From assembly GCA_016779565.1 (NCBI GenBank), contig JADHNJ010000015.1, forward strand, positions 1 to 52,702: 52,702 bases of DNA. Reading direction: 5' to 3'. Position numbers and translations under genes: made by a program. Origin of the DNA: Pseudomonadales bacterium. GTDB taxonomy: Bacteria; Pseudomonadota; Gammaproteobacteria; Pseudomonadales; Azotimanducaceae. The notes below the pieces were generated by a model that worked only from the letters and a program-made list of their open reading frames with translations, was not told the DNA's origin and searched no databases. Positions 1 to 52,702 of this stretch are shown piece by piece. The stretch's first letter is position 1. Each line of letters begins with the position of its first letter.

Positions 1-12
1 AAGGAGATCGGC

Positions 13-132
13 ATGAGTCAAACAGAGAACGAAGATTCTGGGGATGCGATGGTAGATGCAATGGGTGCTGTGGCGATTGTTGTCATTCCTGTCATTGCGG
101 TTGTGTATTTTTTGTCCGGTTTACCGTCCTAG
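13..132 (+). CDS. small single-pass membrane protein, 39 aa
   Basis: A 39-codon frame starts 6 bases after an AAGGAG ribosome-binding site at the very start of the window and ends in TAG. The N-terminal 17 residues are acidic (Glu5, Glu7, Asp8, Asp11, Asp15). Residues 18-37 form one hydrophobic stretch with a proline in its middle, as expected for a single membrane span. I do not recognise a family and infer no function. The strong ribosome-binding site and clean topology favour a real gene. The upstream context is cut by the window edge, so an operon with preceding genes cannot be judged. Confidence 0.55.
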   Translation: MSQTENEDSGDAMVDAMGAVAIVVIPVIAVVYFLSGLPS

Positions 133-358
133 GTGGTAGCAACTAACCAGAATTCAAAAAATCCTGGTTAAGACTAATCAACGAGTAAATTACGGGCCGA
201 AGGGCGACGAGTCAGAGGGCTGGCCTTGTCGACGCGTGCTTGACCAAAACGGTCTCTTTCTATGTCTGCGCCTTTCTAAAAGGAGATTTATCTCTCCAGG
301 GGGGGTAAGAACTGCTGGTTGATTGTCGTTGGTAAATCGTGATGAAGGCGACTAAGCC

Positions 359-571
359 TCAGATAATAAGGAAAACAATTCCGAGCAAGGTCGCGATAAA
401 AAGTATGGTGAACACCAATCCCGCGATGATGAATATGAGCGGTGAACTTGACTGAAAATCCCGAGTGCGTCGCTCTGATCGCTGAACCCCTATAGCCGCA
501 CTAATTACGCTCAGGAAGGCTTGAAAAAAGCTAGGCGCCTTCTGGTACTCGTGGTCCTCTGGGTCTGTCAT
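359..571 (-). CDS. DUF2970 family small membrane protein, 70 aa
   Basis: The protein has the DUF2970 pattern: a Phe-rich amphipathic start (residues 14-26), then GVQ followed by basic residues and RDF, then a C-terminal hydrophobic helix (about residues 46-70) beginning SPLIFIIAG. The family consists of roughly 60-70 residue proteins of unknown function, found mainly in beta- and gammaproteobacteria, so the length fits. I chose the ATG at 571. The frame stays open upstream to 727, but that extension would overlap the end of metH and is not part of the family. It lies 101 bases downstream of metH on the same strand and may be cotranscribed. The function is unknown. Confidence 0.8.
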   Translation of the reverse strand: MTDPEDHEYQKAPSFFQAFLSVISAAIGVQRSERRTRDFQSSSPLIFIIAGLVFTILFIATLLGIVFLII

Positions 572-672
572 GGCGCGCCTGTATTCGATCTCAAGAGGAA
601 TTGAGTAAGGAATTAGAGCATTGGTTGTGCCTTGAGACAAGGTAAAGCATGGATCTGAAGCAATGTTTGATT

Positions 673-3600
673 TTATTGGTAGCCAAGGTTGGGTCGTAAC
701 CAACGTTCGGCAACATCCATCGTCCAAGATTTTCTGGTGGCGTAATCTTGTAATTGATCTTGGCTAATTTTACCCAGACCAAAATAGGATGATTCTGGAT
801 GCGAAAAATAAAGACCGCTGACAGATGCTGCAGGATCCATAGCGAAGGTTTCGGTCAAGTTGATACCGACTGCGGACTCGGCATCGAGTAGTTCAAAAAG
901 GGTGCTCTTTTCTGTGTGATCAGGACAAGCAGGATAACCGGGTGCTGGTCGGATGCCTTGATAGCGCTCTTTAATAAGATCCTGGGTACTCAACTTTTCA
1001 TGAACAGCGTAGCCCCAATAGTGCTGCCTGACTTCCGCGTGCAAAAATTCAGCGGCGGCTTCTGCCAGACGGTCTGCGATGGCTTTGACTAAGATGGCGT
1101 TATAATCGTCTTGCTCTGCTTGATACTTGCCGACTAATGCATCCAGGCCGATTCCAGCGGTAACCGCAAAGCCCCCAAGGTAATCTTTTGGCCCCAGCGA
1201 TGGCGCGATATAATCAGCCAAGCAGAGATTGGCTTTGCCGTTCGGTTTGTCAGTTTGCTGTCTGAGCTGATGTAACCGAGTTCGCTCTTTTTTACGCTCT
1301 GGGTCATGAAAGATGACGATATCATCACCATCAGAGTTTGCTGGCCAAAAACCGATGACTGCAGCAGCGCGCAACGCATCAGAATTGATCAGATTCTCGA
1401 GCATGGCTTGCGCATCACTGAATAGATCGGTTGCTGCCTCTCCGACAATGGGGTCATCGAGAATCTCTGGATATTTTCCAGCTAACTCCCATGTGATGAA
1501 AAAAGGCGTCCAGTCAATATATTCGGTCAGGGTGCTGATCGGGATATGCTGAATGACTTGAGTACCCAAAAATATTGGCTCGGGAGGTTGGTACTCAGAC
1601 CAATCAAGATTTGGCTTGCGGGCACGAGCCTCACTCAGAGTTAGTCGGTCTGATTTAGCCCGCCGATTAGCATTCCGCACTCTAATGGTCTCGTACTCTT
1701 CTCGAAGCGCCAGACCCAATTTGGGCTTATCTGTATCTGAGAGCAACTGGCTCGCGATTCCCACCGCTCTAGAGGCGTCGGGAACGTAGACAGTGATATC
1801 ATTGTTATAGCATGGTTCTATTTTCACCGAGGTGTGGGCTTTGGAGGTAGTCGCTCCACCGATCATCAGCGGGACTTGGAAATTCTGGCGCTGCATTTCT
1901 GTGGCGATGGTTACCATTTCATCAAGAGAAGGGGTGATGAGTCCCGACAGTCCAATAATGTCAACGGCATGTTCTTTGGCCGCCGCTAGAATTTTGTCAG
2001 CGGGTACCATGACACCGAGATCAATGACGTCGTAGTTATTGCACTGCAGAACTACGCCAACAATGTTTTTGCCGATATCATGCACGTCGCCTTTGACGGT
2101 AGCCATCAAAATCCGCCCCTTTGCCTTAGACTCACTGGTCTTTTCAGCCTCAATGTAGGGGATTAAATGCGCTACGGCTTGTTTCATTACTCGGGCGCTT
2201 TTTACAACTTGGGGGAGAAACATTTTACCGGCGCCAAATAGATCGCCGACTTGATTCATACCCTCCATCAAGGGCCCCTCGATTACTTCGATGGGCCTTT
2301 TTGCGATCACTCTGGCGGCTTCAGTATCTTCGAGAATATAGGTATTGGTGCCCTTCACGAGCGCATAGGCAAGACGGTCCTCGACAGCTAGAGCGCGCCA
2401 TGCCAAATCGCTTTCTTTAGTCTTATTTGTGTTGCCCGAGAATTGCTCGGCAATCTCAATCAGTCTCTCGGTAGCATCGTCTCGGCGGTTGAACAAAACA
2501 TCTTCAATTCGATCCCGAAGCGTCTCCGGAATCGATTCGTAAATGGCTAGTTGACCAGCATTGACGATCCCCATCGTTAACCCAGCGCGAATAGCGTGAT
2601 ACAGGAACACGGCGTGAATAGCTTCGCGAACTTGGTTGTTACCTCGAAAAGAGAACGACACATTACTGATGCCACCAGAGATACGCGCGTGGGGCAGATT
2701 AGCTTGAATAAAAGCGCAAGCGTCAATGAAGTCCTTGCCATATAGTGCGTGTTCCTCAATGCCTGTAGCAACTGCAAACACGTTGGGGTCAAAAATAATG
2801 TCCTCCGCCGGAAAACCGACGGTATCCACCAGCAAGTCATAGCTTCTTTGGCAAATTTCTTGTTTGCGGGCAAGGGTGTCGGCTTGGCCTGTTTCGTCGA
2901 ACGCCATGACAACAACAGCTGCGCCGTACTTCATGCATAACTCCGCCTGGGCAATGAACTCGGCTTCACCCGCTTTTAGACTGATCGAGTTAACAACGCT
3001 TTTGCCTTGAATGCACTGTAGACCAGCTTCAATGATTTCCCACTTCGATGAATCAACCATAATCGGAACACGGCTGATATCTGGTTCGGAAGCTATGAGA
3101 TGCAGAAACCGCACCATCGCCGCTTGGGAATCCAGCATGCCTTCGTCCATATTGATGTCTATGATTTGGGCACCGTTTTCAACTTGGTCTAACGCAACCT
3201 GCAGCGCCGCTTCATAGTCTTCATCACGGATCAATTTTGCAAACTTCGCTGAACCGGTTACGTTGGTTCGTTCACCAACGTTGACAAACAGACTGTCCTC
3301 GCTAATTCGAAACGGCTCCAAGCCTGATAACAGTGTGTTTTTGCTTCTGGGAGCGGGTGTTCTGGGGGTATAGGCCTTGGCAAGTTGGGAGAATGCAGCA
3401 ATATGTTCTGGGGTTGTACCGCAACACCCACCAATAATGTTGATCAGCCCATCGTCAAGATAGCTGCGAATTGAGTCAACCATGGTCTCTACGCGTTCGT
3501 CATACTCGCCAAATTCGTTAGGTAGCCCTCGGTTGGGATAAGCACTGATAAAACAGTCAGCGTGTTGGCCAATGTCACGAATATGCGTCCTGAGCGCATC

Positions 3601-4350
3601 AGCGCCTAGCGCACAATTGAAGCCGACACTCAGGGGCTTCGCGTGGCGAATTGATGCCCAGAAAGCCTCACTGGTTTGGCCCGATAATAACCTGCCACTG
3701 GCGTCTGTGATCGTGCCAGAGATCATGATGGGTATTTCACGATTGGTAGTTTTGAAATGAGACAAAGCAGCAAAAATGGCTGCCTTGGCATTCAGTACAT
3801 CAAAGATGGTTTCGATCAGTAAGAGATCAGCGCCGGCGTCATCCAGAGCTTGGATCGCTAAGCCATAGTCTTCAACTAGCGTGGCGAAATCGATGTTTCG
3901 GTATCCTGGATCATTAACATCTGGCGATAAACTTGCCGCTCGCGTGGTTGGGCCGATAGCACCAGCGACGTAGCAAATCCGATCTGGCTGCTCAAGCTGT
4001 AGCGTCTCGATCGCTTCTTGGGCGATTTTCACTGAGGCATAGTTTAGTTCGTAGACTAGATCCTCAGTACCAAAATCTGCTTGTGACACTCGATTGGCGG
4101 TAAATGTGTTGGTGCCTAAAATATCGGCGCCAGCATGTAGATAATCGAGGTGAATGGATTTGATAATATCTGGACGAGTCAGAGATAGTAGCTCATTGTT
4201 TCCAGTAAGATCACTGGGGTGATCATTAAACCGAGTGCCTCGAAAATCTAATTCAGATAGACGTTTATCCTGAATGGCTGTGCCCATGGCACCATCCATA
4301 ATAAGGATTTGCTGTTTAAGTTGATCAACGATGTTAGGTTTGTGCTGCAA
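673..4350 (-). CDS. metH: cobalamin-dependent methionine synthase
   Basis: MetH moves a methyl group from 5-methyltetrahydrofolate through methylcobalamin to homocysteine, forming methionine in the cytoplasm. At 1225 residues it has the full family length. The homocysteine domain (about 1-325) carries zinc ligands Cys246 in GFNCALG and Cys309/Cys310 in GGCCGTTP. The pterin domain spans about 350-615, with [11 protein letters not shown] at 357-367. The B12 cap and B12 domains follow (about 645-890), with the cobalt-ligating DVHDIG at 755-760 (His757) and the SGL and GGATTS elements. The reactivation domain ends the protein, with [12 protein letters not shown] at 1134-1145 as the AdoMet motif. 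The likely start is a TTG at 4350; the next Met is already inside the conserved IMDGAMG segment. I found no B12 or SAM riboswitch in the 340 bases upstream. Confidence 0.97.
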
Positions 4351-4535
4351 CGTGAGTGTGCTCTGATGTTTCAGTAATATTAGCAGAGGGCTTTAAGAAC
4401 TTTTTTGAAGATTTATCTTGAATACTATGAAAGCTGTTCATGATCTGATGGTGGGGTCGTACTAAGATTTAATCACCACCGAAACCCATAAAACTGGCAG
4501 TCGTGCCTGCCCTCAAGTATCATAGAGCCCGGTAG
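4351..4535. other. metH-nfuA divergent intergenic region, metH-proximal part
   Basis: This is the metH side of a 343-base gap between the divergent metH and nfuA genes. I checked both strands for a cobalamin box, a SAM riboswitch core and a short gene, and found none I could support. A GC-rich inverted pair (GGCAG at 4496-4500 with CTGCC at 4507-4511) could form a small hairpin. The nfuA-proximal half holds a tandem repeat array, described separately. Confidence 0.5.
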
Positions 4536-4537
4536 AG

Positions 4538-4650
4538 AAAGCTGCCGTAGACACTAGTAGCTTCGAAAGCTGCTGCAGATTCGAAAGTTGCTGTAGCTTA
4601 GAAAGCTTCCGTACAGTAAAAAGCTGCCGCACAGTAAAAAGCTGCCGCAG
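4538..4650. repeat. degenerate ~18-bp tandem array upstream of nfuA
   Basis: Six copies of a core close to AAAGCTGCCG start at 4538, 4566, 4585, 4602, 4620 and 4638, with spacings of 28, 19, 17, 18 and 18 bases. The last two copies are nearly perfect 18-mers (GTAAAAAGCTGCCGCACA). The array ends 43 bases before the nfuA start and so lies in its promoter or leader region. The minus strand stays open through the array and reads as imperfect hexapeptides (RQLFTV, RKLSKL, QQLSNL), but has no start codon. I treat it as a non-coding repeat. Confidence 0.75.
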
Positions 4651-4693
4651 AAAGGTTTTTGTCGCTTTAGCTCAAATATAGGTCAAAGAACGC

Positions 4694-5275
4694 ATGGTTG
4701 AAATCACAGCATCAGCACAAACCTATTTAGCCGGTTTACTCGCAAAACAAGAGGCGAGTGATATCGGCGTTCGAATCTTTATTACCGAGCCAGGGACGCC
4801 AATGGCAGAGACTTGCATCGCCTATTGCCGACCGGACGAGGCTCAAGAAGAGGATATTCGAGTTGAATATGAATCGATTACCGCCTTCATCGACGCGCGA
4901 AGCGAGCCTTTTTTGGAGGAAGCTCTGGTCGACTTTGCCGAAGACCGGATGGGCGGACAGCTGACGATTAAGGCGCCAAATGCAAAGTTACCCAAGGTTT
5001 CGGCCGACAGTCCTCTTGAAGACCAGGTGAATTATATCCTACATAGCCAGGTAAACCCGTCTTTGGCGAGCCACGGCGGCATGGTGAGTCTTGTAGAGGT
5101 TGTTGAAGAATCTATCGCGGTGCTGCAATTTGGTGGAGGCTGTCAAGGATGCGGTATGGTGGATGTGACGCTTAAAAATGGGGTCGAGAAAACCCTCTTG
5201 GACGCATTACCGCAATTGACCTCAGTGCGCGATGTGACCGACCATACAGTTACCGAAAACGCTTACTTCTCCTAG
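4694..5275 (+). CDS. nfuA: Fe-S biogenesis protein NfuA
   Basis: NfuA carries and delivers [4Fe-4S] clusters to apoproteins. The 193-residue product has the two usual parts: a degenerate A-type (IscA-like) N-terminal domain, about residues 1-95, and a Nfu domain, about 105-190. The cluster-binding pair is Cys150 and Cys153 in GGGCQGCGM, inside the conserved segment that begins NPSLASHGG. The length matches E. coli NfuA (191 residues). The start is an ATG at 4694 with only a weak ribosome-binding site. It is divergent from metH and follows the repeat array, so its promoter must lie in or beside that array. Confidence 0.96.
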
Positions 5276-5276
5276 G

Positions 5277-5498
5277 CTAACTGGCCATCGCGTTGTTGTG
5301 GCTGGCTGTAGTCCATTCAGATTCACCACCGCATTTAAGGTCGCCCTCCATAGGATCTAGGAGACGAAGCCCTGCTCTTTGTAAGCCGCAATAGCGTTCT
5401 TGCAACAGAGGGCATGAGTGTTTCAGATAATGACAGCGGCCGCTTGGTGCATTGAAAAGATGCGGCAAAGGCGTCAGAGGGGCGTATGCGAAAGACAA
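5277..5498 (-). CDS. possible cysteine-rich small protein
   Basis: The only open frame that fills the 210-base gap between nfuA and the next gene is on the minus strand. It ends one base beyond the nfuA stop. Its centre has regularly placed cysteines: CHYLKHSC, then a Cys seven residues on in LQERYCGLQRAG, then a last Cys in LKCGG. Such spacing could bind zinc or an Fe-S cluster. The start is uncertain: the furthest start is a TTG at 5498 that overlaps the divergent neighbour by 13 bases, and a second TTG lies 10 codons further in. Neither has a good ribosome-binding site. I do not recognise a family, and it may be a chance frame. Confidence 0.3.
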   Translation of the reverse strand: MSFAYAPLTPLPHLFNAPSGRCHYLKHSCPLLQERYCGLQRAGLRLLDPMEGDLKCGGESEWTTASHNNAMAS

Positions 5499-6442
5499 AT
5501 CTAGCTTGCCTAGTTGCAGGCTTATTTACCCTACTGGGATTACTAAATGTATCGGCTCAAGCATCGGAATGGCGGGTAAAAGCCGCCTTTGAGTTGGGCT
5601 ATGCTGACCTGCAGGAGGTGAGCGGCATCACCCAAAGCCGACGGTTTGATAACGTGTATTGGGTGCATAACGACAGCGGTGACAGCGCAAGAATTTTTGC
5701 GATTGATGGCAGCGGAGCCATCGTGTTCCCGCCATTTTTGAAGGTACACGGGCAGAATGCTGTACCGGGGAAAAAGCCTTGGAAAGGGCACGAGATTGAG
5801 CTGGCAGCGCATTACGACTGGGAAGACATTACGACAGATGGTAATTGGCTGTATATCGCTGACACGGGTAATAATGGAAATGCACGCCGAGATTTGGGCA
5901 TCTACAAAATTGCTGACTTCAACCCCCGCGCGGTCGAAAAGACCCGAACCATCGACTATCTGCCAGTCCAGTATCCGGACCAGACCAGGTTTCCAGCGAA
6001 ACGTTGGCACTTCGACGCCGAAGCGCTATTTTTTGATCAAGATAAACTGTATCTGATCACCAAGCACCGCAGAGCAGGGCGAATTGACCAGTTTGAATCC
6101 GGCGCTAGCCTTTATCGGCTCGACTTGACCGCAACGCCTCGGCCGATAACGCTTACCAAGGTGGACTCATCAAAGACGCTTTTTATGGTGACCGGCGCTG
6201 AGTTATCCCCAGCCGGTAGCACGCTAGCGGTGCTCGGTGCACGTCAGCTTTCGCTTTTCCCAAGGCCTCTGCAAGGTGATGCCTGGTTCCAGAGTAGACC
6301 CTTGACGCTAGATTTAGCCGCTTTCAAGTTAGGTCAGGTAGAAGCTATCACCTGGGTAGACGAGCGACGCCTATGGGTAACCAACGAGTCAGGTGCGGTC
6401 TTTGAGGTTTCACCACCAGCGATCGGGAGAGAGGCTCAGTGA
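5486..6442 (+). CDS. secreted protein, probable beta-propeller, function unknown
   Basis: The 318-residue product begins with a typical Sec signal peptide (MRKTNLACL, then a hydrophobic core, probable cleavage after AQA near residue 26), so it should be periplasmic or secreted. The mature part has repeated WVHNDSGD, YIADTGNNG, EALFFDQDKLYLITK and WVTNESG segments, which look like blades of a beta-propeller of the SdiA-regulated/phytase-esterase-like kind. I cannot name a substrate. A good ribosome-binding site (AGAGG) precedes the ATG. The stop overlaps the GTG start of the TauE/SafE gene by 4 bases, so the two are translationally coupled and probably functionally linked. Confidence 0.75.
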   Translation: MRKTNLACLVAGLFTLLGLLNVSAQASEWRVKAAFELGYADLQEVSGITQSRRFDNVYWVHNDSGDSARIFAIDGSGAIVFPPFLKVHGQNAVPGKKPWKGHEIELAAHYDWEDITTDGNWLYIADTGNNGNARRDLGIYKIADFNPRAVEKTRTIDYLPVQYPDQTRFPAKRWHFDAEALFFDQDKLYLITKHRRAGRIDQFESGASLYRLDLTATPRPITLTKVDSSKTLFMVTGAELSPAGSTLAVLGARQLSLFPRPLQGDAWFQSRPLTLDLAAFKLGQVEAITWVDERRLWVTNESGAVFEVSPPAIGREAQ

Positions 6443-7182
6443 GCCTTGAAGAGGTTGCTCTCCTGGTTTTAGTGGGAGCTGTTAGTGCGTTTATCAACAC
6501 CCTCGCAGGTGGCGGCTCGATGCTGACGCTACCCGCTTTGATGATGATAGGCCTACCAGCAGATTTGGCTAATGGGACGAATCGGGTGGCGGTTCTAGCG
6601 CAATCTGTAACTGGTGCGCATGGCTTTGATCAGGCAGGTCAACTAGATCGGTCCGCACTAATAAGCATTTTAATGCCTACGATATCGGGTGCTGCGTTAG
6701 GCGCTTTGGCCGCTTCGATTTTGCCCAATAGCTGGCTCAAACCCATTTTGTTAATAACGATGATGATCGTTGCATTGTCGTTATTAGTCCCTAGGAAAAG
6801 CGTTCGTCGGCGGCCTACCGCGCTAAAAGAGAAGAGCCGATGGCCAGCCTTGGCCTTGTTTATCACGGGCCTTTACGGTGGCTTCATTCAGGCTGGTGTA
6901 GGTTTTATGTTGGTAGCCGTTATTTCGCGGTTTTTGCAGTATGATTTGGTTCGTTCTAATGCGATCAAAGCCGTCTGCACGGGTGTTTTCAGTGGTGTCG
7001 CGCTTTTAGTTTTTGCGATCCAAGGACAAGTACTGTGGTTGACAGGCGTGGTTTTGGCATTAGGGTCGATCGCAGGCGCTTATCTGAGTGTTCGTTTTAC
7101 CCTTAATGTCCGAGAATCGGTATTACGAACACTTCTAGTTATAATGGTCATGAGTAGCTGCGTCGCGGCATTGTGGATTTAG
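6439..7182 (+). CDS. TauE/SafE family sulfite/anion exporter
   Basis: The 247-residue hydrophobic protein has the two homologous halves of TauE/SafE permeases. The first begins with a helix ending FINTLAGGGSMLTLPAL (residues 17-33). The second has the matching YGGFIQAGVGFMLV segment near residues 149-162. Around eight membrane spans can be drawn. Family members export sulfite, sulfoacetate or other organosulfur anions, but the substrate cannot be read from the sequence. The GTG start overlaps the preceding stop by 4 bases (GTGA), and glnS follows after only 7 bases, so all three are probably on one transcript. Confidence 0.88.
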   Translation: MSLEEVALLVLVGAVSAFINTLAGGGSMLTLPALMMIGLPADLANGTNRVAVLAQSVTGAHGFDQAGQLDRSALISILMPTISGAALGALAASILPNSWLKPILLITMMIVALSLLVPRKSVRRRPTALKEKSRWPALALFITGLYGGFIQAGVGFMLVAVISRFLQYDLVRSNAIKAVCTGVFSGVALLVFAIQGQVLWLTGVVLALGSIAGAYLSVRFTLNVRESVLRTLLVIMVMSSCVAALWI

Positions 7183-7189
7183 GTGATGT

Positions 7190-8863
7190 ATGACAATCAA
7201 TGATGAACGATATCCCGCGAACTTCATTAGTGCGATCATTGAATCAGATCAAGCTTCAGGGAAGCATGACGGGCGGGTAAAAACGCGGTTCCCCCCAGAG
7301 CCAAATGGTTATCTACACATTGGTCATGCGAAAGCGATTTGCCTCAATTTTGGTCTTGCCAAGGATTTCGGCGGTCAGACCAATCTTCGGTTTGATGATA
7401 CCAACCCGATCAAAGAGGATATCGCCTTTACCACTGCTATGAAGGAAGACATTACTTGGCTAGGGTTTAACTGGGCTGACGAACGAAATGCCTCGGATTA
7501 TTTTGAGGCACTGTTTGACTATGCTGTTCAATTGATCCGAGATGGGAAGGCCTATGTCGATTCACTTTCTGGCGATGAGATACGGGAGTACCGAGGGACT
7601 CTGACTGAGCCGGGTCGTAATAGCCCCTATCGTGATCGCTCGATCGATGAAAATTTAGACTTATTTTCTCGGATGCGCGCAGGAGAATTCGCCGATGGCG
7701 CGCACGTGCTTCGGCTCAAGATTGATATGGCGTCTGGCAACATGAACTTGCGAGACCCGAGTATCTATCGGATTCGCCATGTCAGTCACCACCAAACAGG
7801 CGACGCTTGGTGTGTCTATCCTCTGTACGACTACACGCACTGTATTTCCGATGCCTTAGAGCACATCACACACTCGCTCTGTGATACGGGTTTCGAGGAC
7901 CATCGACCGCTTTATAATTGGGTGCTTGAACAGTTGGACATGCCGAGTCGTCCGCAGCAGATCGAGTTTTCAAGATTAAATTTGCAGTACACGGTAACAA
8001 GTAAGCGTAAGCTCAAACAGTTGGTTGAGGAGGGTCTGGTATCTGGTTGGGACGACCCACGTATGCCAACCATCGCGGGAATGCGGCGAAGGGGTTACCC
8101 ACCAGCATCGCTTCGAGATTTTTGTCGTCGGATAGGCATTACCAAAAGTGAGAATAACGTCGAGTTAGCCCTGCTTGAGAGTTGTGTTCGTGAGGCTCTA
8201 GAACCTGCAGCACCGCGAGCGATGGCGGTGCTAGATCCGGTCAAGCTTGTCATAACCAATCTGCCTGAAACGGCATCATTGTCACTGCAGGTGGCCAACC
8301 ATCCCAAGGATCCAGCAATGGGAGATCGCCAAGTACCCTTTACTCGCGAAGTGTATATTGATCGAGCAGACTTTAGATTAGAGGCCAACAGGAAGTACAA
8401 ACGTTTAGTCTTGCACGAAGAAGTGAGGCTGCGTGGCAGCTATGTAATCAGAGCAGAGTCGGTTGTTACCGACGATACAGGTAACGTCGTCGAAATTCAT
8501 GCGACTTATGATCCTGAAACTTTAGGGACTAATCCGCCCGATCGAAAGGTTAGAGGGGTTATCCATTGGGTTTCTGCGACCGAGAATTTGCCTGCAGAGT
8601 TTCGGCGGTTCCAGCCGCTTTTTAAGGTGCCCTTTCCTGATGCTGAAGACGGCGATTATCGCGATTTGATCAATCCTGATTCTGAAGTCGTGTTTTTTGG
8701 GTATGTTGAGCGCAGTCTCGCTGATCAAGATTTGTCAACCCGCTATCAGTTCGAGCGTGAAGGATATTTTGTACAAGATGCCGACCAAGGCAGAGATGGC
8801 GTACTTCGGTTTAACGAAATCGTTGGATTGCGCGATAGTTTCTCGAAAACCGGCCAAATCTAA
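7190..8863 (+). CDS. glnS: glutaminyl-tRNA synthetase
   Basis: GlnRS charges tRNA-Gln with glutamine in the cytoplasm. The 557-residue protein is the size of the E. coli enzyme (554) and has all class I landmarks: [14 protein letters not shown] with HIGH at 43-46, the RFDDTNP segment at 67-73, and the KMSKS-type loop VTSKR at 269-273. The C-terminal half forms the two anticodon-binding beta-barrels, ending in a conserved [11 protein letters not shown]. The IDMAS and RDP segments following LRLK are as in bacterial GlnRS rather than GluRS. There is no appended YqeY or N-terminal domain. Confidence 0.97.
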
Positions 8864-8920
8864 TGTTCGCGCGATCAAGTAAGGCGTTCGTGTAAGCATG
8901 TTGTTTGACCTAAGCCTCTA

Positions 8921-9907
8921 ATGGTCTCAGCAAAAGCCATTGCACAAGCGCAACGCCGTATCGAGACGCATATCGTGAAAACCCCGGTTTTCAGAGACGA
9001 CCGGCTCGACGCTTTATTAGGTTTCCGGTTAACGCTGAAAGGCGAGCATCTGCAACACGTAGGTGCCTTTAAGGCAAGAGGCGCTGCGAATATGGTTCTC
9101 GCACAATCTGCTGCCGCGCTTGCGGCAGGGGTCTGCACCCATTCCTCTGGAAATCACGGCGCTGCTTTAGCCTATATCGCTCGGGCAAATGCAATACCCG
9201 CTTACATTGTTGTGCCTGCTGATTGCAGCGCTTCAAAACGGCAATTGATTCAGGATCTAGGCGGGCAGATTATCGATTGCCAGGCAGGCTTGCCAGCTCG
9301 CGAGGCGATGCTTGAGTCGGTAAAACAGCGTACTGGCGCGCTGTTCGTACCACCCTATGACGCGCCTGCGGTAATAGCGGGTCAAGGCACCACGCTCGCC
9401 GAATTTCGCTCACAAACTGACTTCCTCGATGCTGTTGTTGTTCCGGTGGGCGGCGGCGGGCTGTTAGCCGGGTGTTGTTTGATCAAAGAGGACAGTCGAG
9501 TTTATGGCGCAGAGCCTGCCGGCGCTGATGATGCTTACCGATCTTTGCTTTCAGGGTCGCGAGTATGCTCGCATCAGCCACAAACAATTTGTGATGGTCT
9601 TCGCACGACTTTGGGCGCGCTTAATTTCGACATCATAAACAAAGAGGTGGATGGCATATTTTTGGTCTCTGAAGAACGGATCGTTTTTTCGATGCAACTT
9701 ATTTGGCAAACCACGAAACAATGGGTGGAACCGAGTGCCGCGGTGCCCGTTGCAGCATTGCTGTGCCATCGCTCTAAATTTATTGGCCAGCATGTTGGCG
9801 TTATTTTAACTGGTGGTAATGTTGACCTAGACAGTATTCACGATAAGTTGTTGGATGCAGATTCCTATGCTCGACAGGTTGAGTATTTTACGTCAAACAA
9901 TAGCTAA
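8921..9907 (+). CDS. fold-type II PLP enzyme, threonine/serine dehydratase or racemase type
   Basis: The 328-residue protein belongs to the threonine dehydratase / serine racemase family. The PLP lysine is Lys51 in GAFKARGA. The phosphate and substrate loop is SSGNHG (75-80), and the glycine-rich PLP-phosphate loop is VGGGG (176-180). There is no ACT regulatory domain, so it resembles catabolic threonine dehydratase, serine racemase or hydroxyaspartate dehydratase. The sequence alone does not decide between them. The ATG at 8921 has a poor ribosome-binding site but begins right at the family's usual N-terminus. It follows glnS by 57 bases and precedes the CPXCG gene. Confidence 0.85.
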   Translation: MVSAKAIAQAQRRIETHIVKTPVFRDDRLDALLGFRLTLKGEHLQHVGAFKARGAANMVLAQSAAALAAGVCTHSSGNHGAALAYIARANAIPAYIVVPADCSASKRQLIQDLGGQIIDCQAGLPAREAMLESVKQRTGALFVPPYDAPAVIAGQGTTLAEFRSQTDFLDAVVVPVGGGGLLAGCCLIKEDSRVYGAEPAGADDAYRSLLSGSRVCSHQPQTICDGLRTTLGALNFDIINKEVDGIFLVSEERIVFSMQLIWQTTKQWVEPSAAVPVAALLCHRSKFIGQHVGVILTGGNVDLDSIHDKLLDADSYARQVEYFTSNNS

Positions 9908-9925
9908 GCCGCTGAGGCAGATCTG

Positions 9926-10120
9926 ATGCAATTAACACCGTTTAAAGCAGATTGTCCTTACTGCGGGGAGCGTATCACCCTTCTCATCGACACCTATTCT
10001 GGGCCAGAGCAGTACATAGAAGATTGCCAAGTTTGCTGCCGACCCATGATCTGTATCGTTGAGGTTGACGGTGGCGGTCGCTATGAGCTGAGGCTCGAGG
10101 ACGAAAATAGCACGTTCTGA
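9926..10120 (+). CDS. CPXCG-motif zinc-ribbon mini-protein, 64 aa
   Basis: This 64-residue protein has the pattern of the CPXCG cysteine-rich family: CPYCG at 10-14 and CQVCCRPM beginning at Cys34. Together these supply four cysteines, presumably for one zinc ion, with ITLLID and a GPEQYIEDC segment between them. The family is widespread in gammaproteobacteria and its function is unknown. It starts 18 bases after the PLP enzyme stop and is probably cotranscribed with it. It ends 14 bases from the convergent dipeptidase stop, with no obvious terminator between the two. Confidence 0.9.
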   Translation: MQLTPFKADCPYCGERITLLIDTYSGPEQYIEDCQVCCRPMICIVEVDGGGRYELRLEDENSTF

Positions 10121-10134
10121 TGGGGCCCGAGGCC

Positions 10135-11394
10135 TTAATCTGAGGCGGATATCTCTGTCGCAACAAAGACGGTCTCGTCAGGGCCTTTAAGTTTTCTCAG
10201 TGAAGCCGAGACCGCCTCAACCTCTGTCATAACTCTTAAAATATTCTCTCCCGCTATTTTCGCGATGTCTTCGTCGCTGTAACCGCGAATCAACAGCTCT
10301 TTGAGCAAGGCAGGGTAGGTTGACACGTCTTCAAGGCCAATGGGGCCGGGTGGCATGCCATCATAATCGGCACCTAAACCGAGATGGTCAATGCCGGCGA
10401 TATCCCTAATATGATCGATGTGATCTGCCACGTCATACAAGGTCGCCTCTGGAGCTGGGCGGGCTTCAGACCAGGCCGCCATTAGAGCCTGAATCTCAGT
10501 TTCTGAGCCTGTCAAACTATCTCGGTGCGCTTCATAGGCTTCCCGGTATAACCGAAGGGGTTCAGAAATATATGAGGTCAAGTAATTCACCATCACAATG
10601 CCTCGGTTATCGGCTACCTTTTTAAGAACCCTGTCAGTGACATTGCGAGGATGTTTTGTCACGGCATAAGCGGATGAATGAGAAAATATAATCGGAGCTT
10701 GGGTTATATCAAGCGCTTGTAGTTGAGTGGCCTCTGAAACATGAGACAAATCCACAAGCATACCCAGTCGATTCATTTCGCGAACCACTTGCTTACCAAA
10801 ATCGGTCAGACCCTGATGCCTTGGGGTGTCGGTGGCAGAGTCGGCCCACAGCAAACCCTTAGAATGCGTAAGGGTCATATAACGAGCGCCGAGGTGATAG
10901 AGCTGACGAAGGGTCGCTAGGGAGTTGTGAATGGCGTGCCCGCCCTCCATGCCAATTAAAGACGCCATCTTGCCTTCGCCATGGATCCGGCGGACGTCGC
11001 TTGCCGTCAGCGCGATTTCAAAATCCTCTGAATATCGTTCGGTCAGGCGATAAACCAAATCGATTTGGTCGATGACTTGTTGGACTGCTATCGCTGAACC
11101 TCCGTAGGTTTCGATGGGGACGTAAACTGACCAGAAGAGGCCGCCAACCATCCCAGCTCTGAGTCGAGGGATATCGGTATGCAAAGGATTCTCAGACCGA
11201 CTTAAGTTCTGACCAATATCGATGGCCGACAATTGATTGTTTGCTCGTCGTTTAAACTGCCACGGTAAGTCGTTGTGGCCATCGATCAATGGTGTCTGCC
11301 GAAGTACGGCGCTTACACGAGCATCTAAGGTATCTGCGATCGATAAAGATGTGTTCATCAAAACTGCGATGATTAAAACGAGCAAGGGCTTCAT
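10135..11394 (-). CDS. secreted membrane dipeptidase (peptidase family M19)
   Basis: M19 enzymes are dinuclear zinc dipeptidases related to renal dipeptidase and hydrolyse L,D or L,L dipeptides. All metal ligands are present: His40 and Asp42 in DGHND, bridging Glu150 in GMEGGH, His218 in LSHVS and His239 in FSHSS. Residues 1-20 (MKPLLVLIIAVLMNTSLSIA) are a signal peptide, so the enzyme acts in the periplasm or outside the cell. I place the start at the ATG at 11394, giving 419 residues. An upstream TTG at 11412 would put six polar residues before the signal peptide and would include the GGAG that probably serves as the ribosome-binding site. Confidence 0.93.
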   Translation of the reverse strand: MKPLLVLIIAVLMNTSLSIADTLDARVSAVLRQTPLIDGHNDLPWQFKRRANNQLSAIDIGQNLSRSENPLHTDIPRLRAGMVGGLFWSVYVPIETYGGSAIAVQQVIDQIDLVYRLTERYSEDFEIALTASDVRRIHGEGKMASLIGMEGGHAIHNSLATLRQLYHLGARYMTLTHSKGLLWADSATDTPRHQGLTDFGKQVVREMNRLGMLVDLSHVSEATQLQALDITQAPIIFSHSSAYAVTKHPRNVTDRVLKKVADNRGIVMVNYLTSYISEPLRLYREAYEAHRDSLTGSETEIQALMAAWSEARPAPEATLYDVADHIDHIRDIAGIDHLGLGADYDGMPPGPIGLEDVSTYPALLKELLIRGYSDEDIAKIAGENILRVMTEVEAVSASLRKLKGPDETVFVATEISASD

Positions 11395-11570
11395 GAAATG
11401 ATAAGGCTCCAAGGGTTAAGTGATTATCGCCGCGCGGTACGCGGAACTTTTGCTGGCCCGGTATCAAGTGCGAACCGACCTTGCGACAATATCATATTTG
11501 AGTCTTAGTCTGGATTAGCTGCCAAGCGGTTAACAATAATGGTCTTGTCGGCATTTTGCCTCAAGAAACG

Positions 11571-11599
11571 TTCAATTTATCAGGGCAAGCAGCTACAAT
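11571..11599 (+). promoter_or_regulatory. candidate promoter for the ZTP riboswitch/glyA
   Basis: TACAAT at 11594-11599 is a near-consensus -10 box. A weak -35 (TTCAAT, 11571-11576) sits 17 bases upstream. Transcription would begin near 11606, at the foot of the riboswitch helix. The -35 matches only three of six consensus positions, so this is a candidate only. Confidence 0.4.
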
Positions 11600-11603
11600 G
11601 CCC

Positions 11604-11757
11604 GGGCACACGACTGGCGATGCGAGGTGGATAACCACCGGGGAGTGTGTGTTACCAGGCGGCTCCTAAAAAGCCGCTCCTGGTTCGATGAGGTATTGTG
11701 GCTGGATCTTAATCAACCGAAATACCTATTCGAGATTTGAAGCCGTTCGCCTGGGCA
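11604..11757 (+). promoter_or_regulatory. ZTP/ZMP (pfl motif) riboswitch upstream of glyA
   Basis: Both conserved halves of the pfl motif are present. The 5' half holds ACGACTGGCG (11610-11619), a GGTGG/CCACC hairpin, and CCACCGGGGAG (11635-11645). The flanking GCACAC and GTGTG form the outer helix. The 3' half is GCCGTTCGCCTGGGCA (11742-11757), whose CGCC can form the motif's pseudoknot with GGCG of the first half. The linker is unusually long (about 80 nt) and contains a strong hairpin (11653-11683, CCAGG paired with CCTGG and GGCT with AGCC). ZTP riboswitches sense the purine intermediate ZTP/ZMP, which signals folate shortage, and raise one-carbon genes such as glyA. Two CTCCT runs in the linker could mask the AAAGGAG at 11770-11776; that mechanism is inference. 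Confidence 0.93.
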
Positions 11758-11783
11758 CCCACGACATCCAAAGGAGATAGCCC

Positions 11784-13100
11784 TTGTCCAACCCATTAAA
11801 GTCCCAGCAAATCGATAGGCAGATGGCGCAGCAGACTACTGCAACAGCTCGCAATTTAGCCGCGCTAGCCGAAAGTGATCCTGCGGTTTATTCCGCCCTG
11901 CTAGGAGAAGAACAACGAGAGCGAGATGGGATAGAATTGATTCCCTCTGAAAATTACACCTTCCCCGAAGTTTTAACCGTGCTCGGTAGTGTTTTTACCA
12001 ATAAATACTCCGAGGGCTATCCTGGTCGGCGTTATTATGGCGGGCAGACCTTTACCGATGAAATTGAGAATCTCGCGCGGGACCGAGCCAAGGCGGTCTT
12101 CAACTGTGAACACGCAAATGTTCAGCCATTGTCGGGATCGGCGATGAATCAGGCGGTTTATTTGGGATTGCTAACACCTGGCGATACCATTATGGCGATG
12201 GATCTGTCTCACGGTGGGCATTTGACTCACGGTGCGCCAGTGTCGCACATGGGTGATTTATTTAACTTTGTTCGTTATGTAACTGATCCGGTAGACGGCT
12301 CGATTGACTTTGACCGTGTTCGCGCAGATGCGCATCGGACCAAGCCTAAGATGATGCTTTGTGGTTATACGTCTTATCCTCGGGATATCGACTATGCAGC
12401 TTTCAAAGCAATCGCTGATGAGGTTGGTGCGATCACGATGACCGACGCGTCACACTTTGGAGGGTTGGTCGCCGGTAAAGCGATGGCTAATCCCTTCGAT
12501 TTCGGTTTTGACTTGGTGACCACAACCACTCACAAGTCGTTAAGAGGCCCTCGTGGCGGTATGATCTTGTGCCGAAAGCCTTTCGCTAAAAAGATCGACA
12601 AGTCAGTTTTTCCTGGGTTGCAGGGCGGGCCGCACATGAATGCAGTTGCTGGTATCGCGGTGACTTTGCAGAAGGCGCAAACGGCTGAGTTTCAGCGTTA
12701 TGCGGCTGATGTTTTGAGTAATGCGCAGGTTCTAGCGAAAGAATTCAAGCAGGCGGGCGTGTCCTTAGTCACCGGTGGCACAGATAATCACATGTTAGTG
12801 CTGAATACGATGGCATCCTTTGGCATAGATGGTCGAGTTGCTGAAGAAGCTCTGGATCAGGTTCAGATCACCACCAACAAGCAGATCATTCCTGATGACC
12901 CGAATCCACCATTACGGCCCAGTGGCATCAGGATCGGTACGCCTGCAGCCACCGCCAGAGGCATGGGATCGCAAGAGATGGTGCAGCTTGCTGATTGGAT
13001 GTTGCGATGTCTTAGAGCACCTGAGGATAGCGCGGTTTTAGAGACTGTGCGCGCAGAAGTTGAGGCTTTGTGCCAGCGCTTCCCTGTGCCTGGAATCTAA
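11784..13100 (+). CDS. glyA: serine hydroxymethyltransferase
   Basis: GlyA interconverts serine and glycine while loading one-carbon units onto tetrahydrofolate. The PLP lysine is Lys251 in TTTTHKSLRGPRGG. Asp221 and His224 in DASHFGG match the PLP-ring ligands, and IPSENYTFPEV and NKYSEGYPGRRYYGG form the conserved N-terminal segment. At 438 residues it is about 20 longer than E. coli GlyA because of an N-terminal extension. The start is a TTG at 11784, supported by a perfect AAAGGAG seven bases before it; the first internal ATG, at codon 14, has no such site. Regulation by the ZTP riboswitch directly upstream is expected. Confidence 0.96.
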   Translation: MSNPLKSQQIDRQMAQQTTATARNLAALAESDPAVYSALLGEEQRERDGIELIPSENYTFPEVLTVLGSVFTNKYSEGYPGRRYYGGQTFTDEIENLARDRAKAVFNCEHANVQPLSGSAMNQAVYLGLLTPGDTIMAMDLSHGGHLTHGAPVSHMGDLFNFVRYVTDPVDGSIDFDRVRADAHRTKPKMMLCGYTSYPRDIDYAAFKAIADEVGAITMTDASHFGGLVAGKAMANPFDFGFDLVTTTTHKSLRGPRGGMILCRKPFAKKIDKSVFPGLQGGPHMNAVAGIAVTLQKAQTAEFQRYAADVLSNAQVLAKEFKQAGVSLVTGGTDNHMLVLNTMASFGIDGRVAEEALDQVQITTNKQIIPDDPNPPLRPSGIRIGTPAATARGMGSQEMVQLADWMLRCLRAPEDSAVLETVRAEVEALCQRFPVPGI

Positions 13101-13106
13101 TCACCC

Positions 13107-13784
13107 TCACAATTGGGTCATTCTTGGCGGCTTGGCAATGAAATCTCGCGTTCGATTGGCTACCCACTGATAGACGGATTGACTGGGGTCTCGAGTGCTT
13201 TGGGTTTGATTGAAACTGTGATCGGCGCCTGGCACGGAGTGCCAATGGCAGGCTGGATTGGAACTGCAAAGGGTCTCGGCTAAATCCGGGGATGCCATTC
13301 GATCCCGCGAGCCACTAAAAAACAGCATGGGTTTAGTTAAACCAAAAAGATGCTGCCACCGTTCAAGATTAGGGCGCCCGGCTGGATGAATTGGCAAGGC
13401 ATAAGCAATGCAGCCCATGACGTTTCGATAGACCGTCGCCATTTCACCGGTATTGCAAAGTGCTGCGAGCAGGTGGCTGGCAATTCGGCCCCCGTAGCTA
13501 TGTCCAGAGAGCCAAATCTCTAGGTCAGGGTAGGTATTCATTGCGATAGATAAAGCGTCTTGGTAGTCCTTTACGGATTGATCAAGACTGCTAGGAAACG
13601 CGGCCCCTTGATCACGGTATCTAAAATTAAAGCGTAAATTAGCAAGATTTACCTCGGCAAGGCTCTGGCTCAAACGCACCATGTGAGGTGACGTCAACGC
13701 TGTCGCACTGCCATGGGCGAGGATTAGGAGGGCATTTGGCGCTTTGGGTATTTCGGCTGCAGTTGTCAAAGTTGAGTCGGTCAT
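13107..13784 (-). CDS. alpha/beta hydrolase, KANL3/Tex30-like
   Basis: The 225-residue protein has an alpha/beta-hydrolase core: LILAHGSA near the N-terminus for the oxyanion hole, the nucleophile elbow GHSYGGR (Ser96), a late acidic segment SGSRDRMASP that supplies the Asp, and the catalytic His in GADHSF. It resembles the short KANL3/Tex30-type hydrolases often annotated as dienelactone hydrolase-like. The substrate is unknown. I chose the ATG at 13784; the frame continues to a TTG at 13802 without a better ribosome-binding site. It is convergent with glyA, with only 6 bases between the stops. Confidence 0.78.
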   Translation of the reverse strand: MTDSTLTTAAEIPKAPNALLILAHGSATALTSPHMVRLSQSLAEVNLANLRFNFRYRDQGAAFPSSLDQSVKDYQDALSIAMNTYPDLEIWLSGHSYGGRIASHLLAALCNTGEMATVYRNVMGCIAYALPIHPAGRPNLERWQHLFGLTKPMLFFSGSRDRMASPDLAETLCSSNPACHWHSVPGADHSFNQTQSTRDPSQSVYQWVANRTRDFIAKPPRMTQL

Positions 13785-13883
13785 GATTTCGGCATCGTGC
13801 AAAGGTGAGTTGAAATGCCTAAACGCTTAAGTGAAAGTGCGTCATGCTACACTCAAAGCGTTAGGTGGCAATAAGAGGTTGCT

Positions 13884-14143
13884 ATGTATCAACCCCGGTT
13901 ACCTGTTAACCCAAGTTTACAGGCCTTTTTAGCGAATTTTGGTGTTGCAATTAGCCAAGTCGCGCCGGCGATTCACACTGGTTCGGGCAGTTTGATGGCA
14001 AAGGCGATCCACGCCTTTGCGGATAAAGGTAACTAGGTTTTAGTGTCCTTGGGGCTTAAAGGCAGCAAACAGATGTCATAGAGGCAGCACTTAAAGCTAA
14101 GCAGCCCGAGATTAAGTGGTGTCCTATGGAAGTTGATTCCTAA
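13884..14143 (+). pseudogene. broken small gene: in-frame TAG plus a -1 frameshift
   Basis: An ATG at 13884, preceded by AGAGG, opens a 50-codon frame ending in TAG at 14034-14036. The same frame continues coherently after the TAG (VLVSLGLKGSKQ). One base back, a second frame then carries a protein-like end (TDVIEAALKAKQPEIKW, then CPMEVDS) that stops in TAA at 14141-14143. Bridging the TAG and a -1 shift near the AAACAG around 14073 gives one continuous protein of about 85 residues. I do not recognise the family. The SRPBCC gene starts 15 bases later, so the two were probably an operon. A sequencing error cannot be excluded, but two separate lesions argue for decay. Confidence 0.5.
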
Positions 14144-14157
14144 ATTCAGGAGCAGTT

Positions 14158-14553
14158 ATGTTGAAATTTGAGCACAATTTTGACGCCGCGGCGTCGTTGG
14201 TTTGGCAGGTGGTGGGTACCCCCGACCGGGTGGATTGGGTGCCGGGCGTCGACAAATGCACTTTTGATGGCGAGGTGCGTACGCTTGACTTACCCGGTGC
14301 GGGCACGATTCAAGAGCGAATTATAAAGCTAGATGCCAGTCGCTTTGAGCTGATCTATCAGTGCATAGCGTCCCCCATGCCCCTTGAACATCATGAGGCC
14401 TCGATGCAACTAAAGGCGCTCAATCCTCATCAATGCCAGCTTGTTTGGCAGGCCTCGATCCGACCAGAGGCATTTGAACCTTTCTTAAAAGACAGCATGC
14501 AGGGTGCGCTTATTCAGCTAGTGTCGGTTGTCAGTGAATTATCTGCTAGGTAG
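14158..14553 (+). CDS. SRPBCC (START/Bet v1-like) family protein
   Basis: The 131-residue product has the helix-grip pattern of SRPBCC proteins. It opens with FEHNFDAAASLVWQVVGTPDR, where the helix carrying VWQVV and the following trough (VDWVPGV) are typical of polyketide cyclase/ligand-binding members. A long C-terminal helix closes the domain. Such proteins bind hydrophobic ligands; no ligand can be inferred here. A good ribosome-binding site (AGGAG at 14147-14151) precedes the ATG. Its 3' end overlaps the convergent hypothetical gene by 40 bases. Confidence 0.75.
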   Translation: MLKFEHNFDAAASLVWQVVGTPDRVDWVPGVDKCTFDGEVRTLDLPGAGTIQERIIKLDASRFELIYQCIASPMPLEHHEASMQLKALNPHQCQLVWQASIRPEAFEPFLKDSMQGALIQLVSVVSELSAR

Positions 14554-14981
14554 GTTCGCCAGAATTTTTCATGGGGTAGCGGTTGATCTTGCCAGCTAGA
14601 AAAACTCACCCCTGGTGGATTGTCTGGTGAGACAAGTGTGGGTGTTTGTCGATTCAAATCGACGAACCAAAAGGTCGCTGGCTGCCTTGCGCTGGCGATG
14701 AGATGGTCAAGCATTAAGCCGCGCCGCTCAATTTGGCAACTTTGAGCATCAAGGGCATGATGCCAGTCTTCGGCAGAACCAGCAGGTAGATCGCAGAGCG
14801 CATAGACTCGTTGCTGTAAACAGACGCCGAACCAGGCCTGCAGCCAAATAAGTCCCGTGCGTTCGCCACAGGCGCAATCCGTAAGTCCGTAGATGGGACC
14901 TTGCCAGTCTTCAATGGTGCGAACTTTTGCCCTGAAGGCCACGCCCTTCGCCGTAAATTGCCAAGGATGTTGATGGTTCAC
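14514..14981 (-). CDS. hypothetical protein, coupled to the FMN reductase
   Basis: The 155-residue product is not one I recognise. It is rich in Trp (EDWQG, IWLQAWFG, EDWHHAL, TFWFVD, FWRTYL) and has a CACG pair near residue 36, with no signal peptide or membrane span. Its GTG start shares one base with the stop of the upstream FMN-reductase gene (TAGTG), so the two are translationally coupled and probably act together. The 3' end overlaps the convergent SRPBCC gene by 40 bases. The overlap and coupling support a real gene even though it has no known domain. Confidence 0.6.
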   Translation of the reverse strand: MNHQHPWQFTAKGVAFRAKVRTIEDWQGPIYGLTDCACGERTGLIWLQAWFGVCLQQRVYALCDLPAGSAEDWHHALDAQSCQIERRGLMLDHLIASARQPATFWFVDLNRQTPTLVSPDNPPGVSFSSWQDQPLPHEKFWRTYLADNSLTTDTS

Positions 14982-15550
14982 TAGGAAGGGCGCTCACAAA
15001 ACCTGCTGAAACCCTCGGCAATTTGCTCAGCCTTTTGCGAAAAGGGCACAAGAGACTCTGATGAATTAGGATCATAGGCCTGATAGGCATTAGCGACTAA
15101 TAGGAATTCAGGATAAATCAAGCCACCCAAACCCAGGAGATAGTTTGCAAGTTGACTGGCGGCGCGAATGCCGCCAAGCCCGCCTGGACTGCTACTCACG
15201 ATCAAGCATGGTGTTAAGTAGAAGGGTTTGAGATCTGGGTTGCCTTTGGTGTCACGGGTTGACCAAGTAAGCCCGTTTAATAGTGCTGGTGGCATAAGAC
15301 CATTGAATTCGGGACAAGCAATAATGAGCCCGTCACTGTTTAATAAAGTATGCCTGAAAGCTGTCACCTCGGGCGGTTGGCCCTGCTCGATTTCCACAAC
15401 CTGACTGTATAGCGGCAAACGAGGGTCGGCTAAAGGTGCGTTCTCAATGGTGTGCTTTTGGGCTTTAAGACTTTTAGTCGCGAGGGCAAGAGTCCGGGTG
15501 TTGAAAGATTCTGCTCGGTCGCTGCCGGAAACCGCTACAAAGTGTGCCAT
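14981..15550 (-). CDS. NADPH-dependent FMN reductase family protein
   Basis: The 189-residue flavodoxin-fold protein shows the family's FMN-phosphate loop near the N-terminus (SGSDRAESFNTRTL, residues 8-21). It also has the CPEFNGLMPPALLNGLTW segment, where most members have PEYNGSxPGxLKNAIDW, and a later SSSPGGLGG loop. Members reduce FMN, quinones, azo dyes or chromate using NAD(P)H. The replacement of PGxLK by PPALL is a little unusual. It is the upstream partner in a two-gene leftward unit, with its stop codon overlapping the next start. Confidence 0.85.
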   Translation of the reverse strand: MAHFVAVSGSDRAESFNTRTLALATKSLKAQKHTIENAPLADPRLPLYSQVVEIEQGQPPEVTAFRHTLLNSDGLIIACPEFNGLMPPALLNGLTWSTRDTKGNPDLKPFYLTPCLIVSSSPGGLGGIRAASQLANYLLGLGGLIYPEFLLVANAYQAYDPNSSESLVPFSQKAEQIAEGFSRFCERPS

Positions 15551-15793
15551 GGGTTGTGCCTTGTGTTTTTACAATTGCTGATCGGTAACCCTTGAATCTC
15601 TGGGGCCGCGCAAGCTATTCTGACGGCAATTGGGTTGGATTCAAAGCACGCGGTGCTGAAAATGAGGATCCGTTCAAAGTTGGCGGCCATGGAGCCGTTG
15701 GGGAAAAAGTCGCTGCAATAAGCATTCATATGATAGTCGGTGAGTGATCAAGGCGAGCTTAGATGCGGCTAGACACGGCCATCGAGGGAAATT

Positions 15794-16225
15794 ATGTCAG
15801 AATTAACAACAACCAAAGGGCCATTGCCCGTCGTACCGTATTTAAAGGGTGCCGACTCGGATGACCCATATTTAGAAGGCCTAGAGTGTGGCGCTTGTAA
15901 TGCCATTTTCTTAGGAGAACGCAGCACCTGTGCAAAGTGCGGTGCTCGCGACGTTATGACCGCTAAACGATTAGGCACCCGAGGGAAATTGTATTCATAC
16001 AGCATCGTATACCGCAGTTTTCCAGGCATCGAAGTACCCTATATATCTGCCATTGTTGATCTGGAAGATGGTGCAACGCTTAAAGGTAATCTTATCGACG
16101 TTGAGCCCGATCCAGAGAATTTGACGTTTGATATGCCCGTTGAAGTCGTTTTTGGTGATGCTTTGGGCCGAAAAGATAAAGATGGCAATAGCTACACCAG
16201 TTATTTCTTTAAACCAGTTGCATAA
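15794..16225 (+). CDS. DUF35 Zn-ribbon/OB-fold protein
   Basis: The 143-residue protein has the DUF35 arrangement. A rubredoxin-like zinc ribbon comes first (Cys32, Cys35, Cys46 and Cys49 in CGAC and CAKC), followed by an OB-fold (about residues 62-125). Family members bind acyl-CoA and act as the small partner of SCP-x-type thiolases or aldolases, as ChsH2 does in steroid side-chain degradation. The thiolase gene follows after 15 bases with its own AGGAGG site, which fits such a two-subunit enzyme. The steroid link is only a family precedent, not something the sequence shows. Confidence 0.88.
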   Translation: MSELTTTKGPLPVVPYLKGADSDDPYLEGLECGACNAIFLGERSTCAKCGARDVMTAKRLGTRGKLYSYSIVYRSFPGIEVPYISAIVDLEDGATLKGNLIDVEPDPENLTFDMPVEVVFGDALGRKDKDGNSYTSYFFKPVA

Positions 16226-16240
16226 GTAAAGGAGGCAAAG

Positions 16241-17383
16241 ATGAGCGATGTTTATGTGGTAGGGGTTGATATGATTAAGTTTGGTCGGTTTCCAGATAAA
16301 ACGGTCCCTCAAATTGGCGCGGAATCGGCCCTCCTAGCATTGGATGACGCGGGTCTAACGATCCAAGACATGCAGGCCTTGTATTGCGGCAATTTGGGCC
16401 AGGCTAACGCAATGGTTGGGCAGCGGATACTGCAGGAAATTGGTCAGACAGGTATAGGCGTTGTCAATTGTGCGAACGCTTGCGCGACCGGTGCAACGGC
16501 TTTCCGAGAGGCCTGGATGTCAATCAAAGCCGGTGTATTTGATTGTGTCCTGGCCGTTGGTGTAGAGCAAATGGGTAAGGGTTTGCTAGGTGGGGCAGGT
16601 GGTGGCTCGGGTATACCTAAAGAAGGTCTTTTGGGCTCAGGCACGATGCCTTCTGTGTTTGCTGAGGCCGGTATGGAGCATGCGCGAAAATATGGGACTA
16701 CCTTTGAACAATTTGCCAAGGTATCTGTGAAAAACCATCATCACTCAACATTGAATCCTAAGGCGATGTACCAAATCGAGACGCCTTTAGAAACTGTTAT
16801 GAATGCTGAAATGATTTCTTATCCCAATACTAAACTGATGTGTTCGGTAAATGTCGATGGATCAGCTGCGGCCGTTTTGGTCTCCGAGAAAAAAGCGAAA
16901 GAGCTTGGGCTGAGCCGCGCGGTGCGAATAAAAGCCTCGGTTTTGGCGAGTGATCCGTATACAGACAGAGACCTTGTCATGCCTGACGTCAATGCGGTGA
17001 CGCGTATCGCGGCAAAACAAGCCTATGAAATGGCAGGAATATCTGCGGCAGATGTTGATCTCGTCGAACTTCACGACTGCTTTGCAACCGCTGAGATTTT
17101 ACATTACGAGAATCTAGGTCTTTGTGCTGACGGTGAGGCCGGGCGAATGATCGATGAGGGCGAAGTGGCGCTAGGCGGACGGGTGCCTGTTAATGTTAGT
17201 GGTGGTCTTTTGTCCAAGGGGCATCCGTTGGGTGCAACCGGTATCGCTAATATCTACGAAGTTTGCACGCATCTGCGAGGCGAGGCTGGAAACCGTCAAG
17301 TTGAAGGTGCGCGAATAGGCCTGACCCATGTCATTGGTTTGGGATCTGCCTGCGGGATCCATATCCTAGAGAAAGTGGCTTAG
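16241..17383 (+). CDS. SCP-x-type thiolase / lipid-transfer-protein family
   Basis: The 380-residue protein is a thiolase of the nonspecific lipid-transfer (SCP-x) branch. The nucleophile region reads NCANACATGATA (Cys77, Cys81, with Cys81 in the usual position). Further conserved sites are His278 in ELHDCFA, His328 in SKGHPLGATG and Cys371 in GSACGIHIL. These enzymes cleave or form beta-ketoacyl-CoA, or act as aldol lyases when paired with a DUF35 protein such as the one directly upstream. It sits in a window with etfBA and ETF-QO, consistent with acyl-CoA degradation. A strong AGGAGG site precedes the ATG. Confidence 0.88.
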   Translation: MSDVYVVGVDMIKFGRFPDKTVPQIGAESALLALDDAGLTIQDMQALYCGNLGQANAMVGQRILQEIGQTGIGVVNCANACATGATAFREAWMSIKAGVFDCVLAVGVEQMGKGLLGGAGGGSGIPKEGLLGSGTMPSVFAEAGMEHARKYGTTFEQFAKVSVKNHHHSTLNPKAMYQIETPLETVMNAEMISYPNTKLMCSVNVDGSAAAVLVSEKKAKELGLSRAVRIKASVLASDPYTDRDLVMPDVNAVTRIAAKQAYEMAGISAADVDLVELHDCFATAEILHYENLGLCADGEAGRMIDEGEVALGGRVPVNVSGGLLSKGHPLGATGIANIYEVCTHLRGEAGNRQVEGARIGLTHVIGLGSACGIHILEKVA

Positions 17384-17455
17384 CAAACCTCTAGAGCTTT
17401 GCAGCGAAGGCCCGGTTGTCAGTATGTGCTGGTGATTGGGTCTTAAGGGACATGT

Positions 17456-17938
17456 ATGCGTATCGGGATCGTCAGTGATACCCACAACAACTTGAAAAAC
17501 TGCCGTGAAATTGTCGCTATCTTTAACGACCAGGGGGTGGATCAGGTCATTCATACCGGCGATGTGACTCAGGCAAAAACGATCGATGTCTTTGGGGCGC
17601 TAGGCATGCCTATGTCCGGCGTATTTGGAAATAATGATTTGGAGAGAAGTAGCCTTGACGCTGCGATAAATTTCCAAGGGTTTGAGTTTTTTGAGCCGCC
17701 CTGGATTTTTAACCTCCATGGAAGGAGCATCTGCGTTGTGCATGACCCGCTAGAATTCCAATTAACCTCGAAAGTAGTAGATCTCCGATTGCATGGACAT
17801 ACACACTTGTATCATCACGAAATGAGCGAAAAAGGTCTGACCTTTAACCCGGGGGAATGCGCAGGCATGATGTCAGGGTTTAATGCAGTTGGCGTAGTAG
17901 AGTTATCAACCCTGCGCGCCGAGGTGATTAAATTTTGA
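17456..17938 (+). CDS. YfcE/MJ0936-type metallophosphoesterase
   Basis: The 160-residue protein has every motif of small calcineurin-like phosphoesterases: DTH at 8-10, GD at 35-36, GNND at 58-61, a metal His at 96 in VVHD, and GHTH at 113-116. Relatives hydrolyse phosphodiesters with manganese in vitro; the cellular substrate is unknown. The stop overlaps the TTG start of the DUF1285 gene by 4 bases (TTGA), so the two are coupled. Confidence 0.88.
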   Translation: MRIGIVSDTHNNLKNCREIVAIFNDQGVDQVIHTGDVTQAKTIDVFGALGMPMSGVFGNNDLERSSLDAAINFQGFEFFEPPWIFNLHGRSICVVHDPLEFQLTSKVVDLRLHGHTHLYHHEMSEKGLTFNPGECAGMMSGFNAVGVVELSTLRAEVIKF

Positions 17939-18513
17939 CCATCGATGTGAACTTGCCATACAGCTTACAGCAGGAGTTGAGCAAAGTTTCTGACTTAGAA
18001 TTGCCGCCTGTACATCTATGGCAGCCCGAACGGGTCTACCCCATCGACCTGGTGATTAACGATAACGGTGATTGGCTTTACGAGGGCAGTAGAATTAATC
18101 GTCCTCGACTTGTGCGTTTGTTCTCTAGAATACTTAGGCGTGAAGCCGATGATTACTTTCTGGTCACGCCCGTAGAGGCATGTCAAATAACCGTTAACGA
18201 TGTCCCTTTTCTCGGGGTTGGGCTCAGCTTTTCCGGCGAGGGGCGCCAACAGACGATTTCAATGAACACGAATGTGGGTGATGAAGTTCTAGTCAGCGAC
18301 GTGAATCCGCTCACCTTCAAAGTCAAGGACGAAGTGCCGATGCCGTATGTTTTGGTGCGTGATGGGCTTTGGGCTAAGCTAAATCGAAGTAGTTACTACT
18401 CGCTGATGGCAGCACTTATTGATGTTGACGGACAGCTAGGGATTTGGAGCGCAGGCGCCAATTTTCCTATTCCTGAAGAGCTGCTGGTTGACGGGTTTGG
18501 CAGTCTTCCCTAA
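17935..18513 (+). CDS. DUF1285 family protein
   Basis: The 192-residue protein carries the DUF1285 signature: IDLVINDNGDWLYEGSRINR, then a LVRLFSRILRRE helix and DDYFLVTPVE (residues 37-80). Structures of relatives show a two-domain beta-rich fold suspected of sensing or binding ligands, but no function is established. The TTG start at 17935 overlaps the preceding stop in TTGA. Convergent ETF-QO begins 73 bases beyond its stop. Confidence 0.88.
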   Translation: MTIDVNLPYSLQQELSKVSDLELPPVHLWQPERVYPIDLVINDNGDWLYEGSRINRPRLVRLFSRILRREADDYFLVTPVEACQITVNDVPFLGVGLSFSGEGRQQTISMNTNVGDEVLVSDVNPLTFKVKDEVPMPYVLVRDGLWAKLNRSSYYSLMAALIDVDGQLGIWSAGANFPIPEELLVDGFGSLP

Positions 18514-18586
18514 GCGCAGACTGCAGGTCTTAGTAGGCAATGGGCGCTCACCACAGTAACAACTGCGATAGCGCCTCTCTCCTGGA

Positions 18587-20245
18587 TTACATATTGCCGT
18601 AATTGGGGCCGCCAGTACCTTCGGGTACTACCCAGTTAATATTTTGGGATGGATCTTTGATGTCACAGGTTTTGCAGTGGATGCAATTTTGGGCATTGAT
18701 TTGAAATCTTGGCCCTTCTGCTTCCTCGACGATTTCATAGACACCCGCAGGGCAATACCGCTGAGCGGGCTCGTCATACTTGGGTAGATTGACGCTTATG
18801 GGGATACTGGGGTCCCCCAAGGTGAGGTGACACGGTTGGTCCTCCTCGTGGTAGGTGTTGGTAAGGAACACGCTGCTGAGTTTGTCAAAGCTGAGTTTAC
18901 TGTCAGGTTTGGGGTAATCGGGCTTCTGGCAGCTCGATTGGTCTTTAAGCTTGGCATGATCTGGTGTGGGATCCGTCCATGTGAACGGCAATCGACCCTG
19001 GAAAACGTACTGATCCACCCACGCGAACATGGCGCCCATAAACATACCGAACTTGTGTTGCGCGGGCATAATATTGCGCGCTTTGTACAGTTCTTCGTGA
19101 AGCCAAGACTGCTCATAGAGTTGCTGATAGCGGGTCAGTTGCTCTCTTCCCTCGCTGCCATTGGCCAGCGCCTCATAGATGGCCTCTGCTGCTAGCATGC
19201 CAGACTTCATGGCGGTATGCGTGCCTTTCTGCTTGAGATTATTTAAAAACCCTGCATCGTCCCCGGCAAGTAGTCCACCCGGCACAGCAAGTTCAGGAAG
19301 GGCTTGATAGCCACCTTTAACGACCGCTCGAGCGCCATAAGCGATTCGCTTTCCTCCTTCAAGGGTTTGCCGAATGAGTTTATGGTGCTTAAAACGCTGA
19401 AACTCATCAAAGGGTGATAAGTGGGGATTGCTGTAGCCAAGATCAACGATGAGACCAATGGCGACCTGATGATTTTCAAGGTGATAGAGGTATGACCCGC
19501 CTAAAGTTCCTCCGGGGCCGAAATCTAAGGGCCAGCCCACAGTGTGGACGACTTTTCCGGGCACATGCTTGGATGGGTCAATATCCCAGACCTCCTTGAA
19601 GCCAATGCCATAATGCTGAGTATCGGAGTTCTTATCTAGACCGAATCGCTTGATAAGCTGTTTGCCGAGATGCCCCCGGCAGCCTTCTGCAAAAATCGTG
19701 TACTTCGCGTGCAACTCATAGCCTTGGGTATAACTCGATTTTTGCTCGCCGTCTGCGCCGACGCCCATATCGCCTGTTGCGATGCCTTTGATGGCGCCAT
19801 CTTCGTGAAAGAGTACCTCACTCGCCGCAAATCCAGGGAAGATATTGACGCCTAAGGCTTCAGCTTGTTCGCCGAGCCAGCGGCAGAGATTGGCGAGACT
19901 GGTGGCGTAATTACCCTCATTATGCAGAGCCTTTGGAATGAATAGCCCGGGCAAGCGCATGCCTTGATGATCATCGGTCAATAGATAGACATCGTCTTCG
20001 GTGACAGGATTGTGCAGAGGTGCATCCATAGCTTGCCAGTCAGGGAATAACTCATTAAGGGCAGTTGGCTCGACCACGGCGCCCGAGAGTATGTGTGCGC
20101 CGATCTCGGAACCCTTCTCCACCAAACAGACAGAGGGTTCCAATCCAGCCTCAATGGCTAGCTGGGAATATTTGATGGCTGCCGATAGACCTGCAGGCCC
20201 ACCACCAACGATGACAACGTCAAACTCCATCGACTCACGTTCCAT
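18587..20245 (-). CDS. electron transfer flavoprotein-ubiquinone oxidoreductase
   Basis: ETF-QO takes electrons from reduced ETF and passes them to ubiquinone at the inner membrane, linking acyl-CoA dehydrogenases to respiration. The 552-residue protein has the N-terminal FAD loop VIVGGGPAGLSAA (11-23). At its C-terminus are the four ligands of the [4Fe-4S] cluster: Cys498 in YCPAG, then Cys521, Cys524 and Cys527 in CIHCKTC. Between them lie the quinone-binding and membrane-surface segments. I start at the ATG at 20245, which has GGAG six bases upstream; a TTG at 20257 is less likely. It is divergent from etfB, its electron donor. Confidence 0.96.
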   Translation of the reverse strand: MERESMEFDVVIVGGGPAGLSAAIKYSQLAIEAGLEPSVCLVEKGSEIGAHILSGAVVEPTALNELFPDWQAMDAPLHNPVTEDDVYLLTDDHQGMRLPGLFIPKALHNEGNYATSLANLCRWLGEQAEALGVNIFPGFAASEVLFHEDGAIKGIATGDMGVGADGEQKSSYTQGYELHAKYTIFAEGCRGHLGKQLIKRFGLDKNSDTQHYGIGFKEVWDIDPSKHVPGKVVHTVGWPLDFGPGGTLGGSYLYHLENHQVAIGLIVDLGYSNPHLSPFDEFQRFKHHKLIRQTLEGGKRIAYGARAVVKGGYQALPELAVPGGLLAGDDAGFLNNLKQKGTHTAMKSGMLAAEAIYEALANGSEGREQLTRYQQLYEQSWLHEELYKARNIMPAQHKFGMFMGAMFAWVDQYVFQGRLPFTWTDPTPDHAKLKDQSSCQKPDYPKPDSKLSFDKLSSVFLTNTYHEEDQPCHLTLGDPSIPISVNLPKYDEPAQRYCPAGVYEIVEEAEGPRFQINAQNCIHCKTCDIKDPSQNINWVVPEGTGGPNYGNM

Positions 20246-20526
20246 GTCGTACTCCAAATGCGTGAAAGTTGCCTATTGTAAGAAAAGACAGCTGTGAAGG
20301 GAAACTGGCGCCGCCGACTCTACCCTTCGATCAATCTCCGTGATTGTAACCGATAAAGGTGTAGTCATATAAAAAACAACGACTTGCCTCTTGTTTGCCC
20401 ACGGACACGGAGCGCCTGACGCTTGTAAATCTGCAGCTAAAACGGCAGAATACGGGCCTTTAAAAAATGATCGTTCCGCTCAGGTTCGTCGGTGCGGTAG
20501 TCTTTTTCACTAAGCAGAGGATGTCC

Positions 20527-21279
20527 ATGAAAATTTTGGTAACAGCCAAGCGCGTGGTCGATTATAACGTCAATATCAGGGTGTTGGCGGATCAGTCAGG
20601 CGTCGATTTAAACAACGTCAAGATGTCAGTTAACCCCTTCGACGAGATCGCCATAGAAGAAGCTGTTCGACTCAAAGAGGCGGGCAAAGCCGAAGAAGTC
20701 GTAGTGGTCTCGGTTGGACAAAGCCAATGCCAAGAACAATTGCGCACGGCCCTTGCGTTAGGCGCGGACCGTGGCATTTTAATTGAGACCGACGAGGACA
20801 TGCAGCCATTGGCGATCGCCAAAGTGTTGAAAGCGCTAGTCGACAAAGAAGCGCCTGGGTTGATCATCACAGGGAAGCAGGCGATCGATGGGGACAACTC
20901 TCAAACCGGGCAGATGTTAGCGGCACTAGCAGGCCTTGCTCAGGCGACCTTTGCATCCGAGGTGGATCTTGCAGAAGACACCGCAACAGTCACACGAGAA
21001 ATTGATGGTGGTCTTGAAACAATTACCGTCAAGCTGCCGGCCATTGTGACGACAGATCTTCGATTGAATGAGCCCCGGTACGCTTCGCTACCTAATATTA
21101 TGAAAGCTAAGAAGAAACCCATCGATGTGTTGACTCCAGCGGAATTGGGTGTGGATGTGGCCCCGAGGGTTAAGACGCTGAAGGTTGAACCGCCTGCTGA
21201 GCGTGCTGCCGGTATAAAGGTCGAAAGCGTTGAGGCGTTGGTGGATAAATTGCGAAACGAAGCGAAGGTGATTTCATGA
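20527..21279 (+). CDS. etfB: electron transfer flavoprotein beta subunit
   Basis: EtfB is the AMP-binding subunit of the heterodimeric ETF that collects electrons from acyl-CoA dehydrogenases. It starts [19 protein letters not shown] and has [22 protein letters not shown] and [17 protein letters not shown]. It also contains the dehydrogenase-recognition loop [18 protein letters not shown], as in well-studied EtfB proteins. The ATG at 20527, with GAGG seven bases before it, gives 250 residues, the usual length. The frame stays open to 20467 but that part is not family sequence. It overlaps etfA by 4 bases (ATGA). Confidence 0.96.
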
Positions 21280-22205
21280 GTATTTTAGTTGTAGCTGAAC
21301 ACGACCAAAACAATGTCAAGGTTTCCACACGAGTAGCTTTGGCTGCGGCTAAGGCGTTAGGAGGGGACATTCACCTACTAATCGCTGGCCAAGGTTGCCA
21401 GGGTGCAGTTGATGCTGCGGTCGCAATAGAAGGCGTTCAAAAAGTGCTGGTAGCGGACAACGAGCTTTATGCCCACGATCTAGCAGAAGAATTGGCGGCC
21501 CTCATTGTGTCATTGGCGGGTGGGTACACACACATTCTGACAGCGACTACAACCTCGGGTAAGAATTATATGCCGAGAGTAGCCGCCTTGCTCGATGTAT
21601 CACAAATCTCAGACATTATCTCTGTCGAGTCGACTGATACGTTTAAGAGACCAATTTATGCCGGCAATGCTATTGCGACGGTTCAGAGCAGCGATGCAGT
21701 TAAAGTCTTAACGGTGCGTGGCACGGCCTTCGATCCTGTTTCTGACCAAGGCGGCAGCGCCTCGATCGAAACGGTCGATGCACCGGCTGCAATGGGTGTT
21801 TCTGAGTGGATCCGTGAGGATGTTGTCGAACTAGAGCGGCCCGAGCTCACAGCAGCGAGTATTATCGTTTCAGGGGGTCGAGGGATGCAAAATGGCGAGA
21901 ATTTCCAGATGCTGGAGAGCGTTGCCGATAAGATGGGAGCGGCTATTGGCGCTTCTCGTGCAGCCGTAGACGCAGGCTTTGTACCAAATGATATGCAAGT
22001 AGGACAGACCGGCAAGATCGTCGCGCCAGACTTGTACATTGCCGTTGGTATCAGTGGTGCGATCCAGCATTTAGCAGGCATGAAAGATAGCAAAGTGATT
22101 GTCGCCATTAACAAAGATGAAGATGCACCTATCTTTCAGGTTGCTGATTATGGATTGGTTGCTGATCTCTTTAAGGCGGTGCCTGAGCTAGACAGTATGC
22201 TTTAG
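21276..22205 (+). CDS. etfA: electron transfer flavoprotein alpha subunit
   Basis: EtfA binds the redox-active FAD of ETF. The 309-residue protein has the N-terminal domain (about 1-185) and the C-terminal FAD domain with SGGRGM (199-204), [10 protein letters not shown] (225-234), [20 protein letters not shown] (243-262) and QHLAGM, matching the family. It is translationally coupled to etfB and followed 22 bases later by a strong terminator. Together with the divergent ETF-QO gene this makes a complete electron bifurcation-free ETF pathway. Confidence 0.97.
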
Positions 22206-22227
22206 CTCCAAACATCGTATAGTCAAA

Positions 22228-22261
22228 CCCCTGACCGGCTTGCCGATCAGGGGTTTTTTTT
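22228..22261 (+). terminator. rho-independent terminator of etfBA
   Basis: CCCCTGA pairs with TCAGGGG, with an inner CGGC/GCCG stem around a TT loop. An uninterrupted run of eight T follows (22254-22261). It lies 22 bases after the etfA stop. The minus-strand side has only a TTT tail, so it is probably weak for the convergent cysK. Confidence 0.93.
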
Positions 22262-22334
22262 AAGCAATTTTTGACTCAGTGACGTGAGCGTCTTCCGTCC
22301 ATAAGGCGTCACACGCTGGCTTTGGAAGGCACGG

Positions 22335-22351
22335 GTTACCAGGCTGGTAAC
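22335..22351. repeat. 17-bp inverted repeat beyond the cysK stop
   Basis: GTTACCAG and CTGGTAAC are perfect inverted arms around a single G, 8 bases beyond the cysK stop codon. The loop is too short and the T tract is missing for a classical terminator. It could be a protein site or part of a longer hairpin. Confidence 0.4.
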
Positions 22352-22359
22352 ATTAACTC

Positions 22360-23316
22360 CTAGTCCTGTTCTGCTAACCAAGCATCATCGCTGTCTGGAG
22401 AGATGTGTTCGAACAATGGCGTCGATAAATATCGTTCGCCAGTATCTGGCAACATCACGCAAAAAGTGCTTCCAGCCGGTGCTTGCTCGGCGACCTTCAG
22501 AGCGCCAGCCATCGTGCCACCACAGGAAATCCCACAAAAAATGCCCTCCAGGCGAGCAAGATCCTGAGCTGTTTGAATGGATTCCTCATCTGAGACTAAT
22601 ACCAAGGCATCGGTAACCGAAGGATCAAGCACCGCAGGAATGAAATCTGGTGTCCAGCCTTGTATCTTATGAGGTGTCCAATCATTCCCAGATAGCAGCG
22701 CTGCGCCCTCCGGCTCAACGCCGATAACTTGGATATCGGGTCTAGCCGCTTTTAATACTTGTCCTGTCCCGGTCATGGTACCGCCCGTGCCCCAGCCACT
22801 GACGAAATAGTCCAAATTGTCTCCCGCGAAGTCTCTGAGAATTTCTGGTGCGGTGGTATTGCGGTGATAAGCAGGATTCGCAGGGTTTTCGAATTGTCGG
22901 GCTAAAAACCAGCCATGGGCCTCTGCCAAGGCCTCTGCCCGGGCAACCATACCGCTGCCGCGTTCTGCTGCAGGCGTCAATATCACCTTTGCGCCAAGGG
23001 CTTTCATAATTTTGCGCCGTTCAATTGAAAAAGTTTCAACCATCGTCGCGACGAAGGGATGGCCTTTAGCGGCGCAGACCATGGCCAAGGCGATACCGGT
23101 ATTGCCAGAGGTTGCTTCGATAACAGTTTGGCCTGGCTTCAAGGTGCCTTTGGCAAGAGCATCGTCAATGATGGCAATTGCCAAGCGATCTTTTACCGAC
23201 GCCATAGGGTTGAAGCTCTCGACTTTGGCGTAGATATGTTGTCCTTTGGGCGCCATGCGATTTAATTTCACGACAGGGGTGTTGCCGATTGTTTCTAGGA
23301 TAGAGTTGTATTTCAT
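22360..23316 (-). CDS. cysK: cysteine synthase A (O-acetylserine sulfhydrylase)
   Basis: CysK makes cysteine from O-acetylserine and sulfide using PLP. The internal-aldimine lysine is Lys42 in NPMASVKDRLA. The substrate loop is TSGNTG (69-74) and the PLP-phosphate loop is SGWGTGGTMTGTG. GISCGG lies near the C-terminus as expected. At 318 residues the length is normal. I use the ATG at 23316, where homology begins; the open frame extends upstream only to a TTG. It is the last gene of a leftward lysR-pyrB-cysK run, 56 bases after pyrB. Confidence 0.94.
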   Translation of the reverse strand: MKYNSILETIGNTPVVKLNRMAPKGQHIYAKVESFNPMASVKDRLAIAIIDDALAKGTLKPGQTVIEATSGNTGIALAMVCAAKGHPFVATMVETFSIERRKIMKALGAKVILTPAAERGSGMVARAEALAEAHGWFLARQFENPANPAYHRNTTAPEILRDFAGDNLDYFVSGWGTGGTMTGTGQVLKAARPDIQVIGVEPEGAALLSGNDWTPHKIQGWTPDFIPAVLDPSVTDALVLVSDEESIQTAQDLARLEGIFCGISCGGTMAGALKVAEQAPAGSTFCVMLPDTGERYLSTPLFEHISPDSDDAWLAEQD

Positions 23317-23372
23317 AAGTTTGGGCTCTCGGATAACAATAGATTGGTGGGTGGTTCGGTCCTGCAATTATG

Positions 23373-24425
23373 TCAGAATCGCTTAGCGGTGTACCAATTC
23401 ACAGTGCGACTGGTTTGCTCAATTTGATCAGCAACGTCCAAGATGAGGGCAAACAAAGCCATCCGGATCAAAACACCATTGTCGGTTTGTCGAAAAATGG
23501 CGAGATTTGGATTGTCGTTTAAGTCATTGTCCAGCTCATTGGCCTCGGCTCTGGTATCTCGAGGGAGAGGGTGCATGATCACGGTATTAGGTTCGCAGTA
23601 TTCGGTGTAGACGGCTTGGTTTAACCGAAAAAGTCCTTTGTACCTAAGTGCTTCTTCAGGCGACTCAAATCGTTCTTCTTGGGTTCTCGTGACATAAACA
23701 ATATCAGCACTTTGCAGGCCTTGGCCTAAATCAGTTGATTCGATGACCTGATGTCCCGCCATTCTGAGCGAATAAATGTAGGACTCCGGTAGACGAAGCG
23801 CCTCTGGTGAGATAAGCGATAGGGTAATATCTTTATAAATTCCTAATAACTTACACAAAGAATGCACCGCTCTTCCATAGCGAAGATCGCCAACGAGCGC
23901 GATTCGCATACCGTCAATGGTTTTGCCTTGGTCCGTCAGTTCTCGGCCGATGGTATACAAGTCGAGAAGTGCTTGGCTCGGATGTTCATTGGCGCCGTCA
24001 CCACCATTGATGACAGGCACGCGGCTAGCTTCAGCAAATTCAGCCACAGACCCCATCTTTTCGTGTCGCATAACGATCAAATCACTGTATCCGGACAAAA
24101 CTCGCGCTGTGTCATAGAAGGATTCGCCCTTGGCGAGTGCAGATGCTTTAAGGCCCGTCGTCTCCCTAACCTCACCGCCTAATAGATTCCAAGCGCACCC
24201 AAAACTCACGCGGGTTCTAGTACTGGGCTCAAAAAACATGTTGCCTAAAATAGCGCCTTCTAAGACTCGAGTGACTCGCTGCCTGAGAGCATAGGGGATC
24301 ATTTGATCGGCGACGGCAAAGATCCGCTCGATCGATTCTCGGTCAAATTGGTCAACGCTCAGGATATGACTTCCAACGAAATTTAGGGGCATGGGTTTGC
24401 TCGCGGCGTCATAATTCGGGTGCAT
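23373..24425 (-). CDS. pyrB: aspartate carbamoyltransferase catalytic subunit
   Basis: PyrB condenses carbamoyl phosphate with aspartate, the first committed step of pyrimidine synthesis. The carbamoyl-phosphate loop FEPSTRTR is at 65-72, the second-site KGES at 99-102, HPSQ at 148-151 and HPLPRD at 285-290. With 350 residues it is longer than E. coli PyrB (about 310), with extra residues at both ends. There is no pyrI or pyrC beside it. The ATG at 24425 overlaps the end of the lysR gene by 17 bases. A second ATG at 24392 (MPLNFVGSH) would avoid the overlap and aligns better with other family N-termini, so the start is uncertain. Confidence 0.9.
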   Translation of the reverse strand: MHPNYDAASKPMPLNFVGSHILSVDQFDRESIERIFAVADQMIPYALRQRVTRVLEGAILGNMFFEPSTRTRVSFGCAWNLLGGEVRETTGLKASALAKGESFYDTARVLSGYSDLIVMRHEKMGSVAEFAEASRVPVINGGDGANEHPSQALLDLYTIGRELTDQGKTIDGMRIALVGDLRYGRAVHSLCKLLGIYKDITLSLISPEALRLPESYIYSLRMAGHQVIESTDLGQGLQSADIVYVTRTQEERFESPEEALRYKGLFRLNQAVYTEYCEPNTVIMHPLPRDTRAEANELDNDLNDNPNLAIFRQTDNGVLIRMALFALILDVADQIEQTSRTVNWYTAKRF

Positions 24426-25311
24426 TTAAGATCAGGGATCGAAACCATTGGTTTGATTGATCTTTGTCGGTACTTTCGTGCCAGTACAGATGCGTCTCGA
24501 GTTGCGGTGTTTCGAAAGGTAAGTCGAATACTTGCACTGGCGATAACGTCATTAAAAAGCGCGCGAAAGAGGTTGATACTGTCAAGGCCATGTCGGTGGT
24601 CGCAATCAGAAGGGGGGTTGCTAAGTAATGTTGCGTTCTCACAGCGATATTGCGTTTTTTACCCATCTTGCCGAGTGCAAGGTCTACGATCCCGAGCCCG
24701 CCTCGACGAGAGGAAATGTGCACATGCTCGAGGGCGAGGTAGGCCTCTAGATCAAGATTGTTGCGGATAAAACTGTGGTCTTTTCTGACCACACAGACGT
24801 GCGGGCTTGCCCGCAGTGGAACTTGTTTGATTTGTGGGTCTGGGGTCAACGGTATATCAATTGCGAGATCCAAGTTGCCAGATGCTAGTTCAATATTCAG
24901 GTCGCGCCGGCGAACTTGATAACATTCAACGGCTATATTTGGGGCTTTGTCCTTGAGATGCTTGATCAGTGGCGGTAGTTGAATCGCTTCTGTCAGGTCA
25001 TTAGCCGAAATTCTGAAGCGTTTTTCAGATAATAGAGGGTCAAAGTGCTCGCTTTGCTGAACACTGGAGCGAACTAAATCGAGGGCTTGCCGAACCGAGC
25101 CAATAATGTTTTGGGCCGTGGGTGTTGGGATCATGCCGTCGGCGGTTCTGACAAATAGTGGGTCATCAAAGAGGGTCCTGAGTCGCGACAAGGAGTTAGA
25201 AACAGCCGGCTGCGTGATACCAATAATTTCACCCGCTCGAGTCAGGTTTCCCTCGGTGTAAATGGCGTCCAAGACGACGAATAAATTAAGATCGATATCA
25301 CTGAGTTTCAT
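24409..25311 (-). CDS. LysR family transcriptional regulator
   Basis: The 300-residue protein has the LysR layout. The N-terminal winged helix-turn-helix (residues 1-60) contains DLNLFVVLDAIYTEGNLTRA, then ITQPAVSNSLSRLR and DPLFVRT, and a periplasmic-binding-protein-like effector domain follows. The NxFVVLDAI and ITQPAVSNSL wording is that of the NodD/LeuO-like branch. The ATG at 25311 is the homology start; the longer open frame to 25416 is not family sequence. Its gene runs directly into pyrB, which may mean it controls pyrB-cysK or only shares their transcript. The divergent neighbour is gspE. Confidence 0.88.
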   Translation of the reverse strand: MKLSDIDLNLFVVLDAIYTEGNLTRAGEIIGITQPAVSNSLSRLRTLFDDPLFVRTADGMIPTPTAQNIIGSVRQALDLVRSSVQQSEHFDPLLSEKRFRISANDLTEAIQLPPLIKHLKDKAPNIAVECYQVRRRDLNIELASGNLDLAIDIPLTPDPQIKQVPLRASPHVCVVRKDHSFIRNNLDLEAYLALEHVHISSRRGGLGIVDLALGKMGKKRNIAVRTQHYLATPLLIATTDMALTVSTSFARFLMTLSPVQVFDLPFETPQLETHLYWHESTDKDQSNQWFRSLILNAPEL

Positions 25312-25540
25312 ATCGTGGAGCCCCAGTATTATTTGTAATGATATTAAAGGATGCTGGTGTGAATTAGAAGTATGGGGTAAGGCTTTAGCAGGAATTTTAT
25401 TGGAACACTGATACAATTGGGGTGTCGAAAAACCACCAGGTAAGAAAACCGGTTGACCTTAGTTTCTATCGGTTTGAAACAACCAGGGTTTAATTGTGGC
25501 CAAGTTTTAAATTATCTCATTGCACACCAAAGGTAATGTC

Positions 25541-27049
25541 ATGTCAGAGTTTGTAGCCAAGCAATCGCCAATATCGTCACGGTTGCCCTTTGGTTTTGCA
25601 AAGCGGTTTGGTGTCATCATCGAGCGCACGAATGGCAGCGACGACGTGGGATGTAAATTGGTGTTCAGGGAACCCTTAGTGCCGGTGGTTTATAGTGAAG
25701 TGCAGCGGCTTGCCGGTCCAGTGCAGACGCTTGAAGCGGTCTCTAACTCACAATTTGATGCCTTACTGTCGCGTGCTTATGAAGCCGATAGCGATGAAGC
25801 CATGGCCTTTATCGAAGATCTTGGTGAATCTATGGATTTGACCAGTCTGGTTGATGAGTTGCCTGAAAGTGGCGACCTACTGGAGCAAGATGACGACGCG
25901 CCTATTATTCGACTGATTAATAGTTTGTTGACGGAAGCGATCAAAGTTGGCGCCTCAGATATCCATGTCGAAACCTATGAGACAAGATTGGTTGTCAGGT
26001 TTCGGGTCGATGGCGTGCTCCGAGAGATTGTCACCCCCCGTAGGGCATTGGCACCTTTGTTAGTATCGCGGATCAAAGTCATGGCAAGGCTGGATATCGC
26101 TGAGAAAAGATTGCCCCAAGACGGCCGTATTTCGGTTCGAGTGGGAGGAAAGGAAGTCGATGTGAGAGTTTCAACCATACCGGCGAGTAATGGTGAGCGA
26201 GTCGTGATGCGACTGCTTGATAAGCAAGATGGACGAAAAAGCTTAGAGCACCTCGGGTTGCGTGATGTTGCGCTTGAGGCGATGCGGCAGCTCCTAGAAC
26301 GTCCACACGGAATTATTTTGGTGACAGGCCCCACGGGTTCAGGAAAATCGACAACACTATATGCCGGGTTAGATCAGTTAAACGATAGCAGCCGGAATAT
26401 CCTAACGGTCGAAGACCCCATCGAATACGATGTCGAGGGAGTTGGCCAAACCCAGGTCAATAGCAAAGCGAATATGACTTTTGCAAAAGGCTTACGAGCA
26501 ATTCTTCGACAAGACCCTGATGTCGTTATGGTCGGTGAGATCAGAGATTACGAAACGGCGGACATTGCAGTGCAGGCGAGTCTGACGGGACATTTAGTGT
26601 TATCAACGCTTCACACCAATACCGCCATCGGCGCGATTACCCGGTTAGCGAATATGGGGGTGCAACCGTATTTGTTGTCTAACAGTGTCGTTGGCCTTGT
26701 GGCGCAACGGTTGGTGCGGGTTCTGTGTGCATCATGCAAAGTCGCCCACGAGCCGGACAGCTATGAGCGTAAGTTTCTGAATTTAGCTGACGATGCTAAA
26801 GCGACGATCTATAGGGCCGAAGGCTGTGAGGAGTGTTCTTTCGAGGGATATCGGGGACGGCAGGGAATCTACGAAGTCATCGTAGTTGATGATGGCTTAC
26901 GAGAGTTGATACATACCGGTGCTGCCGAACCTGTCATGGAAAAGCATGTGCGCTTAATGTCAGAAGGAATCAGAGACAATGGTCGCGCAAAGATTCTTGC
27001 TGGCCTGACGACGATGGATGAAATTCTTCGTGTGACGATGGCAGATTGA
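25541..27049 (+). CDS. gspE: type II secretion ATPase GspE
   Basis: GspE is the cytoplasmic hexameric ATPase that drives pseudopilus growth in type II secretion. Walker A is GPTGSGKS (263-270). The Asp box is ILTVEDPIEY (287-296), Walker B lies in DPDVVMVGEIRD (325-336) and the His box is STLHTN (355-360). A zinc finger is formed by Cys396, Cys399, Cys429 and Cys432. The length is 502 residues from the ATG at 25541, which has AAAGG seven bases upstream; a TTG at 25520 is less likely. It is the first gene of a nine-gene rightward operon that lacks gspC and gspD. Confidence 0.96.
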   Translation: MSEFVAKQSPISSRLPFGFAKRFGVIIERTNGSDDVGCKLVFREPLVPVVYSEVQRLAGPVQTLEAVSNSQFDALLSRAYEADSDEAMAFIEDLGESMDLTSLVDELPESGDLLEQDDDAPIIRLINSLLTEAIKVGASDIHVETYETRLVVRFRVDGVLREIVTPRRALAPLLVSRIKVMARLDIAEKRLPQDGRISVRVGGKEVDVRVSTIPASNGERVVMRLLDKQDGRKSLEHLGLRDVALEAMRQLLERPHGIILVTGPTGSGKSTTLYAGLDQLNDSSRNILTVEDPIEYDVEGVGQTQVNSKANMTFAKGLRAILRQDPDVVMVGEIRDYETADIAVQASLTGHLVLSTLHTNTAIGAITRLANMGVQPYLLSNSVVGLVAQRLVRVLCASCKVAHEPDSYERKFLNLADDAKATIYRAEGCEECSFEGYRGRQGIYEVIVVDDGLRELIHTGAAEPVMEKHVRLMSEGIRDNGRAKILAGLTTMDEILRVTMAD

Positions 27050-27058
27050 CGAACCACA

Positions 27059-28288
27059 ATGCCTGCATTTGATTACCAAGCGTTAGACGACAGGGGTCGA
27101 GTCAAAAAAGGCATGCTCGAGGGCGATTCTGCCCGGCAAATTCGTCAGCAATTGAGAGACCAAGGGCTTGCACCTACTAAAGTTGTTCTCGCTAGCCAAG
27201 CAATTACCGTTGAGGCGAGCTCAGGCAATTTCTTGGGCGCTTTGTTTGAGCCGACTTTGTCGGTCAGCGAAAGAGCGCTGATCACCAGACAATTGGCGAC
27301 CCTGATTGGCGCAGGTTTGCCGGTAGAAGAGGCTTTGTTGGCAGTGTCTAAGCAAACTCAGATGCCCAAAACGCAAAAGATGCTAGTGACGGTTCGCGCC
27401 AGGGTAATGGAAGGTTACTCTCTTGCCGGTAGCTTGGAGGCTTACCCAAAGGCTTTTCCAGATTTGTTTAGAGCCACGGTTGCGGCAGGTGAGTCCTCGG
27501 GCCACCTAGACGCTGTGCTCAACCAGCTCGCCGATTTTAGTGAGGCTCAGTACGAGTCCGCGAGCCGAGTTCAACAAGCCTTGGTCTATCCAGTGATATT
27601 ATTTGTGCTGACGTTGCTTATTCTTGCAGGCCTACTTGGCTACGTGGTGCCGGATATTGTTGCTGTGTTCGCTGATACTGGCCAGGCTTTACCCGCGTTG
27701 ACTGTCTGGATTATTGCCCTGAGTGATTTCGTTACAGACTTTGGGTTTTTCGTTTTGCTGCTGTTAGTGGCGCTGGCACTGATGATGCGCCGGCTGTTGG
27801 CAGTTGAGTCAAACCGACTGGTATTCGATCGTTTGCTCTTGAGGGCACCATTGTCGGCTAAAATGGCAAAAGGGCGCAGTATTGCCCAGTTCGCAAGCAC
27901 CCTCAGTATCTTAACTGGATCAGGGGTGCCGCTGGTCGATGCTATGAAGATCGCCGGACAAGTTGTCTCGAATCGATGGCTCAGAACAGAAATAACGCAG
28001 GCCACGCTTCGAGTTAGCGAAGGCAGTAGCTTGCAAAGTGCGCTTCAGGTCAGCGGATATTTTCCGCCTATGATGTTGTATATGATCGCGAGCGGCGAAT
28101 CTAGCGGCGAGCTAGACAGTATGTTGGCGCGTGTGGCGCGATATTTACAACAGGATGTAGAAGCCTTGCTTGCAACCCTGCTGAGTCTAATTGGGCCGCT
28201 GATGCTGATTATTATGGGCGGGGCGGTCTTCACCATAGTGATGGCAATTTTGTTACCTATTATAAATTTAAATCAAATGGTGGGTTGA
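27059..28288 (+). CDS. gspF: type II secretion inner-membrane platform protein GspF
   Basis: GspF is the polytopic inner-membrane protein on which the secretion ATPase and pseudopilus assemble. The 409-residue protein opens with FDYQALDDRGRVKKG and contains two copies of the T2SSF domain (about 71-195 and 273-395). Membrane spans are visible at about 177-199, 229-244 and near the C-terminus (LLSLIGPLMLIIMGG). GAGLPVEEAL and the later GSGVPLVDAM mark the two repeats. It begins 9 bases after gspE, and its stop overlaps a potential TTG start in the gspG frame. Confidence 0.96.
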   Translation: MPAFDYQALDDRGRVKKGMLEGDSARQIRQQLRDQGLAPTKVVLASQAITVEASSGNFLGALFEPTLSVSERALITRQLATLIGAGLPVEEALLAVSKQTQMPKTQKMLVTVRARVMEGYSLAGSLEAYPKAFPDLFRATVAAGESSGHLDAVLNQLADFSEAQYESASRVQQALVYPVILFVLTLLILAGLLGYVVPDIVAVFADTGQALPALTVWIIALSDFVTDFGFFVLLLLVALALMMRRLLAVESNRLVFDRLLLRAPLSAKMAKGRSIAQFASTLSILTGSGVPLVDAMKIAGQVVSNRWLRTEITQATLRVSEGSSLQSALQVSGYFPPMMLYMIASGESSGELDSMLARVARYLQQDVEALLATLLSLIGPLMLIIMGGAVFTIVMAILLPIINLNQMVG

Positions 28289-28329
28289 GACGGCCATCGG
28301 CCTTGAAGGAATCCACGGGAAGGAGAGTG

Positions 28330-28767
28330 ATGATTTATAAGCAACCAGTGCGCAGGCGCAACCATGGCTTTACTTTGATCGAGATTATGGTCGTGGTGGT
28401 GATTTTAGGGATTTTAGGGGCGTTGATCGTGCCAAATATTGTGGGTCGGCCTGATGAGGCAAGGGCTACCGCAGCTAAATCTGATCTCCAGCAAATTGGT
28501 AATGCCCTTGAGCTCTACCGGATGGATAATGGTCATTACCCGAGCACGGATCAGGGATTGGAGGCACTTATCGAAAAGCCCTCTGGCTATCCTGAGCCTC
28601 GTCGTTGGAATGTCGACGGCTACTTAAAAAAACTGCCCATCGATCCTTGGGGAGAACCCTACCTATATTTTAGTGAAGGTCGTCAGATTGAGGTTTATTC
28701 CTTGGGCTCTGATCGTCGTGAGGGCGGGGAAGGCGTGGACGCGGATCTAAACCTTTCTGATCTGTAG
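28330..28767 (+). CDS. gspG: major pseudopilin GspG
   Basis: GspG is the main subunit of the type II pseudopilus. The leader ends in a prepilin-peptidase site, Gly13 before FTLIEIMVVVVILGILGALI, with the required Glu at position +5 of the mature protein. The mature part is about 132 residues and has the conserved DLQQIGNALELYRMDNGHYP and PSTDQGLEAL segments plus the calcium-loop region SDRREGGEG. The ATG at 28330 has AGGAG just upstream. The TTG at 28285, which overlaps the gspF stop, would give an atypically long leader. Confidence 0.97.
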   Translation: MIYKQPVRRRNHGFTLIEIMVVVVILGILGALIVPNIVGRPDEARATAAKSDLQQIGNALELYRMDNGHYPSTDQGLEALIEKPSGYPEPRRWNVDGYLKKLPIDPWGEPYLYFSEGRQIEVYSLGSDRREGGEGVDADLNLSDL

Positions 28768-28775
28768 GAGGCGTA

Positions 28776-29324
28776 ATGCGCCAGCCTTCGGGGTTCACCC
28801 TAATCGAAATTTTGGTGGTGCTTTTTATCGTCTCAATGTTGACCGGTTTAGTGGTTGCAAATTTGCCCGGATTTGTCTCCCGAGCCGACTACGAAGAAGA
28901 AATGCAACGCCTTAACTTTGCTCTGAACCAAGGTTTAGCGAAGGCTGAAATCGAGGCAAGCGAAGTCGGGGTGATGATTTATGCCGATGGCTACGAGTTT
29001 TTGGTCTACGACGAATTGACCAATGGTTGGATACCTGCCCTCGAACGAAGCTTAATCAAACATCGGTTGCCCGAAACGCTGCGTCTGGTCTTGGCGCTCG
29101 AGGGAGAACCCATCCGCTTGGGTGGTCCGGATGCTGATGAGGAAGAACAAGAGGCAACTGAGCTTGACGAAGTGTTCTTGGAGCCAAGCGTGTTGCTACT
29201 GTCGAGTGGCGAAACTTCAATATTTGAATTGGAGCTCATGACCAATGAGGGTTGGTGGATGGGACTGTCATCAGACGGGTACGGTAATTTTGAGTTGCAC
29301 AGAGAACCTTTTGAGCGAGAATAA
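28776..29324 (+). CDS. gspH: minor pseudopilin GspH
   Basis: GspH is a minor pseudopilin of the pseudopilus. The leader is very short (MRQPSG), with cleavage before FTLIEILVVLFIVSMLTGLV and Glu at +5. The soluble part has the GspH-like YEEEMQRLNFALNQGLAKAE helix and an acidic insertion (about residues 112-130, rich in Glu and Asp). The length of 182 is within family range. The gene starts 8 bases after gspG and has a GGAGG site overlapping the end of gspG. Confidence 0.92.
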   Translation: MRQPSGFTLIEILVVLFIVSMLTGLVVANLPGFVSRADYEEEMQRLNFALNQGLAKAEIEASEVGVMIYADGYEFLVYDELTNGWIPALERSLIKHRLPETLRLVLALEGEPIRLGGPDADEEEQEATELDEVFLEPSVLLLSSGETSIFELELMTNEGWWMGLSSDGYGNFELHREPFERE

Positions 29325-29328
29325 GTCA

Positions 29329-29703
29329 GTGAGTCGACGGGGCTTTACGCTGATCGAAGTCATGGTGGCCTTGGCCGTATTTGCGGTGGTTGGCTTAGCG
29401 CTTACCAAGAACGCCTCCCTTGCCGTTGTTCAAACGACGAGATTGCAGGAACAGCTTTTAGCCTCGACCGTCGCGCAGAATGTGTTGCGAGAGCGGTTGG
29501 TCCGAGGAACTGACCAGGATCCGTTTACCCGACCTAGCCGGGAGCAGCAAGAAGTCCAAATGGTGGATCGGCGTTATCGGGTTTTGGTGCGAACAGAAAC
29601 GACCAGTGATGCTGACTTGAAAAGGGTGACAGTTTCGGTTCGGGACGATCTTCGACCTGATGATGTGCTGGCTGAGCTGACTGGCTTTGTAGGACGTCAC
29701 TGA
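29329..29703 (+). CDS. gspI: minor pseudopilin GspI
   Basis: GspI is a minor pseudopilin of the tip complex. The prepilin site is SRRG before FTLIEVMVALAVFAVVGLAL, with Glu at +5. Two starts are possible: a GTG at 29329 giving a five-residue leader (used here, 124 residues), or a TTG at 29311 that overlaps gspH and gives an 11-residue leader. The frame is open further upstream inside gspH, but that part is a shadow. The stop and the gspJ ATG share one base (TGATG). Confidence 0.9.
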   Translation: MSRRGFTLIEVMVALAVFAVVGLALTKNASLAVVQTTRLQEQLLASTVAQNVLRERLVRGTDQDPFTRPSREQQEVQMVDRRYRVLVRTETTSDADLKRVTVSVRDDLRPDDVLAELTGFVGRH

Positions 29704-30434
29704 TGTTGCGTAGCCGTGGGTTCACGTTGCTTGAAGTGCTGATCGCGATGGCAATTTTCGCTATTTTAGGTCTCGCATCAAATCAAATGCTTCGGAGTGT
29801 ATCCTCAGTAGAGCGGCAGACCAAAGAAAAAACGTCTCAGTACGTGACTTTGTTACGTTTTAATCAAATGATCGATCGTGACTTTTCTGCGGTCGTCTAT
29901 CGGGGCATCCGTGATGAATACGGCGATCTTCGCCCGGCGATTTCAGTTAACCAGGGGCTCTATCCCGTGGAATTGACCCGGTCGGGTTGGCGAAATCCCC
30001 TAAAGTTACCTCGAAGCCAATTACAACGGGTGGCCTATCAGTTCGATGGTAACTCGATCAAACGTATTATCTGGCTGGTGCTGGATCGAGCAGAAGATTC
30101 AGAACCCAAATCCCAAACGCTGTTAACGGGCGTCCGAGGTTTTGAAGCGGCTCTGATAAAGCCCGACGGCAGTCGTCACGAAGTGATATCGGCTGAGGAT
30201 GGCGACGAGCTCCCAGTGGCCATCGAGCTCACCATTACAACAGATCAATTTGAAACCTTGACCCGATACATAGATTTTCCGCAGTACATGCCGATGTTAA
30301 ATGGCTATCTAGATCCAAATGATGCCTTGGACGAGGAAAGTGAGGCGACGGATAACGTCGATGAAATACCAGAGATACCCGCAGACGAGCGGGCCATCAA
30401 CGATGATGGTCAGCCACTGGGGCTTAGAATATGA
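29703..30434 (+). CDS. gspJ: minor pseudopilin GspJ
   Basis: GspJ is a tip-complex minor pseudopilin. The leader MLRSRG is followed by FTLLEVLIAMAIFAILGLAS with Glu at +5. The body contains LLRFNQMIDRDFSAVVYR and the typical GSRWRNP-like segment TRSGWRNPLKLPRSQLQRV. The C-terminal 35 residues are acidic and of low complexity. The length is 243 residues. It overlaps gspI by one base and gspK by four (ATGA). Confidence 0.93.
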   Translation: MLRSRGFTLLEVLIAMAIFAILGLASNQMLRSVSSVERQTKEKTSQYVTLLRFNQMIDRDFSAVVYRGIRDEYGDLRPAISVNQGLYPVELTRSGWRNPLKLPRSQLQRVAYQFDGNSIKRIIWLVLDRAEDSEPKSQTLLTGVRGFEAALIKPDGSRHEVISAEDGDELPVAIELTITTDQFETLTRYIDFPQYMPMLNGYLDPNDALDEESEATDNVDEIPEIPADERAINDDGQPLGLRI

Positions 30435-31459
30435 GGGCGCCTTTGGCTCATGTATCGAAGGTCACCGGTTCGAGGGAACAGGGAGCGGCCTTGATGATCG
30501 TCCTGTTGGTGGTCACCATTGCTACGGTGCTGAGTGTTGCCATCGCAAAAAACCAATTTCGCGCCATTGCGACCGGTAGTAACCAGCTAGATCGCCTCCA
30601 AGCCTATTTTTATGCCCGTGGAGGTGAGGAGTACGCTAGGCAGTTGCTTCATAAAGACTTTATCGATCGTCCCGGTCAAGACGATTTAAGTGAGCCATGG
30701 GCCGCGCCAGATTTGAGATTTGAGTTTGAATTTGGCGAAGTAGAAATTGTTATCGAGGATTTGCAAGGCCTGTTTAATCTCAATGAATTTGTGGTTGGAC
30801 AAAAAGCAAATACTGTACTTCAACAAAAACTATCTCTCATGACCGCGCAAATCGGTTTGGACCCAAGTTGGCTTGATGAGCTGCGAGATTTTACCGATTT
30901 AGATGGCGAGACCAGCCCCGCCGGCGCTGAGGATTATTTTTACCTCGGGCTCGAAAAGCCTTATCGCACCAGTGGTCAACCGCTTTACGACCTGTCCGAG
31001 ATACGTCTGCTAAGATCCATGACAGATGATGGGTTTAATCGACTGAGGTCGGTTATGTCAGTACTGCCTGCGGCCGTTTCACCATTAAATGTGAACACGG
31101 CTTCGCCCTTAGTCTTACAAGCTATGGCCACAGACCTGACCTTAGACCAAGCGCAATCACTGACAGAAACTCGGTTAACCTTGGAAGGTTTTGAGTCGGT
31201 GCAACAATTTTTACAACAGCCGGAGTTAGCAGGTCTCTCGCTAAAGCCAGACGGACTTGGTGTACAATCAAATTTTTTTCAAGCGAAGATTCGAGCGCGA
31301 TATGGTGAGCAAATAGTTTTTTTGACCAGTTTGCTTTTCAGAGATGGCAGTACGGGTGAGTTGACGGTGTATCAAAGAAAGAATAACGAACGGTTTACGA
31401 TCGCCGCAGAAGCGTCATCTAACCTAGAGGACGCAACAGGGGATACTGATGGCGCTTGA
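30431..31459 (+). CDS. gspK: pseudopilus tip protein GspK
   Basis: GspK is the large minor pseudopilin capping the tip complex. After the leader (cleavage after Gly18 in REQG) comes AALMIVLLVVTIATVLSVAI. As is normal for GspK, there is no Glu at +5. The large alpha-domain region includes EDLQGLFNLNEF and the SPLNVNTAS segment. The length of 342 residues matches the family. The start overlaps gspJ by 4 bases, and gspL begins 11 bases before its stop. Confidence 0.94.
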   Translation: MRAPLAHVSKVTGSREQGAALMIVLLVVTIATVLSVAIAKNQFRAIATGSNQLDRLQAYFYARGGEEYARQLLHKDFIDRPGQDDLSEPWAAPDLRFEFEFGEVEIVIEDLQGLFNLNEFVVGQKANTVLQQKLSLMTAQIGLDPSWLDELRDFTDLDGETSPAGAEDYFYLGLEKPYRTSGQPLYDLSEIRLLRSMTDDGFNRLRSVMSVLPAAVSPLNVNTASPLVLQAMATDLTLDQAQSLTETRLTLEGFESVQQFLQQPELAGLSLKPDGLGVQSNFFQAKIRARYGEQIVFLTSLLFRDGSTGELTVYQRKNNERFTIAAEASSNLEDATGDTDGA

Positions 31460-32657
31460 CAGGCTCATTGTCCATTGGCGAAAGGGCGGGCTTCGTTGGC
31501 TGCTACTCGATGAGTTTGAGAGTGCCGTGCGAGAAGACATCGGCGAATTATCTGACTTGGAATCGTTCGTTGATTCCTTTGGTATTCCCGATGATGTGGT
31601 TTTACTGCTGTCCGGTGAGCAAGTTCTGCTGAAAACCATTGAGGTACCGCCAAAGCCCACTAAAGCGATTTTGGATGCAGTGCCTTATCTCGTCGAAGAA
31701 AGCCTCGCGTGCGATGTGTTTGATTGTTTCATAGCGATCGGGCAGCGTCGGGGCAATGCGCTTGACGTAGGGGTTGTCGATAAAACGCAGCTCATGGATT
31801 GCTTGGCCGCGCTGAGTCATATTGGTTTAGATCCTCAATTTGTCGGAGTTGATCTTGAAGTGGTAGGTGCTGAGGACAATGTGATGTTGTTAGATGAGGA
31901 ATCTGCACTGGTCGCTTTGACCGATGGTACGAGGTTTGCCTTACCCGCACAGCACCTACCGCAGCAACTACCAGTTTTGCTCAGGGGATTAATGGAGCGA
32001 CTGCCGGTCAATTTTTTCGGCGATGGTCCACCCGAGCACGTGTTGCCAACCGAAACCATGTCTATGTTAGACCTCGAGGCACGATCGCACCCGACATTGC
32101 TCACCTACCTCGCTGCCCAAGCTCTCGACGGACGGATTAATTTCCGTCAAGGCGAATTTGCTAGAGTTGATGCTAATAAGACTGCTCAAGGATGGTTCAA
32201 ACGCTTGGGGTTCGCGGCTGGTCTGGTGCTGGCGGTTACGATGTTGTCTGTGGGTAGCCAAGGGATTTATCTCGCGTCTCAGTCATCAGAATTAGAAGCC
32301 GAAGCAAGGGCCCTCTATACTGCGATCTATCCGAACGATCGAAATCCCCGGGATCTCAATCGAAGATGGCGAAGCCGGTTGAACGACTCAGGCCAGGGGA
32401 CAGGGTTAAGTGCAGGACAATGGTTAAACGCCATCAGTCGACCGATCAGTCAGTCTGGCTTGCAGTTGGATAACTTAAACTACAATGCTGGAAGAGGCGA
32501 TTTGGTGCTGCAGTTATCGGGGCAGCGAAGCGATCAAATTATGTCGCTGGCAAAGACCTTTGGTGAACTCGGCTATGCCGCAGAAATTGGCACCATTTCT
32601 CAAGAACGAAATCAGGTCCGCGGTAGCCTCAGAATGCAACTGGAGCCGTCGCTATGA
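31449..32657 (+). CDS. gspL: type II secretion protein GspL
   Basis: GspL recruits GspE to the inner membrane. The 402-residue protein has an actin-like cytoplasmic domain (about 1-235, ending in the conserved INFRQGEFA), a single membrane span at about 253-276, and a periplasmic ferredoxin-like domain (about 310-400). The cytoplasmic domain includes KAILDAVPYLVEESLACDV, a segment usual for GspE contact. It overlaps gspK by 11 bases and gspM by 4. Confidence 0.93.
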   Translation: MALDRLIVHWRKGGLRWLLLDEFESAVREDIGELSDLESFVDSFGIPDDVVLLLSGEQVLLKTIEVPPKPTKAILDAVPYLVEESLACDVFDCFIAIGQRRGNALDVGVVDKTQLMDCLAALSHIGLDPQFVGVDLEVVGAEDNVMLLDEESALVALTDGTRFALPAQHLPQQLPVLLRGLMERLPVNFFGDGPPEHVLPTETMSMLDLEARSHPTLLTYLAAQALDGRINFRQGEFARVDANKTAQGWFKRLGFAAGLVLAVTMLSVGSQGIYLASQSSELEAEARALYTAIYPNDRNPRDLNRRWRSRLNDSGQGTGLSAGQWLNAISRPISQSGLQLDNLNYNAGRGDLVLQLSGQRSDQIMSLAKTFGELGYAAEIGTISQERNQVRGSLRMQLEPSL

Positions 32658-33151
32658 AGGCATTTTTAACGCGCTATACCGTTAGGTTTAAGCAATTGAA
32701 AACTAATGACCAGCGTATGCTAGTGCTGCTTGTTAGTTTTTTAACTGTGATAGTTGGATATACCGCCGTTTGGCAACCGGTTTTTGAGTTTCGCGAATCA
32801 CAGTTGAGTGATCGAGAGCGCAACTTGGCGCTCTTGACGATGATGAAACAGACAGAGGCGCAGGCTAGAGCTGGGGTTCAGTCGAGTCCAATGCAGGCGT
32901 ATGAAGGCAATGTACTGAGCGCAATAACCAACGCGGCAAATGAGCAAGATATTAGTCCAAATCGTTTGCAGCCTGAGGGTGATGCATCGGTAAGCCTCTG
33001 GTTCGAGGCGGTGGTGTTTTCTGACCTCTTAATGTTGCTGGATCGGCTTGACCGAGAGCAGGGGATTGGTGTTGATCAGATGGTTATTGACCGGACCGAG
33101 AATTCTGGTCAGGTTAGAGCACGTTTGGTGTTGTCTCGGACTTTGATGTAA
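32654..33151 (+). CDS. gspM: type II secretion protein GspM
   Basis: GspM partners with GspL in the inner-membrane platform. The 165-residue protein has a short cytoplasmic N-terminus with NDQRML, a membrane span (about 21-41) ending TAVWQPVFEF, and a periplasmic ferredoxin-like domain. This is the last gsp gene here; there is no gspN. The 3' end overlaps the convergent MATE gene by 38 bases, so no terminator fits between them. Confidence 0.92.
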   Translation: MKAFLTRYTVRFKQLKTNDQRMLVLLVSFLTVIVGYTAVWQPVFEFRESQLSDRERNLALLTMMKQTEAQARAGVQSSPMQAYEGNVLSAITNAANEQDISPNRLQPEGDASVSLWFEAVVFSDLLMLLDRLDREQGIGVDQMVIDRTENSGQVRARLVLSRTLM

Positions 33152-34508
33152 TGCCAAAGCCAGTGCTAGGTGTTCGCTCGAGCACAGCTTTTAGCCACAA
33201 TGCTGCTGCGATGCCAACGACAAGGTTAGCCAACGCGGTGGCCCAGAAAACGCCGGTATAACCCAATAAAACGCGACCAATCAGCGCCAGTGGAAAATAC
33301 ACCAGCAACAAACGTGCAACGGATAACCCCAATGCCGGCATCGGTCGTCTCAGAGCATTAAAGCCATGGGTAGCAACGGTCATGATGCCCATAAAGCCGA
33401 TTGATAGCGGAACGATGTGTAAATATTCGATTGCGACCTTTTGTACGGCGGGAGCTTCATTAAATGCTGATACAAAAAGCTCGGCGCCAAGCCACATAAT
33501 CAATGCCGCAGTGATGCCCCAAGTTAAGCAGGCTGAATAGCACACCAAAAGGCTTTGCTTGACTCGATCGGGTCTGCCGCCGGCAAAGTTCTGACCAACC
33601 AAAGGCACCACGCTGGTTGCGATACCGATGACGACCATCGAGACAACCGCTTCGATTCGGCTCGCGATGCCAAAGCCAGCGATAACCTCGGTGCCGAAGG
33701 TAGCCAGCAAGTAAGTGATGACTGCCAAAGACACGGGTTGAATCAAGTTGGTCGCCGCTGCAGGAATGCCAACCGCCAGTATTTGTTGGCAATCGCTTAG
33801 AATCGCCTGGGCGCTAAAATTGAATAAACGGGCCTTTATCAAGTACCAGTACATCGCGAGCAACAACTGTGCAATGCTTGCCATTACGAATGCCCAAGCG
33901 GCGCCCTTGATTCCAAGGGGGGCGACACCGAGCCAACCGAAGATTAACACTGGCCCTAAGGTAACTTGAATTATCGGTGCTATGGTCATGATGAATCCAG
34001 GAAAACTGGGGTTGCCAAATGCCCTGATCAGACCATTGGAGACCATTGCCATGCCCATGGCAGGGAATCCGAAGTACCAGATTTGACTGTAGGCAAGGCT
34101 CGCTGCCAAAGCTTCTCCTTGGGCGCCGATCAGCTCAAGCAGGGCTGCAGATGTGAGGCTTAGGAGCAGCGCAATGGTTAACGTGATGCAGATGATAAGA
34201 AAGTAGCAGTGGGTGACAACTCTTGCAGTTCTCTGCCGGTCTGATTGACCCATGGCTTCGGCCACTAACGTCGATGCACCAATGCCGATACCTCTCGTGA
34301 AGCCATTGAGTGCCATAACGATCGGGAACATAAACGCAATTCCTGCCAAGGCATTGATGCTTATTTGACCGATGTAATAAAGCTCGATGAGGTTGCCCAG
34401 GGTCATTGCGAGGAAACCTAAAATCATGACGCTGGATAAGTGTAAGACGTGCCTTGGAATAGATCCGCTCAAGTATCTGGGCTCTGTTTTAGAGGCTTCA
34501 ACGGCCAT
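33114..34508 (-). CDS. MATE family multidrug efflux transporter
   Basis: The 464-residue protein has twelve predicted membrane spans in two homologous halves and the MATE wording GNLIELYYIGQISINALAGI, near residues 38-57, with FTRGIGIGASTLVAEAMGQ following. The second half has the matching GFGIASRIEAV and PLVGQNFAGG. These antiporters export drugs and cationic compounds using a sodium or proton gradient; the substrate is not predictable. An ATG at 34508 gives the usual N-terminus. It overlaps gspM tail to tail by 38 bases and lies 60 bases beyond dnaE2 on the same strand. Confidence 0.92.
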   Translation of the reverse strand: MAVEASKTEPRYLSGSIPRHVLHLSSVMILGFLAMTLGNLIELYYIGQISINALAGIAFMFPIVMALNGFTRGIGIGASTLVAEAMGQSDRQRTARVVTHCYFLIICITLTIALLLSLTSAALLELIGAQGEALAASLAYSQIWYFGFPAMGMAMVSNGLIRAFGNPSFPGFIMTIAPIIQVTLGPVLIFGWLGVAPLGIKGAAWAFVMASIAQLLLAMYWYLIKARLFNFSAQAILSDCQQILAVGIPAAATNLIQPVSLAVITYLLATFGTEVIAGFGIASRIEAVVSMVVIGIATSVVPLVGQNFAGGRPDRVKQSLLVCYSACLTWGITAALIMWLGAELFVSAFNEAPAVQKVAIEYLHIVPLSIGFMGIMTVATHGFNALRRPMPALGLSVARLLLVYFPLALIGRVLLGYTGVFWATALANLVVGIAAALWLKAVLERTPSTGFGITSKSETTPNVL

Positions 34509-34568
34509 GGTATTGTCCTAGGTTAGCGAGCTTTAGTGACAAAGTTGGTAAGGCGGGTCTGCCAAGGA

Positions 34569-37500
34569 TTAATGAAAATCTCGAGATCTTGTGTCGAAGT
34601 TAACCAGTAGTTCGCTTAGATCTTCTATGTGGCCAGCAACGACATGAATCACACTACCTTGTCGCTCAAGGATACCTTTAATACGAAGCAACCGCCCTCT
34701 TAAAATGGCCGCTCTAAAACGACTGAGTAGTGTGTTAAAAATAACCACGTTGATGTTGTGGGTCTCATCTTCAAGAGTCATAAAAATGATGCCAGATGCG
34801 GTTGAAGGTTTTTGTCTACCCGTAACCAAACCGGCGACTTCAATAAATCGACCATGACGAATACCGGGTAAATCCTTAGCAACCGTTGTCTTTAGTAAGA
34901 CCTTACTGGTTGTTCTTAATATCGCCATGGGATGGCGCCCTAAGGTGAGTCTCAGACTATTATAATCAGCTCGTGTGTTTTCAATTTCTGTGGGGGCTGG
35001 CAGCAGCGCAGGCTGAGATGGCGGCTCGATGCCTTTGAATAAAGGTGGTGTGTCGCCAAGACCCGCAGCAAACCAATGAGCTTGGTGGCGGTTGCCCGTG
35101 ATGACCTTGCAGGCGCCTGCCTCGATTAGGCAATCAATATCTTTCGTATCGAGATTAGCAGCTTGTTGTAGAGCATCGAGGGTGGATAGTGAGGTTGTGT
35201 GTCTAGCCTGGATCAAACGTGCTGCGCCACCTTCAGAGAAGCCTTTGATTCGATTAAATCCAAGACGAATGGCTTGAGGTGAGGGGCGCTGCTCAGGATT
35301 TAATGAGGTTGGATTCGCCTCAAGGGTAGACTCCCAAAGACTATAGCGGATATCGACAGGATGTATTTCTATATGATGTCGTTTCGCATCTTGTATTAAC
35401 TGTGAAGGGCTATAAAACCCCATGGGCTGGCTATTGAGTAGGCTGCAATAAAACGCTGCCGGTTCATGTTGCTTTAGCCACGCCGATATATAGACTAGCA
35501 GCGCAAAACTGGCGGCGTGCGATTCTGGAAAGCCGTAGTCACCAAAACCTTTGATTTGCTCAAATAAACGCTGTGCAAACTCTAAATCATGACCTCGATC
35601 AAGCATGCCTTGAATGAGTTTGTCTTCAAAATGACCGAGGCCGCCTTTACGTTTCCACGCAGCCATAGCGCGGCGCAATTGATCTGCCTCGCCAGGTGTG
35701 AACCCAGCTGCGACAACCGCAAGCTTGATTACCTGTTCTTGGAAAATGGGAACGCCTAAGGTTCTAGATAGCACCGATTTGACGGCGTCGTTGGCGTATT
35801 CAATGTGTTCTGCGCCCTGCCGTCGACGCAAATAGGGGTGCACCATTTTTCCTTGAATTGGCCCCGGCCTGACTATCGCGACCTGAATCACTAGGTCGTA
35901 GTAATTCGCTGGCTTAAGTCTTGGGAGCATTGCCATTTGAGCGCGGGATTCCACCTGGAAAACACCGATACTGTCGCCTTTTTGCAGCATATGATAGGTA
36001 TCTGGGTCTTCTTTCGGGATCGATGCCAGGGTTAAAGGTTTGATGCGAAAGTCGTTGGCAAGGTCGATAGCTTTTCGGATGGCTGTAAGCATGCCTAAGG
36101 CAAGAATATCAATTTTAAGTAACCCGAGTGCCTCTAAATCGTTTTTATCCCATTGAATAATGGTTCGATCAGGCATTGCTGCATTTTCAATAGCAACCAG
36201 TTGCGATAGCGGACCACTTGAGATGACAAAACCACCAACATGCTGTGAGAGATGTCGCGGAAAACCGAGGAGAGTATCAACTAAGGTGATATATCGCTCG
36301 ATCATTGGGTTGTCGCCACTGACGCCGGCTTCTTCAAAACGATCAACTAAGGCGCTTTTTTTATCCCACCAAGATAGGGTGCGGGCAAGTTTGTCGATTA
36401 GGGTTGGCTCAAAGCCGAGGGCTTTACCCACATCTTTGATTGCGCTTTTAGGTCGATAGGTGACAACCGTGGCAGCCAGTGCTGCCCGCTCGCGGGAATA
36501 TTTCTTGTACAAGTATTGGATAACTTCTTCTCTGCGAGCATGCTCAAAGTCGACATCGATATCTGGCGGCTCATCTCTTTCTTTTGAAATGAATCGTTCG
36601 AACAGTAAGTTGACACGGGCAGGGTCGACTTCAGTAATCTCAAGGCAAAAACAGACGGCGCTGTTGGCTGCCGAACCTCTGCCTTGGCATAAAATGCCTT
36701 GAGCCTTAGCAAACTGGACAATGTCAAATACGGTCAGGAAATAGTATTCGTAGTGCAACTCTCGGATGAGATCGAGTTCTTTTTTGATTTGCACTGCAAC
36801 AGCATCAGGGATACCTTCTGGCCAACGGCTGTTTGCACCAGCCCAGGTCAATTGGGATAGGTAAACGCTTGGTGTCATGCCCGTTGGGACGAGTTCTTCG
36901 GGATATTCATATCGGAGCTCGTCGAGTGAAAATGTACAGGCTTTAGCAATTTTTAAGGTGTTTTGTCGCCATCGCTCGGGATAGGTGGCTGCTAGATTTT
37001 GCCGGGAACGTAGATAGCGTTCGGCATTGGTTTGCAACTGTCTGCCAGCAGCGACGATGGAAATATTATTGCGAATGGCAAATATCGTATCGAGTAAAGG
37101 CTTACGATGTTGAGCATGCATGTAAACGTCACCACAGGCGACAACAGGTAAGCTTAAACGAGAAGCGACAGATTCAACCTTGGCTTTGACCTCAAGATCA
37201 AAACCGTCCATTACCAGCGCGGCGCCCAGCCACAACTGTTGGCCAAATATCATTTTAAGCTGGTTCACTGCTTTATCATCAAGGAGCGATGTTTGGTGGT
37301 CTATGAGCCAGATGCCGAATAGATCTTGGGTGCTATCTGGAAAATCATTAATAGTGATTTGATATTGACCTTTTAAAGCACGTCGCCGACCTTGACTGAT
37401 GATTTGACAAAGCTGGCCATAGCCCCGTCTATTTTTTGCGAGCAAAACCAACCTTGTGCCATCTTTAAGAGCAAATGAGCTACCGATAATGAGTTTTAAT

Positions 37501-37718
37501 TGGTGGGATTTTGCGGCTACATGGGCTTTGACCACACCGGCCACTGAGCATTCATCAGTGATAGCAAGCGCGGTGTATCCTAATTCTGAAGCACGCTGAA
37601 CCAGCTCCTCTGGATGTGATGCACCTTTTAAAAAAGAATAATTACTTAAGCATTGAAGCTCGGCGTAAGCAGGTATCAGGGATGGGCGCGGTCTAGAAAT
37701 TTCGATGCTGGCGGTCAC
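34569..37718 (-). CDS. dnaE2: error-prone DNA polymerase DnaE2 (ImuC)
   Basis: DnaE2 is the translesion polymerase of the SOS mutasome, working with ImuA and ImuB. The 1049-residue protein starts with a PHP domain (about 10-210) opening YAELQCLSNYSFLKGASHPEE. The catalytic aspartates are Asp388 and Asp390 in PPDIDVDF, and KIDILALGML lies further on. A C-terminal OB-fold (about 935-1010) ends the protein. This length and the short C-terminus separate it from replicative DnaE1. The start is a GTG at 37718. A LexA site about 100 bases upstream predicts damage induction. Unlike the common imuA-imuB-dnaE2 operon, it is 11 kb away from imuAB here. Confidence 0.95.
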   Translation of the reverse strand: MTASIEISRPRPSLIPAYAELQCLSNYSFLKGASHPEELVQRASELGYTALAITDECSVAGVVKAHVAAKSHQLKLIIGSSFALKDGTRLVLLAKNRRGYGQLCQIISQGRRRALKGQYQITINDFPDSTQDLFGIWLIDHQTSLLDDKAVNQLKMIFGQQLWLGAALVMDGFDLEVKAKVESVASRLSLPVVACGDVYMHAQHRKPLLDTIFAIRNNISIVAAGRQLQTNAERYLRSRQNLAATYPERWRQNTLKIAKACTFSLDELRYEYPEELVPTGMTPSVYLSQLTWAGANSRWPEGIPDAVAVQIKKELDLIRELHYEYYFLTVFDIVQFAKAQGILCQGRGSAANSAVCFCLEITEVDPARVNLLFERFISKERDEPPDIDVDFEHARREEVIQYLYKKYSRERAALAATVVTYRPKSAIKDVGKALGFEPTLIDKLARTLSWWDKKSALVDRFEEAGVSGDNPMIERYITLVDTLLGFPRHLSQHVGGFVISSGPLSQLVAIENAAMPDRTIIQWDKNDLEALGLLKIDILALGMLTAIRKAIDLANDFRIKPLTLASIPKEDPDTYHMLQKGDSIGVFQVESRAQMAMLPRLKPANYYDLVIQVAIVRPGPIQGKMVHPYLRRRQGAEHIEYANDAVKSVLSRTLGVPIFQEQVIKLAVVAAGFTPGEADQLRRAMAAWKRKGGLGHFEDKLIQGMLDRGHDLEFAQRLFEQIKGFGDYGFPESHAASFALLVYISAWLKQHEPAAFYCSLLNSQPMGFYSPSQLIQDAKRHHIEIHPVDIRYSLWESTLEANPTSLNPEQRPSPQAIRLGFNRIKGFSEGGAARLIQARHTTSLSTLDALQQAANLDTKDIDCLIEAGACKVITGNRHQAHWFAAGLGDTPPLFKGIEPPSQPALLPAPTEIENTRADYNSLRLTLGRHPMAILRTTSKVLLKTTVAKDLPGIRHGRFIEVAGLVTGRQKPSTASGIIFMTLEDETHNINVVIFNTLLSRFRAAILRGRLLRIKGILERQGSVIHVVAGHIEDLSELLVNFDTRSRDFH

Positions 37719-37809
37719 AAGGTATGTCTTTGTTGGTAATGGGTTTGAGTCTCGATTGGGTTGCTGATCTGATTAATTTAGGTCAGCCCAGACGCACGAG
37801 AAGCTAATC

Positions 37810-37838
37810 ATAATACTGTATATTTGTACAGTATTATA
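37810..37838 (-). promoter_or_regulatory. LexA (SOS) box and -10 element of dnaE2
   Basis: CTGTATATTTGTACAG at 37816-37831 fits the gammaproteobacterial LexA consensus CTGT-N8-ACAG. It sits inside longer perfect arms (ATAATACTGTA and TACAGTATTAT, 37810-37837). On the minus strand a perfect TATAAT (37833-37838) overlaps the box edge, so LexA would block polymerase directly. Transcription would start about 105 bases before the dnaE2 GTG. No good -35 is visible. Confidence 0.92.
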
Positions 37839-38038
37839 GGCTATGAGCGGTGATCTTCGGTTGGTGAGAATCCGAGATTTTGTGGATCAGGATTCAGGAC
37901 AAAGTGGTGATTAAAGGAGTACAGAGGTTTCGTCCTGATGGTCATTCATCGTCCACTGGACCGAGCCGCGTGACGGGGCCGGTAGTGTCTGTAAGCAGCC
38001 ATGAAAGATGAGGTTGCTGACATCTTCACTCAGCACTG

Positions 38039-38146
38039 CAATCGATCTGAACGTGACTATCGATCACAGTTCGGCTATCGATGACCGTGCGGTTGTCGAT
38101 GACAGTGTGGCTCTCGATCGGGGCGCGGCAGTCGATCAAATAGCGT
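38039..38146. repeat. 18-bp tandem array (6 copies) upstream of tdk
   Basis: Six directly adjacent 18-base units share TCGAT at 38042, 38060, 38078, 38096, 38114 and 38132, an exact 18-base period. Two units are CTATCGATGACCGTGCGG and TTGTCGATGACAGTGTGG. The differences keep a reading frame that is in phase with tdk and reads as hexapeptides such as [18 protein letters not shown]. The array ends 146 bases before the tdk start. Confidence 0.85.
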
Positions 38147-38292
38147 GCTGGGGCGAAGCAATCTGTGAGTTAAACTCTAGGCTCTATGTAGCACCTAGAT
38201 GTTTTGATATATTGTCTAGCCGTTTCGGGGCAGCATCAACACGCCGGGAATCCCAAGCCGTTGCGATGTCCGCTTATATTTGGCCGAGAATT

Positions 38293-38877
38293 ATGGCGAA
38301 ACTCTACTTTTATTACTCATCAATGAACGCTGGAAAATCTGCGGCCTTACTGCAATCGAGTTATAATTACCAGGAACGTGGGTTAGAAACATTATTACTC
38401 ACCCCGAGGATCAATGATCGCGATGGCAGTGATCAGATCACCTCTAGAATTGGAATATCTGCACCAGCCGCTACCTTCGATGTTGATGATGACCTTTTTG
38501 TTAAGGTTGGTGCGCGTGCAAACCAGTCTGCGCTTCATTGTGTCATGATTGATGAGGCGCAGTTTTTGACAAAGGTACAGGTCCATCAGTTGGGTTGTGT
38601 CTGTGATGAATTAGATATCCCTGTGCTTGCCTATGGGCTAAGAACAGACTTTCAGGGGGAGCCCTTTGAGGGTAGTCGATATTTACTAGCTTGGGCTGAT
38701 AATTTGAAAGAGCTTAAAGCGATTTGCCATTGTGGGCGTAAGGCGACCATGGTGCTGAGAGTAGATGCCTCTGGGAGGGTAATGACGACTGGTGAGCAGG
38801 TCGCGATTGGGGGTAATGCTCAATATGTCTCTGTATGTCGTCGGCATTTTTTTGAACGCTTTAGTCATGCTAGTTAA
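38293..38877 (+). CDS. tdk: thymidine kinase
   Basis: Tdk phosphorylates thymidine to dTMP in the salvage pathway. The 194-residue protein begins [20 protein letters not shown], with the P-loop at 12-16. It has the catalytic DEAQF (87-91), the lasso-loop region [15 protein letters not shown], and zinc ligands Cys145, Cys147, Cys182 and His185 (CHCGRK and VCRRH). This matches type II (E. coli-like) Tdk throughout. I start at the ATG at 38293. The same frame is open for 95 more codons upstream, but that part translates the 18-bp array and unrelated sequence and is not family sequence. Confidence 0.95.
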
Positions 38878-39046
38878 CCAATTTAAAGCCGCTGAGAAGG
38901 GTTTACGCAGAATAATCGGCGGATAGCTTGGCACCCGGTCTTTCCGAGTATCTGATTACTAGCGCCTGATGAGGTATTCGGTGGGTAAGAGTATTTGCGC
39001 GCTTTGAGCGCGTGGCTCGCAATGTTCTTTGAGAAAGTGGCAACGA

Positions 39047-39538
39047 ATGAAAAAGGTCGATCAAGGCAGCATATGGGTAGATGCCGACGCGTGTCCTGTT
39101 CCTATTAAAGAAACTCTCTTTAAAGCGGCCCAGCGTACCGGTATCGCTTTAACTCTGATCGCCAACCACAGCATGCGGGTGCCTCCCGGAGGGCATGTTC
39201 GATTTATATTAGTCCCTAAAGGATATGATGTTGCCGATCATCGTTTGCTCACTGAAGTGATTCCCGGTGACCTTGTGGTGACGCAAGATATTCCTTTGGC
39301 TGCTGAGTTGATCGACAAAGGTGCCGAGGTAGTGAGTCCCCGAGGTGAAATGTTTACGCCAGAAACTATCAAAGCCCGGTTGACGATGCGAGATTTCATG
39401 GAAACGATGCGAGCGAGTGGTGTGCAAAGTGGTGGTCCGGCAGTGCTGTCCAGTCGAGATCGACAACGTTTTGCTGGCGTATTGGACCGTTTTTGTCAGC
39501 GCCAGACCCGAAATGCGCAAAAAGACGAACGACATTGA
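39047..39538 (+). CDS. yaiI: UPF0178 (YaiI/YqxD) family protein, PIN-like nuclease fold
   Basis: The 163-residue protein has the YaiI signature. IWVDADACPVPIKETLFKAA near the N-terminus is followed by NHSMRVPP, VPKGYDVADHRL, GDLVVTQDIPLAAELIDKGA and the conserved SPRGEMFTPETI. The clustered aspartates match a PIN-like nuclease fold, but no activity has been established for the family. The ATG at 39047 is chosen because homology begins there; a TTG at 39029 lies six codons upstream. Confidence 0.92.
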   Translation: MKKVDQGSIWVDADACPVPIKETLFKAAQRTGIALTLIANHSMRVPPGGHVRFILVPKGYDVADHRLLTEVIPGDLVVTQDIPLAAELIDKGAEVVSPRGEMFTPETIKARLTMRDFMETMRASGVQSGGPAVLSSRDRQRFAGVLDRFCQRQTRNAQKDERH

Positions 39539-39663
39539 CAGGCTATTTACCGCTTCAAATTAAGGGTGCGAGTACGCTATTGAAGCGCATCGTCGCCATA
39601 GCCTTGTTAGGTGCTTGCACGACCTAGGCCAGGGTAAGCAATCTGTCAAACAGGAGAAAAATT

Positions 39664-40155
39664 GTGAGAATTGAATCCGGGTGTGTGGTGGTCATGGGCT
39701 ACCGCGTTTCTGAGTATCAAGGCGATCTGTTAGAAAAAGGAGAGATCGATCAGCCCATGGTCTATCTGCATGGACATCGAAATATATTACCGGGTTTAGA
39801 GGCCGAACTGACTGGTAAGGCTGAGGGTGACGAGGTGTCGGTGGTCTTGCCGCCAGAGCGGGCCTATGGGTTGTATCGTGAAGATGCGGTAGACCGGGTT
39901 CCGATAAAGCATTTATTAAGGCCGCCAAAGAGGCTGAAAGCCGGTGACTTGGTCCGGGTTAACACCAAAAACGGCGCTCGGGATGCCCGGGTGATCAAAG
40001 TGGGCCGCTTTAATGTCGACCTTGATAGTAACCATCCCTACGCGGGTAAAACCTTACAGTTTGATCTTACGATTGAGCGAGTCAGGGCGGCTACTCCTGA
40101 GGAAATCGCCCATGGCCATAGTCATGGGGGCGATGGCACCGCGGGGCATGCTTAG
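39664..40155 (+). CDS. slyD: SlyD-like FKBP peptidyl-prolyl isomerase
   Basis: SlyD-type FKBPs combine prolyl isomerase and chaperone activity. The 163-residue protein has an FKBP domain split by an insert-in-flap segment (about 75-130), with GHRNILPGLEAELTGKAEGDE (first FKBP part, 36-56) and YAGKTLQFDLTIERV closing the domain. A histidine-rich tail (HGHSHGGDG) could bind nickel or other metals, as in E. coli SlyD. The start is a GTG at 39664 with AGGAG upstream. Confidence 0.92.
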   Translation: MRIESGCVVVMGYRVSEYQGDLLEKGEIDQPMVYLHGHRNILPGLEAELTGKAEGDEVSVVLPPERAYGLYREDAVDRVPIKHLLRPPKRLKAGDLVRVNTKNGARDARVIKVGRFNVDLDSNHPYAGKTLQFDLTIERVRAATPEEIAHGHSHGGDGTAGHA

Positions 40156-40566
40156 TGTAATGGCGTTGGGTTAGAGTTCAGCAACAATGCCAGCGGAAAA
40201 TACTTATTTTGCACAAAGCGTTGGATTCATGGCGTGAAGCTCGATCAGTGCGTAAGCGAATGGCAAGCGCTTTTTTCCGGACACCATCGTCGATCAGCCA
40301 CAAGAGCGTTGTTGGCAAATGTCACCTTGAACTGCCGTACGAGCCCACCAACAAAATGTGACTTGATGAAAAGCACTGTTTCAGAAAATGGCTGAGTTTG
40401 GGCTTTAGCCCGCTTTTATGCGTGAGTTTCAGCCTAAACACGTCGATTCGCAGGCCGATATGATCAAATGGGCAGCCCTTTAGTCGAGCGTAGTCGCCCT
40501 CTGCGAAAGCCCAATGACCCTAGATCGGGCTTGAAACGATGAGACCAGATCGCAACGGAAAGTATT
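40156..40566. other. 411-base gap between convergent slyD and enoyl-CoA hydratase genes
   Basis: I find no convincing gene on either strand. The slyD frame stays open for about 77 codons after its TAG, but the translation is not protein-like. A short hairpin, GGGCTTTAGCCC at 40400-40411 followed by GCTTTT, might act as a weak terminator. No intact insertion sequence or repeat is visible. Confidence 0.45.
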
Positions 40567-41370
40567 TTATTGACCGGTCCATACAGGCGCGCGTTTTTCG
40601 GCAAACGCTCGGGGTCCCTCCTCAGCATCTAAGCTATTTTGCCGAGCCAACTCCTCGGGATATTGGTGGTAAAAAGCTTCAGGTAACGGGCGATCGAGGC
40701 CTGCCATGGCGGAGGCCTTAGTCGCACGAACGGCAAGCGGCGCGCATTGTAAGATGTCGTCAACATAGCCTTGAACAGTATGCTCAAGAGCCTCCAGCGG
40801 CACTACCTCGTTCACCAGTCCGAGTTCATAGGCGCGCTGGGCCGACATATGCCGACCGGTAAGCAGGTAGCCCATGGCGGTTTTCAGCCCAATCTGTCTT
40901 GGTAAACGGTGCACACCGCCGCTGCCAGCGATGAGTCCGCGTCTTGGCTCGGGTAGGCCAAATGTAGCGTGCTCTGCTGCAATGATGAGATCGCACGCTA
41001 ATGCGATCTCAAGCCCGCCTCCGAGGGCATAGCCATTGACCATGGCGATTAAAGGTTTTGAGAAATGCCATCGCTCGGCGATATGCCGCGTCTCGCGCTG
41101 GAAGTGTCTTGCCGCTTCACGCTCAGATGCTGAAGCAGTTTTTAGTCTGGCGCGGGCTTTGAGATCGGCGCCCGCGCAGAAGGCGCGATCTCCAGCGCCA
41201 GTAATCACGCCAATCCAAATATCATCATGGGTTTCAATATCATCTAGGTGTTGAGACAGTTGCCACCTGAGTTCTGGATTGAGTGCATTCATGGCTTCGG
41301 GTCGGTTTAAGGTAATCCACGCAACATGACTGTCTACCCGGTAAGTGGTGGTCGGAGTTGTTTCGATCAT
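40567..41370 (-). CDS. enoyl-CoA hydratase/isomerase family protein
   Basis: The 267-residue crotonase-fold protein has the oxyanion-hole segments FCAGADL (64-70) and YALGGGLEIALACD (114-127). Both glutamates used by true hydratases are present, Glu121 in GGGLE and Glu141 in PEPRRGLIAGSGG. It should therefore hydrate an enoyl-CoA rather than being only an isomerase, but chain length is unknown. The ATG at 41370 has GGAG seven bases upstream; the longer frame to 41436 would overlap the Nudix gene. It is the last gene of a leftward four-gene acyl-CoA operon. Confidence 0.9.
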   Translation of the reverse strand: MIETTPTTTYRVDSHVAWITLNRPEAMNALNPELRWQLSQHLDDIETHDDIWIGVITGAGDRAFCAGADLKARARLKTASASEREAARHFQRETRHIAERWHFSKPLIAMVNGYALGGGLEIALACDLIIAAEHATFGLPEPRRGLIAGSGGVHRLPRQIGLKTAMGYLLTGRHMSAQRAYELGLVNEVVPLEALEHTVQGYVDDILQCAPLAVRATKASAMAGLDRPLPEAFYHQYPEELARQNSLDAEEGPRAFAEKRAPVWTGQ

Positions 41371-41401
41371 GAAGGCTCCAGGTAAGCGATTGGCAGCTTG
41401 G

Positions 41402-42133
41402 TTAGCTCTTAGGGAGTGATGGCTGGTAATGTTCAAAGGTTTTTTGACCCTTGATCATGGTCAAAAGCGCTTCAACCGACGGGTAAGCGTTGAGCGTTTC
41501 GAGTTGCTTGATGGTTACACGCATCATGCCAAAACGATCTTGCTTATTGTCTGATAGCGCTTGCTGGGGCGATATCCATAGACTGTCGGTGGTTTCCCCA
41601 CCATCGTGCTGGTGATCTTGTTTTGCGGGCGCCTGCGCGATAAAAAATCTCGTGTCAAATCGTCTTGGTCTGCCGGGAGGCGTGACCCAACGATTAAAGT
41701 AATGTACCTGGTCGAGCGCGAGGGTTAGCTCATGACGCTCGCAGAAAGTCAGCATGTCTATTTGGCCTTGGTGAATGCGGTCTCGCGCCGACAGCAAGTC
41801 GGTATTGAAGGTATCAACCATAGCCCCGCGCTTGTCATAGGCCAGTAATATGCCCGCCTCTTCAAAGGATTCTCGAATCCCCGCGACCCAGCAGGCTTGC
41901 CAGTCGTCTCCTAAGGCTTGTTGCTGGAGGCGCTGCTCTGGCGCTAGTGGACTCAAATATTTTTGTAACCTTGAGTCATAGTCTGAGGAGTCGATTTTAC
42001 CGCCTGGGAAGACATACATACCGCCTGCAAATACCGCAGACTGTGTGCGTTTTAACATCAGTATTTCGTACTGAGGCGCTGCAGGCCTGACAATTATAAT
42101 GGTCGCCGCAGGTCGAATAGGTTGATCGTCCAC
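41402..42133 (-). CDS. NUDIX hydrolase, NUDT19-like (CoA/acyl-CoA type)
   Basis: The 243-residue protein has a Nudix box interrupted by an insertion between GG and the REXXEE part. It reads GGMYVFPGGKID early and then AGIRESFEEAGILL (84-97), with catalytic Arg87, Glu88, Glu91 and Glu92. That split arrangement, with the long C-terminal part and FDTRFFIAQAP, is typical of NUDT19-like enzymes that hydrolyse CoA and acyl-CoA to 4'-phosphopantetheine compounds. The setting between a CoA transferase and an enoyl-CoA hydratase supports this. The start is a GTG 4 bases after the CoA-transferase stop. Confidence 0.85.
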   Translation of the reverse strand: MDDQPIRPAATIIIVRPAAPQYEILMLKRTQSAVFAGGMYVFPGGKIDSSDYDSRLQKYLSPLAPEQRLQQQALGDDWQACWVAGIRESFEEAGILLAYDKRGAMVDTFNTDLLSARDRIHQGQIDMLTFCERHELTLALDQVHYFNRWVTPPGRPRRFDTRFFIAQAPAKQDHQHDGGETTDSLWISPQQALSDNKQDRFGMMRVTIKQLETLNAYPSVEALLTMIKGQKTFEHYQPSLPKS

Positions 42134-42137
42134 CGGA

Positions 42138-43346
42138 CTAAGGTCCTTTAGGCGAGATCAGCACATCGGGATCGCAACCAAATTCGGCTAAAATCCGCTC
42201 AGAATGCTCACCCAGTGCTGGCGCGGTGCCAGTTGGACCGACGGCTGTTTGGCCAAATCTCATTGGAATTCCAACTGTTCGATACTCACCGGCTGGGTGA
42301 TCTGAAATTCTCGGGAATAAGTTGATTGCCTCTGCTTGGGGATCCCCAGGAACTTCATGTAATCCAAGGACAGGGCCCCAAATTAAACCAGCTGCGTCAA
42401 AGATTTTACCCCACTCATCCCGGCTTCGATTCGCAAGCGCGGCATCGATACCAGCAGTCAGCTCAGGCATATGGTCATAACGACCTTTTGGTGTTGCATA
42501 CTTCTCTTCTTCAAGCCAGTGATCAAGGTCTAAGGCCCTGCAAAAGTCCACCCATTGACCGGCGCCGGGCATATTAAAAACAACCCACTTGCCATCTCCG
42601 CAGGGATAACGATTAGCTGTCGGGGTTAGCATGTTTGGTCTTGCGCGTCTGCGAACTGGCGCCGCATCCATCGCTGTTGTCGCGTAGTCAGACGCTTGCG
42701 TCCAAACGGCTGTCTCATACAGAGAGGTTTCAATGGTCTGGCCAGTGCCCGAGCGCTCAGCCTGTCGTAATGCGGCTAAAATGCCGGCAACAAAGGCGAG
42801 CCCAGTTGTGTGATCGCCCTGGGCCGGACGCGCTTGAGGTACGATCCCATCATCGCCCTCTCGCATGGCATCATAGAGCCCTGAGCGCCCAAAAAAGGCG
42901 GTGACATCATAACCGGGACGCCAGGCATCGGGTCCGCTCGTGCCGTAACCTGTTAGGGTGGCGTGGACCAGCGTAGGATTGATCTTAAATAAAGTCTCAG
43001 GGTCGAGTGCATATTTTTGTTGGCGCGGAAGTAACAAGTTGCACATGAAAATGTGAGCAGAGGCGCAGAGGGTGTGAACTACTTTGATACCCGCTTCGCT
43101 GGTGAGGTCAACGATCAGCGATTCTTTACCTCTGTTGTCAACATCGAACTGAAAATCTACAGCTTTTAAAGGAGAGTCTATTTTGGGCGCTCTTCCCATG
43201 TTGCGCATGGGGTCACCGGTAGGAGGTTCGATCTTGATGACACGGGCACCTAGGTCTGCAAGTATGGCGCCGGCACTCGGTGAGGCCATCCAATTATCAA
43301 TTTCGATTACCAACAAGTCGTCTAGTGGGGAAGCCAACTGAGTCAC
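42138..43346 (-). CDS. CaiB/BaiF (class III) CoA-transferase family protein
   Basis: The 402-residue protein has the class III CoA-transferase pattern: an N-terminal VIEIDNWMASPSAGAILADLGA, then RVIKIEPPTGDPMR, and the catalytic aspartate Asp178 in ARPAQGDHTTGL, which forms the acyl anhydride. The family moves CoA between carboxylic acids; the substrate pair cannot be told. It sits in a leftward operon with a TauD-type dioxygenase upstream and a Nudix hydrolase and enoyl-CoA hydratase downstream, suggesting degradation of one particular carboxylic acid. Confidence 0.9.
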   Translation of the reverse strand: MTQLASPLDDLLVIEIDNWMASPSAGAILADLGARVIKIEPPTGDPMRNMGRAPKIDSPLKAVDFQFDVDNRGKESLIVDLTSEAGIKVVHTLCASAHIFMCNLLLPRQQKYALDPETLFKINPTLVHATLTGYGTSGPDAWRPGYDVTAFFGRSGLYDAMREGDDGIVPQARPAQGDHTTGLAFVAGILAALRQAERSGTGQTIETSLYETAVWTQASDYATTAMDAAPVRRRARPNMLTPTANRYPCGDGKWVVFNMPGAGQWVDFCRALDLDHWLEEEKYATPKGRYDHMPELTAGIDAALANRSRDEWGKIFDAAGLIWGPVLGLHEVPGDPQAEAINLFPRISDHPAGEYRTVGIPMRFGQTAVGPTGTAPALGEHSERILAEFGCDPDVLISPKGP

Positions 43347-43423
43347 TCCTACAATGTGTTTAGGAGATCCAATGATATGAGAGTCGACCTGAATTAGGAA
43401 GTCGAGGTCAGTGCTAGCAGGCC

Positions 43424-44314
43424 CTAGCTGGGACGAGGATTAAAGTGGAAATAAAGCTGTCGGTCGTGTCGACTGGCGGCAGATAACGGTCCTGGCCTCT
43501 GATAGGGTTGAGCCTGGTGAGGCTCATATGCGGTGACCTCGTCGCCCATAATGGTGACGCGCTCGATGATGCGTTCGCCCGTGAAATCGTTCAAAACAAA
43601 ATGCTGGGTACAACGGTTGTCCCACATGCAGATGGTCCCCGGATGCCACTGATACCGCACTGTGAACCGAGGTTGACTGACAAAGCGGGTCAAATAGCGC
43701 AGCAGGACATCACTCTCCGGAGCGGACAGTTCGACGATGCGACGGGTGAAATGTTCATTAACGTAGAGCGCTGGCTGGCCAGTCTCAGGATGACTTCGTA
43801 CAACCGGGTGAACGGCCGTTTGTTCCGGATGGTTATGAGGATGCGCATCATGAAGCGCAGTAAGCTGACGACACAGCGTTTGAAACGGTTCTGAAAGCTC
43901 CGCATAGGCCAAATACAAATTGCTCCACATCGTGTCGCCACCGATGGGTGGGCACTTGATCATATTCAAAATAGACATTTTAGCGGGCTGAGGTTGGAAC
44001 GTAATATCAGTATGCCATTCATCGGCGATGCCACCCTGACTCGCGGTCAGGCGGAAGATTGAAGGCGGTGAATCGTCGTCTTTTCCTAGGTTAGGATGGT
44101 CTTCGAGGATACCAAATTGGGCGCCGAGCGCGACATGCTCGTTTTGATTAAGCGATTGTTCTGGAAAAAATAGGACTTGGTGTTCAAGCAGAAGGGCTTT
44201 GATATGGTCGATGTCATCAGGTGATGCATGGCGCAAAGCAATGCCTGTGATTTCAGCGCCTAACGCGGAAGATAACCTGCGGACCTCAAATTGATCGGAG
44301 AAAGAATTGACCAT
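43424..44314 (-). CDS. TauD/TfdA family Fe(II)/2-oxoglutarate dioxygenase
   Basis: The 296-residue protein is an alpha-ketoglutarate dioxygenase. The iron triad is His101 and Asp103 in EWHTDITF and His238 in CTQHFVLND; Arg252 is placed to bind 2-oxoglutarate. The N-terminal FEVRRLSSALGAEITGI is typical of taurine/2,4-D-type members. The substrate is unknown. The ATG at 44314, with AAGGA upstream, is the homology start; the frame is open to 44434 without support. It heads the leftward operon, 78 bases before the CoA-transferase gene. Confidence 0.9.
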   Translation of the reverse strand: MVNSFSDQFEVRRLSSALGAEITGIALRHASPDDIDHIKALLLEHQVLFFPEQSLNQNEHVALGAQFGILEDHPNLGKDDDSPPSIFRLTASQGGIADEWHTDITFQPQPAKMSILNMIKCPPIGGDTMWSNLYLAYAELSEPFQTLCRQLTALHDAHPHNHPEQTAVHPVVRSHPETGQPALYVNEHFTRRIVELSAPESDVLLRYLTRFVSQPRFTVRYQWHPGTICMWDNRCTQHFVLNDFTGERIIERVTIMGDEVTAYEPHQAQPYQRPGPLSAASRHDRQLYFHFNPRPS

Positions 44315-44506
44315 GGCAAAAAGTCCTTCCAAACTGGCCAAAAGTGTAATCGAACCAGCATCGAAAAGAAATTGAGACTTGGGTTTTGATGTTGGCCTTG
44401 GAGCGAGCACAGGGTTTGACGTTTCTGAGGGCAATTGTTTGAGTCCGTCATGAACTTAAGCAACGCTGGATTTTTGTGATCTGCCCAAGCAATCATGAGG
44501 CGGCTT

Positions 44507-45448
44507 ATGCAAGGCATCAGATTATGTCAGGGACAATGGTGGGTCAGCGATACGCTTGAGGTAGCAACCCCCGGACCAGACGAAACCCTAGTTTCGGTGC
44601 GTTTTGCGGGCATCTGTGGGACAGACCTAGCCCTAGCGGCAGGTTATTATGCGTTTGATGGAATCCCAGGTCATGAGTTTGTTGGGGTTGCAGAAACCGG
44701 GCCCTTGCAAGGGCGGCGTGTTGTGGCAGATATCAACCTAAGCTGCGGTCGATGCGATGTATGCCTGTCAGGTCAGACCAAACATTGTCCAAGTCGACAG
44801 GTGCTTGGAATAAAGCAAGCTGCTGGGGTCTTCGCAGAGCAGGTCTGTATTCCTACCGCCAATTTGTTTGAGGTGCCCGATGGTTTAAGCGACGAGTTGG
44901 CGGTACTAGCAGAGCCGGTTGCCGCAGCGCTTGAAGTGCTGGCTGAGATGCCAAAACCCATACCTGAGTCGGCAACTGTTATCGGCGCTGGGAGGCTAGG
45001 GTTACTGGCTGCACACGTCTTGGCAGCGGCCGGCTGTAAAGTCAAGCTGCTGGTCCGCAATCAAACGAGAGCGTTGCATGTCCAAAATAGAGACATCGAA
45101 ATCGTTACTCACATCAAACCGAGCAGCGAATCTTGGGTCGTAGACTGCTCAGGATCTGTCTCAGGATTGAATGCTGCACTTGCAGCGTTGTCTCCCCGTG
45201 GAACGCTAGTGCTTAAGAGCACTTTGCAGGAGGCAGTTGGGATCGATTTTAGTCCAGTGATGGTCAAGGAGTTAACCGTTCAAGGTTCCCGGTGTGGCAA
45301 ACTCGATCAGGCCTTGATTTGGCTGGCATCCGGACACTTAACAGAGCCAGAAATGGTCAGCTTCGGGTTCTCAGATATTGAGCGAGCGCTCGCTGCCGCG
45401 CTCGATCCGAGGTTTTTTAAGGTGCTTTTAAGGCCTAATAGGGTCTAG
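44507..45448 (+). CDS. zinc-dependent medium-chain dehydrogenase
   Basis: The 313-residue protein is an MDR-family dehydrogenase. Catalytic zinc ligands are Cys37 in GICGTD, His56 and Glu57 in PGHEFVG, and Glu136 in LAEP. Structural zinc is held by Cys80, Cys83, Cys86 and Cys94. The Rossmann loop is GAGRLG (160-165), and the substrate could be an alcohol or polyol. It is shorter than most MDRs (around 340-350), mainly in the cofactor domain. I prefer the ATG at 44507, which has GAGG upstream, over the ATG at 44495. It is divergent from the dioxygenase operon. Confidence 0.88.
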   Translation: MQGIRLCQGQWWVSDTLEVATPGPDETLVSVRFAGICGTDLALAAGYYAFDGIPGHEFVGVAETGPLQGRRVVADINLSCGRCDVCLSGQTKHCPSRQVLGIKQAAGVFAEQVCIPTANLFEVPDGLSDELAVLAEPVAAALEVLAEMPKPIPESATVIGAGRLGLLAAHVLAAAGCKVKLLVRNQTRALHVQNRDIEIVTHIKPSSESWVVDCSGSVSGLNAALAALSPRGTLVLKSTLQEAVGIDFSPVMVKELTVQGSRCGKLDQALIWLASGHLTEPEMVSFGFSDIERALAAALDPRFFKVLLRPNRV

Positions 45449-45474
45449 GCTAAGCCTTTGCCCAAGCGTTGGGG

Positions 45475-47382
45475 CTAGTCGTTGTCAAGCTGCAAAAGCT
45501 GGATGGGCGACCCACCGCCGGCAGCGTCCAGAACGACGATTTCAAAAAATGCGTTCGGTTGCGCTTCTATCGTCACAGGACCTGCAAGCACCGTTTTATC
45601 GTTAGGATCGGTTATCACGATTGAATAGGTATCAGGGGTTAGCCCGAACTGGCCCGTCGATAACGGTTGAATGTCATTGCCGGCAGGATTGGCGTCGTCT
45701 AAGGCAATATCTGACCGTAATATATAAATATCAACAAGCGGGGTTGATGGTGCAGCATGTAAAATTGACAAACGTGCCTCAGTGGCAACGGGCCTCACAG
45801 CCTCAGTGGCGATGGCGCCAGAGATATCATCGCCAAGTCCGGTGATCGTTAAACGCTGATACTGGCCATTAGCCAGCGTCAGTGCATCTGTATAGAGCTC
45901 TGTGCTCGGATCATTGGCAACCGTTGCTGTAACAATGATTCGATTGTTTTCGCTAGCCAAATATTCCGATATATCTCCAAATAACAAATCCTCTGCCATG
46001 AGCGTCTGCTGGGTAACAGATAGGGTTATTTCAGAGTTTTCTGTTGATACACCTAAAAGATACAAGTTGATGCTGGGGATGACGTCGGAAATTAAGTTCG
46101 TTGGTTGGCTGTAATTGATGCCGTCGATGGTGAGCAGGGCATCTTGGCTCTCAGAGACCGTCTCGAGTTGCGCAGTGGAGAGCTGAGATAAACCCAAGGC
46201 GTCGGTATCATCACTATCATCATCGTCCACGGTGATCAAAAGATCGCCTGATTGGCGGAAAGCCAACGCGGTGAGTTGGATCAAAACTTGTTCGTCATCT
46301 AGGGTGATGAGGTTTGCTGTTAACGGACCGCCTGAGCCATTGATAGCGTTAACAACAGCCTCAGCCGTATCGCCATCATCGGGAATGACAATATCGACAG
46401 TGGTATCACCGTTGGTAACGGTTAATGTACCAGAGCCGATTGCAGTGGTCCTGGTCGCGAGTGATTCTGACAGCTGGTAGGTGGCTGGCTGTGCGAGCTG
46501 CTCGACGCTGACGGTATAGGTGTTGGTAGCAGCATCGGGTTCCGCCTCGATAATTACGACTGACGGCTCACTTGAAATTGCGGTTCGTTGATAGACATCA
46601 ATGGCGGTTTGGTCGGGAATGGTATTGATGATTCTAGTGCTATTAACAAAGTCTTCGTTGGGGAAGGTGAGGGTGCCAGAAAAATTCGTATAAAGGGCTT
46701 GAACACGCCCTGATTGCGGCCCAAAAGCATCAAAAAGGACGACGATTGGTCGAATACCCGTAGATACTGAGAACGTATTTGATCGCCAGAGCACGTTGCC
46801 CTCAGAGTCGCTAGCAACGATCGATAACTGGTCTGTGCCTGCGAGTGTCAGCCGGTCGCTCAGCTCTCCGGGATTCATGGTCAAGCGCGTGATTAGCGGT
46901 GTCTCCAAGTTGGCATCACTGACCTCGATATTTATTGTGCCGCTATTACTGGCAGCATGCGCAATCAATAGCGTGGTTGTGGTATCAGTCTCGTCAGGGG
47001 GGGTGATATCTTCAATAACTTCTATGACCTGCGGGTCAGTCATAGTGCCCACTAGAATGAGCGTTTTTAGCTGATTCTCAGCGACCGACGATGTGAAGGT
47101 TGAGATCGTCTCTAACTGATTGCTTTTAATATAATTGATCGTGGTGGCGCGGTCTAAATCAGGAATGACATTGGTGACGGCGCTCATGTCGCCAAACGCG
47201 ACAGAACCAATGGATTGTTGGCCAAATTCGACGATCAAGGATGGAGAGTCATTGATAGCGTTGATAAAGCGCAGACCCCCAGAGGGCGAGGCTGCAAACT
47301 TATCGAAACCCGGATCTTCCCCGCAGGCCGTAAGCAACAAGATTAAAGCGCAAAGAGTTGTAATCAGGGACGTTTTGATCAT
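45475..47382 (-). CDS. large lipoprotein with DUF4397-like and FliD-like segments
   Basis: The 635-residue protein has a lipoprotein signal, with LLLTAC ending at Cys20 followed by Gly21, so it is predicted to be anchored in the outer membrane. Residues about 35-260 and 535-635 contain DUF4397-like repeats (LRFINAINDSPSL, LLIAHAASNSGTINIEV, LSILHAAPSTPLVDIYI). Residues about 295-460 look different. They resemble the hook-IN motifs and D2/D3 region of the flagellar cap protein FliD: GSGTLTVTNGDTTVDIVI, AVVNAINGSGG, then DALLTIDGINYSQPTNLISD and VIPSINLYLLG. No flagellar gene is nearby. The function is unknown; a surface adhesin-like role is a guess. The gene is single and leftward. Confidence 0.8.
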   Translation of the reverse strand: MIKTSLITTLCALILLLTACGEDPGFDKFAASPSGGLRFINAINDSPSLIVEFGQQSIGSVAFGDMSAVTNVIPDLDRATTINYIKSNQLETISTFTSSVAENQLKTLILVGTMTDPQVIEVIEDITPPDETDTTTTLLIAHAASNSGTINIEVSDANLETPLITRLTMNPGELSDRLTLAGTDQLSIVASDSEGNVLWRSNTFSVSTGIRPIVVLFDAFGPQSGRVQALYTNFSGTLTFPNEDFVNSTRIINTIPDQTAIDVYQRTAISSEPSVVIIEAEPDAATNTYTVSVEQLAQPATYQLSESLATRTTAIGSGTLTVTNGDTTVDIVIPDDGDTAEAVVNAINGSGGPLTANLITLDDEQVLIQLTALAFRQSGDLLITVDDDDSDDTDALGLSQLSTAQLETVSESQDALLTIDGINYSQPTNLISDVIPSINLYLLGVSTENSEITLSVTQQTLMAEDLLFGDISEYLASENNRIIVTATVANDPSTELYTDALTLANGQYQRLTITGLGDDISGAIATEAVRPVATEARLSILHAAPSTPLVDIYILRSDIALDDANPAGNDIQPLSTGQFGLTPDTYSIVITDPNDKTVLAGPVTIEAQPNAFFEIVVLDAAGGGSPIQLLQLDND

Positions 47383-47464
47383 AGCGAGGGGTTAGTCGAA
47401 TCAAGGCGGTACATTATAAGAAAAGCGGAGTTGATACCAGAAAAAAGTCTCCTATCCAAACGCC

Positions 47465-48238
47465 TCAAGTGCGCGAAAATGCATGCCGAAAGGCGATAAC
47501 GCCGGCAGAGACAGCAACATTTAAGGACTCAACCTCGTTACGCATCGGTATGCATACCAAATGATGACATGCTGCCAGAGCAGGGTCAGATAAGCCTTCA
47601 CTTTCATTGCCTAATATAAAGACGCGTCGAGGGGATTGTTCGGCAATCGATAAGGCCGCGCTACCATGACTGTCTAAACCAATGAGCGTGAAATTGTGAT
47701 TCTGTAAAGCTGCGATCGCAGTTTCGACGGTCTCACAGTGAAGGATCGTAGTTTTTAGCAGACAACCAGCGCTAGCTTTATACACTAGAGGGTCGAGTTT
47801 GGCGCTGCCTTTTTTGGGCAATATTAGGCCAGTGACTGTGGAGGCCGCGATGCTGCGTATGATCATGCCCAGGTTTTGTGGGTTAGTAACGCCATCGACG
47901 AGTAAGAATTCTTGATCGACGGCATCAAGATCAAATAAATAAGTATTGAGTTCCGCTTGATGTGGCGCAGCAATATCGATGGCGACGCCTTGGTCTTGGC
48001 GGCTATTTTTTGAAATTCTAGAGAGCGCTTGCTTAGTATGCATCTTGATGGGAATGTCGCGGCGTTGGCATAGCGATTTGATATCAGCTATGACCTGGCT
48101 TGATCGGTTGCTCGAAGCTAGATGAACACGATAAACGGTGAGTTTAGGATTGTTCAAGACCTCAAGAGTCGTGTTACGCCCGTATAACGTGATGCGCTTT
48201 TCCGCAGTAGTGATGGCTTGGTTGAACGTCGAACTCAT
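47465..48238 (-). CDS. TrmH/SpoU family RNA 2'-O-methyltransferase
   Basis: SPOUT methyltransferases of this family methylate ribose 2'-OH in tRNA or rRNA using AdoMet. The three motifs are present: NPQNLGMIIRS (119-129), ILGNESEGL (208-216) and PMRNEVESLNVAVSAG (231-246). Residues 15-90 form an RNA-binding (SpoU-substrate-binding-like) domain opening ITLYGRNTTLEVL, as in RlmB. The target nucleotide cannot be assigned. The ATG at 48238, giving 257 residues, has GGAA seven bases upstream; the open frame to 48283 is unsupported. Confidence 0.92.
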   Translation of the reverse strand: MSSTFNQAITTAEKRITLYGRNTTLEVLNNPKLTVYRVHLASSNRSSQVIADIKSLCQRRDIPIKMHTKQALSRISKNSRQDQGVAIDIAAPHQAELNTYLFDLDAVDQEFLLVDGVTNPQNLGMIIRSIAASTVTGLILPKKGSAKLDPLVYKASAGCLLKTTILHCETVETAIAALQNHNFTLIGLDSHGSAALSIAEQSPRRVFILGNESEGLSDPALAACHHLVCIPMRNEVESLNVAVSAGVIAFRHAFSRT

Positions 48239-48435
48239 GAAAAATTTCCAGCAGCGCGAATCAGATAGAGTCTTGCCCAGCAACTGAGCGCAGGAATGGA
48301 GCCAGGGGCGCTAAGCAGCCGACCCCATTCATAGTGACCAAAGTTGCGAGCATCGACTTGCTGTTATTTATGCGCAAATCCAAGAATAATCGCCATTGAA
48401 TACGGCTAATGGGCTTAAAATTATTGTCGAGCGCT

Positions 48436-48894
48436 TCAAAGCAGCGTTGTTAGTGCCTCAGCAATCGTCTCTGGCGTCTCCTGGGGCTCGAATCGCTTGA
48501 CGACTTGCCCGTCCTTGCTGACAAGGTACTTTGTGAAGTTCCAGCCGATATCCCCCGGGATGGTTGCTTTTAGCCACTGATAAACAGGGTTGGTATCAGG
48601 CCCATTGACATCGCTTTTGGCGAACATCGGGAAGTTGACATCAAATCTCTCTTGAGCAAAGGCTAGAATGTCAGCGTTGCTTGCAGGTTCCTGGGCGCCG
48701 AACTGATTACAGGGAAATCCAAGAACCGTTAAACCATCAATCTCGTTATGTAAGGTACGCAGACCTGCGTACTGAGGAGTTAAACCTCACTGACTCGCTA
48801 GATTCACAATGAGTAGCGCTTGATCGCGATACTCAGACAGCGAGATTGTTTCGCCAGTAATGGTTTCTACTTTTATATCATAAAGGTCAGTCAT
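48436..48894 (-). CDS. glutathione peroxidase, probable selenoprotein (in-frame UGA = Sec36)
   Basis: Read from the ATG at 48894 through one TGA (48787-48789), this is a 152-residue glutathione peroxidase. The TGA is codon 36 and falls exactly where the catalytic Cys or Sec lies: NLASQ, UGA, GLTPQYAGL, where E. coli BtuE has SKCGLTPQY. The rest of the catalytic tetrad is intact: Gln68 in FGAQEP, Trp118 and Asn119 in GWNFTKYLV. GFPCNQFG (59-66) and NFPMF are also present. There are no frameshifts or other stops. The resolving Cys of thioredoxin-dependent Cys-type enzymes is absent, as is usual for Sec-type enzymes. An AGAGA ribosome-binding site precedes the start. A SECIS-like hairpin lies 14 bases after the UGA. 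The alternative is a pseudogene with one nonsense mutation, which I consider less likely. Confidence 0.85.
48755..48772 (-). promoter_or_regulatory. SECIS-like hairpin of the glutathione peroxidase mRNA
   Basis: On the minus strand GTACGCAGGTCTGCGTAC forms a perfect 7-bp stem closed by a GGUC loop, starting 14 bases after the UGA. Its tip, GCAGGTCTGC, is the same ten bases as the tip of the E. coli fdhF SECIS as I know it. The loop is 21 bases from the UGA, against 18 in fdhF. The bulged U that E. coli SelB also contacts is not present; the helix here is unbroken. Confidence 0.75.
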
Positions 48895-49040
48895 GAGAAT
48901 CTCTTTAGTCATTGGGTCTTTTACGGCTGAGCCGAGGGCGAACGTCACAGTACAGGCATAAGGCCGTTGAGAACTCGACGCTCTAAAGTATTGTCACCCA
49001 ATCAATGGGGCTTTGCTAGCCCAGAACAGGGTCAATATGG

Positions 49041-50561
49041 TTAAGAGAACAGGCCATGTAAATACCAGCGATGAGTAAGAGATCGATAAAACAACCAATA
49101 AACCTGACGCTTTTTGTAGCGACAAATATAGTAGTCGCGATTTTGACCATCACCATCCCACCAGGCGGCGTTGATTCTTTCAGGCCCTTTGATGAGTTCA
49201 AAATCAATATGTTTCATGGGGTTGATCTGTTTTTCAAGGCGCTGAGGCTTTTCGAAAAGAAAGACAGGCCGGGTTGCCCAGTCTGTTGCTAAGAGATCTG
49301 GGGTTAATCTTGACTCAGCTGCTAAATCAACTCGTATCCCGTGTTTTTCAGGTCTGTGGTCATTCCCTAAAGTGATACCGAAACATGTTTTGACGGGCAG
49401 GCGCGTTTGCAACAGATTCAATAAGTCATTTGCCTGTTTCTCTCGGGAGGGATCCCGCTGCTGCTGATCTACAGCTGCTTGCGGCGCTACGTCATAGGTG
49501 CGTTGCGGCATCGATTCGAAAAGATTTTTAGAAAGGGGGCTGGCGGCTTTGAATTGTTTGGCACGCAAGATCAATTCATCAATCTCTCCGGCGATTTTTA
49601 TCTGTGCCAGTTTGATGTCCGCAAGCATTAAGAACAGATTTAAATCATTGTCAGGTGCGGCAAGTTTGATCGATAGCTCAGCGCGAAGTTTGCCACGATA
49701 GTTAAGCGCTATCACAAAGCTCTGAATGTATTTTTGGTGCGTCGTTAAGAAGTTGCTGAGATCTTTAAGCAATCTTTTTAATGGAAAAACCAGTGACTGC
49801 AAGTGTTCAATAGGATCTAGAAAGAATAAGCGTGCTTCAAATTCAAGGCCTGTTTTGATGAAGTCTTGCGGGTCCGGCCGATTGCCGAGTAGTCGGTCTA
49901 AATGTTCGATAAAAGGTTTACCAAACCGCTTGCTGATACCTGGACGGGGTAAATCTAGAAGTTGTTTCAGCGTTGTAACCCCCATATTCAGTAATTTTAA
50001 TACCGCCTCTTTGGGTAGCATGAGTTCGTTTAACTGGCGGTCAGCGAGAGCGTGCTCAGGCAAGGCGTGATGGTTGTCTGGAAATCCGAGTTCAGCGCAA
50101 ACTTTTGATGCCAATGGCGTTTGACTGGCGCAGAGGATGGCCTGATAACCCAACTCGGTAAGTTGCTCTTGGATTTGAGCCTTAAGATTTTTTAGACCTG
50201 AAAACAGCGTCAAACTCGTTGAGACTTCTAAAATAAGATGTTGCTCACCGTGAATCGCTATATGCGGGGTGAACCGATATAGCCATTGAGCAATATGTTT
50301 GAGTACATGATGTTCCTTACCGAGGTCACGGTCGATGCAAATCAGTGCATCGCAAAGGGCGTAGGCCTGACTAAATAGCGTACCTACTGTTAGACCTGTC
50401 GCTGCGGCGCTGTTAGACAAAGCTATGATGCGCTGATTTTGTACAACCGCGATGGGGGGATTCATGTCAGTGCGAGCATCAATATCATCCCGGTGAAAGG
50501 CTTCTAGCGGCAATTGAGGTAGATAAATGCTCAGCCATATTTTGCCATCAAAGCGAGGCAT
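49041..50561 (-). CDS. imuB: mutasome Y-family-like protein ImuB
   Basis: ImuB is a catalytically inactive Y-family polymerase relative that bridges DnaE2, ImuA and the beta clamp during SOS mutagenesis. The 506-residue protein opens WLSIYLPQLPLEAF, the usual ImuB start. It has a helix-hairpin segment (MGVTTLKQLLDLPRPGISKR) and a little-finger domain, and it ends with the ImuB C-terminal module (GPERINAAWWDGDGQNRDYY and YRSLTHRWYLHGLF). The metal-binding acidic residues of active Y-family polymerases are not seen. Its ATG shares one base with the imuA stop. Confidence 0.93.
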   Translation of the reverse strand: MPRFDGKIWLSIYLPQLPLEAFHRDDIDARTDMNPPIAVVQNQRIIALSNSAAATGLTVGTLFSQAYALCDALICIDRDLGKEHHVLKHIAQWLYRFTPHIAIHGEQHLILEVSTSLTLFSGLKNLKAQIQEQLTELGYQAILCASQTPLASKVCAELGFPDNHHALPEHALADRQLNELMLPKEAVLKLLNMGVTTLKQLLDLPRPGISKRFGKPFIEHLDRLLGNRPDPQDFIKTGLEFEARLFFLDPIEHLQSLVFPLKRLLKDLSNFLTTHQKYIQSFVIALNYRGKLRAELSIKLAAPDNDLNLFLMLADIKLAQIKIAGEIDELILRAKQFKAASPLSKNLFESMPQRTYDVAPQAAVDQQQRDPSREKQANDLLNLLQTRLPVKTCFGITLGNDHRPEKHGIRVDLAAESRLTPDLLATDWATRPVFLFEKPQRLEKQINPMKHIDFELIKGPERINAAWWDGDGQNRDYYICRYKKRQVYWLFYRSLTHRWYLHGLFS

Positions 50562-51439
50562 TATGAGATGGTAGTTACCGGTCGAAAACTGGATTTGGTG
50601 GTCAATAAAGGCTGCTGTGAATCTGCGGTGATAGCTAACTTAGGCAGCGGGGTCGCTTCATTGATTGAGACTGGTTGCGGGTTTGACGAGTTACTTAAAG
50701 GTGTTACAGCTTGGAGATGACAATCAAGGCCTAAGGGCAGGGTTAAATTAAACGGGCTTAAGGGCCAGCCGCCAGGACGTTTAAAGATCTCAACCTGCAG
50801 TTGGTGCTGGCGACTATCGTGTTCAGGGGTTGCTATCGGAGTTGATGACAACGCGATCCGTAATGGAGCGGGTGAAGGCAGTTGCTGGACTGCAGCTTCT
50901 CTGAAAAGAATGTTCCAAGTTTGTGTTGACTTACTGGCAACTTGAAGTCGTTTGATCGCCTGTGGCCGGGTGTTGTGCTCGGCCCACAGCAGGACCGCGC
51001 TGCAAGCATGTGACTTGATGCATTGTTCGGCAGCCCATAAGGCTTCTGCAGTTGAGCTTGGTTGGATAATGAGTATGCGATCGAGTTGGATGCCGATGGC
51101 TGCTAGAGCCGGTGCATAAGGCATGTGGGGAGGTGCAATCCAGACAATCCACTTCCACTGTCGTTGACTTAAACATGCCAAGGCGGGAGCGATAAGCTGG
51201 AACTCGCCGATACCGGGTTGTTTTACTAAAAATTCAGTCGTGCCAATTGTAGGCCAGCCGTTATGAGGTAGTGCTTGGTCTAGTCGGCGGTAGCCGCTGG
51301 GTAAATAACCGGCCTGATGCTTAGATGTATGGCTTGCCCGCCACAGTGCTTTATGACTTAAAAGAGATTGAATTGCACGATCGCTATCAAGAGCTTGGGG
51401 CCGAGGTGAATGATTGTTATCAGTGATTTGCGATTTCAT
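50561..51439 (-). CDS. imuA: translesion synthesis-associated protein ImuA
   Basis: ImuA is the RecA/SulA-like accessory protein of the mutasome. The 292-residue product has the ImuA opening LPSGYRRLDQALPHNGWP followed by IGTTEFLVKQPGIGEFQL (core near 45-85). It continues through IVWIAPPHMPYAPAL and a degenerate RecA-like core without a complete Walker A, as is normal for ImuA. The C-terminal 60 residues are of low complexity. The ATG at 51439 is preceded in frame by a stop five bases upstream, so the start is well bounded. It overlaps imuB by one base. The nearest LexA site is 346 bases upstream. Confidence 0.9.
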   Translation of the reverse strand: MKSQITDNNHSPRPQALDSDRAIQSLLSHKALWRASHTSKHQAGYLPSGYRRLDQALPHNGWPTIGTTEFLVKQPGIGEFQLIAPALACLSQRQWKWIVWIAPPHMPYAPALAAIGIQLDRILIIQPSSTAEALWAAEQCIKSHACSAVLLWAEHNTRPQAIKRLQVASKSTQTWNILFREAAVQQLPSPAPLRIALSSTPIATPEHDSRQHQLQVEIFKRPGGWPLSPFNLTLPLGLDCHLQAVTPLSNSSNPQPVSINEATPLPKLAITADSQQPLLTTKSSFRPVTTIS

Positions 51440-51768
51440 AAAATGTCACTTGGTAATTGAGCATCTGATATCAGTGTTTGGTAACACCAAGTTTGATGTT
51501 TTTCCTGTGTTAGATGCTTTGTTTTGCTGTGTTAATAGGTCTGTTTGGTTTGATCGCCCTTCTAGGTTTATCCTTAATGGGGATTGTTTATCTGAGTTTT
51601 CTGTTGGCTTGCCTGCTATCGATTCGCTCCTATCAATTCTTTTTCTAGAATCCTTCTTTTATTTGTTTTTGTGTTTTGTGTTGCTTCAATAAGGTGTATC
51701 AATCCCCTTTTGTGATTAGTTACTGGCGCCCTGCATGAACAATTTAAAGCGTGTGAACGGTATTTTAC
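51440..51768. other. A-rich leader between imuA and its putative LexA site (329 bases)
   Basis: If transcription of imuA starts at the LexA palindrome, this stretch would be a leader of about 330 bases. On the minus strand it is rich in A, and I see no conserved gene, riboswitch or terminator. A weak TTGGTGTTACCAA palindrome lies at about 51480-51492. The plus-strand frame at 51414-51692 is Phe/Leu-rich low-complexity sequence overlapping the imuA start and is not a credible gene. Confidence 0.5.
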
Positions 51769-51816
51769 CCCTCTTGACAAACTACTGTATATAAATACAG
51801 TAGTTTGTCAAGAGGG
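51769..51816. promoter_or_regulatory. LexA box inside a perfect 48-bp palindrome with TTGACA on both strands
   Basis: CTGTATATAAATACAG (51785-51800) is a clean LexA site. The symmetry extends much further: arms 51769-51790 and 51795-51816 are 22-base perfect inverted repeats around ATAA. Each arm carries TTGACA (51774-51779 on plus, 51806-51811 on minus). At 16 bases' distance each has TACAGT, a fair -10. It may therefore be an SOS-controlled promoter firing in both directions, leftward toward imuA. Confidence 0.88.
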
Positions 51817-51860
51817 ATGCCACGCTTGAATTCGTGAAACGCCGAATAATTGATACAAAA

Positions 51861-51940
51861 TAGCGATAAAAGTTGGTGTTAAAGGATGAAAGCTGGTGCA
51901 AAAAGATAAAAGTTAGTGTTAAAGGATAAAAGTGACTGTT
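51861..51940. repeat. 20-bp tandem array, 4 copies
   Basis: Four adjacent 20-base units (51861, 51881, 51901, 51921) follow the pattern AAAGGATAAAAGTTGGTGTT with a few changes each. The array lies 45 bases beyond the LexA palindrome and leads directly into the 13-bp array. Confidence 0.8.
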
Positions 51941-51952
51941 AAAGAAAGCGTT

Positions 51953-52083
51953 AAATAAAGCCGAGAAATAAAGCTGCGAAATAAAGCCGCGAAATAAAGC
52001 CGCGAAATAAAGCCGCGAAATATCACGCAGGGTCATCACTGAAGGACATCGCAGAGAGTCATCGAAGAGAGTCATCGCTATGC
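51953..52083. repeat. 13-bp tandem array, about 10 copies with drifting unit
   Basis: Units start at 51953, 51966, 51979, 51992 and 52005. Three of these are identical (AAATAAAGCCGCG). The 13-base phase continues with diverging units AAATATCACGCAG, GGTCATCACTGAA, GGACATCGCAGAGA (14 bases), GTCATCGAAGAGA and GTCATCGCTATGC. The period is thus kept while the sequence changes. Confidence 0.85.
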
Positions 52084-52114
52084 TACAGATGGCGATACTG
52101 ATATTGATGCTAAC

Positions 52115-52240
52115 AATGGCTTTGAGGTAAAGAATGGCTTTGAGGTAAAGAATGGCTTTGAGGTAAAGAATGGCTTTGAGGTAAAGAATGGCTTTGAGGT
52201 AAAGAACGGCTTTAAGCCAAAAAATGGCTTTGAAGTACAG
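52115..52240. repeat. 18-bp tandem array, 7 copies
   Basis: Seven units of AATGGCTTTGAGGTAAAG begin at 52115 and repeat every 18 bases. The first five are identical, and copies 6 and 7 have diverged. Because 18 is six codons, both strands stay open: NGFEVK repeats on plus (52043-52291, no ATG) and LYLKAI repeats on minus. Confidence 0.93.
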
Positions 52241-52367
52241 CTGTCGGCCGGTCTGAAAATTTCGCGGGTATCCAGTGGAGCGCAACCACTGTAGGTTAGC
52301 CGCAGGTTTACATGATAAAACTTGAGAAAACAGAACCTTTAGAAAAGCGCTTGGCAGCACTCAGGCT

Positions 52368-52393
52368 AAACGCCTTGGTTAACTAAGGCGTTT
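52368..52393. terminator. inverted repeat, possible bidirectional terminator
   Basis: AAACGCCTT (52368-52376) and AAGGCGTTT (52385-52393) form a perfect 9-bp stem with an 8-base loop. The A/T ends give a short T tail in both directions. It lies about 110 bases beyond the nitroreductase stop on that gene's downstream side. Confidence 0.45.
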
Positions 52394-52500
52394 ACATCAC
52401 GCGGAGTTATTTAGCAGATCATAGATAGCGGGCAGCGAAATACTGCAATAAATCATTGTGATCGGATAATCCTAAGGTGCTTTGGCGTGTGATGCACAAA

Positions 52501-52702
52501 TCAATCGACAAAAGTTGCGAATTCGTCGACCGAAAAACGATGACTGATCAATGTGTTAACCGGAGCATCGCTTTGTGGGTGACCGATCGCGACGCCACAA
52601 AATAACATCAGATCTTCAGGAGCCTTAACAAACTCAGCAACTGTCTGAGGTTTGGTTGCCCAGGCTTCTTGAGCGCAAGTGGCCAACCCCGCATCGGTTG
52701 CT
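52501..52702 (-). CDS. nitroreductase family protein, C-terminal part (partial)
   Basis: The frame runs off the right edge of the window, so only the last 66 or so residues are visible. They match the C-terminal end of the nitroreductase family: GLATCAQEAWATKPQTVAEF, then LMLFCGVAIGHPQSDAPVN, the FMN-phosphate and dimer region of flavin-dependent NAD(P)H nitroreductases. The visible cysteines are not catalytic in this family. Transcription is leftward, toward the tandem arrays. Confidence 0.85.
   Translation of the reverse strand, partial: ATDAGLATCAQEAWATKPQTVAEFVKAPEDLMLFCGVAIGHPQSDAPVNTLISHRFSVDEFATFVD

Follow-up and report, generated by a model that had tools for sequence, protein, structure and literature searches.

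A glutathione peroxidase gene that carries a UGA codon in place of its catalytic residue may encode a selenoprotein or may simply be broken, and this is the question raised by one locus of a Pseudomonadales bacterium. The locus lies in a stretch of 52,702 nucleotides (contig JADHNJ010000015.1 of assembly GCA_016779565.1), the whole of which is referred to here as the window. An earlier sequence-only reading had placed at 48436-48894 a 152-codon glutathione peroxidase gene, intact apart from a TGA at codon 36, and had interpreted this codon as selenocysteine (Sec). The presence of the in-frame TGA is confirmed and the Sec interpretation is supported by comparison with related sequences; the gene very probably encodes a GPX4-like glutathione peroxidase whose UGA at codon 36 is decoded as Sec.

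The gene and its surroundings

The coordinates given earlier are correct, and the gene occupies the minus strand (48894..48436), which the earlier reading had left unstated, running from an ATG through 152 codons, among them a single in-frame TGA, to a TGA terminator, with the frame intact on both sides of codon 36 (Table 1). A second in-frame ATG is located six codons 5' of this start, and a plus-strand reading of the same interval was rejected for its many stops. Codon 36 lies within the motif NLASQ-U-GLTPQY, and the homologues with Cys codons in this column bear out its assignment to the peroxidatic position. The read-through product matches Pfam GSHPx at 126.8 bits (cut-off 27) over profile positions 1-108 of 108, in a query in which the terminal TGA was also translated as a residue, and it matches solved glutathione peroxidase structures, including GPX4 and GPX7. 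U36, Q68, W118 and N119 complete the catalytic tetrad, as had been claimed, and the last three are unchanged in every homologue aligned. A plain ORF list breaks the gene into a 53-aa head and a 63-aa tail started by ATG; this tail, which gene callers were expected to report alone, is a real ATG-to-stop ORF.

Table 1. Features of the glutathione peroxidase locus, in window coordinates
Feature	Position	Strand	Remarks
Glutathione peroxidase gene (GSHPx, PF00255)	48436..48894	-	152 codons + TGA stop, one internal UGA
Codon 36, UGA, peroxidatic position, NLASQ-U-GLT	48787..48789 (48789..48787)	-	aligned to Cys codons in 83/144 homologues
bSECIS-type hairpin GTACGCA-GGTC-TGCGTAC	48755..48772	-	apical loop GGUC at 48765..48762
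Gln68, catalytic tetrad	48691..48693	-	Gln in 144/144 rows
Ala80, column with Cys in Cys-type enzymes	48655..48657	-	Cys in 78/83 Cys rows, 0/61 Sec rows
Tail ORF, 63 aa, ATG to stop	48436..48627	-	as given by plain ORF list
Trp118 and Asn119, catalytic tetrad	48538..48543	-	invariant, 144/144 rows
ImuB-like gene (IMS, PF00817), upstream neighbour	49041..50561	-	adjoins the gene in 11/12 congener loci
SpoU-family rRNA methyltransferase, downstream neighbour	47465..48283	-	adjoins the gene in 12/12 congener loci

Vertebrate GPX4 is one of the close known comparisons, its chains being matched by phmmer, and we take both proteins to share the Sec, Gln, Trp, Asn tetrad and to lack a resolving Cys and an oligomerisation loop. 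The present gene differs from GPX4 in having its SECIS in the coding region and in its association with bacterial Sec machinery, and its product is a few residues shorter at two or three places in the alignments, which are with proteins designed from a GPX4 structure. The enzyme is probably monomeric.

The only congener locus without the ImuB-like neighbour is a stretch that ends early (L020), and among the other 17 loci examined ImuB and/or SpoU stand beside the gene in 8. Because these neighbours are kept in congeners, the gene looks old and, within the genus, vertically inherited. Plasmid records, searched at the DNA level, yielded no match. The order ImuA-ImuB-GPx(UGA)-SpoU-DUF4397, at 45475-51439 of the window, is kept in two congeners (G003 and G008), where the name ImuA is our presumption, its Pfam match being weak. 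A DnaE-type polymerase gene is located at 34569-37718 of the window, and the Imu genes are mutasome-like.

The UGA codon and the hairpin that follows it

A search of 97 genomes, including that of the organism itself (hereafter the own genome, G000), identified glutathione peroxidase matches in 81 and exactly one internal TGA in 44; in all of the latter but one, a fragment in G010, codon 36 itself could be read (43 genomes). Among the 14 relatives of the same genus, exactly one TGA is present in all 12 full-length copies, so the extra stops in close relatives that the sequence-only reading had named as the sign of a pseudogene were not seen. G010 holds a split copy with the TGA in its 5' piece, and no match was found in the genome search of G013 (72% complete). 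The nearest relative is 79% identical over the 152 codons. TGA-containing copies occur in 43 of the 61 genomes of the same family and in 1 of 36 outside it (G063, which also has a stop-free copy), and this shows that Sec, not Cys, is the usual form in this bacterial family.

To compare individual positions, 150 homologous loci were pooled, comprising 30 loci of the 97-genome search, the best 80 named loci of a GTDB scan with at least 576 confirmed stretches, and 40 stretches that represent some of the other matches of the 97-genome search. Six exact duplicates were removed, five of which paired a family genome with a named record, namely OM182 bacterium MED-G24 (G041; Gammaproteobacteria incertae sedis per NCBI), Pseudomonadales (G016, G023, G051) and a Gammaproteobacteria MAG (G026). 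In the remaining 144 unique rows codon 36 is TGA in 61, TGC in 54 and TGT in 29, a ratio that does not estimate the frequency of Sec since the sample was picked by nearness to this gene; the rows are also related to each other, so that row counts are not independent. Among the TGA rows are records with the titles Acidimicrobiales, Actinomycetes, Myxococcota, Deltaproteobacteria and Alphaproteobacteria, and such MAG titles may be wrong. For the part of the gene downstream of the UGA, only 5 of 11 pairs gave a defined dS, which was saturated, and no useful dN/dS was obtained.

A hairpin with a 7-bp stem and the loop GGUC begins 14 nt after the UGA; its loop begins 21 nt after the UGA with G at the first two places, and the 22-nt stretch containing it folds at -9.5 kcal/mol. 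These values agree with the constraints given in the bSECIS passage of PMC13188914 (upper stem of 4-16 bp, loop of 3-9 nt that lies 16-37 nt after the UGA and opens with G at its first two positions, MFE of -7.5 kcal/mol or lower). The six outer pairs are complete in 58 of the 61 TGA rows versus none of the 83 Cys rows, and all seven pairs in 50 versus none, while the four loop letters of the TGA rows are GGTC (53), GGGT (7) or GGGC (1). Residues 43 and 46 of these rows occur in two combinations only, Ala/Arg (55 rows) and Thr/Cys (6 rows), and since the switch is a paired change at one hairpin pair, from G-C to A-U, the RNA therefore dictates the protein sequence; the six Thr/Cys rows fall in two tree clades and thus count as two events, not six. 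As a single sequence the fold is unremarkable (z -1.39, with 14 of 200 shuffles as stable), and random synonymous versions form the six pairs at a rate of 2.8% with uniform codon usage and 6.0% with that of the Cys rows. The case for the hairpin is built on the pair counts because RNAalifold gives a weak consensus, with 5 pairs and -4.3 kcal/mol for the 61 Sec rows as against 0 for the 83 Cys rows. Over most of the family both the UGA and the hairpin have been retained.

The bSECIS of E. coli K-12 fdhF has the identical ten-base apical core, GCAGGTCTGC, with its loop 18 nt after the UGA, and it sits in a different host protein; the helix described here is uninterrupted, whereas the fdhF hairpin presumably contains a bulged U. 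Seven GCAGGTCTGC sites were identified in the own genome by a search for other selenoproteins that covered this loop only, and the glutathione peroxidase site is the only one preceded by a TGA that interrupts an otherwise long open frame. By analogy with the E. coli pathway, SelB, together with GTP and Sec-tRNA-Sec, would bind the mRNA hairpin, and Sec would be delivered at the UGA instead of termination by RF2.

Selenocysteine machinery and competing explanations

The strict Rfam search identified tRNA-Sec in 1 of the 14 congeners, and a model built from family sequences (R1), for which two alignments containing the G006 tRNA were set aside because of a misaligned D arm, identified a divergent tRNA-Sec in 12. 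A lack of tRNA-Sec in the genus was thus rejected as mostly a limit of sensitivity. With R1 no tRNA-Sec was found in G010, G012 or the own genome, and neither the selAB stretches nor the window gave a match; a search by anticodon-loop pattern proved far too unspecific. The R1 scores of the genus range from 47 to 54.5 bits, mostly 48.6, and the family member G054 scores 105. ARAGORN called 11 of the 12 as SeC with anticodon TCA and the twelfth (G001), nearly the sequence of the G014 SeC, as Lys. Read from their sequences, these tRNAs have an acceptor/T arm of the 7+5 kind and one additional linker base. Forms of the 7/5 type, Gammaproteobacteria included, are already described in the relevant part of PMC5330540. 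Since strict Rfam misses the divergent tRNA-Sec, and ARAGORN calls one Lys, Sec users of the genus could be scored as non-users. The twelve genes are loci L137-L148 (for instance L145, positions 1502-1594), of which strict Rfam missed 11.

Across the 14 congeners, selA was found in 10, selB over the cut-off in 9, tRNA-Sec in 12 and selD over the cut-off in 12, with one selD fragment, and six (G001, G002, G005, G008, G011, G014) have all four genes together. The selA and selB genes adjoin, while tRNA-Sec and selD share a contig in 7 of 12 (G001, G003, G004, G006, G007, G008, G013), at distances of 0.3 to 8 kb, and share none in G002, G005, G011 and G014; in G009, which has tRNA-Sec, the profile search did not find selD. 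These assemblies often have a gap at selAB, as G003, G004, G006, G007 and G054 lack selA and have tRNA-Sec. Two of these, G003 (93% complete) and G007 (96%), contain tRNA-Sec, selD and the UGA-containing gene, and neither selA nor selB over the cut-off was found in them. Over all 97 genomes, selA passes the cut-off in 35 of the 44 with the TGA gene versus 18 of the 53 without (Fisher p 1.2e-5, ignoring relatedness). Of 16 genomes with a selD match over the cut-off (L286-L301), 15 have it within an open frame of 726-777 aa, against a model of 311 positions, which suggests a fused second domain.

The own genome (2.41 Mb in 85 contigs, 80.9% complete) gave a different picture, since profile searches found in it neither selA, nor selB or selD over the cut-off, nor tRNA-Sec. 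Its Rfam tRNA-Sec matches of 31-43 bits were called Leu, Cys, Trp, Leu, Phe, Ser and Leu by ARAGORN; its selB matches (27-95 bits, far under the cut-off of 242) were taken for other GTPases, and its selD match (41.6 bits, cut-off 125) lies within the range of the relatives' sub-cut-off second match. The four genes whose search had been proposed as a check are present in sister species and were not found in the own genome, and this is not the absence from a complete genome that had been named as refutation, because the assembly is 80.9% complete. As selA and selB adjoin and tRNA-Sec often shares a contig with selD, at least two loci would have to lie in the part that the assembly misses; the chance that both fall in the missing 19% is about 4% for two independent loci and less for three. 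Such a double gap is unlikely but not strange, given that G003 and G007 also lack selA and selB.

These gaps bear on the explanation, improbable though it is the most serious rival, that the lineage uses Sec and this species has recently lost the machinery, so that its gene would end at codon 36 as a young pseudogene. Only G000, G032 and G041 among the 44 TGA genomes are without both selA over the cut-off and tRNA-Sec, and since a selA fragment of G032 falls narrowly short of the cut-off and G041 has selD, the own genome is alone in yielding none of these genes. Against a loss stand the incompleteness and fragmentation of the assembly, the relatives without selA that still have tRNA-Sec, and the state of the gene itself, which is free of any second lesion, forms a perfect hairpin, keeps every residue of the tetrad and has the 79% identity to its nearest relative noted above. 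The missing tRNA-Sec would also suit decoding of the UGA as Cys or Trp by another tRNA, through a code change or a suppressor, which is very unlikely: a bSECIS-type hairpin would then be needless, this same gene also terminates at a UGA, and 11 congeners have a tRNA-SeC with anticodon TCA. A sequencing error or random nonsense mutation (TGT or TGC to TGA) in a Cys-type enzyme, to which the bare TGA and the occurrence of Cys homologues in the same order lend their only support, is refuted and has a negligible probability, as 61 unique sequences have this TGA in common, the others having Cys, and no Cys row has the full set of six outer hairpin pairs; the sequence-only reading had likewise judged a chance mutation improbable. 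Decoding as Sec is thus the preferred reading of codon 36.

The resolving cysteine and the history of the clade

In Cys-type glutathione peroxidases a second Cys resolves the sulfenic acid, and we take column 80, by yeast numbering, to be its position. The bacterial Cys-type enzymes belong to the same family and share the tetrad, with Cys instead of Sec; Cys80 is present in 78 of their 83 rows and the six-pair hairpin in none, whereas column 80 of the 61 Sec rows holds Ala (56) or Val (5) and never Cys. With Ala at residue 80, the protein studied here lacks the resolving Cys of the thioredoxin-dependent 2-Cys enzymes. Because this Cys is missing, a one-Sec cycle of the glutathione type is inferred, in which Sec36 would reduce peroxides and become a selenenic acid, which an external thiol, probably glutathione, would resolve in two steps, and no internal disulfide would be reduced by thioredoxin.

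A maximum-likelihood tree (midpoint root) places all 61 Sec rows in one clade of 66 rows with support of 100/98, and this clade also contains exactly the five Cys rows that lack Cys80 (L041, L176, L243, L246 and L265). Five label changes suffice on the tree, and its starred branches force at least four in all; the changes are read as one apparent gain of Sec followed by about four Sec-to-Cys reversions, with L243 and L265 sharing one. Since the Sec rows form one clade, the association of Sec with the absence of Cys80 amounts to one joint event plus reversions, not 61. The five Cys rows are probable reversions that lack the resolving Cys, and one of them, L176, retains a decayed SECIS-like hairpin, CAGGTCTTTGT.

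Bacterial Sec-containing glutathione peroxidases as such are already known, from Treponema denticola (PMC1794560), from the marine GOS set (PMC2398784) and from the relevant passages of the reviews PMC9312934 and PMC13188914, and what is new here is the members of this clade. The glutathione peroxidase row of the GOS paper reads 40, 18 and 3,287 (PMC2398784), where we take 40 to be the number of Sec sequences and 3,287 that of Cys sequences. The earlier statement that such enzymes are rare in bacteria fits these counts and fails within this family, where Sec is usual. The published GPx-like selenoprotein (WP_010957027.1; T. denticola, GOS) has the same PF00255 domain and Sec in a UxxT motif, here UGLT; compared by description with these published cases, the present enzyme has been traced through one family and also reaches records titled Acidimicrobiales and Myxococcota. 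Among the matches listed in the open literature, no title or abstract names this clade, and no glutathione peroxidase passage was found in the deep-Sep paper (PMC12013277). The order of events read from the tree has also been put forward for animals in a GPx review, which, in the passage concerned, describes bacterial glutathione peroxidases as having both Cys (PMC8614756), a statement to which the Sec clade is an exception.

On balance, the evidence leans towards a single Sec clade, represented by records titled Pseudomonadales, Acidimicrobiales and Myxococcota, in which Sec would have been gained and the resolving Cys lost on one branch, in the animal-like order, with about four later reversions to Cys that did not regain the resolving Cys, and with the SECIS hairpin fixing A43/R46 or T43/C46 only. 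At the level of annotation, the finding puts right a gene that is cut down to a 63-aa stub in a plain ORF list. Enzymes that gained Sec as they lost the resolving Cys, and Cys revertants that are still without it, provide a natural set for asking why Sec is kept and which reductant is needed, and, if the single-clade reading is true, the family would offer a bacterial replica of the animal GPX transition.
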